A DNA stretch of 46,063 nt from Acidimicrobiaceae bacterium (GTDB lineage: Bacteria; Actinomycetota; Acidimicrobiia; Acidimicrobiales; Ilumatobacteraceae), in the NCBI GenBank assembly GCA_024641005.1, contig JAHEDX010000030.1:1-46063 (forward strand), given 5' to 3'. The notes under the pieces are model-generated. The model was not told the origin of the DNA and did not search any database. It saw only the letters and a list, made by a program, of their open reading frames with translations. Of this stretch, positions 1 to 46,063 are shown piece after piece. Made by a program: the position numbers and the translations under genes. How positions within the stretch are numbered: the first letter of the stretch is position 1; every line of letters begins with the position of its first letter.

Positions 1-1293
1 TGCATCGCCCACAGAGCCTGCCACCACATCGGCCGTTTCACCACGGAGCGCCTCGATGTACGACTGCCCCAACTCCACCTCGATGTCGACGCCTTCGGTC
101 AACACGTCCGCCACGGTGACGTCGCTGGCACCGAACAGATCGCCGTACGTCTCCCGTACGCCTGCGACCACAGAGGGGTCTGCTACGCGTATCTGCGTCA
201 GCTCCGGAGCGCCGGCCCCTGGCAGGTCGACCACGGCCACGATGTTGGCTCCGGCATACAGCAACCGGTCGAGCGCGAGCGTCATCACGTCGGCCCGGTT
301 CTTACCGAGGCCGTCGAGATCAGCGTCGCTGTAGCCGCCGATGACACGGAAGGTCGGGGCGTCCACGGGCGCGCCCAACCGACCAGGGGCGATCGCGCCG
401 AGCACCATCAACATCTCGGACCGGTTGTGGGCGACGACGCCGCGCACCTCGCCGGGTCCGAACGCGTTCGACATCTCGAGCGACAACTGCTCGTCCATCC
501 GATCGTCGTCGATCACGACGAACGTCATCGCACGAGAGTTCACCGGTCCTGCGAACAGCCGCTTCAAGAATTCGTCGAGTGTGGCGATCTTCGGGAGGTC
601 ACGATCGGACGCCACCGGAGCGACCGAACCCACGCCTGCTCCGACTCGCTTCGCGATCGCGTCCCACACCGCGGCGCGACCCGGCTCGTAGTACCAGTCG
701 GCGATCGACTCGTCACGCGCCGTGATCGCCCGCGCCGCAGATGCCGAACTCACGACGATCTCACCGGCATCCCACTGCTCGCCGGTCGACGAATCGACGA
801 GCGGGAACGGCATGGTGATCGGCAGGTCGCCGAGCGGCGTGACGAGTTGGGCAAAGCGAGGCTGATCGATGATCTCGATCACGTCGAACGACAGCCCGGT
901 CATCCGCTCAGCGGCCTCGCGGAACGCCGTGGGGCCCGAGAGCTGCAGTTCGGCGGCGAGCGGCACCAACACGTCGCTGTTACCCGAGGCCGCGTCGGCA
1001 GTGGCAGCAAAACTTACGAGTGACCCACCGACCCCGTCCGGCTCGAGCACCCCGACGGCCACCGAGGTGAGACGGCCGCTCTCATCGACGACTCCGATCA
1101 ACGCAGTCGCCGTGTACGGCAACCGTTGGATCGGAGTCGTCACCTTCTGACCGTCGGCCAACGACCCGACCGTCGAGTCGGCGAGGGTGCGGACGCCAGC
1201 GATGGCGAGTACGCCCACCGCCGCCACGGACACGAGCGCAACCAAGAGTGCGAGCACCGTGCTGCGGGTGCGCCGCTTGCGAATCGCAGTCAC
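1..1293 (-). CDS. LCP (LytR/CpsA/Psr)-like membrane-anchored protein, C-terminus cut by window edge
   Basis: The frame is open from a GTG at 1293 to the window edge (431 codons, no stop seen). The product has a short basic N-terminus (MTAIRKRRTR), one hydrophobic segment at about residues 12-34, and then an extracellular part. Residues around 120-215 follow the pattern of an LCP domain, with a GLSFDVIEIIDQPRFAQLV-like strand and an R-x-D followed by an arginine-bearing helix. The last 100 residues resemble the LytR_C module. The diagnostic LCP phosphate-binding arginines and acidic residues are not clearly present, so glycopolymer transferase activity is uncertain. The GTG overlaps the nadD stop (GTGA), implying translational coupling. 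Position next to nadD agrees with the actinobacterial nadD-LCP-rsfS order, which would place rsfS outside the window. Confidence 0.6.
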   Translation of the reverse strand, partial: MTAIRKRRTRSTVLALLVALVSVAAVGVLAIAGVRTLADSTVGSLADGQKVTTPIQRLPYTATALIGVVDESGRLTSVAVGVLEPDGVGGSLVSFAATADAASGNSDVLVPLAAELQLSGPTAFREAAERMTGLSFDVIEIIDQPRFAQLVTPLGDLPITMPFPLVDSSTGEQWDAGEIVVSSASAARAITARDESIADWYYEPGRAAVWDAIAKRVGAGVGSVAPVASDRDLPKIATLDEFLKRLFAGPVNSRAMTFVVIDDDRMDEQLSLEMSNAFGPGEVRGVVAHNRSEMLMVLGAIAPGRLGAPVDAPTFRVIGGYSDADLDGLGKNRADVMTLALDRLLYAGANIVAVVDLPGAGAPELTQIRVADPSVVAGVRETYGDLFGASDVTVADVLTEGVDIEVELGQSYIEALRGETADVVAGSVGDA

Positions 1294-1901
1294 GAGACAC
1301 CTTCGGATCGATAGAGCCCGCGTTCGGCGATGACGGCCAAGACGTCCTCGGTCACCAGATAGTCGAGCGGACGACCGTCACGCCACCTCGCCCGCAGATC
1401 GGTGCTCGACACGTCGAGGCGAGGCACCTCCACCCTGATCCAGTCGATGTCCGGATCGAGCCGGACCGGTTCACCAGGTCGATCGACGACCACCATCCGG
1501 GATCTTTCGAGTACCTCGTCAGCACGTTCCCAGCTGCGGATGCCGGCTGCGGCGTCATCGCCCACGACGGTGAACAACTCGGCGGCCGGATATTCATCGG
1601 CAAGCTGCGCGAGCGTGTCGGCAGTAAAGGAAGGTCCGCCCAACCGAATCTCGTGGTCGCCGGCAATCAACTGCGACACGGATTCGACCGCTGCCTGCAC
1701 CATTGCCAGCCGATCGGGGGCGGGCGTTATCGAGCGCGTCCCCACCTTCTGCCACGGCACATTGGCCACCATCAAGATCAACAGGTCGAGGCCGAGAGCG
1801 TGACGAACATTGACGGCGGTCACCAAGTGGCCGACGTGGGGTGGGTCGAAGGTTCCGCCGAAGACCCCGATACGCAGGGGTTTTGTCTCAGCGGGCAGCA
1901 C
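1290..1901 (-). CDS. nadD: Nicotinate-nucleotide adenylyltransferase
   Basis: Cytosolic enzyme that joins nicotinate mononucleotide and ATP to give deamido-NAD in NAD synthesis. The 203-residue product has the nucleotidyltransferase signature GTFDPPHVGH at residues 16-25 and a C-terminal SSTDLRARWRDGRP motif matching the family's ISST-x-(I/L)R signature. Length is normal for the family. The GTG start is supported by a TAGAAT hexamer 8 nt upstream (1910-1915), which would give a leaderless transcript. Its stop overlaps the start of the LCP-like gene by 4 nt, so the two are probably one transcript. Confidence 0.93.
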   Translation of the reverse strand: MLPAETKPLRIGVFGGTFDPPHVGHLVTAVNVRHALGLDLLILMVANVPWQKVGTRSITPAPDRLAMVQAAVESVSQLIAGDHEIRLGGPSFTADTLAQLADEYPAAELFTVVGDDAAAGIRSWERADEVLERSRMVVVDRPGEPVRLDPDIDWIRVEVPRLDVSSTDLRARWRDGRPLDYLVTEDVLAVIAERGLYRSEGVS

Positions 1902-2185
1902 AACTTGTCATTCTACGGTCTCCGCCACGGTTCCCGACGCCGGCCGACCAGGTGGGTACTTGACAGCTTTGTTACAGTAGACAGTTGGTCAAACCTCGCC
2001 TACCGGAAATCTCCTGGATTTCCACCCCGGCGGGGAACATATTGTTCGGACGAAGCGTTGCAGATACGTGACACCCGAACCCCCCAGTTCTCAATACCCC
2101 CCAAATACACCCTTTCGACACGCTGTGCCCGCGAGCACGTCGTCATCGGAATGCACAACACCACGAATGGTTGATACGAAACATC
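1902..2185. other. Intergenic region between nadD and the sigma factor, with structured leader
   Basis: About 280 nt with no convincing gene. A TTGACA hexamer at 1960-1965 (plus strand) is a possible -35, but no good -10 follows at 16-18 nt. Three adjacent symmetrical elements follow: GGAAATC/GATTTCC with a 5-nt loop (2005-2023), CCCC-GGC-GGGG (2025-2035) and GAACATATTGTTC (2035-2047). They sit 140-180 nt upstream of the sigma-factor ATG and could form a structured 5' leader or an operator. The sequence from about 2060 to 2120 is C-rich and looks unstructured. Confidence 0.4.
1910..1915 (-). promoter_or_regulatory. -10-like element of nadD (leaderless)
   Basis: TAGAAT on the minus strand ends 8 nt before the nadD GTG, so transcription would start at or next to the start codon. 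No clear -35 is seen. Confidence 0.4.
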
Positions 2186-3013
2186 ATGAATGACTCCATC
2201 GGTCTCTACCTGAACGACATTGGAAAGGTCCCGCTCCTCACCGCAGAGGACGAGCGCGAGCTCTCGCGCATCATCGAAGCCGGCCGCGAGGCAGCCGAAC
2301 TGCTCGAGTCCGGCAAGCGCAGCGCCGACCTCAAGGCCAAAGTCGCCAAGGCCGCCGAGGCGAAGGATCGCTTCATCCGCGCCAACCTGCGACTGGTCGT
2401 GTCGATCGCCCGTCGGTACCCGCTCCCCCAGGGCATGGACCTGCTCGACCTCATCCAGGAGGGCAACCTCGGCCTCGAGCACGCTGTCGACAAATTCGAC
2501 TGGCGTCGTGGTTTCAAGTTCTCCACCTACGCCACGTTCTGGATCCGTCAGGCAATCGGCCGTGCACTCGACCAGAAGGCCAGCCTCATCCGCATCCCGG
2601 GCGACCGCTCGGCCAGCCTTCGCGCCGCGCTGCGCCAGGCGTCGGGTGACGGCGAAACCCTCGACCAGCAGAACGCCGAACTGCACCGGCTCACCACCCC
2701 GGTATCGCTCGACAAGACCGTCGGTGACGACGGCGATGCCACGCTCGGCGATCTGATGGCCAACGGCGACGGCACTCCCGAAGACCACGTGATGACCCTC
2801 GTCGACAGCGATCTGCTCGACGAGTTGCTCGGCACCCTCGATGCCCGTGCCCGCTATGCGGTCGAAGCCCGCTTCGGCCTGCTCGACGGTGAGCGCAAGA
2901 GCTTCCGCGAGGTCGGCGAGAGCCTCGGCGTCACCGCCGAAGCCGCTCGTCGACTGGTGAGTCGTGCAGTTGCGGGTCTCCGCGACGATGCCGAGCGCAT
3001 CCTCGCTGTCTGA
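2186..3013 (+). CDS. RNA polymerase sigma-70 family factor, group 2-like
   Basis: Directs RNA polymerase to a promoter class. The 275-residue protein opens with a region 1.2-like segment (SIGLYLNDIGKVPLLTAEDE). Region 2 follows, with FIRANLRLVVSIARRY, the core-binding DLIQEGNLGL and the -10-recognition helix FSTYATFWIRQAIGRAL. A shortened region 3 (IRIPGDRSA) and a region 4 helix-turn-helix (SFREVGESLGVTAEAARRLVSR) complete it. It lacks the long acidic N-terminus of the housekeeping sigma, so a group 2 alternative or principal-like factor (HrdA/SigB-like) is most likely. ATG at 2186 is preferred over TTG at 2171 because homology begins right after it. It has a long leader with hairpins and is followed by a terminator. 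Confidence 0.88.
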   Translation: MNDSIGLYLNDIGKVPLLTAEDERELSRIIEAGREAAELLESGKRSADLKAKVAKAAEAKDRFIRANLRLVVSIARRYPLPQGMDLLDLIQEGNLGLEHAVDKFDWRRGFKFSTYATFWIRQAIGRALDQKASLIRIPGDRSASLRAALRQASGDGETLDQQNAELHRLTTPVSLDKTVGDDGDATLGDLMANGDGTPEDHVMTLVDSDLLDELLGTLDARARYAVEARFGLLDGERKSFREVGESLGVTAEAARRLVSRAVAGLRDDAERILAV

Positions 3014-3040
3014 TCCAGACACCCGCACAACACAACGATG

Positions 3041-3070
3041 AACGTCGGCCGGGCAACCGGCCGACGTTCA
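3041..3070 (+). terminator. Rho-independent-type terminator after the sigma gene
   Basis: Inverted repeat GAACGTCGGC / GCCGACGTTC with a short GC-rich loop, followed by AGGTTTT. It lies 28 nt past the sigma-factor stop and separates it from the DAHP synthase gene. Confidence 0.7.
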
Positions 3071-3085
3071 GGTTTTCAGGCCCGC

Positions 3086-3091
3086 TAGCAT
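3086..3091 (+). promoter_or_regulatory. -10-like element of the DAHP synthase gene (leaderless)
   Basis: TAGCAT ends 8 nt before the ATG at 3100, just after the terminator, consistent with a separate leaderless transcript. No clear -35. Confidence 0.4.
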
Positions 3092-3099
3092 CCACAGTC

Positions 3100-4455
3100 A
3101 TGGCGAAGGACTGGTCTCCCACCTCCTGGCGCACGCACCCGATCAAGCAACAACCCCGCTGGCCCGACGAGGCCGACCTCGATCGGGCGCTCAAGCAGAT
3201 CGCCGGTTACCCCCCGTTGGTCTTCGCGGGCGAGGCCCGCTCGTTGCAGGCCGGTCTCGCACAGGTCGCTGCGGGCAACGCCTTCCTGCTTCAAGCCGGC
3301 GATTGTGCAGAGAGCTTCGAAGACTTCTCCGCCGACAACATCCGCGAGAAGTTGCGCGTCATCCTGCAGATGGCGGTCGTCCTCACTTACTCGATGGGCG
3401 TCCCGGTGATGAAGGTCGGCCGGCTCGCCGGCCAGTTCGCCAAGCCGCGCTCGGCTGACTTCGAGACGGTGGGCGACGCGGAGATCCCCTCGTTCCGGGG
3501 CCACATCGTCAATGCCGAAGGCCCGACCGCCGCCGCTCGGGTTCCGACGCCTGACCGGCTGGTCCAGGCGTATCACCAGTCGGCCGCGACATTGAACCTG
3601 GTCCGGGCCTTCACCAAGGGCGGTTTCGCGGCGCTCGACCGGGTTCACGCGTGGAACCAGGAGTTCGTGGCGTCCAGCCCCGCCGGACAGCGCTACGAGC
3701 AGTTGGCCCAGGAAATCGACCGGGCGCTGCACTTCATGCGGGCAACCGGAATGGACACCGAGAGCAATGCCAATCTGCGCCAGGTCGATGTGTGGACGAG
3801 CCATGAGGCGCTGCTGCTCTCCTACGAGGAGGCGCTGACCCGTCAGGACTCCACCACTGGTCACTGGTACGACTGCTCGGCCCACATGCTCTGGATCGGC
3901 GAGCGCACTCGGGATCTCGACGGTGCCCATGTCGAGTTCCTGCGCGGCGTCGGCAATCCGATCGGATGCAAGGTCGGCCCTTCCATGACCGGCGAGCAGG
4001 TGATCGACCTCTGCGAAACGCTCAACCCTGCCCGAATCCCCGGACGCCTCACACTGATCACCAGGATGGGTGTCGACGCGATCGAAGACGGGCTCCGACC
4101 CTTGCTGCACGCAGTGAAGGACAGCGGACATCCGGTGGTATGGGCCTGCGACCCGATGCACGGCAACACCTACACCAGCGAGAACGGCCGCAAGACCCGG
4201 CACCTCGAGTCGGTGATCGGCGAGATCGAGGGGTTCGTGCGAGCCCACCATGCCGAGGGCACATGGCCCGGCGGCATCCACATCGAGCTCACGGGCGAGA
4301 ATGTCACCGAATGTGTCGGCGGCGCCGACGACGTCCAGGACGCCGACCTCGACTCTCGATACGAGACGGTGTGTGACCCGCGACTCAACGGGCGCCAATC
4401 GCTCGAGCTGGCGTTCCGCACGGCCGAGTTGATCCGCACCACACAGTCCTCCTGA
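3100..4455 (+). CDS. aroG: Class II 3-deoxy-7-phosphoheptulonate (DAHP) synthase
   Basis: First enzyme of the shikimate pathway: phosphoenolpyruvate plus erythrose 4-phosphate gives DAHP. The 451-residue protein is full length for the plant/actinobacterial class II family. Visible family segments are LLQAGDCAESF (metal-binding Cys), VGRLAGQFAKPRS, YDCSAHMLWIGERTRDLDGAH, NPIGCKVGPSM, WACDPMHGNTY and HIELTGENVTECVGG, which together carry the metal-binding Cys, His and Glu residues and the phosphate-binding residues. The ATG at 3100 gives MAKDWSPTSWR, the usual family N-terminus, and is preceded by a TAGCAT element at leaderless distance. The serine hydrolase gene starts 9 nt after its stop and is probably co-transcribed. 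Confidence 0.95.
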   Translation: MAKDWSPTSWRTHPIKQQPRWPDEADLDRALKQIAGYPPLVFAGEARSLQAGLAQVAAGNAFLLQAGDCAESFEDFSADNIREKLRVILQMAVVLTYSMGVPVMKVGRLAGQFAKPRSADFETVGDAEIPSFRGHIVNAEGPTAAARVPTPDRLVQAYHQSAATLNLVRAFTKGGFAALDRVHAWNQEFVASSPAGQRYEQLAQEIDRALHFMRATGMDTESNANLRQVDVWTSHEALLLSYEEALTRQDSTTGHWYDCSAHMLWIGERTRDLDGAHVEFLRGVGNPIGCKVGPSMTGEQVIDLCETLNPARIPGRLTLITRMGVDAIEDGLRPLLHAVKDSGHPVVWACDPMHGNTYTSENGRKTRHLESVIGEIEGFVRAHHAEGTWPGGIHIELTGENVTECVGGADDVQDADLDSRYETVCDPRLNGRQSLELAFRTAELIRTTQSS

Positions 4456-4464
4456 GGCGGCGAG

Positions 4465-5316
4465 ATGTCGGCGCTCCACCTGGTCACCGGCTGGCCGGTG
4501 GATCACGTCGCGGCGGCGATCGTCACGAGACACGGCACCGAACGGATCGGCGACGCCGAACACTCCTACCGACTCGCCTCGCTCACCAAGGTGATGACCG
4601 CCTGGGCGGTCATGGTGGGCGTGGAGGAAGGCATCGTCGACCTCGACGGGCCGCTGCTGCACGTCGAGGCGCCCGTGGGCGCCACCATGCGGCACCTGCT
4701 CAGTCATGCTGCCGGGTTCGGGTTCGACGGGGCCACGCCGGTGGCCGCCATCGAACGTCGACGGATGTACAGCAACACCGGCATCGAGCGGGCGGCCGCC
4801 GAGCTCGCCGCTGCAGCCGAGATGCCGTTCCGGCACTATCTGACGGAGGCTGTTATCGACCCGCTCGGGATGGCCGCGACCGAACTGCGTGGGTCACCGG
4901 CCCATGGAATCTGGAGCACGCTCGACGACTGCATCCGCTTCGTCTCCGAGATGCTCGAACCACGTTTGCTGGCACCCGAGACCTACGCCGAGGTGATACG
5001 CCCCCAGTTCCCCACACTCGCAGGTATCGTTCCCGATGTGGGCCGATTCGATCCGTGCCCCTGGGGTCTCGGGGTGGAGATTCATGGCGCCAAGGCGCCC
5101 CACTGGATGGGACGCGCCAACTCTGCAGCGACGTTCGGTCACTTCGGAGGTGCCGGCACGATGATGTGGGTCGATCCGCTCGCCGATGTCGGGGTCGTTG
5201 CGCTCACCGACCGCATGTTCGACGAGTGGCACGCCGAGGCCTTGCAGCTGTGGCCCGAGTTCTCCGACGCCGTGCTCGCTCAGACGCGCACATCGGGCAG
5301 TGGGAGCGGCGGCTGA
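4465..5316 (+). CDS. Serine hydrolase of the beta-lactamase / penicillin-binding-protein-like family
   Basis: A 283-residue protein with the catalytic motifs of class C-type serine hydrolases: SLTK (S-x-x-K, near residue 40), MYSNTG (Y-x-N, near 99) and HFGGAGT in place of the third box. These enzymes cleave amide or ester bonds; the substrate is not predictable from sequence. No signal peptide or membrane segment is visible and the N-terminus is short, so it is probably cytosolic and more likely an esterase or amidase than a lactam-resistance enzyme. The start lies 9 nt after the DAHP synthase stop, and its own stop overlaps the next ATG (TGATG), so a three-gene operon is likely. Confidence 0.82.
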   Translation: MSALHLVTGWPVDHVAAAIVTRHGTERIGDAEHSYRLASLTKVMTAWAVMVGVEEGIVDLDGPLLHVEAPVGATMRHLLSHAAGFGFDGATPVAAIERRRMYSNTGIERAAAELAAAAEMPFRHYLTEAVIDPLGMAATELRGSPAHGIWSTLDDCIRFVSEMLEPRLLAPETYAEVIRPQFPTLAGIVPDVGRFDPCPWGLGVEIHGAKAPHWMGRANSAATFGHFGGAGTMMWVDPLADVGVVALTDRMFDEWHAEALQLWPEFSDAVLAQTRTSGSGSGG

Positions 5317-5777
5317 TGTTCGAGCCCGGCGATCGCGTGCGATGGGAAACCCTGGGTGACGACGGACTCCCCCTCGTTCGTTACGGATTCGTCGGCGGAT
5401 GCAATGGCGACGGCAACCGGGTGGCGGTGATGTTCGACGGCCAGCTCAAGGGCGACACCGTGCTCGACCTCGATCAACTCGCACCGGTCCTGATCACGAA
5501 TGTCGAGTTGCGCCTGCACGGCGCCGATCTGCTCGACGATCCGTCGCTCCGACAGGGGCTGGTGAGCCTGTGGTCCGCCGAAGCCGATCAGGCCGGGCTC
5601 GAGGTGCGATCGATCGAGCTGCTGGGCACCGGCGTGCGCGACACCGTCGGCGACGGCTTCGCCCTGGCCGAACTGCATTCGGGTGGGCAGCAGTATGTGC
5701 TGCGAGCCGTGTACGAGGCGCACGACGACGAGATCATCCGTGTGAGCGCCGACCTGCCTCGTCGCTGGGAATACTGA
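5316..5777 (+). CDS. Hypothetical protein with SH3-like N-terminus
   Basis: A 153-residue soluble protein that I do not recognise. The first 50 residues (FEPGDRVRWETLGDDGLPLV then RVAVMFDG) look like a small SH3/KOW-type beta barrel, as in many nucleic-acid or protein-binding modules. The rest is mixed alpha/beta with many acidic residues and ends in RRWEY. No cysteine pair, signal peptide or membrane segment is seen. The ATG shares one base with the stop of the serine hydrolase (TGATG), and no start for this reading frame upstream makes better sense. It ends 18 nt from the convergent flavodoxin-like gene. Confidence 0.6.
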   Translation: MFEPGDRVRWETLGDDGLPLVRYGFVGGCNGDGNRVAVMFDGQLKGDTVLDLDQLAPVLITNVELRLHGADLLDDPSLRQGLVSLWSAEADQAGLEVRSIELLGTGVRDTVGDGFALAELHSGGQQYVLRAVYEAHDDEIIRVSADLPRRWEY

Positions 5778-5795
5778 CGCGAAACCCGACGCGCA

Positions 5796-6332
5796 TCAGT
5801 GCGTCGACATCGCTTCCGTCAACGCCGTCGCCATCATCTCGCCCCATCGCTCCGCACGATCTGCCTCACCGGCGAGCAGGTGATTCTGTTTGTCGACCAG
5901 GAAGCTCTCGGGTTCTCCCAGTAGGCGATAGCCATGACGACGCAAGCGCCGGGCGATGCCCTTCGCCGCTCGGCCCGTCATCGCTGCCGATGCGTCGAGA
6001 CGCGTATCGAACGCGACCGCAAGGCTCCGGTGGCCATCGACGGTCTTGAACCAGTCGCGCAAGCCGAGACCGCCGGACTCGGGATCGAGATCGAGACCCT
6101 CATCCGCCTCGGCCGCCTCGCGCGCCGCCTTTCTCGTGGCCCATGTCGACACGCCGTGAACATGGGTCGGCCCTCCCACGACGAGCAGATCGAACTCGTC
6201 GAAGATGGTCTCGAGCGAGTCGCGGACGGACGCCGTCAACACCTCGTGCCGGCTCCGAAGGCCCTCGCTGATGTGATCTGCGATCGCATGGGTGTTCCCG
6301 TACATCGATTCGTAGACGACCAAGACGCGCAT
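5796..6332 (-). CDS. Flavodoxin-like (FMN-binding) protein
   Basis: A 178-residue protein starting MRVLVVYESMYGNTHAIAD, the phosphate-binding loop of flavodoxins (S-x-x-G-N-T). A second loop, LLVVGGPTHVHGVSTW, is placed where flavodoxins contact the isoalloxazine ring. The domain ends near residue 150, and the C-terminal 30 residues are charged. It probably carries electrons or acts as a flavodoxin-type quinone or redox protein; the partner is unknown. The ATG at 6332 is preferred over upstream in-frame starts because GGGAGGTG precedes it at normal spacing. A strong hairpin separates it from the thiolase, so it has its own transcript. Confidence 0.8.
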   Translation of the reverse strand: MRVLVVYESMYGNTHAIADHISEGLRSRHEVLTASVRDSLETIFDEFDLLVVGGPTHVHGVSTWATRKAAREAAEADEGLDLDPESGGLGLRDWFKTVDGHRSLAVAFDTRLDASAAMTGRAAKGIARRLRRHGYRLLGEPESFLVDKQNHLLAGEADRAERWGEMMATALTEAMSTH

Positions 6333-6410
6333 GATGGCACCTCCCTGTTCGAGCTGATTCCATCGTCCCCCCGACACCCCGCTCGAACCAGAGACTTCGG
6401 ACCCGAGACG

Positions 6411-6442
6411 CGAAGGAGCCCGCCGGAGGGCGGGCTCCTTCG
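6411..6442 (-). terminator. Terminator hairpin downstream of the thiolase gene
   Basis: Perfect 14-bp inverted repeat (CGAAGGAGCCCGCC / GGCGGGCTCCTTCG) with a 4-nt loop, between the thiolase stop (6478) and the flavodoxin-like start (6332). No long T run follows on the minus strand. Confidence 0.75.
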
Positions 6443-6477
6443 TTCGCTCGTTGCGCAGGCGGCGGGCGCCGCTCAGA

Positions 6478-7680
6478 TCAGCTGAGACGTTCGACGATCA
6501 TGGCCATGCCCTGGCCGCCGCCGACGCACATGGTCTCGATGCCGTACTGCTTGTCGGCAGCCTGCAGACCGTGGATCAAGGTGGTCATGATGCGGGCGCC
6601 GGTCATGCCGAACGGGTGACCGAGGGCGATCGAGCCGCCGTTCACGTTGAGCTTGTCGAGCGGGATGTCGAGGTGCTTGGCCGACGGGATCACCTGCGCG
6701 GCGAAGGCTTCGTTGATCTCGACGAGATCGATGTCGCTCATCGTCATGCCGGCCCGGGCGAGCGCCTGGCGGACCGCCTCGATCGGCCCGAGGCCCATGA
6801 TCTCGGGGTTGAGGCCGGTGACACCGGACGCGACGATACGAGCGAGCGGCGTGATGCCGAGCTGCTTCGCCCTGGTGTCGCTCATCACCATCACCGCAGC
6901 GGCGCCGTCATTGAGCGGGCAGGCGTTGCCCGCCGTGACCGAACCGTCGGGGCGGAACACGGGCTTGAGACCTGCGAGGCCCTCAGCGGTCGTGCCTGCA
7001 CGCGGCCCATCGTCGCGCGACACCACCGTGCCGTCGGGCAACGTGAGCGGCGTGATCTCCTGCTCCCAGAAACCGTTCTCCTGATTGGCGACAGCGAGCT
7101 GCTGGCTGCGAGCCGCGAACTCGTCCATCTCCTCGCGGGTGACGCCCTCTGCCTGCACCACGTTCTCAGCGGTCTGGCCCATTGCGATGTACAGGTCGGG
7201 CAGGCCCGATTGGGCGGTCCAGACCGGGGCTCCCCCCTGCGACCGCTCGGCGGTGCGAGCCCCCGCCTGCTTGAAGATCGAGTTCGGTGCCGTATCGGAA
7301 GCACCGTTGCCGTAGCGGCTGACGGCCTCGACACCGGCGGCGATGAAGCAGTCTCCTTCGCCCGACTTGATGGCATGAGCAGCCATCCGAATCGTCTGGA
7401 GGCTCGACGAGCAGTATCTGTTGACCGTGACGCCCGGAACATTGTCGAGCCCCGACAGCACGGCGACGGCCCGGCCGATGTTGAACCCGGCCTCACCCGC
7501 CGGCTGGCCACATCCCATGATGAGGTCCTCGACGTCGTCGCCCGACACCTGTGGCACCTTGGCCATCAGCGCCTTGACGATCTGGGCGGACATGTCGTCG
7601 GGGCGCAGGTCGACCAGCGACCCCTTGGCGGCGCGCCCGATCGGGCTCCGGGCAGTTGCAACGATCACAGCTTCGGTCAT
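6478..7680 (-). CDS. Thiolase (acetyl-CoA acyltransferase)
   Basis: A 400-residue thiolase that cleaves 3-ketoacyl-CoA to acetyl-CoA plus a shortened acyl-CoA, or condenses two acyl-CoAs. The family motifs are complete: the active-site cysteine in NRYCSSSLQTIRMAA (about residue 90), VEINEAFAAQ, NGGSIALGHPFGMTGARI with the catalytic histidine, and CVGGGQGMAMIVE with the second cysteine. Length and motifs suit FadA-type thiolases of beta-oxidation or sterol side-chain breakdown. The chain-length preference cannot be read from the sequence. It diverges from coxM. TACGCT lies 8 nt before the ATG (leaderless), with a palindrome directly upstream. Confidence 0.93.
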   Translation of the reverse strand: MTEAVIVATARSPIGRAAKGSLVDLRPDDMSAQIVKALMAKVPQVSGDDVEDLIMGCGQPAGEAGFNIGRAVAVLSGLDNVPGVTVNRYCSSSLQTIRMAAHAIKSGEGDCFIAAGVEAVSRYGNGASDTAPNSIFKQAGARTAERSQGGAPVWTAQSGLPDLYIAMGQTAENVVQAEGVTREEMDEFAARSQQLAVANQENGFWEQEITPLTLPDGTVVSRDDGPRAGTTAEGLAGLKPVFRPDGSVTAGNACPLNDGAAAVMVMSDTRAKQLGITPLARIVASGVTGLNPEIMGLGPIEAVRQALARAGMTMSDIDLVEINEAFAAQVIPSAKHLDIPLDKLNVNGGSIALGHPFGMTGARIMTTLIHGLQAADKQYGIETMCVGGGQGMAMIVERLS

Positions 7681-7688
7681 GGGGTCAG

Positions 7689-7708
7689 AGCGTAGTTACC
7701 GACCGGTA
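7689..7708 (-). promoter_or_regulatory. -10-like element and TetR-like palindrome upstream of the thiolase
   Basis: AGCGTA (TACGCT on the minus strand) at 7689-7694 lies 8 nt before the ATG. It is followed by TACCGACCGGTA (7697-7708), symmetric at 10 of 12 positions. The palindrome would fall in the -10/-35 spacer, the usual place for a repressor such as TetR-type regulators of acyl-CoA genes. The regulator is not in the window. Confidence 0.4.
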
Positions 7709-7773
7709 GGCCCGACGAAACCGATCGACCCGGGCGGAGTCGAGACCTGCGAGATCGTGACTCGGCGCACGAG

Positions 7774-7802
7774 TTGACGGCGCTGACTCATCGCGGGAGA
7801 CT
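7774..7802 (+). promoter_or_regulatory. Possible promoter of the cox cluster
   Basis: TTGACG (7774-7779), a 17-nt spacer and GAGACT (7797-7802). The -35 is good and the -10 is weak. It would give a leader of about 75 nt before coxM. Confidence 0.3.
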
Positions 7803-7882
7803 CACCCACGGGGAGGAGCCGACGCGTTGGGGAACGCGACCCTCCCATCGAAACACCCACGAGAGCCGAGAGGGGAATGCTC

Positions 7883-8758
7883 ATGCAGACACCCGCACCG
7901 TTCGGATACGAACGGGCAACCAGCGTCGACCACGCCATCCAACTATTGGAGCAGCTCGGTCCGGAGGCACGACTGGTGGCAGGCGGCCACAGCCTGCTCC
8001 CGATGATGAAGATCCGGCTCGCCCAGCCCGAGCACCTCATCGACATCAACCCGCTCGCCGCCGAACTCGGGTCGATCTCGATCGACGGCGACAGCCTCGT
8101 GATCGGGGCGATGACACGTCACAACGACCTGCTCGCTTCGCCGCTCGTCGGCGAGCACTTCCCGATCCTGCAGGACGCGGAGCGCGTGATCGCCGATCCG
8201 GTCGTGCGCAACCGTGGCACCGTGGGTGGTTCACTCTGCCAGGCCGACCCCGCCGAGGATCTCTCGGCCGCGCTCTCGGCACTCCATGCAACGGCGACCA
8301 TCCGAGGCTCCAGCGGGTCGCGGTCGGTACCGGTGCGAGAGCTGCATGTCGGCCCGTACGAGACCGTCGTCGGCGATGCCGAGATCCTCACCGAGATCCG
8401 TGTCCCGATCCGCAACGGCTGTGGCAGCGCCTACGAAAAGGTCGAGCGCCGGGTCGGTGACTGGGCGATCGCGTCGGCGGCCGCCGTGGTCTGGATGGAT
8501 GGTGGCATCATCACCGACGCCGGCGTCGGCCTGGCCGCCGTTGGCGCCGACCACTTCGTGTCCCCGGCCGCCGAGGCCGCCCTGCGCGGGCAACAGCCCA
8601 CAGAGGACGTGATCGTCGCGGCGGCAGCCGCAGCGGCCGCCGAATGCAACCCGTCGACCGACCAGCGTGGGCCCGCAGAGTACAAACGCCATCTCGCCGG
8701 AGAACTCACCGCACGAGCCCTGCGACGAGCCGTCGCCCGAGCACAAGGAGGTCAGTGA
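7883..8758 (+). CDS. coxM: Aerobic CO dehydrogenase, FAD-binding medium subunit
   Basis: Carries FAD and passes electrons from the iron-sulfur subunit to the quinone pool. The product (about 291 residues) has the two FAD-binding motifs of the family, [17 protein letters not shown] near residue 35 and [19 protein letters not shown] near 110, and the C-terminal CO dehydrogenase flavoprotein domain. Two in-frame ATGs occur (7877 and 7883). 7883 is chosen because GAGAGGGG then lies at a normal 7 nt. First gene of a tightly packed set; coxS follows after 1 nt. Confidence 0.93.
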
Positions 8759-8759
8759 C

Positions 8760-9269
8760 ATGTCGCACGACCATCACAACATGGTGAGCGTCAGCGTCAC
8801 CGTCAACGGCGAGTCCCGCACCGAGGAGTGCGAGGCGCGCATGCTGCTGGTGCACTTCATCCGCGAGAAGCTCGGCCTGACCGGCACGCACTGGGGATGT
8901 GACACGTCGAACTGCGGCGTCTGCGTCGTCAGCGTCGATGGCCAACCCGTCAAGAGCTGCACGATGTTGGCGGCGATGGCCGACGGCGCAGAGCTCACCA
9001 CCGTCGAGGGCCTCGAGACCGCCGACGGCCTGCACCCCATCCAGCAAGGCTTCATGGAGTGTCACGGCCTCCAGTGCGGTTTCTGCACGCCCGGCATGAT
9101 GATCGCCGCGAAATCACTGCTCGAGCAGAACCCCAACCCCACCGAGCACGAGATCCGCGATGGTCTCTCGGGCCAGCTGTGCCGTTGCACCGGCTACCAC
9201 AACATCATCAAGGCCGTGCAGTTCGCAGCAGAGAAAATGAGTGCCTCAGAGGAAGGGGCTTCGGCATGA
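8760..9269 (+). CDS. coxS: Aerobic CO dehydrogenase, 2Fe-2S small subunit
   Basis: A 169-residue subunit with two [2Fe-2S] clusters that carry electrons from the molybdenum site to FAD. The plant-type cluster motif is [20 protein letters not shown] with a fourth cysteine in KSCTM. The C-terminal cluster motif is [10 protein letters not shown] plus LCRCTGY. The ATG at 8760 follows AAGGAGG at good distance and starts 1 nt after the coxM stop. The stop overlaps the coxL start (ATGA). The order M-S-L is that of form I CO dehydrogenases, whereas the form II relatives are usually arranged S-L-M. Confidence 0.95.
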
Positions 9270-11659
9270 CCGACACGGCAGTCCCCACCAGCGCAGCGGG
9301 CAACCCGATCGGGTTCGGCCGCATGCTCCGCAAGGAAGATGTCCGGTTCGTCCGAGGCAAGGGTCACTACATCGACGACGTCAACCTGCCGGGGATGTTG
9401 CACGGAGCGATACTGCGCAGCCCCCACGCCCACGCCCGCATCATCTCGATCGACACCTCGGCGGCCGAGGCCCACCCCAAGGTCCACGCCGTGATCACGG
9501 GCGCCGTGCTCGACACCCTCGGTCTGGCCTGGATGCCCACGATGTCGTACGACACCCAGGCGGTGCTCGCCACCGACAAGGTGCGCTTCCACGGCCAGGA
9601 GGTCGCGTTCGTCATCGCCGACGACCGATATTCGGCACGTGACGCACTCGAACTGATCGATGTCGACTACGAGGTGCTCGATCCGGTGATGGACGCCAAG
9701 CGCGCCCTCGACGACGGCGCGCCGATCATCCGCGACGACAAGGACGGCCAGACCGACAACCACATCTTCGACTGGGAAGCGGGCGACGCCGCCGCCACCG
9801 ACGCGGTGTTCGCCTCTGCCGAGGTGATCGTCAAGCAGGAGATGTTGTACCCGCGGTCGCACCCGGCGCCGATGGAAACCTGCGGCACCGTTGCCGACAT
9901 GAACCCGTTGTCGGGCAAGTTGACGCTGTACTCCAACACCCAGGCGCCCCACGCCCACCGCACGGTGTACGCGATGGTGGCCGGCCTACCCGAGCACCAG
10001 ATCCAGGTGATCTGCCCAGACATCGGGGGCGGGTTCGGCAACAAGGTGCCGATCTACCCCGGCTACGTGTGCTCGATCGTGGGATCGATCGTGACCAAAC
10101 GACCGGTCAAATGGGTCGAGGACCGCTCCGAGAACCTGATGTCGACCGGATTCGCCCGCGATTACCACATGAAGGGCGAGATCGCAGCCACCAAGGACGG
10201 CAAGATCCTCGGTCTCAAAGTCGATGTGCTCGCCGACCACGGCGCCTTCAACGCCACGGCCCAGCCCACCAAGTATCCGGCCGGCTTCTTCCATATCTTC
10301 ACCGGCTCGTACGACTACGGGGCAGCTCACTGCAAGGTCAGCGGCGTCTACACCAACAAGGCCCCTGGCGGAGTCGCGTATGCGTGCTCGTTCCGGGTGA
10401 CCGAGGCCGTGTATCTCGTCGAGCGGATCGTCGATTGCCTGGCCGACGAGCTCGGTATGGATCCCGCCGAGCTGCGCATGAAGAACCTGCTGCGGCCCGA
10501 ACAGTTCCCCTACACGACGCCCACCGGCTGGGAGTACGACTCGGGCGACTACCCGCGCGCACTGCAGCTGGCTCTCGACATCGCCGGCTACGCCGACCTC
10601 CGCAAAGAGCAGGCCGACAAGCGAGAGCGCGGCGAGCTGATGGGCATCGGCATCTCGTTCTTCACCGAGGGTGTCGGCGCGGGTCCGCGCAAGCACATGG
10701 ACATCCTGGGCCTCGGGATGGCCGACGGCTGCGACCTGCGGATCCATCCCACGGGCAAGGCCCAGATCCGGCTCTCGGTGCAGTCGCAGGGCCAGGGCCA
10801 CGAGACCACGTTCGCCCAGATCGTCGCCCACGAGCTCGGTATCCCACCCGAGGACATCCAGGTCATCAACGGCGACACCGACAACACACCGTTCGGTCTG
10901 GGTACGTACGGCTCCCGCTCCACCCCGGTGTCCGGTGCCGCTGCCGCGGTCGTGTCGCAGCGTGTGCGCGAGAAGGCCAAGATCATCGCCGCCACCGCGC
11001 TCGAATGCTCCGTCGACGACCTCGAATGGGAGCTCGGCCGCTGGCAGGTCAAGGGTGATCCCGACCAGGGCAAGACGATCCAGGAACTCGCCTTGCTCGC
11101 GCACTCGAACCTCGAGCTGCCAGAGGGGGTCGAGGGCCATCTCGATGCACAGGCGGTCTACAACCCGCCCAACCTCACCTACCCCTTCGGCGCCTACATC
11201 TGTGTCGTCGATGTCGACCCCGGGACCGGGCATGTGCAGGTCCGTCGGTTCATCGCGGTCGACGACTGTGGTCCTCGTATCAACCCGATGATCGTCGAGG
11301 GCCAGGTACACGGCGGCCTGGTCGACGGCATCGGCATGGCGCTCATGGAGGTCATCGCCTTCGACAAGGACGGCACCAACCTGGGTGGCTCGTACATGGA
11401 CTATCTGCTGCCGACCCCGATGGAGGTGCCGTCGTTCGAGCTCGGCGAGACCGTGACCCCGTCGCCGCATCATCCGCTCGGCGTCAAAGGTGTGGGTGAA
11501 TCGGCAACGGTCGGGTCCCCCGCAGCCGTGGTCAACGCGGTGGTCGACGCACTCAAGCCCTACAACATCCGCCACGCCGACATGCCGCTCACACCGGCAC
11601 AGGTGTGGATGACGATGCAGGGTAAGACGTTGCGCACCGACCTCGCCTTCGAGGACTGA
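9266..11659 (+). CDS. coxL: Aerobic CO dehydrogenase, molybdopterin large subunit (form I)
   Basis: Catalytic subunit oxidising CO plus water to CO2 with a Mo-S-Cu site. The 797-residue product has the family length. The form-defining active-site loop reads VAYACSFR, with the copper-ligating cysteine at about residue 374. This matches AYXCSFR of form I and not AYRGAGR of form II. Other cofactor segments are GGGFGNKV and, near the C-terminus, [11 protein letters not shown] with the catalytic glutamate. The residue before the cysteine is alanine, where the well-studied Oligotropha enzyme has arginine. The ATG at 9266 overlaps the coxS stop by 4 nt. Confidence 0.95.
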
Positions 11660-11670
11660 GCGACCGCGCC

Positions 11671-12561
11671 ATGGAGCAGCGAGCGCGCGAGCTGCGCGAG
11701 TCGCGCGTGCCGTACGTGCACGCGCGGGTCGTGCTCGCCGAGGCGCCCACCAGCGCGAAGCCCGGCGCCGAGGCATTGATCCTGCCCGACGGCACCATCG
11801 AGGGCTTCGTCGGGGGCAACTGCGCCGAATCGACCGTGCGGGCCCAAGGCCTTGCGCTGCTCGACAGCGGCGAGTCCCTGCTGTTGCGGATCACGCCCGA
11901 ACCCGAAGCAGAACAGAGCGGCAAGCTCGTGGTGCACAACCCGTGCCTCTCCGGCGGAACCCTCGAGATCTTCATGGAGCCGGTGTTGCCGGCACCCACG
12001 ATGATCGTGGTCGGTGACTCTCCGGTCGCGAAAGCGCTGCTCGGCGTCGCCGGCCACCTCGGATATCACACGGTGTCGCCACGGCAGGTCGATGCCGACG
12101 TGGTCGCAGATGCTGCCGCAGTCGTCGTAGCGAGCCACGGACGCGACGAGGAATCGGCGTTGATCGCCGCCCTGCAGGCCGACGTGCCCTACGTCGGATT
12201 GGTCGCCAGCACCAAGCGCGGCCAGGCCGTGATCGGCTCGCTGGGCATGTGCCAGTCACACACCTCGCGCATCCACTCCCCTGCCGGCCTCGACATCGGT
12301 GCCCGCACGCCCGACGAGGTCGCGCTGTCGATCATGAGCGAGATCGTCTCGTTGCGACCCCGGCCCAGCGGCCGATCGGTGACCGAGACGACAGCGGTGG
12401 CCGAGACCGCTCTCGACCCGGTGTGCGGGATGTCGGTGGTGATGATCGACGCCTCGTTGCACCTCGATCACGACGGGGTACGCCATTGGTTCTGTGGCAG
12501 CGGCTGCCTGCGCGCCTTCGCGTCGAATCCCGAGGCCTACCAGCCGTCGGCCACATCGTGA
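11671..12561 (+). CDS. coxF: CoxF/XdhC-family maturation protein with C-terminal YHS domain
   Basis: A 296-residue protein. Residues 1-105 form the XdhC/CoxI-like N-terminal domain (DGTIEGFVGGNCAES and NPCLSGG), and about 108-230 the Rossmann-type XdhC_C domain (MIVVGDSPVAKALLG, SHGRDEESAL, YVGLVASTKRG). Family members bind or sulfurate the molybdenum cofactor for CO or xanthine dehydrogenase. A YHS domain follows from about 248 (DPVCGM, then HWFCGSGCLRAF), a small metal-binding fold found in copper-handling proteins. The fusion hints at a role in building the Mo-Cu site; that is inference. It starts 11 nt after coxL, and its stop overlaps the coxD start (GTGA). Confidence 0.85.
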   Translation: MEQRARELRESRVPYVHARVVLAEAPTSAKPGAEALILPDGTIEGFVGGNCAESTVRAQGLALLDSGESLLLRITPEPEAEQSGKLVVHNPCLSGGTLEIFMEPVLPAPTMIVVGDSPVAKALLGVAGHLGYHTVSPRQVDADVVADAAAVVVASHGRDEESALIAALQADVPYVGLVASTKRGQAVIGSLGMCQSHTSRIHSPAGLDIGARTPDEVALSIMSEIVSLRPRPSGRSVTETTAVAETALDPVCGMSVVMIDASLHLDHDGVRHWFCGSGCLRAFASNPEAYQPSATS

Positions 12562-13451
12562 CGTCCCTCGACGATCTGCTCCCCGACGTCGACGCCCTCG
12601 GTCGGGCCCTCGCCGATGTCGGCTACCTGGCGGATGCCGGGCTCGCCACGGCGTTGTTCTGTGCGGCACGGCTCCCACAACCGATCCTGCTCGAGGGCGA
12701 GGCCGGCGTCGGCAAGACCGAGGCCGCCAAGGCGTTGGCGACCGCGCTCGACACCCCGCTGATCCGACTGCAGTGCTACGAGGGCATCGACGCGGGCGAA
12801 GCACTGTACGAGTGGAACTACACCCGCCAGCTGCTCGCGATCCGTCTCGCCGAGGCCCGCGGCGCCGACCTCACCGACGCCGACATGTTCACCCAGGACT
12901 ATCTCGTGGAACGACCGATCCTGGCGGCGATCCGGCACCCAGGACCTCGACCGGCGGTGCTGCTGGTCGACGAGATCGATCGAGCCGACGACGAGTTCGA
13001 GGCATTCCTGCTGGAGGTGCTCGCCGACTCGGCCGTGACGATCCCCGAACTCGGTACGCAGGTGGCGGTTCATCCACCGATCGCGATCCTCACCTCGAAT
13101 CGCACCCGCGATCTCCACGATGCGCTCAAACGGCGGTGCTTGTACCACTGGATCGACTATCCAACGACCGCACGCGCCACCGAGATCATCCGCACCCGGG
13201 TGCCCGCAGCCCGGCAGTCTCTCGCGGCCCACGTCGCCGAGGCGGTCGCTCGCATCCGCACGCTCGACGTGCAGAAGGCACCCGGCATCGCCGAGGCGAT
13301 CGGCTGGGTGGACGCACTCCGTCTGCTCGGGTTCGAGGTGTTGAGCGAAGACGCCGCAGCGATCACGATCGGATCGGTGTTGAAGTATCGCGAAGACGCC
13401 GATCTCGTCGTCGACCGCTCGCTGTCGTGGCTCGTCGGCGACCATGCCTGA
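12558..13451 (+). CDS. coxD: CoxD, MoxR-type AAA+ ATPase
   Basis: A 297-residue AAA+ ATPase with Walker A GEAGVGKT (about residues 48-55), Walker B LLVDEID, a sensor segment LTSNRTRDLHDALKRR and an arginine-rich C-terminal lid. CoxD of the MoxR group is known to be needed to insert sulfur and copper into the CO dehydrogenase active site, working with the VWA protein CoxE. The GTG at 12558 overlaps the coxF stop by 4 nt and gives the natural N-terminus (MTSLDDLLPDVDALG). It overlaps coxE by 8 nt. Confidence 0.92.
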   Translation: MTSLDDLLPDVDALGRALADVGYLADAGLATALFCAARLPQPILLEGEAGVGKTEAAKALATALDTPLIRLQCYEGIDAGEALYEWNYTRQLLAIRLAEARGADLTDADMFTQDYLVERPILAAIRHPGPRPAVLLVDEIDRADDEFEAFLLEVLADSAVTIPELGTQVAVHPPIAILTSNRTRDLHDALKRRCLYHWIDYPTTARATEIIRTRVPAARQSLAAHVAEAVARIRTLDVQKAPGIAEAIGWVDALRLLGFEVLSEDAAAITIGSVLKYREDADLVVDRSLSWLVGDHA

Positions 13452-14652
13452 CGCGTCGACCAATCCGAACCTCCCCGATCTCGCTGCTGTTTCGGCACGG
13501 CTCGCCGGTCACCTTCACGCAGTCGGCGTGGAGGTCGGTCCCGATCGGGCGGGCCGGTTTGCCGTCGGCTTGCGAATCGCCCGACCGACCACCACCGACG
13601 AGCTGTACTGGATCGGCCGGGTCACCCTCGCGAGCACCCCCGCCGAGATCGTCACCTATGACCGCGTGTTCGCCGACGTGTTCCTCGGGGTGAGCGATGT
13701 CGCCGACGCTCGTGGCGACCCGAACCAGCCGAGTCTCGATTCGTTCGACCGCGGCAAGACGCGCCACGACCGCAACGAGGGCTCCAGCGAGACCGGTGGT
13801 GAACCGCGTCCGTCGCCCGTGGCGGACAGCGGACAGCACGACGAGGATGACGAGGAGGACGACGAGCTCACCGATGCGCCAACAGGAGCACCGGCGAGCG
13901 CGGACGAGCTGCTCCGGCGGCGCGATTTCGCCGACTGCACCCTCGATGAGCTGGCCGAGCTGCGCCGGATCGTGGCCCGTCTGCAGATTGCGTCACCTCA
14001 GCGACCGAGCCGACGACGGCGACGGCATCGGTCGGGTGACACGCTCGATCGCAGAGCGACCATGCGGCGCGCCCACCGCACCGGGGGGCACCCGGTCGAA
14101 CTGGTTCGCCGCCGGCCCACCGAGCGACGACGCCGGGTGGTACTGATCGCCGACGTGTCGGGCTCGATGGAGTCGTACTCGCGCGCATATCTCTATCTCA
14201 TGCACGGCGCCGTGAAAGCCCTACGGGCCGAGACATTCGTGTTCGCGACGCGCCTCACCCGCCTCACGCGGACGCTGCGCACCAGCGACCCCGAACTCGC
14301 GCTCCGCAACGCCGTCGGCGATGTGGAGGACTGGTCGGGTGGGACCCGCATCGGCGAGGCGATCCGCGAGTTCAACGACCGGTGGGGACGGCGCGGTCTG
14401 GCGCGTGGCGCGATCGTCGTGATCGTGTCGGACGGCTGGGAGAGCGATGACCCTGCCCTGCTCGGCGAGCAGATGGCTCGGCTGAGTCGGCTGGCCCACC
14501 GGATCGTCTGGGTGAATCCGCGGTCGAAGAGCGATCAGTACCAGCCGCTGGTGGGCGGAATGGCCGCCGCGCTTCCCCATGTCGACACCTTCACCAGCGG
14601 TCACACACTGCACGCCCTCGATGACGTCCTGGCAGCCATCGCCGCGAACTGA
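13444..14652 (+). CDS. coxE: CoxE, VWA-domain protein
   Basis: A 402-residue protein. The N-terminal part (to about 90) resembles CoxE helical sequence. A low-complexity acidic stretch near 130-145 (DEDDEEDDE) precedes an arginine-rich linker. A von Willebrand A domain follows from about 232, with the metal-ion motif DVSGSMES (D-x-S-x-S), the matching threonine in GGTRIGEA, and IVSDGWESDD. It partners the AAA+ protein CoxD in CO dehydrogenase maturation. The start overlaps coxD by 8 nt. It is the last gene of the cluster; its stop lies 2 nt from the convergent PIG-L gene. I do not see coxG here. Confidence 0.9.
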   Translation: MPDASTNPNLPDLAAVSARLAGHLHAVGVEVGPDRAGRFAVGLRIARPTTTDELYWIGRVTLASTPAEIVTYDRVFADVFLGVSDVADARGDPNQPSLDSFDRGKTRHDRNEGSSETGGEPRPSPVADSGQHDEDDEEDDELTDAPTGAPASADELLRRRDFADCTLDELAELRRIVARLQIASPQRPSRRRRRHRSGDTLDRRATMRRAHRTGGHPVELVRRRPTERRRRVVLIADVSGSMESYSRAYLYLMHGAVKALRAETFVFATRLTRLTRTLRTSDPELALRNAVGDVEDWSGGTRIGEAIREFNDRWGRRGLARGAIVVIVSDGWESDDPALLGEQMARLSRLAHRIVWVNPRSKSDQYQPLVGGMAAALPHVDTFTSGHTLHALDDVLAAIAAN

Positions 14653-14654
14653 CG

Positions 14655-15371
14655 TCAGCGGGCGTCGACCACGAAGAAGCGCTCGGCCGACGATCCGGCC
14701 GGAAGCCCGGCCTGCTCGGCATTCGAGCGGAACCATTCACGCACCCGTGCCTCCATGCCGTCAGGATCGAGGTGCTGACTCACATGGCAGCGCAATGCCC
14801 GCATCTTCCGCTCGAGCTGATTCGTGATGTCGACCACCGTCTCGGCGTGTTCGTGGTTGATGATCCAGATCTCGTCGACCGACCACGGCTCGAACCCCGA
14901 CGTCAACAACTCGGGAAACGCGAATGGGTTGCGAGCGTCGGGATAGACCGCCGCCCACACACCCTGCCCCGTGGCCACATGGTCGGCATGACTGCCGTAC
15001 ACACTTGCCAAGTTGATGTGCGGCGACTGGGTGATCACGACCTGCGGTCGAACCTGGCGGATCACCCGCGTCAACCCGTGTCGCAACTCCATGTCGAACT
15101 CGACCGCGCCGTCGCAGTAGCCGAGGAAGCACAGATCGGTGACGCCGACCTCGGCGGCCGCCTTCGTCTGCTCCTCGCGACGGATGGCAGCCATCGTCGT
15201 TCGGGCGATCGACTGGTCGTGACCGCCCGCCTGCCCGTCGGTCACCAGGCAATAGGTCACCGATACGCCGGCGTCGGTCAGATTCGCGACCGTGCCCGCC
15301 GCGCCGAAATCGACATCGTCGGGATGAGCGGTGATGACAAGGGCACGTTCGATCTGATCAGGCTTGAGCAC
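14655..15371 (-). CDS. PIG-L (LmbE-like) family deacetylase
   Basis: A 238-residue zinc-dependent N-acetyl deacetylase of the PIG-L family. The metal-binding signature AHPDDVDFGAAG is at residues 15-26, and the later histidine motif is SHADHVATG. Relatives act on GlcNAc-type sugars, including MshB in mycothiol synthesis and Mca. The sequence does not decide which substrate applies, and mycothiol genes are not adjacent. The GTG start at 15371 is backed by TAACCT 7 nt upstream on the minus strand (leaderless). It converges on coxE with the two stops inside the palindrome TGACGTCA. Confidence 0.85.
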   Translation of the reverse strand: MLKPDQIERALVITAHPDDVDFGAAGTVANLTDAGVSVTYCLVTDGQAGGHDQSIARTTMAAIRREEQTKAAAEVGVTDLCFLGYCDGAVEFDMELRHGLTRVIRQVRPQVVITQSPHINLASVYGSHADHVATGQGVWAAVYPDARNPFAFPELLTSGFEPWSVDEIWIINHEHAETVVDITNQLERKMRALRCHVSQHLDPDGMEARVREWFRSNAEQAGLPAGSSAERFFVVDAR

Positions 15372-15378
15372 GACACAC

Positions 15379-15399
15379 AGGTTAGAGCAGACCTACGCT
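15379..15399. promoter_or_regulatory. Face-to-face -10-like elements of a divergent leaderless promoter
   Basis: Minus strand TAACCT (15379-15384) lies 7 nt before the PIG-L GTG. Plus strand TACGCT (15394-15399) lies 7 nt before the GTG of the 44-aa ORF at 15407. Only 9 bp separate the hexamers, so two polymerases could not bind at once. Confidence 0.4.
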
Positions 15400-15406
15400 G
15401 CCTGGG

Positions 15407-15541
15407 GTGGCCGACACCCCGACACCCAAGTCCCCAGAGGTCGAACCTCCCACAGGTCTCGCCGACATCTCACGCTGGGAATTCTGGCTCGGCGATCGGG
15501 CCCGACGAGCAGCCGATCTCCACACGCCGCGCGACACGTGA
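15407..15541 (+). CDS. Small ORF, 44 aa, hypothetical
   Basis: A short frame starting GTG at 15407 and encoding MADTPTPKSPEVEPPTGLAD... ending in TPRDT. The start is 7 nt after a TACGCT element, as in other apparently leaderless genes here. The stop overlaps the GTG of the next gene by 4 nt (GTGA), which suggests translational coupling. The product has a proline-rich N-terminus and a short basic, tryptophan-containing helix (RWEFWLGDRARRAADLH). I do not recognise it, and conservation was not tested. Confidence 0.45.
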   Translation: MADTPTPKSPEVEPPTGLADISRWEFWLGDRARRAADLHTPRDT

Positions 15542-16005
15542 CCGATCACGAACGACTCCGCTGGGTCCGGGCGCTCACCACAGCGGGATGGCTGTTCGTG
15601 ATCGCCTACCTGGCGTTCGTCACGGCCACGTTCCGGCGTGCGACCGCGATCACATCGGGCAGCTTCGACGACGGTGTCTGGGGGCAACGCATCGAGATCT
15701 TCTCGTTCGTGAGCACGCATCAGAACGTGATCATGCTGGCCCCGGCCGCAGCAGCGTGTGTCGCCGCAACGATGGTGGCCGGCGACGTCGTCGATCGAAC
15801 CGAGTCGTTCCTGACCCAACTCGTTCGAATCGTCGCCGGGTTGTCGTACGTGGTCATCGGAGTCGCCGCGATCGGCATCGTCGGCATCTTCTTCAGGTCG
15901 CCCGACAGCATCGGGGATCTGGGCGATCTGCTGGCGCGAGTCGGCGGCGCCGTCATGGCGATCGCAATGATCCGGGTCTGCCTCGAAGCCGAACGCTCGG
16001 CCTGA
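15538..16005 (+). CDS. Small multi-pass membrane protein, hypothetical
   Basis: A 155-residue protein with four hydrophobic segments: about residues 12-30 (AGWLFVIAYLAFVTA), 58-78 (NVIMLAPAAAACVAATMVAG), 93-117 (IVAGLSYVVIGVAAIGIVGIFF) and 131-148. A conserved-looking loop, SFDDGVWGQRIEIF, lies between the first two, presumably outside. No enzymatic motif is recognised. The GTG at 15538 overlaps the stop of the 44-aa ORF. It converges on the minus-strand membrane protein gene that ends at 16061. Confidence 0.65.
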   Translation: MTDHERLRWVRALTTAGWLFVIAYLAFVTATFRRATAITSGSFDDGVWGQRIEIFSFVSTHQNVIMLAPAAAACVAATMVAGDVVDRTESFLTQLVRIVAGLSYVVIGVAAIGIVGIFFRSPDSIGDLGDLLARVGGAVMAIAMIRVCLEAERSA

Positions 16006-16060
16006 CCGCCGGCGGCATCCCGTGCCAGCGTGCGGCACCGAGGGCTGACCCGTCGTGGGG

Positions 16061-17053
16061 CTAGGGGCGCTCGGCCGGCCAGTCCGGTCGAGGTGGCCCG
16101 TCAGCCCGATGCCGGGCCTCCAGCCTGCCCAGACGCTCGTACAGGCCGGCCACCCCACGCTGCGCCAACCGGGCGAACACGAAGGCGTTGACCACCAACA
16201 GCCCGGAAGCACCGAACGCAACAGCGGCGGTGAGGCGAACGTGCTCGACATCAGCGGCCGAGACGGGCGCGGGCCAGCTGGTCAACCGCCACCACATCAG
16301 CCCGAACGCGAGCAGATCGAGCGGGAAGGCCGCGATCCACACGACCGGCGGCCGGCGCAGCAGCGCCCGGAAGATCCCCTGCAGCTGCGCATACGGGATC
16401 GCCAGCAGGACGACGAACCCCAGCCCGGCGATGCCGGGCAGCGGATCGAGTTCGCCCTCGTACTCGACTCGCAGGTACGTGCCCGAAGAGACGACCACCC
16501 ACGCGACGACCGCGGCCCAGGACCACCCCATCCTGCGCGGCCCGGGGGCGCGTGCCTTGAGGCGCCGGGCATTGTCGGCAAGCGAGACCGACCAGAACAC
16601 GAGACCGGCGAACCCGACAGCCACGAACACGCCCGCCGACACCGCGACGGGCCAGAACACCTCGGCCCGCTCGGCCCGGAACGATCCGGTCGAGCGTCGC
16701 GCGGCAATCCCCACCAACAGCACCGCGAACACCATCAGGCCCCGGCCGATCAACATCGCCGCCGTCGCCGGCATCATCGATTCGAGTTCGGGGCGCTCGA
16801 CGTCGACATCGGGGGACGGCGCGACGTCGGCGGGCTGCATCGGCAGGCCATAGTCCGCGGCAGATCTGACCACCGGAACGTTTCTGGTCGCCATCCGATC
16901 GGCGAGTGAGCTCGACGAGCCGTCATCGTCGATGACGGACCCAGGATCGACTGCTCGGACACCGGACGGCGGCGGCGGAGGCAGCTGCGACGCCGGCGCC
17001 GGTGTGGACCTCGGCGGCAGGTACGGCATCAGATCATCGGATTGATCCGCCAT
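16061..17053 (-). CDS. Multi-pass membrane protein related to the 720-aa protein at 17825
   Basis: A 330-residue protein. The first 95 residues are proline-rich, acidic and probably cytosolic. About five or six hydrophobic segments follow. The motif LDLLAFGLMWWRLTSWPAP is near-identical to LDLAAFGLLWWQLTVWPAT in the 720-aa protein, and WSVSLADNARR with a following RR-rich loop also recurs there. No catalytic or transport motif is recognised. TACCAT lies 6 nt before the ATG at 17053 (leaderless), and the gene follows tdk on the same strand. Confidence 0.7.
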   Translation of the reverse strand: MADQSDDLMPYLPPRSTPAPASQLPPPPPSGVRAVDPGSVIDDDGSSSSLADRMATRNVPVVRSAADYGLPMQPADVAPSPDVDVERPELESMMPATAAMLIGRGLMVFAVLLVGIAARRSTGSFRAERAEVFWPVAVSAGVFVAVGFAGLVFWSVSLADNARRLKARAPGPRRMGWSWAAVVAWVVVSSGTYLRVEYEGELDPLPGIAGLGFVVLLAIPYAQLQGIFRALLRRPPVVWIAAFPLDLLAFGLMWWRLTSWPAPVSAADVEHVRLTAAVAFGASGLLVVNAFVFARLAQRGVAGLYERLGRLEARHRADGPPRPDWPAERP

Positions 17054-17059
17054 ACGGCC

Positions 17060-17065
17060 ATGGTA
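17060..17065 (-). promoter_or_regulatory. -10-like element of the 330-aa membrane protein gene
   Basis: TACCAT on the minus strand, 6 nt before the ATG at 17053; leaderless geometry, no clear -35. Confidence 0.35.
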
Positions 17066-17125
17066 GGCCGAGCTGCGAAGTGTTCTGGGTGAGTCGGCCG
17101 GTACACCCACCGACCGCCCGGCGAT

Positions 17126-17728
17126 TCAGTCGCCGAGATCTCCGAGGTTGTAGTGCCGTCGGCAGAGCAGCTCGTAGCGAACGATGTCGCCGAACATCTT
17201 CTGCGCACCCGGATCGACCGTGTCGCCGACTACGACCGTCTCGCCCTCGTACACGACCATGTCGTTGACGACGCGCGCGTTGTGGGTGGCATGCGAACCA
17301 CACCAACAGCGCGCCTCGACCTGGAGTGCGACCCGCTCGTCGGCGATCTCGAGCATCCGTTTGGTGCCCTCGAAGAGCAACCCCCGGAAGTCGGTGATCA
17401 ACCCGAACGCATAGATGTCGACCTCCATGTCGTCGACGACCTTGGCCAGCTGATCACATTGCTCGACCGTGTAGAACTGCACCTCGTCGCACACGATGTA
17501 GTGCAGGGGCCAGTGGTCGACCGCCAGGGCGTGGATGTCGAGATCGGGCTCGACCTGGATCGCCGGCGCAGCGACGCCCAGCCGGCTGGTGACCTGCATA
17601 CCGTCGCGATCGAGGCGGGTGAGCAGGAGACCGTAGAGGTGGCGTGACGACAGGTTGTGATGGATCTGGAGCGCGAGCGTGCTCTTGCCAGAACCCATCG
17701 TGCCGAAACTGAACCGCAAAGTCGCCAT
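17126..17728 (-). CDS. tdk: Thymidine kinase (type II)
   Basis: Phosphorylates thymidine for dTMP salvage in the cytosol. The 200-residue product has the P-loop GTMGSGKST (residues 9-17), the DEVQF motif with catalytic Glu82, and the lasso-loop region FRGLLFEG. Two cysteine pairs (CWC near 141-143 and a cysteine at 189 with histidines) fit the structural zinc site of this family. A TAAGGT element (17740-17745) lies 11 nt before the ATG, giving at most a very short leader. It lies between two related membrane protein genes on the same strand, with no evident functional link. Confidence 0.93.
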   Translation of the reverse strand: MATLRFSFGTMGSGKSTLALQIHHNLSSRHLYGLLLTRLDRDGMQVTSRLGVAAPAIQVEPDLDIHALAVDHWPLHYIVCDEVQFYTVEQCDQLAKVVDDMEVDIYAFGLITDFRGLLFEGTKRMLEIADERVALQVEARCWCGSHATHNARVVNDMVVYEGETVVVGDTVDPGAQKMFGDIVRYELLCRRHYNLGDLGD

Positions 17729-17739
17729 GTCGGTGTGCG

Positions 17740-17745
17740 ACCTTA
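17740..17745 (-). promoter_or_regulatory. -10-like element of tdk
   Basis: TAAGGT on the minus strand, 11 nt before the tdk ATG, predicting a leader of about 4 nt. Confidence 0.35.
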
Positions 17746-17824
17746 CCGTGGGGGTGCCACCGTGCCGACGAGCGGAGTCCGTCGCCGAACGCCCGGTCGG
17801 CTCGCAGCGAGCGTCATCTCGCCA

Positions 17825-19987
17825 TCATGCCGCTGCGGTCGGCGACATCGGCACACCACCCGGGCGCGCCGGGACCGGTATCGCCAACTCGGGCGAGACC
17901 CGGATGGTGTCTTCGATCTCGGTGGCACACAACGACATCACCACGACCAGGACACTGGCGATGACCGCATCGGCGACGGCGAAGAAGGTCAACACCGGCA
18001 GTGAGTCGGTCTGAGTGATCGGCCGTTGCAGTCGGCCGATCCATGAGACCGCCACGAGCACCGGCAGGCCAACGGTCCACGCAGCCAGCGTGTAGCTCGC
18101 CAGCCCGAACCAGCGCTGGACACGGATGATCGTGAGCGCGCTCCACATCGCTATCGCTGTGGCAGGGATCAGCAACAGCAGGCTCGCTGTGCCGCGGGTA
18201 TCCCCGTCGACGACGAAGGAGACGACCGCCAGCGCAGAGACCGCCGCGAATCCGACCAGGCAGCCACGTCGACGAGTGTCGGTCGCCCCTGCGCGTCGAG
18301 CGTTCGACGAGACCGTCGCTGCCCAGAGGGGCACCATCGCGAGCGCCACGGTGAGGGCGGTGACCATGGCACGACGAGCCAGATCGATCGAGTCGACGAC
18401 GTCGAAGGGCAGGTGGCCGGCCTCGTCGACGACGGACGTGTCCAACGTGTCGCTGACGAGCCAGAGCGCTGTACCGGAGACAGCGACGAAGGCCCCGAGC
18501 AAGAGATATCGAACCGCCTCGAGTTGATACAGGCGCGGCGGTTCGGTACGCCGTCGGGGTTCGTCTCCCGTCGCGCCCGAGCGACGCGCCAGTTCAGCAT
18601 CGATCTCGGCACGACCTGCGCTGCTCACCAGCCGGCGCAACGTGCCGTCCCCGCCGGCGGCACCCTGCGCTGCCTCGTTGCCGAGACGCCGCCTGAGTGA
18701 CGAGAGCGGAAGTTCCGCGGTGCTCGCCGGTGGGCGTGGCGCTTGTGCCGCCTTCGCGAGGCGCGACGGCAGCGCCGCCTCGCGGTCGGGTGTGTCGGCG
18801 GGGCGAAGACCCGATTCGGGTCCGAACCGGGATCGAAGCTGTGCGATGACCGCGGACGAACCCTCGTCGCCCAACTGGCGCAGTGCGACACGGTTCTCGG
18901 CTCGCACCTGAGCAATCAATGATGTCACCGGAACGGTCGGCTCGACATGTCGCCCGGTTCCGACGGACACACCGCCGTGCGACCGACCCGTACTCTGTTG
19001 GCGGTCGACGTGACGTTGGACGAGTTCCCACCACACCTCGGGGTTGCCGGGATCGATACCTCTGAGCCGCAACACCCGATGGTCGTGGCGGGTTCCGAGC
19101 TGGGTGAGTCGATACGCCTCGGCGGAGTCGGCAGCACCGAGGATCATCCGCCAGACGAAGACGTTGGCTCCCAACGCCACCGCCGCCGCGAACCCGACGC
19201 CGACCAGGATGTCGACCGACCCACCGCTTCGATCGACGGTCGCCGGCCACACGGTCAACTGCCACCAGAGCAGACCGAACGCCGCGAGATCGAGCACGTA
19301 CGCGATCCCGAGCAACGGGTCGGAGCTGACGCGGGTCAATGTCGTCAGGACTCGGCGGATCAGCGCGAACGGACGCCACATGGCGATCGCGAACAGGAGC
19401 ACGATCGCCGGCGGTCGCGCGTCGAACAACTCGTTCGGCTCGAGCTGGACGATGGTCACGGCCAACAACCCGACCACCAGACCAGGGGCGGCCCAAGCGG
19501 AGATACACCGAGGGCGGGTCGGTCGACGGCCGTCGAGCAGCTTGAGGTTGCGGACCCTGCGATCGGACCAGATCATGCCGACGCCGAGCACCAGGACGGC
19601 GACACCGATGCCAAAACGTCCGACGGTGGTGACCAGCGAACCATCGTCGAAGCCGTCAGCGGCGCGTGACCTCGTCTCGAGCGCAGCGAATCCGACAGCG
19701 AACGCCCACAACACCGTGACGACGCGAGCGATGAGCATCAATCGATCTCGAGCCACCATCGATCCGAGTGTCGGTTCGACGAACTCCTCACCCGACAGGA
19801 GGGCTCGCTTCGCCTCCGCCTGCACCGGTAGTTGCTCGGCGGCTGTCGTGCCGGAGATCACGGGGGCAACTGGGGGCACCACCGCCGGGTTCGCGGGCGG
19901 AAGCCGCGGTGCTTCGCTGACGGGACCCACGGGCGCGCCATATGCCGGCGGCTCGTTGTTCGCTCCTGCCCCGGCCGACTCCGACAA
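17825..19987 (-). CDS. Large membrane protein with two copies of a multi-pass domain, hypothetical
   Basis: About 720 residues. A proline-rich N-terminus (to about 75) is followed by a first hydrophobic block (about 80-305) with LDLAAFGLLWWQLTVWPA. A soluble linker of some 200 residues follows (about 310-515; VWWELVQRHVDRQQ, VTSLIAQVRAENRVALRQL). A second hydrophobic block (about 520-700) then contains WAATVSSNARRAGATDTRRR. Both blocks resemble the 330-aa protein downstream of tdk. No known enzyme or transporter motif is seen. The start is uncertain: TTG at 19987 follows AAAGGGA at 6 nt and is preferred, while a TTG at 20041 is also in frame but overlaps a promoter-like TTGACG. Confidence 0.65.
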   Translation of the reverse strand: MSESAGAGANNEPPAYGAPVGPVSEAPRLPPANPAVVPPVAPVISGTTAAEQLPVQAEAKRALLSGEEFVEPTLGSMVARDRLMLIARVVTVLWAFAVGFAALETRSRAADGFDDGSLVTTVGRFGIGVAVLVLGVGMIWSDRRVRNLKLLDGRRPTRPRCISAWAAPGLVVGLLAVTIVQLEPNELFDARPPAIVLLFAIAMWRPFALIRRVLTTLTRVSSDPLLGIAYVLDLAAFGLLWWQLTVWPATVDRSGGSVDILVGVGFAAAVALGANVFVWRMILGAADSAEAYRLTQLGTRHDHRVLRLRGIDPGNPEVWWELVQRHVDRQQSTGRSHGGVSVGTGRHVEPTVPVTSLIAQVRAENRVALRQLGDEGSSAVIAQLRSRFGPESGLRPADTPDREAALPSRLAKAAQAPRPPASTAELPLSSLRRRLGNEAAQGAAGGDGTLRRLVSSAGRAEIDAELARRSGATGDEPRRRTEPPRLYQLEAVRYLLLGAFVAVSGTALWLVSDTLDTSVVDEAGHLPFDVVDSIDLARRAMVTALTVALAMVPLWAATVSSNARRAGATDTRRRGCLVGFAAVSALAVVSFVVDGDTRGTASLLLLIPATAIAMWSALTIIRVQRWFGLASYTLAAWTVGLPVLVAVSWIGRLQRPITQTDSLPVLTFFAVADAVIASVLVVVMSLCATEIEDTIRVSPELAIPVPARPGGVPMSPTAAA

Positions 19988-20014
19988 ACTCCGGTCCCTT
20001 TCGTTCGGGTGCCC

Positions 20015-20041
20015 AGTGTAGATAATTCTGGAGTTCGTCAA
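20015..20041 (-). promoter_or_regulatory. Possible promoter of the 720-aa membrane protein gene
   Basis: On the minus strand TTGACG (20041-20036) and TACACT (20020-20015), with a 15-nt spacer that is shorter than ideal. It would leave a leader of about 20 nt before the TTG at 19987. Confidence 0.3.
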
Positions 20042-20094
20042 GACAGCGAGAACCGCGCCCTGACCGCGCGACCGCCCGCACCATCAGCCGGGAC

Positions 20095-21882
20095 GTGATC
20101 GCGCGAGACTCGCCGGCGATGGGACCGACGGCCGCCAACAGACCGGAGCTGGCCGTCCGGTGGCTCGCCGACCGCTCGATCGGTCGCGGCGACGACACGG
20201 GTGTGGCACTGCGCCCAGGGATCGGCATCGCGCTCGCCGTGGCGAACGAGACGCTCGCTCTCGGCTCAGACGATCCCGGCGAGGTGCTGGAACTGATTCG
20301 CGCCATCGAGGTCGAGATCCAGCCACGATGGGTGTGGTGGGACCGTTCCACGGCCGACCCGATCGCACGAGGAGCCATCGAGATCGCGCGTTGCTGGGAT
20401 GTTCTCACGGTGCATCGGCTCCTCCACGGCGGTTGGCGCACATCGATCCCGATCGTCTGGGCATGGCTGCACGGGCTGTCGATCGACTCGCTGCCGGCGA
20501 TGGGCCAACTCGATCTGCTCGGCGCCCACGGGGACGAGGGCGACGACCCCGAGAATCCCGTTCGACCCGACCGACACCTCAGGCCGGAGTGGTCGAGCGG
20601 CGGGTGGGGTGACTCACCCCAGCGACTGGGGCGGTGGGCCACACTCGCTCTGGAGGCATCCCAGCTTCAGCGACGGTTGCTCGACGAGCGCCCTGATCCG
20701 GGGCGGGCGCATTCGACCGCCAGATCCGAGTCGGCCGCGGAGTTCCTGTGCGCCGAACTCACGCTGGAGGGGCTCCCCGTCGACGAGGGCGAAGCGGTAC
20801 GGATCATCGCCGATGCCGTGGGGCCGCGGCCGACCGACGAGGCCGACGCCGAACGTTTGCGCGCACGACGCGACGCCGAGGTACTCGGTCACCTGGGGCC
20901 GGGACCTGGCGTCGACCTGCGCAACCCCGCCGACGTGAAGGCCATGCTGCGCCGGGTGGCCGTAGATGTCCCCGATACCAGGGCATGGAGACTCGAGCAG
21001 CACCGCAACGATCATCCGATCGTGGAAGCCCTGCTGACCTGGCGCAAAGCCGAGCGAATCGCGACCACATACGGCTACCGCTGGCTCGACGAACACGTGC
21101 ACGGCGGCCGGCTCCGCGGAGAGTGGACGAGTTCGGACGGAGCGGCCGGCCGCATGACTGCATCCGCGGGGCTGCACAATCTGCCGGCCGAGATGCGCCC
21201 GGCCGTAGTGGCCGAAACGGGCCACGTCTTCGTACGCGCCGATCTCGGGCAGATCGAACCTCGGGTGTTGGCAGCCGTCTCGGGCGATGAGGCGCTGATC
21301 GCCGCGACCCAGGACGACGACCTGTACCAACCCATCGCGACCCGGCTTCGGGTCGAACGAGACATCGCCAAGGTGGCCGTGCTCGGAGCGATGTACGGCT
21401 CGACCACCGGCGAGTCGGCCAACGCACTGCGCGGTCTGGAACGCAACTACCCGACCGCGATGGGCCACCTCGAACAGGCGGCGGCAGCAGGCCGTGCCGG
21501 GGACGACGTGTTCACGGTAGGCGGCCGCCGCGTGCGGATGTGGTTCGACGACTCGATCGACGGCGACATCGACCGAGCACGCCGGGTGGCAGCGGCACGC
21601 GGCCGTTTCGCCAGGAACGCGACGATCCAAGGGGCAGCAGCCGAGTTCTTCAAGGTGTGGGCGATCATCGTGCGCGCCCGCGCCGCTGCGCTCGACGCCC
21701 GGATCGTGCTGTGCCTCCACGATGAACTGATCGTGCACTCACCCCGGGCCAACGCCGAGCAGGCGGCGGAGATGCTGCACGAGGCACTCGCCGAGGCCGC
21801 CTACCGGTGGTCGCCCAGCCGTGATGTCCGCTACATCGCCGACGTCAGCGTGATCGAACGCTGGTCGCAGGCGAAAGGCTGA
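20095..21882 (+). CDS. Family A DNA polymerase homologue (PolA-like, no 5'-3' nuclease domain)
   Basis: A 595-residue relative of DNA polymerase I. The three palm motifs are present in divergent form: motif A VRADLGQIEPRVLA (classical enzymes have DYSQIELR), motif B RDIAKVAVLGAMYGS and motif C LCLHDELIVHSP with the catalytic HDE. The O-helix lacks the usual phenylalanine of K-x3-F-G-x2-Y-G. The first 200 residues occupy the place of a 3'-5' exonuclease but show no clear catalytic acidic set, and no 5'-3' nuclease domain is present. Actinobacteria often carry such a second PolA-like protein, annotated as bifunctional 3'-5' exonuclease/DNA polymerase. The GTG at 20095 has weak support; ATG 20119 is an alternative. 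Confidence 0.82.
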   Translation: MIARDSPAMGPTAANRPELAVRWLADRSIGRGDDTGVALRPGIGIALAVANETLALGSDDPGEVLELIRAIEVEIQPRWVWWDRSTADPIARGAIEIARCWDVLTVHRLLHGGWRTSIPIVWAWLHGLSIDSLPAMGQLDLLGAHGDEGDDPENPVRPDRHLRPEWSSGGWGDSPQRLGRWATLALEASQLQRRLLDERPDPGRAHSTARSESAAEFLCAELTLEGLPVDEGEAVRIIADAVGPRPTDEADAERLRARRDAEVLGHLGPGPGVDLRNPADVKAMLRRVAVDVPDTRAWRLEQHRNDHPIVEALLTWRKAERIATTYGYRWLDEHVHGGRLRGEWTSSDGAAGRMTASAGLHNLPAEMRPAVVAETGHVFVRADLGQIEPRVLAAVSGDEALIAATQDDDLYQPIATRLRVERDIAKVAVLGAMYGSTTGESANALRGLERNYPTAMGHLEQAAAAGRAGDDVFTVGGRRVRMWFDDSIDGDIDRARRVAAARGRFARNATIQGAAAEFFKVWAIIVRARAAALDARIVLCLHDELIVHSPRANAEQAAEMLHEALAEAAYRWSPSRDVRYIADVSVIERWSQAKG

Positions 21883-21946
21883 CGTCATCGACCGTCGCGA
21901 TCGACTGATTTCGCCCCGCGAAGCGGCAACCGCCACGGCCCCTGAG

Positions 21947-21952
21947 TAGGGT
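21947..21952 (+). promoter_or_regulatory. Possible -10 of korAB
   Basis: TAGGGT in the 126-nt gap after the polymerase gene. It would give a leader of about 50 nt before korA. No -35 is recognisable. Confidence 0.25.
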
Positions 21953-22008
21953 GACAGGAAAGCAGCGATCCACCCGGCAAAGCCACCGGGCAAGGGGGAA
22001 ACACGACA

Positions 22009-23886
22009 ATGACCGACACGATTGACCGGTCCGAGGACGCATCGGTTCTCGACCGACTCGTGGTCCGCTTCTCTGGCGATTCCGGCGATGGCATGCAGCT
22101 CACCGGTGACCGATTCACCTCTGTGAGCGCCACGTTCGGCAACGACCTCTCCACACTTCCCGACTTCCCGGCCGAGATCCGCGCACCAGCGGGCACGGTC
22201 AACGGGGTGTCGAGCTTCCAGGTCCACATCTCCGACCACGAGATCACGACCCCCGGCGACGAGCCCAACGTGCTGGTCGCGATGAACCCTGCGGCGCTCA
22301 AGGCCGATCTGCATCGGCTCGAGAAGGGCGGCACGCTGATCATCAACGAGGACGCGTTCGACGAACGCAACCTCGAGAAGGCGCACTACACGTCGAACCC
22401 GCTCGACGACGGCACGATCAGCGGTTACCGGGTGATCAAGGTGCCGATGACTTCGATGACGAAAGACGCCTGCGAACCACTGGGTGTCAAGCCGCGCGAC
22501 GCCGAGCGTTCGAAGAACTTCTTCGCTCTCGGCCTGGTGTCGTTCATGTACACCCGACCGATCGAGCCGACGGTCGAATGGATCGAGGAACGGTTCGGCA
22601 AGAACGAAATGGTCGCCGGCGCCAACACGGCGGCGTTCAAGGCCGGGTTCCACTTCGGTGAGACCACCGAAGCCGTCGGGCACCGCTTCGAAGTTCGGCC
22701 CGCCAAGCTCCCCGCCGGCGAGTACACCAGCATCACCGGCAACACGGCGCTCGCATGGGGCCTCGTCGCCGCCGGTCAGCTCGCGAAACTGCCGATCACG
22801 CTCGGCTCGTACCCGATCACCCCGGCCAGCGACATCCTCCACGAACTGTCGAAGCACAAGCACTTCGGTATCCGCACCGTGCAGGCCGAAGACGAGATCG
22901 CTGCTGCCGGTATGGCGCTCGGTGCAGCCTTCGCAGGGCACCTCGGCATCACCACGACCAGCGGCCCCGGCGTCGCGTTGAAGAGCGAGACGATCTCCCT
23001 GGCGATCTCGATCGAGCTGCCGATGCTGATCATCGACATCCAGCGCGGTGGCCCCTCGACCGGATTGCCCACCAAGACCGAGGCGTCCGACCTCAACATG
23101 GCGCTGTACGGCCGCCACGGCGAGGCGCCGCTACCGGTGGTTGCGAGTTACAGCCCGGCCCAGTGTTTCCACGCCGCGATCGAGGCGGCGCGCATCGCGC
23201 TCAAGTACCGGACGCCGGTGATCCTCCTGTCCGACGGTTATCTCGCCAACGGCTCGGAACCATGGCAGATCCCCGATGTCGACTCGCTGCCCGACATCTC
23301 GGTGCCGTTCACCATCGAGCCCAACGGCACCGATGCCGACGGCAACCCGGTGTTTCTGCCGTACCTGCGCGACCCCGACACGCTCGCCCGACCGTGGGCC
23401 ATCCCCGGCACGCCCGGCCTGATGCACCGCGTCGGCGGCCTCGAAAAGGAAGACAAGACGGGCAACGTCAACTACACACCCGAGAATCACCAGTTGATGG
23501 GTGATCTCCGCCAGGCGAAGCTCGAGCGGATCGCAGCCGACTATCCCGAGACCGAGATCGTGGGCGACGAAGACGCCGAGATCTGCGTGCTCGGTTGGGG
23601 TTCCACCTGGGCCGCGATCCACTCGGCGGTGCAACGCCAACGCCGCGACGGCAAGAAGCTGGCGTGGATCCATCTCGAGCACCTCAACCCGCTCCCCAAC
23701 GACCTCGGTGACAAACTCAAGCGTTTCGACAAGGTGCTCGTGCCCGAGCTGAACCGGGGCCAGCTCTGCCAGCTCGTGCGCGGCAGGTACCTCATCGACG
23801 CCCAGCCGGTCAGCAAGGTGGCCGGGCTGCCCTTCCGTACCCGAGAGATCGAAGCAGCGATCGACGCAGCCAGGAGCGCACGATGA
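22009..23886 (+). CDS. korA: 2-oxoacid:ferredoxin oxidoreductase alpha subunit (fused gamma-alpha), probably 2-oxoglutarate
   Basis: With KorB, decarboxylates 2-oxoglutarate to succinyl-CoA and reduces ferredoxin. The 625-residue chain fuses a gamma domain (about 15-200; VRFSGDSGDGMQLTGDRF) to the pyrimidine-binding alpha domain (SYPITPASDILHELSKH; VQAEDEIAAAGMALGAAFAG; TTTSGPGVALKSE). A C-terminal domain has VLGWGSTWAAIHSAVQRQ and LEHLNPLP. Length and fusion fit the actinobacterial KorAB type that needs no delta-ferredoxin subunit. The ATG follows AGGGGGAAA. The stop overlaps the korB ATG (ATGA). Confidence 0.92.
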   Translation: MTDTIDRSEDASVLDRLVVRFSGDSGDGMQLTGDRFTSVSATFGNDLSTLPDFPAEIRAPAGTVNGVSSFQVHISDHEITTPGDEPNVLVAMNPAALKADLHRLEKGGTLIINEDAFDERNLEKAHYTSNPLDDGTISGYRVIKVPMTSMTKDACEPLGVKPRDAERSKNFFALGLVSFMYTRPIEPTVEWIEERFGKNEMVAGANTAAFKAGFHFGETTEAVGHRFEVRPAKLPAGEYTSITGNTALAWGLVAAGQLAKLPITLGSYPITPASDILHELSKHKHFGIRTVQAEDEIAAAGMALGAAFAGHLGITTTSGPGVALKSETISLAISIELPMLIIDIQRGGPSTGLPTKTEASDLNMALYGRHGEAPLPVVASYSPAQCFHAAIEAARIALKYRTPVILLSDGYLANGSEPWQIPDVDSLPDISVPFTIEPNGTDADGNPVFLPYLRDPDTLARPWAIPGTPGLMHRVGGLEKEDKTGNVNYTPENHQLMGDLRQAKLERIAADYPETEIVGDEDAEICVLGWGSTWAAIHSAVQRQRRDGKKLAWIHLEHLNPLPNDLGDKLKRFDKVLVPELNRGQLCQLVRGRYLIDAQPVSKVAGLPFRTREIEAAIDAARSAR

Positions 23887-24905
23887 GCGATACCGCCGTC
23901 AACCTCACCTCGAAGAAGGACTGGGCCAGCGACCAAGAGGTCCGCTGGTGCCCCGGATGCGGCGACTACGGGATTCTGCAGGCCGTTCAACAACTCATGC
24001 CCGAGTTGGGCATCATGCCCGAGAAGACCGTCTTCATCTCGGGCATCGGGTGTTCCAGCCGGTTCCCGTACTACATGAACACCTATGGCATGCACTCGAT
24101 CCACGGTCGTGCGCCTGCCATCGCCACCGGGCTCGCCGTCGCCCGCCCCGACCTCGACGTATGGGTGATCACCGGCGACGGCGACGGGCTGTCGATCGGT
24201 GGCAACCACCTCATCCATGCACTGCGCCGCAACGTGAACCTGAAGATCCTGTTGTTCAACAACCGGATCTACGGTCTCACCAAGGGCCAATACTCGCCGA
24301 CCTCACCGGTCGGCAAGGTCACCAAGTCGACCCCGTTCGGCTCGATCGACTCGCCGTTCAATCCCTTGTCGGTGGCGTTGGGTGCCGAGGCCAGCTTCGT
24401 CGCCCGCACCCACGACCTCGACCGCAAGCACATGATGGAGACATTCCGTGCGGCCCACGATCACCACGGCACCGCCTTCGTCGAGATCTATCAGAACTGC
24501 AACGTCTTCAACGATGGCCAGTTCAACGACATCACGAAGCGTTCGGTACGCGACGAGATGATGATCGATCTGGTGCACGGCGAGCCGATCCTGTTCGGCG
24601 CCGAACGTCAGCGTGGTGTGATGATGGGGAGTGACGGCTTCCTCCGGATCGTCGAGGTCGCCGATGTCGGCCTCGATGCGATCCTGGTACACGACCGGTA
24701 CCACTCGTTCCCGTCGCTCGCATTCGCGCTCGCCCGTCTCAATACCGACGACCACTCCCCCACACCGTTCGGCGTCTTCCGTGAGGTCGACCGGCCCGAG
24801 TACACGTCGGCGGTCGCCAACCAGGTCGCCGCCGCCAGCGAGAGCAAGGGCCCCGGCGACCTCGCCGATCTGCTGCGCAGCAACGGCACCTGGCACGTCA
24901 ACTGA
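23883..24905 (+). CDS. korB: 2-oxoacid:ferredoxin oxidoreductase beta subunit
   Basis: A 340-residue subunit binding thiamine diphosphate and a 4Fe-4S cluster. The N-terminal cysteines are in RWCPGCGDYG with a third in GIGCSSRFPYY. The thiamine diphosphate motif runs GDGDGLSIGGNHLIHALRRN to LLFNNRIYGLTKGQYS, and EIYQNCNVFND carries a later cysteine. The LTKGQ(Y)SPTS segment and neighbour gene favour the 2-oxoglutarate enzyme over pyruvate, but substrate is inference. The ATG overlaps the korA stop by 4 nt. The gene ends 8 nt from the convergent luciferase-like gene, with no hairpin between. Confidence 0.93.
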   Translation: MSDTAVNLTSKKDWASDQEVRWCPGCGDYGILQAVQQLMPELGIMPEKTVFISGIGCSSRFPYYMNTYGMHSIHGRAPAIATGLAVARPDLDVWVITGDGDGLSIGGNHLIHALRRNVNLKILLFNNRIYGLTKGQYSPTSPVGKVTKSTPFGSIDSPFNPLSVALGAEASFVARTHDLDRKHMMETFRAAHDHHGTAFVEIYQNCNVFNDGQFNDITKRSVRDEMMIDLVHGEPILFGAERQRGVMMGSDGFLRIVEVADVGLDAILVHDRYHSFPSLAFALARLNTDDHSPTPFGVFREVDRPEYTSAVANQVAAASESKGPGDLADLLRSNGTWHVN

Positions 24906-24912
24906 CGACGCG

Positions 24913-26043
24913 TCACGAAGCGAAACGCGGCATCACCTCGGCCGCGAACAAACCGAGGCTCGCCTCGAGCTGATCCGGGGAGTGGATCCCCTGTGGGACG
25001 AGCAGCATGCACTCGTTGATCGGCACGTTCGAGGCCGCCTGGGCGATTTCGGCGGCGATCGTGTCGGGGCTGCCGACGAGCAGCTTGGGCATCGCGAGTC
25101 CGAACGGCAACGACCAGCGGTTCCAGAACCACTCCATGTCCTCGAACTGGCGCTGTGCCTCAGCGTCGGTCTCGGCACAGATCATCAGACCGCCCCAGCA
25201 GGCCTGCTCGCCAGGGACGACCTCGCGTCCGTAGCGCGCCGCCGTCTGGTCGTAGGCGGACCAGATCGAACGATGTAGGTCGGGCGGACCCCCGAGCACG
25301 ATCGACTTGCCACCGTACCGACCCCAGAATGCCGCCGTGGAGGCCGACCCGGTGAATCCCGAGTACAACCGAGGATGAGGACGCTGATACGGCTGCGGGG
25401 CGATACCCACTTCTCGAATTCTCATGTCGGTGTCGACACCGGCGCCGAGTTCGGAGTACACGGCGTGTTCGTGGGGGTTGCGATCGCACGCAGGGATCGT
25501 GAAGTACTCGCCGTCGTACGAGAACGTGTCGTTGGTGAGCGCCGTCACGACGATGTCGACGAACTCTTCGAAATACCGACGGTTGCGTTCGTCGTCAGGG
25601 CCACCGCGGTTCCAGAAACCGACGGCGCCCACGTCTGGCCGGACCTTGAAGTTCTCGACCCACCGGGCCTGGTAACCCCGCACCAGACCCACCCCGAAGC
25701 GGCCACGGTGCATGTGATCGAGCGTGGCGATGTTCTCGGCCACCCGCAACGGGTGATGAGTGGTCGATACGAAGCCGCAGGTGATGATGCGCAGACGCTC
25801 GCGGTGCTGCCCCAACCACATCGACAGCAGTCCCGGATCGTTGGCGACCTCGAACCCCTCGATCTGGAGATGATGCTCAGGATGACCGACGCCCGCGTAG
25901 CCGTGGTCGTCCGCGAATCGAACGAGGGCACCCAACTCGTCGAGCATCCGCTGATACAGGTCGCCTCGCAGCCCGGCACGGCCGACCTCGAGCTCGGCGC
26001 GACGACCCACCGTCGCGTAGACGAAGATGTCGAATTCCATCAT
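24913..26043 (-). CDS. Luciferase-like (LLM class) flavin-dependent oxidoreductase
   Basis: A 376-residue member of the bacterial luciferase superfamily, using reduced FMN or F420. Typical segments are the N-terminal strand FDIFVYATVG, GHPEHHLQIEGFEVANDP, an early conserved block TCGFVSTTHHPLRVAENIATLDH, RGRFGVGLVRGYQ and the C-terminal LLVGSPDTIAAEI. Substrate is unknown. It begins 74 nt after the ferredoxin reductase on the same strand and is probably in its transcript, so it could act on the same compound. The start may be at 26043 or the adjacent ATG at 26040, since both codons are ATG. Confidence 0.87.
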   Translation of the reverse strand: MMEFDIFVYATVGRRAELEVGRAGLRGDLYQRMLDELGALVRFADDHGYAGVGHPEHHLQIEGFEVANDPGLLSMWLGQHRERLRIITCGFVSTTHHPLRVAENIATLDHMHRGRFGVGLVRGYQARWVENFKVRPDVGAVGFWNRGGPDDERNRRYFEEFVDIVVTALTNDTFSYDGEYFTIPACDRNPHEHAVYSELGAGVDTDMRIREVGIAPQPYQRPHPRLYSGFTGSASTAAFWGRYGGKSIVLGGPPDLHRSIWSAYDQTAARYGREVVPGEQACWGGLMICAETDAEAQRQFEDMEWFWNRWSLPFGLAMPKLLVGSPDTIAAEIAQAASNVPINECMLLVPQGIHSPDQLEASLGLFAAEVMPRFAS

Positions 26044-26117
26044 CCACCACTCTCGCCCAATCGGACCGGACGGGGCGAGTCGTCGAGAGCCGCCGGCCCG
26101 ATCCGAGGCGGGGCGGG

Positions 26118-27185
26118 TCAGCGCGCCGGGCCGGTGAGCCGGTCGGCTGATGCGGTGACCGGCGGCGACTGCGGATGGTAACGCTCGACATAGATCCGCT
26201 CGTCGGTGGCACCGAGCGAGCGGGCCGCAGCGACACAGCCATCGACGAAGTCGGGACTGCCCGCTATGTAGATGCTGTGGCCGCTGAGGTCGCTCGCCAT
26301 CTCGCCCAACATGTCGGGCACGCGGCCCGTGAACTTAGCGCCCTCGGGCGGGTCGGCCCCCGTATAGGTGACACGGAAGTTGAACCGGCGGTGCTTCGCC
26401 GTCCACCACGCCATGAGCCCCTCGTCGAACACATCCTCGGCCGTGCGGGCCGAGTAGAGCAACGTCACCGGATGGGTGAAGCCGCGTCGCAGCGCGGCGT
26501 CGGTGAGCGCCAGGATCGGAGCAAGGCCCGATCCTGCCGCGAGACACAGGACCGGTGTGTCGGTTCCGGGGTCACCGATGAATGTGCCGTAGGGGCCGGC
26601 GACCGTGATGCGGTCACCCACCTGCAGCCGATCGTGGATCCACCCGCTCGTCTGCCCGTCGGCGACTCGCGCCACCAACAGCACGATCTCGCCATCGGCT
26701 CGCGGGGCGTTCGCGATCGAGTACGGACGAGGCGGAGCGCCCGCCCGCTCGTCGCCGACCATCAGATACTGGCCCGGCCAGTACCTGACCGGCTCGCCGA
26801 TCGGACGGATGTGCAGCTCGACGATCTTGGGGGTGCGAGGCAACAGTTCGGTCACCACGCACAACACCCGGTCGCGAGGAGGGAACAGTTTGGGCATCGC
26901 GTCATCGGTGCCGAACTCGATCTCGACCAGGTCGCTGACCGGCTTGGCCATGCACATGAGGCGGAACCCCTCGGCACGCTCGTCAGCCGACAACGCCATG
27001 TCGAGCACGATGCCCTGGTCGACCTCGCCGTCGATCACCTTCGTCTTGCATTCGCCGCAAGCACCGGCGCGACAGTTGTTCGGCAGCGCGTAGCCGGCCC
27101 TCTCGAGCGCACCGAGCACGGTGTCACCCGGCTCGCACCGAACGTCTCGACCGGACGGCGCGAGCCGGATGGTTGCCTCCCCCAT
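26118..27185 (-). CDS. Ferredoxin-type reductase: 2Fe-2S, FAD and NAD(P)H domains
   Basis: A 355-residue electron-transfer protein. The N-terminal plant-type ferredoxin domain has CRAGACGECKTKV and the fourth cysteine in LMCMAKP (about residues 35-80). The FAD-binding domain follows, with the RPYSIANAP motif and GPYGTFIG. The NAD(P)H domain has CLAAGSGLAPILALTD and YIAGSPDFVDGC. This architecture feeds electrons to diiron or Rieske oxygenases, as in the reductases of soluble methane or toluene monooxygenases. The ATG at 27185 is preferred; a GTG at 27200 is only 4 nt after the stop of the diiron gene upstream, so the two are almost certainly co-translated. Confidence 0.88.
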   Translation of the reverse strand: MGEATIRLAPSGRDVRCEPGDTVLGALERAGYALPNNCRAGACGECKTKVIDGEVDQGIVLDMALSADERAEGFRLMCMAKPVSDLVEIEFGTDDAMPKLFPPRDRVLCVVTELLPRTPKIVELHIRPIGEPVRYWPGQYLMVGDERAGAPPRPYSIANAPRADGEIVLLVARVADGQTSGWIHDRLQVGDRITVAGPYGTFIGDPGTDTPVLCLAAGSGLAPILALTDAALRRGFTHPVTLLYSARTAEDVFDEGLMAWWTAKHRRFNFRVTYTGADPPEGAKFTGRVPDMLGEMASDLSGHSIYIAGSPDFVDGCVAAARSLGATDERIYVERYHPQSPPVTASADRLTGPAR

Positions 27186-27203
27186 ATTCGATGCACCCAC
27201 CGA

Positions 27204-28229
27204 TCAGAAGACCGGGATGATGTCTTCGAGGTCGACGTCATTGACCTCTTCACCGGTGATGCCCACCTCGGGGATCGCCGGGAAGGGGATGTCGTACTTG
27301 TCGAGCACCGTCTTCAGATTCAGGATCGCCTGGCGCCAGTTCTCACGCTTGGCGTCGACATCGGGAATCTCGAAACCGGCGTCCCTCGCCACGGCCTCGC
27401 ATCGACGTTGCACAGCGATGAAGTCGGACGGCAGGTCCCAGAAGTCCTCGGGCGGTTCGTACAGCACGGCTGACAGGAACAGGTAGCCGGCGCGGATCTG
27501 CTTGGTGATCAGCGAACGCTCGGAGACGTCGAGTTTCGGATAGTCGCGTTCCATCAGACTCATGCAGATTGCCATGTGGCGGCCCTCGTCACGGCCGATG
27601 TTGGTGAACGCCTCTTGGAACACGGGCTCACGGGCACCTTCGGCCATCTGGTGGAAGATCGTCGCGGCGGCGATCTCGCCCATCAAGAACGAGGAGAACA
27701 GCACCGCCAACGGATACTTCGGCACCGCGGTCTTGTACCCCTCCCAGTAGCGACCGCCGTTGAAATACAGCCATTTGACGTTGCGTTGTGCGAGCTCACC
27801 CAGCTCGGTCTTGGGCTCATAGGTCACCGGGTCGGGGTACCCGAGCATCTTGGTGATCGCCATGCCACACATCTGCTCGTGGTTCTGTTCGTCCCGTGTC
27901 ACCGAGAAGAAGCACCGTCGAACCGCGTCTTCCTCGTGCACCTCGTAGGTCTTGATGAACGCGGCTGCGAAGACCGGGGGTGCCGAGGCGTCGAACACCG
28001 ACAACAAGGTCCACCAGTACGCGATCGCCTCGCGCTCTTCCCAGGTGTACGACTCGGGGTCGAAGGTATCCCATGACAGCATCGCCGGGTCCCACACCTC
28101 ACGTTGACTGGCCGCCCAGATCTCTTCCATCTTGTCGGTCCCGGCACGCCAGCTCAGTGGATAGACGTTGGGCTGTTCGGTGGCCGGAGGGAACTCCATC
28201 TCCTGCGCCAACGTGGTCTTCTTCGCCAT
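27204..28229 (-). CDS. R2-like / ferritin-like diiron protein, probable oxygenase component
   Basis: A 341-residue helical protein with a full ribonucleotide-reductase-R2-like ligand set: D in LLSVFDAS, E-x-x-H in TRDEQNHEQM, E in LMGEIAAATIF and E-x-x-H in IGRDEGRHMA. It resembles proteins labelled R2-like or ferritin-like diiron oxidases. The organism has a class II reductase (nrdJ), and a ferredoxin-type reductase gene follows at once, so an oxygenase or desaturase role is more likely than dNTP synthesis; that is inference. ATG 28229 is chosen over 28250 because AAGGGG precedes it. It is transcribed from a strong promoter at 28287-28315. Confidence 0.75.
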   Translation of the reverse strand: MAKKTTLAQEMEFPPATEQPNVYPLSWRAGTDKMEEIWAASQREVWDPAMLSWDTFDPESYTWEEREAIAYWWTLLSVFDASAPPVFAAAFIKTYEVHEEDAVRRCFFSVTRDEQNHEQMCGMAITKMLGYPDPVTYEPKTELGELAQRNVKWLYFNGGRYWEGYKTAVPKYPLAVLFSSFLMGEIAAATIFHQMAEGAREPVFQEAFTNIGRDEGRHMAICMSLMERDYPKLDVSERSLITKQIRAGYLFLSAVLYEPPEDFWDLPSDFIAVQRRCEAVARDAGFEIPDVDAKRENWRQAILNLKTVLDKYDIPFPAIPEVGITGEEVNDVDLEDIIPVF

Positions 28230-28251
28230 TCTTGCGACCCCTTCATTCACT

Positions 28252-28282
28252 CGGAGTGATGCGGCCGACCCGTATCACTCCG
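28252..28282. repeat. Inverted repeat in the leader of the diiron gene (candidate operator)
   Basis: CGGAGTGAT and ATCACTCCG, perfect 9-bp arms with a 13-nt spacer, lying between the predicted transcription start and the diiron ATG. It could be the MarR operator or an RNA stem-loop. Confidence 0.55.
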
Positions 28283-28286
28283 AACC

Positions 28287-28315
28287 ATCTTACTCATTCT
28301 GGCTGAGATCGTCAA
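28287..28315 (-). promoter_or_regulatory. Promoter of the diiron / reductase / luciferase-like genes
   Basis: On the minus strand TTGACG (28315-28310), a 17-nt spacer and TAAGAT (28292-28287): one of the best promoters in the window. The imperfect palindrome CTCATTCTGGCTGAG lies inside the spacer. The promoter lies directly after marR. Confidence 0.65.
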
Positions 28316-28328
28316 GACTCGAATGATC

Positions 28329-28835
28329 TTATTCGGAATCACTTCCTCCGGCCAACAGTTCCGCCAGATCGCGCGCCAGACGGATCTGTTCGTCCTCTGT
28401 CAGCGCAGCGAAGAACTCCCGTTCGGCCTGGTTCTGGTGGGCGTAGGCGGCGACCAGGCGCTGTTCACCATCGCGGGTGAGTCGCACCGTCACGAGTCGG
28501 CGGTCGTTCGATTCCCGGGTGCGCTCGACCAGGTCGTCGCGCTCGAGTGTGTTGAGCACACTCGACACAGCGGCGCGCGACAGGCCCGACAGCCTGGCGA
28601 TGTCGCGCGGCTCGAGCTCACCGGCGACCCAGACGCAGAACATCACACGGAACCCGGCCATGCTCCAGCCGGCCTCGCGGTGGACCTCCGCCTCGAGCCT
28701 CTGGACGAGTCGGGTCGAGGCACGGATCAGATCGAAGCTGGCACGCAGAGCGGCCAGGTCGGCATGCGGAACGGCGGTCGCGACGGCGGCGACGGCGGCG
28801 CGCTCGAACTCTCGGGCATCGAACGACTCGACCAT
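28329..28835 (-). CDS. MarR family transcriptional regulator
   Basis: A 168-residue winged helix-turn-helix regulator. The helical N-terminal part is followed by the DNA-binding domain (LEPRDIARLSGLSRAAVSSV as HTH, NTLERDDLVER, NDRRLVTVRLT as wing) at about residues 62-120 and a C-terminal dimer helix. MarR proteins typically repress a neighbouring catabolic or efflux operon until a phenolic or similar ligand binds. Here the likely target is the promoter directly downstream, driving the diiron genes. ATG 28835 is supported by TACGAT 6 nt upstream (leaderless). It starts 4 nt after the stop of the gene before it. Confidence 0.88.
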   Translation of the reverse strand: MVESFDAREFERAAVAAVATAVPHADLAALRASFDLIRASTRLVQRLEAEVHREAGWSMAGFRVMFCVWVAGELEPRDIARLSGLSRAAVSSVLNTLERDDLVERTRESNDRRLVTVRLTRDGEQRLVAAYAHQNQAEREFFAALTEDEQIRLARDLAELLAGGSDSE

Positions 28836-28839
28836 GCAC

Positions 28840-29757
28840 TCATCGTAGGTGAGCGTCGTCGACGACTCCGAGGATCCAGCCCTCCTCGCCGACGACGCGT
28901 TCGCTCTGAGCGGCGCCGGTCGATCCGGGAGAGAACCAGCGGGCCAGTTCACCGGAACGATCGGCAGCGCGCACGGCAAGCGCCGTACTGCGCACCTGGA
29001 TGGCATCTTTCACCTGTGAGCGATCGACGTCACGATCTGCGTCCGTCTGGAACATCGTCGGCCAGATCTCCGCCAGCACCACGGCGCCTGGGTGCGTCCG
29101 CGGCGCGCGCAGGCCGGTCGTGAACGGCCACACGTCGACGCGGCCGGGGAACCGCGAGCGCAGGGCCGACAGCGCCGGGATCGCTGTGAGCGTCTGGCTC
29201 CCCACACTGCCTGCACCGAGCAGCTGCCATGCCGATGCCGGACGCAAGCCCCTCCCCCGCAGACAGTGCTCGGTTCGCCGGAACTCACCGACGGCGAACG
29301 CCTGCGGCTTGGTGGGAAGCAGGTCGACATCCGCGGACGAGGGCGGGCAGCCCCAGAACGGACCCGACCCACCGGCGATCCGACGGTTCAGTCCGGCAGC
29401 TACCGCGAAGCGGTTGTTGCGGTTGCGATCGTCATCCTGCGACATCAGTGTGATCTCGTGCCACGTCGCCTCCCAGGGTGTTCCCGTCAGCCCGAGCAGC
29501 GCGGCGGTACCGGCCGGATAGCCGAGCGATGCATCGATACCGATCAGGACGCGCTCCGCTTCGCTGCGCTCGACAAGTCGCAGCAGCTGAAGGCGAGCCG
29601 CCGATCGGGTCGAGGGGTTCGACAGGTCGACATCGCCATCGGCCAGATCAGCGATCCAGATCGAATCGGCACCTCGGACCGGAGCGCCGGCCGCGCTCCA
29701 ATCGACCATGACGTAACGGTCGAACGACGGCGACCGGACGGCGTTCGGGCCCGTCAA
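28840..29757 (-). CDS. Hypothetical protein with RNase H-like (DUF429-like) features
   Basis: About 305 residues; I do not recognise a precise family. The strand MVDWSAAGAP, a later LIGIDASLGYP, AEIWPTMF and a C-terminal VKDAIQVRST place acidic residues in the order seen in RNase H-like folds, and DUF429-type proteins share this layout. Activity is unknown. No signal peptide or membrane segment is seen. The TTG at 29757 overlaps the stop of the haemolysin III gene by 4 nt (TTGA) and is preferred; ATG 29709 would remove the first conserved-looking strand. It ends 4 nt before marR. Confidence 0.55.
   Translation of the reverse strand: MTGPNAVRSPSFDRYVMVDWSAAGAPVRGADSIWIADLADGDVDLSNPSTRSAARLQLLRLVERSEAERVLIGIDASLGYPAGTAALLGLTGTPWEATWHEITLMSQDDDRNRNNRFAVAAGLNRRIAGGSGPFWGCPPSSADVDLLPTKPQAFAVGEFRRTEHCLRGRGLRPASAWQLLGAGSVGSQTLTAIPALSALRSRFPGRVDVWPFTTGLRAPRTHPGAVVLAEIWPTMFQTDADRDVDRSQVKDAIQVRSTALAVRAADRSGELARWFSPGSTGAAQSERVVGEEGWILGVVDDAHLR
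28842..28847 (-). promoter_or_regulatory. -10-like element of marR (leaderless)
   Basis: TACGAT on the minus strand ends 6 nt before the marR ATG. It overlaps the end of the upstream gene. Confidence 0.4.
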
Positions 29758-30401
29758 CTGAGCACGAGGGCGACAGCCCCGAAGTGCAGAACGGCGGCGA
29801 GCACCGTGAAACCGTGCCAGACCTCGTGGTAGCCGAACACCTTCGGCCATGGATCGGGCCGCTTCAACAACAGCACGGGGAACCCGATCGTGTAGGCCAG
29901 TCCACCGCCGACGACGAGGACGATCTGGAGTGAGGTCATCGACGATCGAAGTGCAGGTGTGGCGATCACGGCCGCCCAGCCCATGATCGGGTAGAGCGCA
30001 TATGCCAACCACTGCAACCGCTGGATCGCCGCGAGCTTGATCACGATGCCGAGCAATCCGATCGCGCTGACCGCGGCAAACAGCGGGATACCCCACCGAG
30101 CCGGCAGCGCGACCAGGCAGATCGGCGCATAGGTACCGAGGATCAACAGGTAGATCATCGAGTGATCGAGTCGCTGCATGATGCGACGGGCGCGATATGA
30201 CTGGGCGAGCCGGTGGTATGAGGCCGAGGTGCCGAACACGAGCAGCAGAGTGGCCGTGTAGATCGACGCTGCCGTGCGAGCCGCAGCGCCTCCGGCGAAC
30301 ACGATCAACAGCACTCCAGCCGGAATCGCAGCGAAGAACGCCCAACTGTGCAACACGCCTCGCCAGGCAGGGCGTTCGGCGGTGAGCACATCCATGTCCA
30401 C
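29754..30401 (-). CDS. Haemolysin III family (PAQR-type) integral membrane protein
   Basis: A 215-residue, seven-helix membrane protein of the HlyIII/YqfA/PAQR group. The family's metal-site residues are visible: S-x-x-x-H in SASYHRL, QRLDHSMIYLLILGTYAP and the C-terminal GYHEVWHGFTVLAAVLHF with two histidines. Bacterial members are annotated as haemolysin III, but a role in membrane homeostasis is more plausible; the true substrate is unknown. The GTG at 30401 is chosen over ATG 30395 because TACCGT lies 7 nt before it. The stop overlaps the next gene (TTGA). Confidence 0.85.
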   Translation of the reverse strand: MDMDVLTAERPAWRGVLHSWAFFAAIPAGVLLIVFAGGAAARTAASIYTATLLLVFGTSASYHRLAQSYRARRIMQRLDHSMIYLLILGTYAPICLVALPARWGIPLFAAVSAIGLLGIVIKLAAIQRLQWLAYALYPIMGWAAVIATPALRSSMTSLQIVLVVGGGLAYTIGFPVLLLKRPDPWPKVFGYHEVWHGFTVLAAVLHFGAVALVLS

Positions 30402-30408
30402 GTCACCG

Positions 30409-30414
30409 ACGGTA
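30409..30414 (-). promoter_or_regulatory. -10-like element of the haemolysin III gene (leaderless)
   Basis: TACCGT on the minus strand, 7 nt before the GTG at 30401. Confidence 0.4.
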
Positions 30415-30478
30415 CTGCCACGCACCGGCCAGAACACGTCGCGCGCCGAAGATCCACCCGATGTCAGGCCACCCTTCG

Positions 30479-33400
30479 TCAGATGTCGATTGCATCGGCG
30501 ACGAGTGTCAAGACGTCGTCGCCGTACTGCTCGAGCTTTGCCGGCCCGACCCCCTTGACCCTCGCGAGTTGGTCGAGGTCGACCGGTAGCGCCGAAGCGA
30601 TCGCCGCCAACGTCTTGTCGTCGAACACTGTGTACGCCGGTTTGCCCTGCCTGGCTTGGTCACGAAAGCCTCGCAGACTGTCGAACAGACGAGCGCTGGC
30701 CTCGTCGACGTCACCGGGCCGCGGGCCGAGCCGGCCTCGCTGGCGACCGAGTGTCTCGACCTTGGCTCCGATACCGAAGCGGCGAATCGTTCCATTGCGC
30801 TCGGCAATCGCCGCCTCCGGTTCGAGCCGGGTGATCACCCACTCGTGACCCTGGTCGACGAGCACCAGACCTGGCACGGCGATGACCCGGCCGCGCTCGA
30901 GCAACGGATGATCGGGCGATTCGGCCTGGCGACGCGTCGGCGCCGCCGCCGAGCGTGTCGGTGTCGGAGGCAGGGGGGCACGCGCCTGCGGCTCGGTGGT
31001 GAGCTCGGAAACGAACGGACTGGGATACTCGCCGCTCACGATCGTGGCATGCGACGAAGCACGGGTGACGGCGACATGGAACAGCCGCCGCTCTTCCTCG
31101 GGCTCGTCGGCAAGTCGGTGTGGGTATTGATCGACGTCGGCGAGGTGCACCACCACGTGCGGCCACTCCTGCCCCTTGACCCGGTGCACCGTGGCGAGCA
31201 TCACGCCACCAGGATCGCGCCGGGTGGCGAGCTGATCGCGCAGCCACGGGCCGAACGTGGCGACATCGGCATGCTGCCGAGCGAGCTGCCGCAGAGCGAT
31301 GAGGTCGTCGCCCTGCGCCGACCGGTTCATCCCACGTCTGCTGTTGTCGAGGGTCGCCACCGCTCCGCCCAGTCCGATGTCGTCGAGCAGCACGTCGAAC
31401 AGGCGCGAGGTGCCGGCACCCGCTGCCACCATCGCCTGCAGGCGGGCGATGTCCCCGGCGAACTCGGTGACCCGGGTGGCGTCACGCTCGTTCGTGAGTC
31501 GGTCGGCGAGACGCAGCAACGCTTCGACGTCGCGCTGCTCGCCCACCCAGTCGGCGATGCGCGGGTGGAGCGGGCGAGACGGCCGCCTCATCGCCTCGGC
31601 AAGATCGTCGGGGGCGAAGGGCACCCCTCGCGCCAATCGCAGCCACGCCAACGCCGCTCGGATCGCGGTGCGGTCCGCGAACTCGGTGCCGACCCCGCCG
31701 GCGATCGGCACGCCAGCGACGGCGAGGGCCACCTGCACCGGCGCGATCGTTGCGTTGACCCGCGTGAGCACGGCAACATCGGCCGGGGCAGCACCAGCGT
31801 CGAGCGCCGATCGCACCGCGCTCGCCGTGGCACCTACGGGGTCGTCGGTCGATGTCGCCGACCAGCCGCCAGGATCGACCGACGCCGCTCGGATGACCTT
31901 GTCGACCCGGCGGCGGTTGTGACGCAACAGGCGATCGGCAACCTCGACGATGCCGGCAGGGCATCGGTAGTTGACCTCGAGCGGATGATCGCCGGCACCA
32001 GGGAACCACCGAGCAAAATCGATCAGCCACCCGGGATCGGCACCGTTGTATCCGTAGATCGTCTGGTCGTCGTCACCGACGCCGAAGACGGCGCCGCCGG
32101 GGGCCGCGAGCAGCCGCACGAGCAGGAGGTGAGCGGGCGTGAGATCCTGGAACTCGTCGACGAGCAACACCCGGCTGGCGATCTGGGCCGCCCGTCGCGC
32201 CGCCGGTTGGGTGAGCAACACCTGGATCGCACGGCTGATCTGTCCATCGAAATCGACCAGCCCGTCGCGCTCGAGCGCGGCAACGAATTGCGGGTACACG
32301 TCGACGAGCCCGTCGACATCACCGCCGTAGCGCAGTTCGACCTCGACCGGATCGACGAGCCCGAGCCGCACCAGGCTGAGCGCATCGATCCAGGGCGCGA
32401 TCGGGTCGGTGTTGCGACGCCGCGGCACCGTGACGAACCGCTGCAGGATGCGCCGCACGTCCGGCTCGTCGATGGTGCGCCACGAACGTTGCTGGGCAGC
32501 GAACGGCGCGGTGCCATTGACGATCGCCAGCGCGATCGCGTTGAGCGTTCGCACCTGCAGCCCGGGCAGGTCGCCGGTGCGCTGGCGCATCTCTTCCTGG
32601 GCACGCTTGTTGAACGCCACCAGGCTGACCGCGCCCGGTGGGAGATGCCAGGTATCGAGCAGATGTCGTGCCCGTTCGGTGAGCACCCTGGTCTTGCCCG
32701 ACCCGGCCGGGGCGATGATGCGAGCGGGACCTCCCGGGTGGGTGACCGCGGCGAGCTGGTCGGGCGCCAAGGCCGCCTCGCAAACATTGCGGTTCGGCCT
32801 GTGCCAGACACCGTGCTCGATCTGGACGGCGTGCATCACCGGAACCCCGTGGATCGGATCGCGGTGCCGAATCGGGCCGGCATCGAGCCAGACCACCGTG
32901 CCGGACGGATCGACGATGTCACCTGGAGAGCCGGCGTCGCACACGGTGGCCCCGCGAGCGACGGCGAGGTCGATCGCACCGAACCGGGCAGCGTCGGGGT
33001 CGCGAGCGTCGACGGCATTCGACCACACCAGATGGTGCAACTCGTCGAGCCCGAACTCGAACGCCGCCCCGAGCTCGTGGGGGTGATGTCGATCGACCGA
33101 TTCGGGAGCGGCATCGAAATCGGCCGCGAGCTCGATCACGTGACCATTCGCGGCGAACGAAGCAGCCCGCAGGACCTCGATCAATCCGGTCGGGTCGACC
33201 AACGCCGCCCGATCGAGCACCGACCGGTCGCAAGTGGCCCAGTCGTGTGGCGCCCGTTGACCCGGCGACACGATGACGTTGCGACCCAGCGAGACGGGAC
33301 CCCGCCGCACTGGCACCGCCACCCGTTCGATCCCGGCGATCGGGGCCGTGGGCCGATGCCGGGTCGCAGTCGACCGCTCGACACGCTGCGTCGGCGGCGC

Positions 33401-33547
33401 GGCGACGACCCCGGCGGGGACCGTTGACGAGGGGGCCGCCTCCGCAGCCGAGTCGAGCGGCAGCGCGGGTTGCTCGTGGTCGGCCCAGCACTGGCGAATG
33501 TCCGCGGGACGCTCGTGCGCCCCACCGCAGTACACACACGAGATCAC
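30479..33547 (-). CDS. uvrD2: UvrD/PcrA-type superfamily 1 helicase with HRDC domain and N-terminal zinc-finger-like extension
   Basis: A 1022-residue ATP-dependent 3'-5' DNA helicase. The first 24 residues hold a CCCH-type pattern (C4, C7, C20, H24). About 250 residues of unassigned sequence follow before Walker A APAGSGKT (about 279-286). Further SF1 motifs are LLVDEFQDLTP, GVGDDDQTIYGYNGAD, VNYRCP, TVHRVKGQEWPHVVV and RRLFHVAVTRA. An HRDC domain closes the protein (DKTLAAIASALPVDLDQLA, VKGVGPAKLEQYGDDVL). Motifs and HRDC match actinobacterial UvrD2, which acts in repair and replication; the long N-terminal part is unusual. The GTG start is 7 nt after TAGGGT (leaderless). Confidence 0.88.
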   Translation of the reverse strand: MISCVYCGGAHERPADIRQCWADHEQPALPLDSAAEAAPSSTVPAGVVAAPPTQRVERSTATRHRPTAPIAGIERVAVPVRRGPVSLGRNVIVSPGQRAPHDWATCDRSVLDRAALVDPTGLIEVLRAASFAANGHVIELAADFDAAPESVDRHHPHELGAAFEFGLDELHHLVWSNAVDARDPDAARFGAIDLAVARGATVCDAGSPGDIVDPSGTVVWLDAGPIRHRDPIHGVPVMHAVQIEHGVWHRPNRNVCEAALAPDQLAAVTHPGGPARIIAPAGSGKTRVLTERARHLLDTWHLPPGAVSLVAFNKRAQEEMRQRTGDLPGLQVRTLNAIALAIVNGTAPFAAQQRSWRTIDEPDVRRILQRFVTVPRRRNTDPIAPWIDALSLVRLGLVDPVEVELRYGGDVDGLVDVYPQFVAALERDGLVDFDGQISRAIQVLLTQPAARRAAQIASRVLLVDEFQDLTPAHLLLVRLLAAPGGAVFGVGDDDQTIYGYNGADPGWLIDFARWFPGAGDHPLEVNYRCPAGIVEVADRLLRHNRRRVDKVIRAASVDPGGWSATSTDDPVGATASAVRSALDAGAAPADVAVLTRVNATIAPVQVALAVAGVPIAGGVGTEFADRTAIRAALAWLRLARGVPFAPDDLAEAMRRPSRPLHPRIADWVGEQRDVEALLRLADRLTNERDATRVTEFAGDIARLQAMVAAGAGTSRLFDVLLDDIGLGGAVATLDNSRRGMNRSAQGDDLIALRQLARQHADVATFGPWLRDQLATRRDPGGVMLATVHRVKGQEWPHVVVHLADVDQYPHRLADEPEEERRLFHVAVTRASSHATIVSGEYPSPFVSELTTEPQARAPLPPTPTRSAAAPTRRQAESPDHPLLERGRVIAVPGLVLVDQGHEWVITRLEPEAAIAERNGTIRRFGIGAKVETLGRQRGRLGPRPGDVDEASARLFDSLRGFRDQARQGKPAYTVFDDKTLAAIASALPVDLDQLARVKGVGPAKLEQYGDDVLTLVADAIDI

Positions 33548-33554
33548 GAGAGCG

Positions 33555-33560
33555 ACCCTA
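33555..33560 (-). promoter_or_regulatory. -10-like element of the helicase gene (leaderless)
   Basis: TAGGGT on the minus strand, 7 nt before the GTG at 33547. Confidence 0.4.
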
Positions 33561-33650
33561 GCGAGGGGGTGTCGTGCTCACGATCTTGACCCGCGCCTGC
33601 CTCAAGGTGAGACGCGAAACGGCCGAAGGCACTGATGAAGATGCTCGTGT

Positions 33651-33656
33651 TACGGT
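33651..33656 (+). promoter_or_regulatory. -10-like element of the M15 peptidase gene
   Basis: TACGGT on the plus strand, predicting a start near 33663 and a leader of about 40 nt that contains GAGGAG at 33686-33691. Confidence 0.35.
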
Positions 33657-33703
33657 TTCATGACGAAACAGCGGGCAGCTGATCCGAGGAGCACACCGGC
33701 CGC

Positions 33704-35662
33704 ATGTTTCGAACAACCCTGCTGGCAACAGCCTTCGCCGTCACGGCGACCTTCGCCGCCGGCGCTGCGACCCCGAGCGTGCACGCGCTCGACAACACGG
33801 CGTGGCAGCTCCCCTCGACACCCGAACGCTGCACCGTCGACCAGGCCGACTCCGGCGACGTCGGTGACTGCCTCCTCGCGTTCTACGACGATCCGGCCGC
33901 GACCGGCTGGGGCTCGCCACCAGCACCGGGTGTCGGCAGCGGCTGGACCTGGAACGGCTACACCTACGGCGGCTCACCCGCCCTGGCCGGGTGGGAGGCC
34001 ACCCAGATCGCCACCAACGACGTCGCAGTCGCCGGGATGCGTGCAGGCTCCCTCCAGACCCATGTCGCGGCGCAGGCGCTCTTCGAGGGCTTTCTCGACG
34101 AGATCTCGCGGAACGGCTACCGGGTGTACGGCGCCAGTGGCTACTCGTTCCGGTGCACGAGCGGCAGCGGCGGCTGGAGTTGCCCGTCCGGCGACCCCTC
34201 AGACCTGTCGAACCATGCCTGGGGCCTAGCGATCGACATGAACTCGGGCACCAATCCGATCCGGACCTATACGGGCCTCAACGGACAGACGGCATGCGCC
34301 ACCCCGATCGTGACCGACCTGCCACGGTGGGTCATCCAGACCGCCGAGCGATGGGGCCTGTACTGGGGTGGGTACGGCTGGAACAGTGGGTGCGCCGACG
34401 CCACCACGCAACGCAGCTCCGTCTACCGGGACCCTCCCCACTTCGAGTTCAGGGGAACGCCGTCGCAGGCGACGGCGATTGCCGCCTTCAACCTTCGCAA
34501 CGACCCCGACAGCGTGTGCTTCGACATCGTCGACGACGCAGGTGACCCGGCCGACGCATGCAACCGAACCGGGCGCCCAGAGGCTGGTTGGCGGATACCC
34601 GTCCAACTCGATCCTCCCGCCGCTGCCGTCGCCGCCATGATCAATCTGACCGTCACCGAACCAACCCGACCGGGCTATCTCACCCTCGAGGACTGTTCGG
34701 CCCGATCCGGCAAGCGAACGACGTCCGCGATCACGTTCGCGGCCGGACAGACGATCGCGACCATGGCGGTCGTCCCGCTGGCCGAGGACGGCCGATTCTG
34801 TGTCTACCGATCGGCGCCGGTCCACAGCATCGTCGATGTCGTCGCCTATCTCGGCGCCGACGGCGAACGGCTGTGGTTCGAGCCGTCGGTGCCGACGCGC
34901 CTCACCGATACACGCGAGCAGGGGTCGTGCACCCCCCTGCTCGACTGCCATGACGGCCCCGTTGGGAGTCGGGAACAGCACCTCGTACCGACCTCCGACA
35001 CCGCCGCGAGGATTGCGAACCTCGCAGTGGTCGACGGGCGCGGTCCCGGGTATGCCCAGGCAGGACAATGCGACGCGATCGGGACGGGCCACGAGTTCTC
35101 GAACGTCAACTACATGGATGCAACGGCTCGCTCGAACCTCGTGGTCATCGATGGCGGCGACGCCGGAGCATGCGTCTTCACCCTGACGGAGGCCCACGTG
35201 GTCGTCGACGAACTCGGCCGACTCACCGCTGGCCAAGGCTATGGATGGGCACTGTCGGCGCCGCGCCGAGCACTCGACACGCGAACATGCACGCCGACGT
35301 ACTGCGCCCCACGACCCGAGGCGGGAGCGCTGATCCGGCTCGACCTCGGAATCGACAGCCCAGGTGCAGCCGTCGCGATCACCGTCACCGACACACAGGG
35401 CCCTGGATACGTCTCCGTGGGACGTTGCGCTGTGCTCGACGGCGTCGGCCGACCGGCCACGTCCAATCTCAACTACGCGGCCGGTCAGACGATCACCAAT
35501 CTCGCACTCGTCGATCTCGACGCCGGCGAGATGTGCATCTTCACCAAGGCCTCGGCCCAGGTCATCATCGACGTGCAAGCGGAACTCGTGGCAGAACAAG
35601 ACATCGGACTGCTACCGATCACGCCGGTTCGAGCGCACGACAGCCGCAAGACCGCCGGCTGA
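33704..35662 (+). CDS. Secreted M15 (VanY/D,D-carboxypeptidase-like) peptidase with three C-terminal repeats
   Basis: A 652-residue exported protein. The signal peptide covers about residues 1-28 (MFRTTLLATAFAVTATFAAG, cleavage near SVHA-LD). The M15 domain has the zinc motif SNHAWGLAIDMN (S-x-H-x-x-G-x-x-x-D) and the second His in DPPHFEF, so it probably trims peptidoglycan stem peptides. From about 290, three divergent repeats of some 110-130 residues follow, each with a GPGY/RPGY turn, one or two cysteines, an N-(Y/F)-x-x-x-x-T-like centre and a hydrophobic (V/I)(I/V)D(V/E) strand near the end; they may bind the cell surface. The stop abuts the convergent glpD stop (TGATCA). Confidence 0.83.
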   Translation: MFRTTLLATAFAVTATFAAGAATPSVHALDNTAWQLPSTPERCTVDQADSGDVGDCLLAFYDDPAATGWGSPPAPGVGSGWTWNGYTYGGSPALAGWEATQIATNDVAVAGMRAGSLQTHVAAQALFEGFLDEISRNGYRVYGASGYSFRCTSGSGGWSCPSGDPSDLSNHAWGLAIDMNSGTNPIRTYTGLNGQTACATPIVTDLPRWVIQTAERWGLYWGGYGWNSGCADATTQRSSVYRDPPHFEFRGTPSQATAIAAFNLRNDPDSVCFDIVDDAGDPADACNRTGRPEAGWRIPVQLDPPAAAVAAMINLTVTEPTRPGYLTLEDCSARSGKRTTSAITFAAGQTIATMAVVPLAEDGRFCVYRSAPVHSIVDVVAYLGADGERLWFEPSVPTRLTDTREQGSCTPLLDCHDGPVGSREQHLVPTSDTAARIANLAVVDGRGPGYAQAGQCDAIGTGHEFSNVNYMDATARSNLVVIDGGDAGACVFTLTEAHVVVDELGRLTAGQGYGWALSAPRRALDTRTCTPTYCAPRPEAGALIRLDLGIDSPGAAVAITVTDTQGPGYVSVGRCAVLDGVGRPATSNLNYAAGQTITNLALVDLDAGEMCIFTKASAQVIIDVQAELVAEQDIGLLPITPVRAHDSRKTAG

Positions 35663-37291
35663 TCAGCCGATCCGGGGCTTGTCGGCGAAGTACTCGGCGA
35701 GCCGACGACCCGATTCGTCACCGAACAGGATCTCGGCGACCTCGCTCAGGCCCGGCGAGCTGCGGATGTCGTCGTCGGGTACCACGAGGTCGATCTTCGA
35801 ACGCCGACGCATGAAGTCGTCGAGCTTCACGATCATCTCGTGCTCGGCCGCATTGTGCAGCTCGGCGCGCAGATAGTCGGCCGAGCCCATGATGTCCTCG
35901 CCCATGGCCGGGTCGGCGCGAATCGCCTCGAGCAGGTCGAACGCCCGCCGCCCGTACCTGCGCCAGAGCCGATCGCTCAATGGTTCGGTGTCGGGCTTGA
36001 TCCGCAGACGGTCGAGTTTCATCAGCTTCGCCTGCCGGAAGAACTCGGATCGGGTCGCCTTGGCCGGCTCGCCGTACCAGTTCTGGAGATCCCGTTCGAG
36101 TGGAACCCCCAGACGTTCGATCTCGCGGGCGACTTCCTCGCCGACATTGAGGCAGTCGGTGAGTTTCCCGCCGAAGATCGTGACCACGTTGAGATCGTCA
36201 TCCCGCTCGATCTCGTGCTTGCGGCTGAGCGAGGTCCACTCGACGTTCTTCTTGTCGTCACCCTTGCGTTTGACCACCAACGGGCGCACCCCTGACCTCT
36301 CGGCGATGATGTCATCGACCGTCAACGGCCGTTCGAGTGCCAGCCGGGAGTTGATCTGATCGAGCAGGAATTCCCGATCGTCCTGGTCGACCGCAGTGAA
36401 GGGCGTATCGACCCGCGTGTCGGTCGTGCCGATCACCGAACGACGGCCCATCGGAATCACGTAGAACAGTCGCTGTGTGTCGTCGAAGAAGGCCAACACC
36501 CGGTCGTGTCGGTTCGTGGTGAGGCGCGGGACCACCAGATGGATGCCCTTCGAATACACGATGCGATGTTCGGTGTGGAGATTCCATGCGGCGTTGATCT
36601 CGTCGACGAACGGGCCGGCCGCGTTGACGATGGTGCGCGCTGACGTGGTGAACTCCTCGCCGCTGTCGACGTCGCGCAGGCGCGCGACCCACCGGTCCCC
36701 CTCTCGCTCGGCCGCCAAGACTTCGACATAGTTGGCCACCGAGGCACCGGCCTCGATCGCGGAACGAACGAACGAGAACACGAAGCGCGAGTCATTGTCG
36801 ATCAAGTACGCGTCCTGGTACTGGATTCCACCCCGCAACCTCGACGTGTCGATCGCGGGTTCCTCAGCCTTGATCCGCTCGGCATCGAACAGCTTGGGCG
36901 GCTTGGTGCCGAACAGTCCGATCATCCAGTAGGCCGCCGCCCCGAGTCCGGCGAACCACGGGGGAAAGGGCGCCCGACGGTCGAGCGAAGCGAGGAACCC
37001 GATCTCCTTGATGTTGTCGGGGTAGGCCTTCATCAGCCGATTCCTCGAACGGCACAACCCGAACACGAGCGGCAGCTCGAAGTGCTCGAGATACTTGAAC
37101 CCACCCCAGACGAGGTTCGACGACTCCTGGCTCGTGAAACTGCCGAAATCGCCGCGATCGACCATGGCGACCGCAGCACCCCGGCCGGCCAGCGCGGCCG
37201 CCGAAACCGCCCCGTTGATGCCCGCTCCGATGACGAGGACGTCGAAGAGTCCATCCCGAAGACGGTCGACGTTCGCGTCCCGCAGAGTCAT
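35663..37291 (-). CDS. glpD: FAD-dependent glycerol-3-phosphate dehydrogenase
   Basis: A 542-residue membrane-associated enzyme oxidising glycerol 3-phosphate to dihydroxyacetone phosphate and passing electrons to quinone. The FAD-binding motif is VIGAGINGAVSAAALAGRG (near residue 20). The family segments DFGSFTSQESSNLVWGGFKYL, NAAGPFVDEI, GTTDTRVD and RSGVRPLV follow. The C-terminal domain is present, so the gene is full length. ATG at 37291 gives MTLRDANVDRL and is the natural start; a GTG 6 nt upstream is possible. I see no glycerol kinase or uptake gene next to it. Confidence 0.92.
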   Translation of the reverse strand: MTLRDANVDRLRDGLFDVLVIGAGINGAVSAAALAGRGAAVAMVDRGDFGSFTSQESSNLVWGGFKYLEHFELPLVFGLCRSRNRLMKAYPDNIKEIGFLASLDRRAPFPPWFAGLGAAAYWMIGLFGTKPPKLFDAERIKAEEPAIDTSRLRGGIQYQDAYLIDNDSRFVFSFVRSAIEAGASVANYVEVLAAEREGDRWVARLRDVDSGEEFTTSARTIVNAAGPFVDEINAAWNLHTEHRIVYSKGIHLVVPRLTTNRHDRVLAFFDDTQRLFYVIPMGRRSVIGTTDTRVDTPFTAVDQDDREFLLDQINSRLALERPLTVDDIIAERSGVRPLVVKRKGDDKKNVEWTSLSRKHEIERDDDLNVVTIFGGKLTDCLNVGEEVAREIERLGVPLERDLQNWYGEPAKATRSEFFRQAKLMKLDRLRIKPDTEPLSDRLWRRYGRRAFDLLEAIRADPAMGEDIMGSADYLRAELHNAAEHEMIVKLDDFMRRRSKIDLVVPDDDIRSSPGLSEVAEILFGDESGRRLAEYFADKPRIG

Positions 37292-37411
37292 GCCCACAGC
37301 GTCGCACCCGTCTACGGCGATGCCAACCAACGCCGATGAATCACACGCGTCGTCCCAACGGATGAGGGCTGGTCGTTCGAGCGGTCGATGTGGTGCGACG
37401 ACTCGAATCGG

Positions 37412-37417
37412 TACGGT
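37412..37417 (+). promoter_or_regulatory. -10-like element of the histidine kinase gene (leaderless)
   Basis: TACGGT, 8 nt before the ATG at 37426. Confidence 0.35.
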
Positions 37418-37425
37418 GTCCGAGG

Positions 37426-38643
37426 ATGAAGTCGGCGACCAGAACCCTCTCGGGGATGACCCGTTGGGCGAGTACACACACGCTCGCGACCGATGTCGGC
37501 TTCGCTCTCGTGGTCGGTTCGGCATCGCTCATCGGGTACTTGACGGCCGAGGCGACCGCCAGCCAACGACCCCACGACATCATCGGCGCGATCGTGATCG
37601 TCTGCCAAGCCGTTGCCTTCTCGCTCCGCAGACGGGCACCGCTGCTCAGCCTGCTCGCCGTCGTCGCATTCACCGTCGTGTTCTGGGTGGCCGACTACCC
37701 GACCGCATTCGACGCGTTCTCGTTGCTCGCCGTGTACGCAGCGACGGCCCACGGCCCCGATGATCGACGCCTCGTGTGGCGAACGGTCGGGACCGCCGTC
37801 GCGCTGCTCACGACGATCGCGATCCTCGGCGTGCTCGTGCCATCCGACGACCTGCCGGCGGCCGCCGTGATCGGCATCGCAGCGATGCACCTGACGGCCG
37901 CGATCGCGGGCGAGATCGTGTACGACCGACGGCAACGGGTGAACCTTCTGGAACAACGCGCCATGCGCGCCGAGTCCGAACGCGAGCTGTTGGCCCGCCA
38001 CGCGGTGCTCGACGAGCGCAGCCGGATCGCTCGCGATCTCCACGACGTGGTGGCACACGGGATGAGCGTGATGGTGGTGCAGGCCGGCGCCGCTCAACGA
38101 TTGGTCTCGACCCGTCCGGACCAAGCGGCCGAGGCGCTCGAGCACATTCAGGTGACCGGCCGCGAGGCGCTCACCGAGATGCGACGCATGCTCGGGGTGC
38201 TGCGCTCGGACGAGCACGTCGTCGACATGGCCCCGCAACCCACGTTGGGCGATCTGGACCAGATCGTTCGTCGCTGCACAGAGTCGGGGATTCCGACCGA
38301 GCTGATCATCAGGGGTGAGCGTCCACCCAGTGCGGTCGGAGCCGAGATGACCAGCTACCGAATCGTGCAGGAGGCGCTGACCAATGTGATCAAGCACGCC
38401 GGCCGGCCGGTTCGGGCGGCCGTAAAGGTCACCTACGACCCACAACAGATCCGGGTCGAGATCACCGATGACGGCCGGGGCGCGACCGTCTCCGATCTCC
38501 GTTCCAACGTCGGCCACGGACTGATCGGCATGCGCGAACGTGTCGAGTTGTTCCACGGCACACTGCAGACCGGCCCCCGCTCGGGCGGGGGATTCCGCGT
38601 GTCCGCCACTATCCCGCTCGACGGCGACCGGAACGGATCCTGA
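37426..38643 (+). CDS. Sensor histidine kinase, NarL/DesK type (HisKA_3)
   Basis: A 405-residue membrane kinase. Four or five hydrophobic segments fill residues 20-165 (for example DVGFALVVGSASLIGYL and LLSLLAVVAFTVVFWVAD), so the signal is probably sensed in or near the membrane. A short coiled-coil leads to the phosphoacceptor helix RIARDLHDVVAHGMSVMVVQ (phospho-His near 221). The ATPase domain follows, with YRIVQEALTNVIKHA, DDGRG and GHGLIGMRERV. No extracytoplasmic domain is evident. The ATG at 37426 is chosen for its leaderless -10; GTG 37390 is in frame. The stop overlaps the regulator's ATG (TGATG). Confidence 0.88.
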   Translation: MKSATRTLSGMTRWASTHTLATDVGFALVVGSASLIGYLTAEATASQRPHDIIGAIVIVCQAVAFSLRRRAPLLSLLAVVAFTVVFWVADYPTAFDAFSLLAVYAATAHGPDDRRLVWRTVGTAVALLTTIAILGVLVPSDDLPAAAVIGIAAMHLTAAIAGEIVYDRRQRVNLLEQRAMRAESERELLARHAVLDERSRIARDLHDVVAHGMSVMVVQAGAAQRLVSTRPDQAAEALEHIQVTGREALTEMRRMLGVLRSDEHVVDMAPQPTLGDLDQIVRRCTESGIPTELIIRGERPPSAVGAEMTSYRIVQEALTNVIKHAGRPVRAAVKVTYDPQQIRVEITDDGRGATVSDLRSNVGHGLIGMRERVELFHGTLQTGPRSGGGFRVSATIPLDGDRNGS

Positions 38644-39314
38644 TGCTGCGGATCGGTGTCGTCGACGATCAGGCCCTCGTACGAACGGGGTTCGCCTTGA
38701 TCCTCGATTCGGAGCCCGACCTCGAGGTCGTCTGCCAGGCCTCGAACGGGCGCGAGGCGGTCGAGTTGTGCCGGCGCCACCGGCCCGATGTGATCCTGAT
38801 GGACATCCGGATGCCCGAACTGGACGGCATCGAGGCCACCCGGCTCATCACCGCCGAGCCCCAGAATCACACGCGGGTCCTGATTCTGACGACGTTCGAC
38901 ATCGACGACTACGTGTACGACGCGATGCGCGCCGGCGCCAGCGGGTTCCTGCTCAAGGACACCCCTCCCGACGAACTCATCGCCGCCGTTCACGTCCTCG
39001 CCACCGGCGAAGCGCTGCTCGCCCCATCGGTCACCCGACGCCTGATCGAGCAGTTCGTCGCCGGGTCGACCGCGTACTCTCCCGCCCCGGGTCTCGACGA
39101 CCTGACCGAGCGGGAGACCGAGGTGCTCAAGATGATGGCGCGAGGACTGTCGAACCAGGAGATCGCAACCGAGCTGTACCTGGGTGAGACCACCGTCAAG
39201 ACCCACGTGAGCCGAGTGCTGATGAAGCTCGACGTCCGAGATCGTGTCCAGGCGGTGATCACGGCATACGAATCGGGCATCGTCCGTCCCGGCCGGCACG
39301 ACGACCGGCACTGA
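38643..39314 (+). CDS. NarL/LuxR-type response regulator
   Basis: A 223-residue DNA-binding regulator. The receiver domain (1-120) has the acidic pair in VVDDQ, the phosphoacceptor aspartate in VILMDIRMPE (about residue 55), T in LTTFD and K in FLLKDTP. The LuxR-type helix-turn-helix (about 150-210) reads LTERETEVLKMMARGLSNQE and TTVKTHVSRVLMKL. It shares one base with the kinase stop, so kinase and regulator are co-translated. Target genes are not evident. A strong terminator follows. Confidence 0.92.
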   Translation: MLRIGVVDDQALVRTGFALILDSEPDLEVVCQASNGREAVELCRRHRPDVILMDIRMPELDGIEATRLITAEPQNHTRVLILTTFDIDDYVYDAMRAGASGFLLKDTPPDELIAAVHVLATGEALLAPSVTRRLIEQFVAGSTAYSPAPGLDDLTERETEVLKMMARGLSNQEIATELYLGETTVKTHVSRVLMKLDVRDRVQAVITAYESGIVRPGRHDDRH

Positions 39315-39343
39315 CCCGCACTCCGGGCTCTGGCACGGACGCG

Positions 39344-39377
39344 AAGAGACCCCGGGGCGCTTGCCCCGGGGTCTCTT
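39344..39377. terminator. Bidirectional terminator between the response regulator and nrdJ
   Basis: Perfect 15-bp inverted repeat (AAGAGACCCCGGGGC / GCCCCGGGGTCTCTT) with a GCTT loop, midway between the convergent stops. A-rich and T-rich ends flank the stem, so it can serve both strands. Confidence 0.85.
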
Positions 39378-39395
39378 GCGCAGACCTGCTCGAGA

Positions 39396-42281
39396 TCAGC
39401 TGCAGCCGCTGGTGCTGCCGCAGCTCGGGCACGCGTGGCAGCTGCCGGCGCGCACCATGTGGACGCCGCACTGCATGCACATCGGAGCGTCGATCGGACG
39501 CTGTGACACGGGCGCCGAACCGGTGATCCCCCTGGCCGGGGTGTTGTCCTCGACCGTCGGCGCCATCGCGCCGCTCTCGAGCGCCGCTGCGAGCTCGTCG
39601 GCCGACGGCACGCTCTTGGGGTCGGGAGCCAGCTCGGAACCCTGGTTGGTCTCGATCACCTGCTCGTCGACACCCGGCAGCGTGGGCTGTGTGCGCTCGG
39701 CGATCGTGAAGATGCCCAACTCTGCGCGCTCGTCGTAGGTCAAGTACTCGAGCGCCAGACGGCGGAACAGATAGTCCATGATCGATCCGGCGAAGCGGAC
39801 ATCGGGATCGTCAGTCATGCCCGCCGGCTCGAACTTCATGTTGACGAACGCCTCGACATAGCCGCGCAGCGGAACGCCGTACTGCAGGCCATAGCTGATC
39901 GACTTGGCGAACGCATCCATGATGCCGGCCATGGTGGAACCCTGCTTGGAGACCGTGAGGAAGATCTCGCCCGGCTGGCCGTTCTCGTATTCGCCGATGG
40001 TGGCAAAGCCCTTGCAGTCCGCGACACGGAACTCGAAGGTGCGAGCTGATCGCGAGCGAGGCAGCTTCTGGCGAATCGGCTTGTGAACGATCTTCTCGAT
40101 GATCTTCTCGACGGTCTGCGTCACGGCGGCCGCCGGGTCGGCACCCTCGCCCATCTTGGCGTCGCCCTTCTTCGCCGTCGACAGCGGTTGGCCGACCTTG
40201 CAGTTGTCACGGTAGATCGCCACCGCCTTCAAGCCGAGCTCCCAGCTGAGCTGATGCAACGCCTCGACCTCTTCGACCGAGGCCTCCTCGGGCATGTTGA
40301 CCGTCTTGGAGATCGCACCCGACAGGAACGGCTGCACCGCGCCCATCATCCGCACATGCCCCTCGTAGTGGATCGTGTTGTCACCCATCGAGCAAGCGAA
40401 CACGGACACGTGATCGGCTGCCAGATGCGGTGCGCCGAGGATCGACTTGTTCTCGTCGATGTAGGCGATGATCTCGTCGACCTGCTGAGCGTCGTAGCCC
40501 AGCCGGCGCAGCGCTCGCGGAATCGTCTGATTGACGATCTGCATCGTGCCGCCACCGACGAGCTTCTTCATCTTCACGAGGCCGAGGTCGGGCTCGATGC
40601 CCGTGGTGTCGCAGTCCATCATCAGACCGATCGTGCCGGTCGGGGCGAGGACCGAAGCCTGACTGTTGCGGATCCCGTGTTCTTGGCCGTCGCGAACCGC
40701 ATCCTCCCATGCGCGCTGCCCCGCAGAGAGCAACTCGTCGGGAACGACGTCGTCGTTGTCGATCTGGTAGCTGGCATCGCGATGCATGGTCAGCACCCGC
40801 AACATGTGCTCTTCGTTGGCGGCAAACCCTTCGAACGGTCCGAGTCGGGCGGCAGTGCGGGCGCTGGTCGCGTAGGCGTGGCCGGTCATCAACGACGTGA
40901 GACTCGCGGCCCACGAGCGACCCTCGGGCGAATCGTACGCATAGCCGAGCGCCATCAGCAGCGCCCCCAGGTTGGCATAGCCGATGCCGAGCTGACGGAA
41001 CTTGCGGCTCGTGTCGCCGATCGGCTCGGTCGGGTAGTCGGCGCGACCGACCAGGATCTCCTGGGCGGTGAAGATCATCTCGATCGTGTGCTGGTAGGCA
41101 TCGACATCGAATGTGTCGTCGCCGTTGTCGGTGTTGAGGTCGAGGTACTTGAGCAGGTTGATCGACGCCAGGTTGCACGCCGAGTTGTCGAGGTGCATGT
41201 ACTCGGAGCACGGGTTCGATCCGTTGATCCGGCCCGTGTTGTGGGCGGTGTGCCACTTGTTGATCGTGGTGTCGAACTGCAGGCCGGGATCGGCACATTC
41301 CCACGATGCCTGGGCGATCTGGCTCCACAGATCACGGGCACGGATCGTCTTGACGACCTCGCCCGTGGTGACCGCCTTGAGACCCCAATCGGCATCGTCG
41401 ACGACCGCCTGCATGAACTCATCGGTGACCCGCACCGAGTTGTTGGCGTTCTGGTACTGGATCGAGAACGAGTCGGTTCCGTCGAGATCCATGTCGAACC
41501 CGGCGTCGCGCAGCACGCGGGCCTTGCGCTCTTCTTTCACCTTGCACCAGATGAACTCTTCGATGTCGGGATGCTCGACGTCGAGGATCACCATCTTGGC
41601 CGCTCGCCGGGTCTTGCCGCCCGACTTGATCGTGCCGGCCGAAGCATCGGCGCCACGCATGAAGCTGACCGGCCCCGATGCGGTGCCGCCACCTTCGAGC
41701 GGCTCGACGCTGGAGCGGATCTTCGACAGGTTGACGCCCGATCCCGAACCGCCCTTGAAGATCACGCCTTCCTCGCGATACCAGTTGAGGATCGAGCTCA
41801 TCTTGTCGTCGACGGACAAGATGAAGCAGGCGCTCGCCTGCTGTGGCACATCCTTGACCCCGATGTTGAACCAGACGGGGCTGTTGAATGCTGCACGCTG
41901 CGTGACGAGGATGTACTTGAGTTCGTCGCTGAACGCCTGTTCCTCGGCCTCGTCGGCGAAATATCCGCCCTCACGACCCCACTGCGTGACCGTGTCGACG
42001 ACGCGGGTGACGACCTGGCGGAGCGAGGTCTCACGCTCTGGCGTGCCGAGTGTTCCGCGGAAGTACTTCTGGGTGACGATGTTGGCGGCGTTGACCGACC
42101 AATCGGCAGGGAACTCGACATCGAGTTGCTCGAACGCGACGCTGCCGTCCTTCCAGTTCGTGATGCGAGCATCCCGGCGCTCCCACACGACCTCGTCGAA
42201 CGGGTCGACACCCGGCGACGTGAAGAGTCGACCGAGTCCGATTCGACCAGTGGCGGTCAGTCGTTCAGGCGCCAGAGACAT
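39396..42281 (-). CDS. nrdJ: Class II (adenosylcobalamin-dependent) ribonucleoside-diphosphate reductase
   Basis: Reduces ribonucleotides to deoxyribonucleotides with an adenosylcobalamin radical, independent of oxygen. The 961-residue chain has first redox cysteine C152 (ASACFIL), the active-site motif NPCSE (N356, thiyl C358, E360) and the second redox cysteine C369 in CNLASINL, 11 residues on as in the Thermotoga enzyme. The C-terminus is a zinc-ribbon-like, cysteine-rich tail (CMQCG, CHACPSCG) that probably shuttles disulfides. The ATG at 42281 follows GGAAGGA. The promoter lies at 42414-42443, with two NrdR-type boxes between it and the gene. Confidence 0.95.
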   Translation of the reverse strand: MSLAPERLTATGRIGLGRLFTSPGVDPFDEVVWERRDARITNWKDGSVAFEQLDVEFPADWSVNAANIVTQKYFRGTLGTPERETSLRQVVTRVVDTVTQWGREGGYFADEAEEQAFSDELKYILVTQRAAFNSPVWFNIGVKDVPQQASACFILSVDDKMSSILNWYREEGVIFKGGSGSGVNLSKIRSSVEPLEGGGTASGPVSFMRGADASAGTIKSGGKTRRAAKMVILDVEHPDIEEFIWCKVKEERKARVLRDAGFDMDLDGTDSFSIQYQNANNSVRVTDEFMQAVVDDADWGLKAVTTGEVVKTIRARDLWSQIAQASWECADPGLQFDTTINKWHTAHNTGRINGSNPCSEYMHLDNSACNLASINLLKYLDLNTDNGDDTFDVDAYQHTIEMIFTAQEILVGRADYPTEPIGDTSRKFRQLGIGYANLGALLMALGYAYDSPEGRSWAASLTSLMTGHAYATSARTAARLGPFEGFAANEEHMLRVLTMHRDASYQIDNDDVVPDELLSAGQRAWEDAVRDGQEHGIRNSQASVLAPTGTIGLMMDCDTTGIEPDLGLVKMKKLVGGGTMQIVNQTIPRALRRLGYDAQQVDEIIAYIDENKSILGAPHLAADHVSVFACSMGDNTIHYEGHVRMMGAVQPFLSGAISKTVNMPEEASVEEVEALHQLSWELGLKAVAIYRDNCKVGQPLSTAKKGDAKMGEGADPAAAVTQTVEKIIEKIVHKPIRQKLPRSRSARTFEFRVADCKGFATIGEYENGQPGEIFLTVSKQGSTMAGIMDAFAKSISYGLQYGVPLRGYVEAFVNMKFEPAGMTDDPDVRFAGSIMDYLFRRLALEYLTYDERAELGIFTIAERTQPTLPGVDEQVIETNQGSELAPDPKSVPSADELAAALESGAMAPTVEDNTPARGITGSAPVSQRPIDAPMCMQCGVHMVRAGSCHACPSCGSTSGCS

Positions 42282-42337
42282 ATGTGTTCCTTCCAGATGA
42301 TCGAGCAGTAGTCGCCGGTGCCAGTAGGTCGACACCA

Positions 42338-42395
42338 ACACAAGATGTTGTTGGGGTTTCCCCCGTACCCGCCGTCGAACCACAACAAGTTGTGT
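42338..42395 (-). promoter_or_regulatory. Pair of NrdR-like boxes upstream of nrdJ
   Basis: Written on the plus strand, box 1 is ACACAAGATGTTGTTG (42338-42353) and box 2 CCACAACAAGTTGTGT (42380-42395). Both fit the NrdR consensus acaCwAtATaTwGtgt at about 12 of 16 positions. Their 42-bp separation equals four helical turns. Both lie downstream of the predicted start site, so bound NrdR would block elongation or promoter escape. Confidence 0.65.
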
Positions 42396-42413
42396 GTATC
42401 TCGGGGGCGTCGT

Positions 42414-42443
42414 ATTACATCACTGTAGTTACAGCCGTGTCAA
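42414..42443 (-). promoter_or_regulatory. nrdJ promoter
   Basis: On the minus strand TTGACA (42443-42438), an 18-nt spacer and TGTAAT (42419-42414). A leader of about 125 nt results, which contains both NrdR-like boxes. Confidence 0.6.
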
Positions 42444-42724
42444 CGGTTGGCTCGCTCTGTCGGCAAACAATCCTCTGACCAGCGGCGACGCGGCCCGCCC
42501 GAGCGGACACGTCACCGTCGGACAGCGCGACACACAGGTCCAGGGCACGCTGCCCCATGTGGTCCGTCACCGGCTCGCCCCCAACGCGGCCAACTCCCGA
42601 TTCCTTCCACCGATTCGTCCGTGTGTCGCGCCGCCTCCGGCACGAGGACTCACCCTACGGATGACTGCTTGTGGAACGGAAGGGGACAACCATGTGAATT
42701 GCAAAAGTTTCCTGTGGGCGGACC

Positions 42725-42749
42725 TGTGGACAAGGCAGGGTTACCCACA
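42725..42749. promoter_or_regulatory. Two DnaA-box-like sequences
   Basis: TGTGGACAA (42725-42733; TTGTCCACA on the other strand, the actinobacterial DnaA-box form) and TTACCCACA (42741-42749) face each other, 16 bp apart, just before the RibD_C gene. Two boxes are too few for an origin. Confidence 0.35.
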
Positions 42750-42770
42750 AGGTGGCAAGATCGACCCGTG

Positions 42771-43469
42771 ATGAAGCCTGCTCTGCGTCGTCTGCTGCCC
42801 TCGCCGGCAACCGCCATCACCGTCTCGGAGGCCTACGACGTGCAGCGCCGGCCACGCGTCGACCGGCCCTGGATCGGCTTGTGCATGGTCGCGAGTCTCG
42901 ACGGATCGGTGTCGGTCGACGGCACATCCGGCGGGTTGGGCAATGCCAACGATCTCGAGGTGCTGCTCACCTTGCGCGAGCTGGCCGACATCGTGCTGGT
43001 CGGGGCCGGCACCGCGCGCGGCGAGGGCTATGGCCCACCTCGCACACCGGGCAAACGAATCGGCGTCGTCACCAACAGCGGCGGCGTCGATCTCGAGACC
43101 GATCTGTTCGCCTCGGGCAGCGGATTCCTGATCGCGCCCCGGACGGCCGATATCGATGAGACCCGGGTACAGGTGATCCGCGCCGGCGACGATCGCGTCG
43201 ATCTCGCGGCCGGCGTCGCCCGCCTCCACGAGGTGTGTGCATCGGTGCAGTACGTCCAGGCGGAAGGTGGTCCCCGCCTGAACGGTGCGCTGCTCACAGC
43301 CGACCTGATCGACGAACTCGATCTCACGTGGTCACCTCGGCTGGTCGGTGGGTACGGACCACGCCTCACGACCGGGGCAGCAGAGACAGATCGTTCATTC
43401 GAGCTCGCCCATCTGCTCGCCGACGATGACGGCTTCGTGTTCAGCCGCTGGGTTCGGCGAGCTTGCTGA
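42771..43469 (+). CDS. RibD C-terminal-domain reductase (pyrimidine/dihydrofolate reductase-like)
   Basis: A 232-residue protein with the RibD_C fold used by the riboflavin pathway reductase and by stand-alone NADPH reductases. Segments are WIGLCMVASLDGSVSVDGTS, the NADPH-binding strand IVLVGAGTARGEGYGPP, and EGGPRLNGALLTADLIDEL with the family's EGGP. There is no deaminase domain, so it is not complete RibD; dihydrofolate reductase-like or another small-molecule reductase activity is possible. ATG 42771 (or the adjacent GTG 42768) gives the natural N-terminus. Its last 29 nt overlap the convergent nrdR. Confidence 0.8.
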   Translation: MKPALRRLLPSPATAITVSEAYDVQRRPRVDRPWIGLCMVASLDGSVSVDGTSGGLGNANDLEVLLTLRELADIVLVGAGTARGEGYGPPRTPGKRIGVVTNSGGVDLETDLFASGSGFLIAPRTADIDETRVQVIRAGDDRVDLAAGVARLHEVCASVQYVQAEGGPRLNGALLTADLIDELDLTWSPRLVGGYGPRLTTGAAETDRSFELAHLLADDDGFVFSRWVRRAC

Positions 43470-43905
43470 GCAGTTCGAGTTCGCTCTGGAAGTCGGCGGC
43501 CGCATCGAAGTTCTTGTACACCGACGCGAACCGGAGATACGCGACCTCGTCCAACACCCTGAGGCGGTCGAGCACGCTCAAGCCGATCTGACTGGTGGTG
43601 ACCTCTCCTCCGAGCAGGCGCATCTCGTCCTCGACGGCGGTGGCGAGATGCTCGACCTCGGCGGCGGTAACAGAGCGGCCCTTGGTCGCCGCCAGGACAC
43701 CGAACACGATCTTGTCGCGATCGAACGCCCGATGACTGCCGTCGGACTTCACCACCACCAGCGGCACCTCCTCGACACGCTCGAACGTGGTGAAACGGTA
43801 CGAACAGGTGAGGCATTGGCGACGCCGACGGATCGACACGCCCTCTTCTGCAAGGCGCGAATCGACGACCTTGGTGTCGTCGGCGTGGCAGCTCGGGCAG
43901 AACAC
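43441..43905 (-). CDS. nrdR: Transcriptional repressor NrdR
   Basis: ATP/dATP-sensing repressor of ribonucleotide reductase genes. The 154-residue product has the N-terminal zinc ribbon (C3, C6, C31, C34: CPSCH and CLTC with VVDSRLAEEGVSIRRRRQ between) and the ATP-cone domain (VVVKSDGSHRAFDRDKIVFG, VLDEVAYLRFASVYKNF). Length is exactly that of the family. The GTG at 43905 is placed by homology and by TATCCT 6 nt upstream (leaderless). It lies next to the LysM and lexA genes as in other actinobacteria, and its own targets are probably the boxes at 42338-42395. Confidence 0.95.
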   Translation of the reverse strand: MFCPSCHADDTKVVDSRLAEEGVSIRRRRQCLTCSYRFTTFERVEEVPLVVVKSDGSHRAFDRDKIVFGVLAATKGRSVTAAEVEHLATAVEDEMRLLGGEVTTSQIGLSVLDRLRVLDEVAYLRFASVYKNFDAAADFQSELELLSKLAEPSG

Positions 43906-43911
43906 ACCGAC

Positions 43912-43917
43912 AGGATA
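43912..43917 (-). promoter_or_regulatory. -10-like element of nrdR (leaderless)
   Basis: TATCCT on the minus strand, 6 nt before the GTG at 43905. Confidence 0.4.
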
Positions 43918-43958
43918 CTGACGGCGCAGACCGACATGCGTCGATGACGCACCGATGC

Positions 43959-44348
43959 TCAGGGCAGAACGACGGCCTGCCCGGCGACGATCGACGCTCC
44001 GCCGTTGAGATCGACCAGCTTGTCGACGTAACGGGTGATCGACACCGTGCCGTGGCGGGCCTCGGCGATCGACCACAGGGTGTCACCGGGCTGCGCCGTG
44101 ACCGATATCCGTGTGAGTGCCGGCTGGCTCGCAGCGGCGGAGGCAGGTTCGCCGCCCGAGCCGGCCAGCACATCATGGGCCAGCACCGAGCCCACCGCGA
44201 CCAACACGGCGAGCATGGTGCCGACGATCGCTCGCCGACGCCGGTAGGTGGCCTCGGAGACGACTCTGGGGGATGCGTGCCGCACATCGGGCACCCGTCG
44301 GACCGGCTGTCGGCGGGTTGACGGCGTGAAGGAAATGGTGGCACTCAT
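43959..44348 (-). CDS. LysM-domain membrane protein, probable SOS-induced cell-division inhibitor
   Basis: A 129-residue protein with a basic cytoplasmic N-terminus (to about 40), one membrane helix (IVGTMLAVLVAVGSVLAHD) and an extracytoplasmic LysM domain at the C-terminus (ISVTAQPGDTLWSIAEARHG, then VDKLVDLNGGASIVAGQAVVLP). It diverges from lexA and precedes nrdR, exactly the placement of Rv2719c in Mycobacterium and functionally of YneA/DivS-type proteins that delay division during the SOS response. The function is inferred from position, architecture and the LexA-like boxes. ATG 44348 follows GGGAG. Confidence 0.78.
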   Translation of the reverse strand: MSATISFTPSTRRQPVRRVPDVRHASPRVVSEATYRRRRAIVGTMLAVLVAVGSVLAHDVLAGSGGEPASAAASQPALTRISVTAQPGDTLWSIAEARHGTVSITRYVDKLVDLNGGASIVAGQAVVLP

Positions 44349-44421
44349 GTCGACGGACTCCCAACTGAGCATCGAGGTGGACGGCAGCTGTTCGATTCGG
44401 ACTCTCGATCGGAGTTCGTAT

Positions 44422-44547
44422 CGAACAGTTGTACGGGAGAACATTTGTACCCGAACAATCGTTCGATGTCAACTCTGAATCGAACAAATGTTTGCGAACA
44501 GGTGTTGCCCGAACAGATGTTTGACTCGCGGGTCGAACGCCCGTACG
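44422..44547. promoter_or_regulatory. Cluster of seven LexA (SOS) box-like sequences
   Basis: Seven 14-mers of the type CGAACannTGTTCG: 44422 CGAACAGTTGTACG, 44438 AGAACATTTGTACC, 44452 CGAACAATCGTTCG, 44481 CGAACAAATGTTTG, 44495 CGAACAGGTGTTGC, 44510 CGAACAGATGTTTG and 44534 CGAACGCCCGTACG. The third, fourth and sixth are strongest. Boxes 2-3 cover the LysM-gene promoter and 6-7 the lexA promoter. Confidence 0.85.
44444..44472 (-). promoter_or_regulatory. Promoter of the LysM gene
   Basis: On the minus strand TTGACA (44472-44467), a 17-nt spacer and TACAAA (44449-44444). LexA-like box 3 lies inside the spacer and box 2 covers the -10. Confidence 0.55.
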
Positions 44548-44549
44548 AT
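44521..44549 (+). promoter_or_regulatory. lexA promoter (leaderless)
   Basis: TTGACT (44521-44526), a 17-nt spacer and TACGAT (44544-44549), 6 nt before the ATG. LexA-like boxes overlap the -35 (44510-44523) and the -10 (44534-44547). Confidence 0.65.
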
Positions 44550-44555
44550 GGGGGC

Positions 44556-45188
44556 ATGGCCGACAAGCAGATCAGCAAGCGACAGCGCGAGATCCTCGAC
44601 TTCATCGAGTCCGAGATGCGTGATCACGGTTACCCGCCGTCGGTGCGCGAGATCGGCGAGGCGGTCGGACTGACCTCTCCATCCACAGTGCACAGTCATC
44701 TCAACACGCTCACCCGACTGGGCTACCTGCGGCGCGACCCCACCAAGCCCCGCGCGATCGAGGTTCGGTGGGATCCGAACTCCGGCGTCGTGATGGAGCG
44801 TCGCCCCGTGCGACACGTTCCGCTGGTCGGCGATGTCGCCGCCGGTACCGACGTGCTCGCGCAGGAAAACGTCGAGGAGCTGTTCCCCGTTCCGAGCGAT
44901 TTCACCGGTGACGGCGACCTGTTCATGTTGCGCGTTCGCGGCGACTCGATGATCGGCCTCGGCATTCTCGACGGCGATTTCGTCATCGCCGTCCAGCAGG
45001 CCACCGCCAAGCACGGCGACGTCGTGGTCGCCGGCATCCCCGGCGAAGAGGCGACCGTCAAGACGTTCAACACCAAGGGCGATCGCGTCGTGCTGATCCC
45101 GGCCAATCCCGACATGGAGCCGCTCGAGTTCCCCGCCGACGACGTCACCATCTACGGCAGGGTCGTCACCGTGATGCGACGCCTCTGA
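44556..45188 (+). CDS. lexA: LexA repressor, SOS response regulator
   Basis: Dimeric repressor that cleaves itself when RecA is activated by DNA damage. The 210-residue product has the N-terminal winged helix-turn-helix (YPPSVREIGEAVGLTSPSTV, residues 26-45), the Ala96-Gly97 cleavage site in GDVAAGTDV, catalytic Ser131 (RGDSMIGLGI) and Lys169 (EATVKTF). All autoproteolysis residues are intact. An in-frame ATG lies upstream at 44445, but it is inside the operator array. ATG 44556 gives the conserved N-terminus and is 6 nt from the -10. Control is presumably autoregulatory through the box cluster. Confidence 0.97.
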   Translation: MADKQISKRQREILDFIESEMRDHGYPPSVREIGEAVGLTSPSTVHSHLNTLTRLGYLRRDPTKPRAIEVRWDPNSGVVMERRPVRHVPLVGDVAAGTDVLAQENVEELFPVPSDFTGDGDLFMLRVRGDSMIGLGILDGDFVIAVQQATAKHGDVVVAGIPGEEATVKTFNTKGDRVVLIPANPDMEPLEFPADDVTIYGRVVTVMRRL

Positions 45189-45209
45189 TCAACGGCGCCT
45201 CACAACACC

Positions 45210-46063
45210 TCAGCCGGGCGAAGGATCCGCTTCGTCCTCGGCAGTGTCGACCGAACCGATGTCCGCCACGGTGATCTCGTCGGATGCCTCCGGCTGCTCT
45301 GGCCGTCGCTCCGACACAGCCTCGTCCGACAGCTGCGGATCGGGTTCCGGGGCCGAAGTGTGATCGCCATCGGCCGAACGCTCGTCGGGCGTGGCCCTCG
45401 TTACGTCATCGCTCGGCACGGGCTCGGGGCCGCTCATCGGTGTACCCGAAGCGCCAGGTGGCGCCCAGGGCGATGGAGGCCGGGCGGCGATCTCGGCCAA
45501 CTCGTCCAATGTCGGCGCGATCGCGACCGGCTCCGGCGGGGTGTGGGGGTTTACTGGCACCTGGCCAGACCGGGTGTCGGTGGGCACACCGGCCGGATCG
45601 GCGGGTGTCGGCTGTGGCCCCCATCCTGGCCCGGCGGGTGGCAGGAACGCGGCGGCCTTCTTCGATCGCCGACCTGCCAACACCAGCAGGAGTGCACCCA
45701 GGACGACGCCGACGACCGCCACGATCACCGAGCGCCGGCGAAGCAGATCGACGCCGTCGTCGGGATCACGTCCGATCGCCGCCACGACAGCCGGATCGTC
45801 GCCCACGACGACGATCTCGTACTCCCCTGCGGTGACGATCTCGATCCTGGCGACCGACGAACCGACCTGATCACCGGTGTCGTACGAGACCGATACGTCG
45901 GCACGCGGCACGACCGGTCCATCCGGCCCTCGCAGCTGGAACGCGAACGCCTGGGTCGGGTCGGCGGTCGGCTGGCATCCGCCGTCGGGCACCTCGCTCA
46001 CCCCGGCGAGCTCCTCGAAGACGTAGAACACGCCGGTCTCGGTGAAATCGAGCGTCGTGGTGC
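45210..46063 (-). CDS. Single-pass membrane protein with proline-rich C-terminal tail, N-terminus cut by window edge
   Basis: The frame is open to the right edge, so the N-terminus is missing; about 284 residues are visible. An extracytoplasmic beta-rich region (TETGVFYVFEELAG, then a GGCQP motif and FQLRGPDGPVV) is followed by one membrane helix (SVIVAVVGVVLGALLLVLAG). A 150-residue cytoplasmic tail rich in Pro, Glu, Asp and Ser follows, ending near DEADPSPG. I do not recognise a family. The tail suggests a flexible scaffold; no enzymatic motif is seen. It converges on lexA, 21 nt from its stop, with no terminator between. Confidence 0.6.
   Translation of the reverse strand, partial: TTTLDFTETGVFYVFEELAGVSEVPDGGCQPTADPTQAFAFQLRGPDGPVVPRADVSVSYDTGDQVGSSVARIEIVTAGEYEIVVVGDDPAVVAAIGRDPDDGVDLLRRRSVIVAVVGVVLGALLLVLAGRRSKKAAAFLPPAGPGWGPQPTPADPAGVPTDTRSGQVPVNPHTPPEPVAIAPTLDELAEIAARPPSPWAPPGASGTPMSGPEPVPSDDVTRATPDERSADGDHTSAPEPDPQLSDEAVSERRPEQPEASDEITVADIGSVDTAEDEADPSPG

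Follow-up and report, generated by a model that had tools for sequence, protein, structure and literature searches.

The right end of the window, a term used here for the whole stretch of 46,063 nucleotides analysed, carries in this order nrdR and a small LysM gene, both on the minus strand, and lexA on the plus strand. Seven 14-bp boxes of the type CGAAC-N4-GTTYG are located between lexA and the divergent LysM gene. The features of this region are as follows (bit scores of the boxes refer to the matrix described below):

43441 to 43905, minus strand: nrdR (TIGR00244, 164.3 bits for a cut-off of 124.65; the model alignment suggests a GTG start at 43905)
43959 to 44348, minus strand: small LysM gene, divergent from lexA (Pfam LysM, 22.2 bits for a cut-off of 20.9)
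44422 to 44435, plus strand: LexA box 1, CGAACAGTTGTACG, 18.8 bits; outermost box in 9/9 same-genus promoters
44438 to 44451, plus strand: LexA box 2, AGAACATTTGTACC, over the LysM -10, 13.1 bits; second box in 9/9 genus promoters (12.7-15.9 bits)
44444 to 44449, minus strand: plausible -10 of the LysM gene, TACAAA, 17-bp spacer; read by eye in the sequence, absent from the list of the consensus scan
44452 to 44465, plus strand: LexA box 3, CGAACAATCGTTCG, between the LysM -35 and -10, 20.3 bits; third box in 9/9 genus promoters
44467 to 44472, minus strand: plausible -35 of the LysM gene, TTGACA; read by eye in the sequence
44481 to 44494, plus strand: LexA box 4, CGAACAAATGTTTG, between the -35 elements of the two genes, 20.7 bits; a box at 29-30 bp from box 3 in 9/9 genus promoters (11.3-20.7 bits)
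44495 to 44508, plus strand: LexA box 5, CGAACAGGTGTTGC, upstream of the lexA -35, 13.0 bits (the weakest); position varies in the genus
44510 to 44523, plus strand: LexA box 6, CGAACAGATGTTTG, merging at its end with the lexA -35 (GTTTGAC), 20.5 bits
44521 to 44526, plus strand: lexA -35, TTGACT (promoter consensus scan)
44534 to 44547, plus strand: LexA box 7, CGAACGCCCGTACG, merging at its end with the lexA -10 (GTACGAT), 15.1 bits
44544 to 44549, plus strand: lexA -10, TACGAT, 17-bp spacer, 6 nt before the ATG at 44556 (promoter consensus scan)
44556 to 45188, plus strand: lexA, SOS repressor of 210 aa (TIGR00498, 225.9 bits for a cut-off of 110.95; Pfam LexA_DNA_bind and Peptidase_S24)

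Judged by its family matches, the product of lexA is with certainty a LexA. It combines the DNA-binding domain and the S24 peptidase of the family, and it contains the motifs AAG, GDSM and ATVK, which we take to be the Ala-Gly cleavage site and the Ser/Lys pair of self-cleaving LexA. The LysM protein, whose LysM domain is C-terminal, exceeds the Pfam cut-off only narrowly, and it does not pass the curated YneA model NF010723 (24 bits for a cut-off of 60). It is a probable SOS cell-division suppressor, the likeness to YneA and ChiZ being one of position only. The start of its gene at 44348 was inferred from a GGGAG located 9 nt upstream, an arrangement also encountered in other loci (e.g. L018 and L020). 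A simple LysM signature was detected on the strand divergent from lexA in 8 of the 9 loci of the genus and in 18 of the 25 loci of the family. The LysM gene and nrdR probably form one operon; nrdR is presumably also the next gene in the mycobacterial lexA-Rv2719c region. A gene for a B12-dependent ribonucleotide reductase (39396-42383, minus strand; NF005122, 1428 bits) is found close to nrdR, separated from it by one RibD_C-type reductase gene, and is a possible target of NrdR.

The boxes were scored with a palindromic matrix of 14 bp, built from 515 sites of the lexA upstream regions of the family, the order and the named relatives, the training set comprising neither the genus of the window nor the locus L099. 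Outside promoters, this matrix yields 19 matches of at least 11 bits in 415,239 positions. A preliminary description of this DNA had reported seven CGAAC-type 14-mers in about 125 bp, and had proposed to test whether all of them score above background. The seven boxes are confirmed and all score above background: the array spans 126 bp (44422-44547), its boxes score from 13.0 to 20.7 bits and, among the 10 positions of at least 10 bits in the window, those of at least 13 bits are exactly these seven. In 2000 dinucleotide shuffles of the region 44377-44556, the highest count was one position at 13 bits or more and two at 10 bits or more. Boxes 2 and 5 are the weakest, the other five scoring 15.1-20.7 bits. 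The boxes start at 44422, 44438, 44452, 44481, 44495, 44510 and 44534, hence steps of 16, 14, 29, 14, 15 and 24 bp. A plain consensus search was too unspecific (90 matches with up to two mismatches in the window vs 44.4 expected) and was replaced by the matrix, so that the matrix and the conservation carry the case for the boxes. The array agrees with a Gram-positive-type LexA box, a CGAACRNRYGTTYC/G palindrome at the core promoter, as seven boxes are present and two of them are fused to the lexA -35 and -10; CGAACRNRYGTTYC is given as the Gram-positive LexA box consensus in a passage of PMC2248561. The probable leader of the LysM gene contains a half box, CGAACAGCTGCC (44384-44397, minus strand), with a score below 4 bits; this half box was left out of the box count.

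The conservation of the array was examined in relatives. LexA was detected in 54 of 61 genomes (own genome included); two weak matches out of 57 (E-values 6e-4 and 7e-4) were dropped and 55 loci were kept. From a sample of the phylum, where LexA is present in at least 238 of 246 cases, 22 new loci (two repeats) were taken, and 80 further stretches of the phylum were hand-picked to spread over families. A named set consisted of the best 80 of 118 records labelled Ilumatobacter sp., Ilumatobacteraceae, Acidimicrobiales, Acidimicrobiia or Actinomycetota. After removal of 17 identical loci and one short locus from a total of 237, 219 loci were analysed.

With a threshold of 10 bits, all nine promoters of the genus contain 6 to 8 boxes (median 7). 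The number is 3 to 6 in the other members of the family (median 5, n = 25), 1 to 5 in the order (median 4, n = 29, with four boxes in 17 of 29) and 1 to 4 in the class (median 3, n = 5). In the named set, which may contain further members of the genus and of the family, it is 1 to 6 (median 4, n = 64). In the rest of the phylum, outside the class, it is 0 to 5 (median 3, n = 87), a count that may be somewhat low in other classes as the matrix is class-derived. Six or more boxes are present in 9/9 promoters of the genus, 10/25 of the family and 8/64 of the named set, against 0/29 in the order, 0/5 in the class and 0/87 in the rest of the phylum. The genus keeps the highest box count at all thresholds from 8 to 14 bits. 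The number of boxes is therefore unusually high, as the preliminary description had suggested, and the array is kept in relatives, where that description had named one or two scoring or conserved sites as the contrary outcome.

Alternatively, part of the boxes could have arisen by chance or be degenerating copies, with no more than four or five of the seven in use. The low scores of boxes 2 and 5 are consistent with it, as are the replacement or shift of box 5 in several members of the genus and the fall of the genus median to 6 at a threshold of 14 bits, where six or more boxes are still found in the genus only (6/9). However, box 2 keeps its place in the nine promoters of the genus, and the background of the matrix given above also speaks against it; we regard this explanation as unlikely. 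The nearest relative among the best 80 of the 118 named records is an uncultured Ilumatobacter whose LexA is 90% identical. Between the genome of the window and its nearest relative, 88 of 98 bases are identical in the boxes and 24 of 36 outside them.

Concerning the promoters, the description had read both core promoters beneath the boxes. The lexA promoter TTGACT-17-TACGAT (44521-44549) is the sole promoter-like match of the consensus scan in 44300-44620. The LysM promoter TTGACA-17-TACAAA (44472-44444) can also be read in the sequence and is plausible, but it was not listed by the scan, because the scan accepts only second hexamers ending in T. The complement of the LysM -35, GTCAA, is present within 185 bp upstream of lexA in 9/9 promoters of the genus and 22/25 of the family. 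Box 1 lies on the downstream side of the LysM promoter, at about its expected transcription start. On the lexA side, GTTTG followed by A or C is present in the last 95 bp before the gene in all 34 promoters of the genus and the family, and the fusion of box 7 with the -10, CGAACN4(G/A)TACG(A/C/G)T, in 30 of them. In all 34 promoters, only 6-7 nt separate the end of a TANNNT hexamer from an in-frame ATG, which leaves no room for a ribosome-binding site. The lexA transcript is thus very probably leaderless in the Ilumatobacteraceae, in agreement with the earlier proposal of a leaderless lexA with one box on its -10. A stricter pattern, which also requires the GTTTG -35, retrieves the pair in 33/34 promoters (L024 being the exception) and shows in six promoters another start-like codon that overlaps the -10 or directly adjoins it. 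In the order-level relative L040, the last box is located farther out, before AGGAGG.

The steps between neighbouring boxes were counted over 455 pairs from 132 promoters of Acidimicrobiia. The step of 15 bp was found 109 times, 14 bp 25 times, 16 bp six times and the steps of 17-22 bp together five times, numbers that are weakened by the shared ancestry of the promoters, which makes the counts dependent. The 14-16 bp steps amount to 31% of the neighbouring pairs vs 16% when boxes are placed at random; for the 17-22 bp steps, random placement within the same spans gives 110 on average and never fewer than 88. The excess of 14-16 bp steps is marked in the genus (30/53, 10.5 expected) and in the family (33/102, 13.1 expected), little in the order and the class (8/79 vs 6.3 expected), and no excess was detected in the rest of the phylum (7/119 vs 7.8 expected). 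The tight step is thus a feature of the genus and the family, and of part of the named set. The gap at 17-22 bp, in contrast, is shared by the rest of the phylum (4/119 vs 14.9 expected). The pairs at 14-16 bp occur at various distances from the lexA -35 box, and a box is present 14-16 bp upstream of this -35 box in 44 of the 132 promoters (27 of the 132 have no -35 box to measure from). The base between neighbours at 15 bp is not strongly biased (A 38, T 26, C 24, G 21). On a quick tree, in which 46 of 128 inner branches are weak and gain is indistinguishable from loss, at least 16 changes are required to account for the distribution of 14-16 bp pairs, at least 12 for that of promoters with six or more boxes and at least three for that of promoters with seven or more.

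That neighbouring dimers would lie on different helix faces follows from the arithmetic of abutting 14-bp boxes. A fixed helical phase between boxes was rejected, as the prevalent steps (15, 24 and 29-30 bp) do not fall in one phase. A steric ban on neighbours on the same face (21 bp), as a general rule for LexA, was also rejected, as the two boxes of E. coli lexA are 21 bp apart. The E. coli lexA double operator resembles the present array by its autoregulation through more than one box and differs from it by this step, which is almost unused in the promoters of Acidimicrobiia. The sequence used as query for it, which we take to be the E. coli lexA operator, has a match in 5365 out of 5426 E. 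coli genomes. For E. coli uvrB, four LexA sites are reported in an excerpt of PMC6015884.

The position of the boxes is compatible with a simple division of labour, in which boxes 6-7 would serve lexA and boxes 1-4 the LysM-nrdR operon, the dimers being independent and the closeness reflecting a short intergenic region. Boxes 6-7 and boxes 1-3 indeed each sit on one promoter, and the 24-bp step is set by the distance between the -35 and the -10 of lexA. In M. tuberculosis, according to a passage of PMC8151990, a sole box serves lexA while the other three and a PafBC site serve the divergent operon. The 15-bp step has no such explanation in the geometry of the promoter. Against this division of labour, boxes 4 and 5 lie off both core promoters although, as seen above, a box recurs 14-16 bp upstream of the lexA -35 box (44/132), and the 14-16 bp steps exceed their share under random placement (31% vs 16%). 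We consider this explanation a real possibility, if somewhat short of an even chance.

The same box was searched in the rest of the genome. For the exact pattern CGAACN4GTTYG, 38 matches were counted in forward and 36 in reverse orientation (most sites being counted twice) vs 3 and 5 for the reversed control. Sixteen stretches were picked by hand, around 14 other CGAAC-R-NN-Y-GTTCG sites and two near variants (L269 overlaps L265), and five of them lead to classical SOS genes:

recA, two boxes upstream (572.7 bits, cut-off 325.3)
error-prone polymerase of the dnaE2 type, box upstream (706 bits, below the cut-off of 939; frame truncated at the stretch boundary)
imuA', box upstream (106.7 bits, cut-off 65)
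dinB, box upstream (625.7 bits, cut-off 367)
uvrB, box upstream (1012 bits, cut-off 750)

From the genes that follow it, the box is identified as the SOS operator of this genome. With a loose pattern, seven adjoining box pairs (step of 14-17 bp) were counted in the genome, four of them in the lexA-LysM array. The boxes, their conservation, the promoter elements embedded in them and the presence of the same box at other SOS genes were all computed here.

Repression of the SOS genes by LexA and their release through RecA are established. For LexA binding, the simultaneous occupancy of the boxes, the timing and the role of the LysM protein, we infer the following working. It is highly likely that the region is under autoregulated SOS control, LexA blocking the lexA and LysM-nrdR promoters from up to seven tiled operators and the extra boxes raising its occupancy. 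LexA dimers would fill these operators and shut two back-to-back promoters, that of lexA through boxes 6 and 7 on its -35 and -10, and that of the LysM-nrdR operon through boxes 2 and 3 (-10 and spacer) and box 1 (start). Upon DNA damage, activated RecA would trigger the self-cleavage of LexA and both promoters would open; the LysM protein would then restrain division and fresh LexA would reset the system. The extra abutting boxes would most likely raise the local occupancy by LexA, and at this higher occupancy the division brake would stay off until a strong and lasting loss of LexA.

A stronger version would be that the LexA of Ilumatobacteraceae works as a tiled array, the 15-bp step packing dimers on nearly opposite faces and coating the intergenic region, so that the switch opens only after a deep loss of LexA. 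If so, this packing rule would leave its mark in the almost complete lack of 17-22 bp steps. We consider this version distinctly improbable. The cooperative or graded repression suggested in the preliminary description found no support here, and published results suggest caution before reading cooperativity into the number of boxes. When three SOS boxes were added to the E. coli lexA promoter, the Hill coefficient passed from 1.5 +/- 0.2 to 1.2 +/- 0.2, a small drop and a result that the authors call surprising (PMC5152588). According to an excerpt of PMC4551915, Bacillus LexA bound two adjoining sites, one of them a half-site, without cooperativity and perhaps not simultaneously, and the expected footprint of its dimer is 18-20 bp. 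As this footprint is larger than the steps of 14-16 bp, neighbouring dimers may exclude each other. The abutting boxes could then be mutually exclusive registers, that is alternative landing places favouring statistical rebinding with no filament. The absence of a doubly bound complex at these Bacillus sites in the same excerpt and the Hill coefficient that was not raised in E. coli point in this direction. On the other hand, both tandem LexA boxes of phage GIL01 P3 are reported as protected in a passage of PMC6182141, and the recurrence of a fixed 15-bp step in several places is unexpected under mutual exclusion; exclusive registers appear somewhat unlikely. Autoregulated control with raised occupancy remains the reading that we prefer.

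The layout is the known lexA-yneA/chiZ divergon. Passages of PMC3989709 and PMC6851548 describe lexA beside a LysM-type division inhibitor as a known Gram-positive arrangement, and the LysM proteins beside lexA (YneA and ChiZ) as restraining division. In M. tuberculosis lexA-Rv2719c (chiZ), the neighbour of lexA is likewise a LysM protein, induced by damage and restraining division (excerpt of PMC3989709), and several SOS boxes serve both sides (passage of PMC8151990), so such a pair with multiple boxes had already been described there. By the same passage, M. tuberculosis has four boxes and a PafBC site, whereas seven boxes tiled at 14-16 bp and no PafBC site were found here; the divergent operon is printed as Rv2019c-Rv2017c in this passage and as rv2719c operon in the title of the supplement. 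A second damage regulator, PafBC, could share the region as it does beside lexA in M. tuberculosis, where it acts on the rv2719c operon (PMC8151990, same passage). Yet no PafBC-like motif (up to two mismatches to the pattern assumed here) was detected in 43937-46063, and the 9 matches in the whole window are at chance level (9.3 expected), which makes this co-control very improbable. The sole exact match, at 17728, was taken as chance: it overlaps the start of a minus-strand ORF, and no plus-strand ORF of at least 120 aa starts within 350 bp after it.

An SOS-controlled division inhibitor is also co-located with lexA in B. subtilis (lexA, or dinR, and yneA) and in S. aureus (lexA-sosA, sosA being divergent), according to a passage of PMC6851548; in the lexA promoters of Firmicutes, however, the motif has one to three occurrences in the excerpt of PMC2248561. 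C. glutamicum lexA-divS similarly has an SOS-induced division suppressor near lexA (excerpt of PMC3989709), but DivS is described as devoid of a LysM domain in a passage of PMC6851548. Data on LexA binding or expression for Ilumatobacter or the Acidimicrobiia clade were not found in the open-licence literature, where Ilumatobacter together with LexA led to a community survey only, and where the Acidimicrobiales paper among those listed gives LexA simply as one of the genes present (PMC10205998).

The observation is thus real and conserved, and concerns an ordinary system with an unusual number and packing of boxes; what is new, with respect to the open-licence literature covered, is the tiling of seven boxes, their step of 15 bp and the almost complete lack of 17-22 bp steps (5/455). 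Multi-box SOS promoters provide material on how the numbers of repressors and of operators set the order and the depth of the SOS response. They form here a natural series, from three to eight boxes in one family vs none to five elsewhere in the phylum. Together with the embedded promoter elements and the recurring 15-bp step, this series allows extra operators to be tested for cooperativity, for a tighter shut-off of the division inhibitor or for redundancy.

Among the sixteen stretches, two carry genes for DUF222 proteins, and in one of these proteins an HNH domain also exceeds its cut-off; apart from the five SOS genes, the others gave weak matches or no assignment. Strong boxes are located before or at the start of genes for DUF222 proteins and/or HNH endonucleases at L255:2001 (DUF222, 34.8 bits), L257:2001 (DUF222, 62.5 bits, and HNH, 24.9 bits), L258:2001 and L260:2001, the last two with weak HNH-type matches only, below the cut-off. 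Perfect CGAACATATGTTCG palindromes are present at L262:2001 and L266:2001, beside frames devoid of family match in NCBIfam or Pfam (L262:2066-2596 and L266:80-1987) or in Pfam, the only collection searched for them (L262:1461-1916 and L266:1893-2345). A third perfect CGAACATATGTTCG palindrome, at L256:2001, is separated by 382 bp from a frame that gives matches of the histidine-phosphatase type under their cut-offs. Finally, a gene divergent from recA (L254:1951-2619) encodes a protein with sigma-70 region 4 (Sigma70_r4_2, 51.3 bits), and both LexA boxes of recA are included in its longest reading frame.
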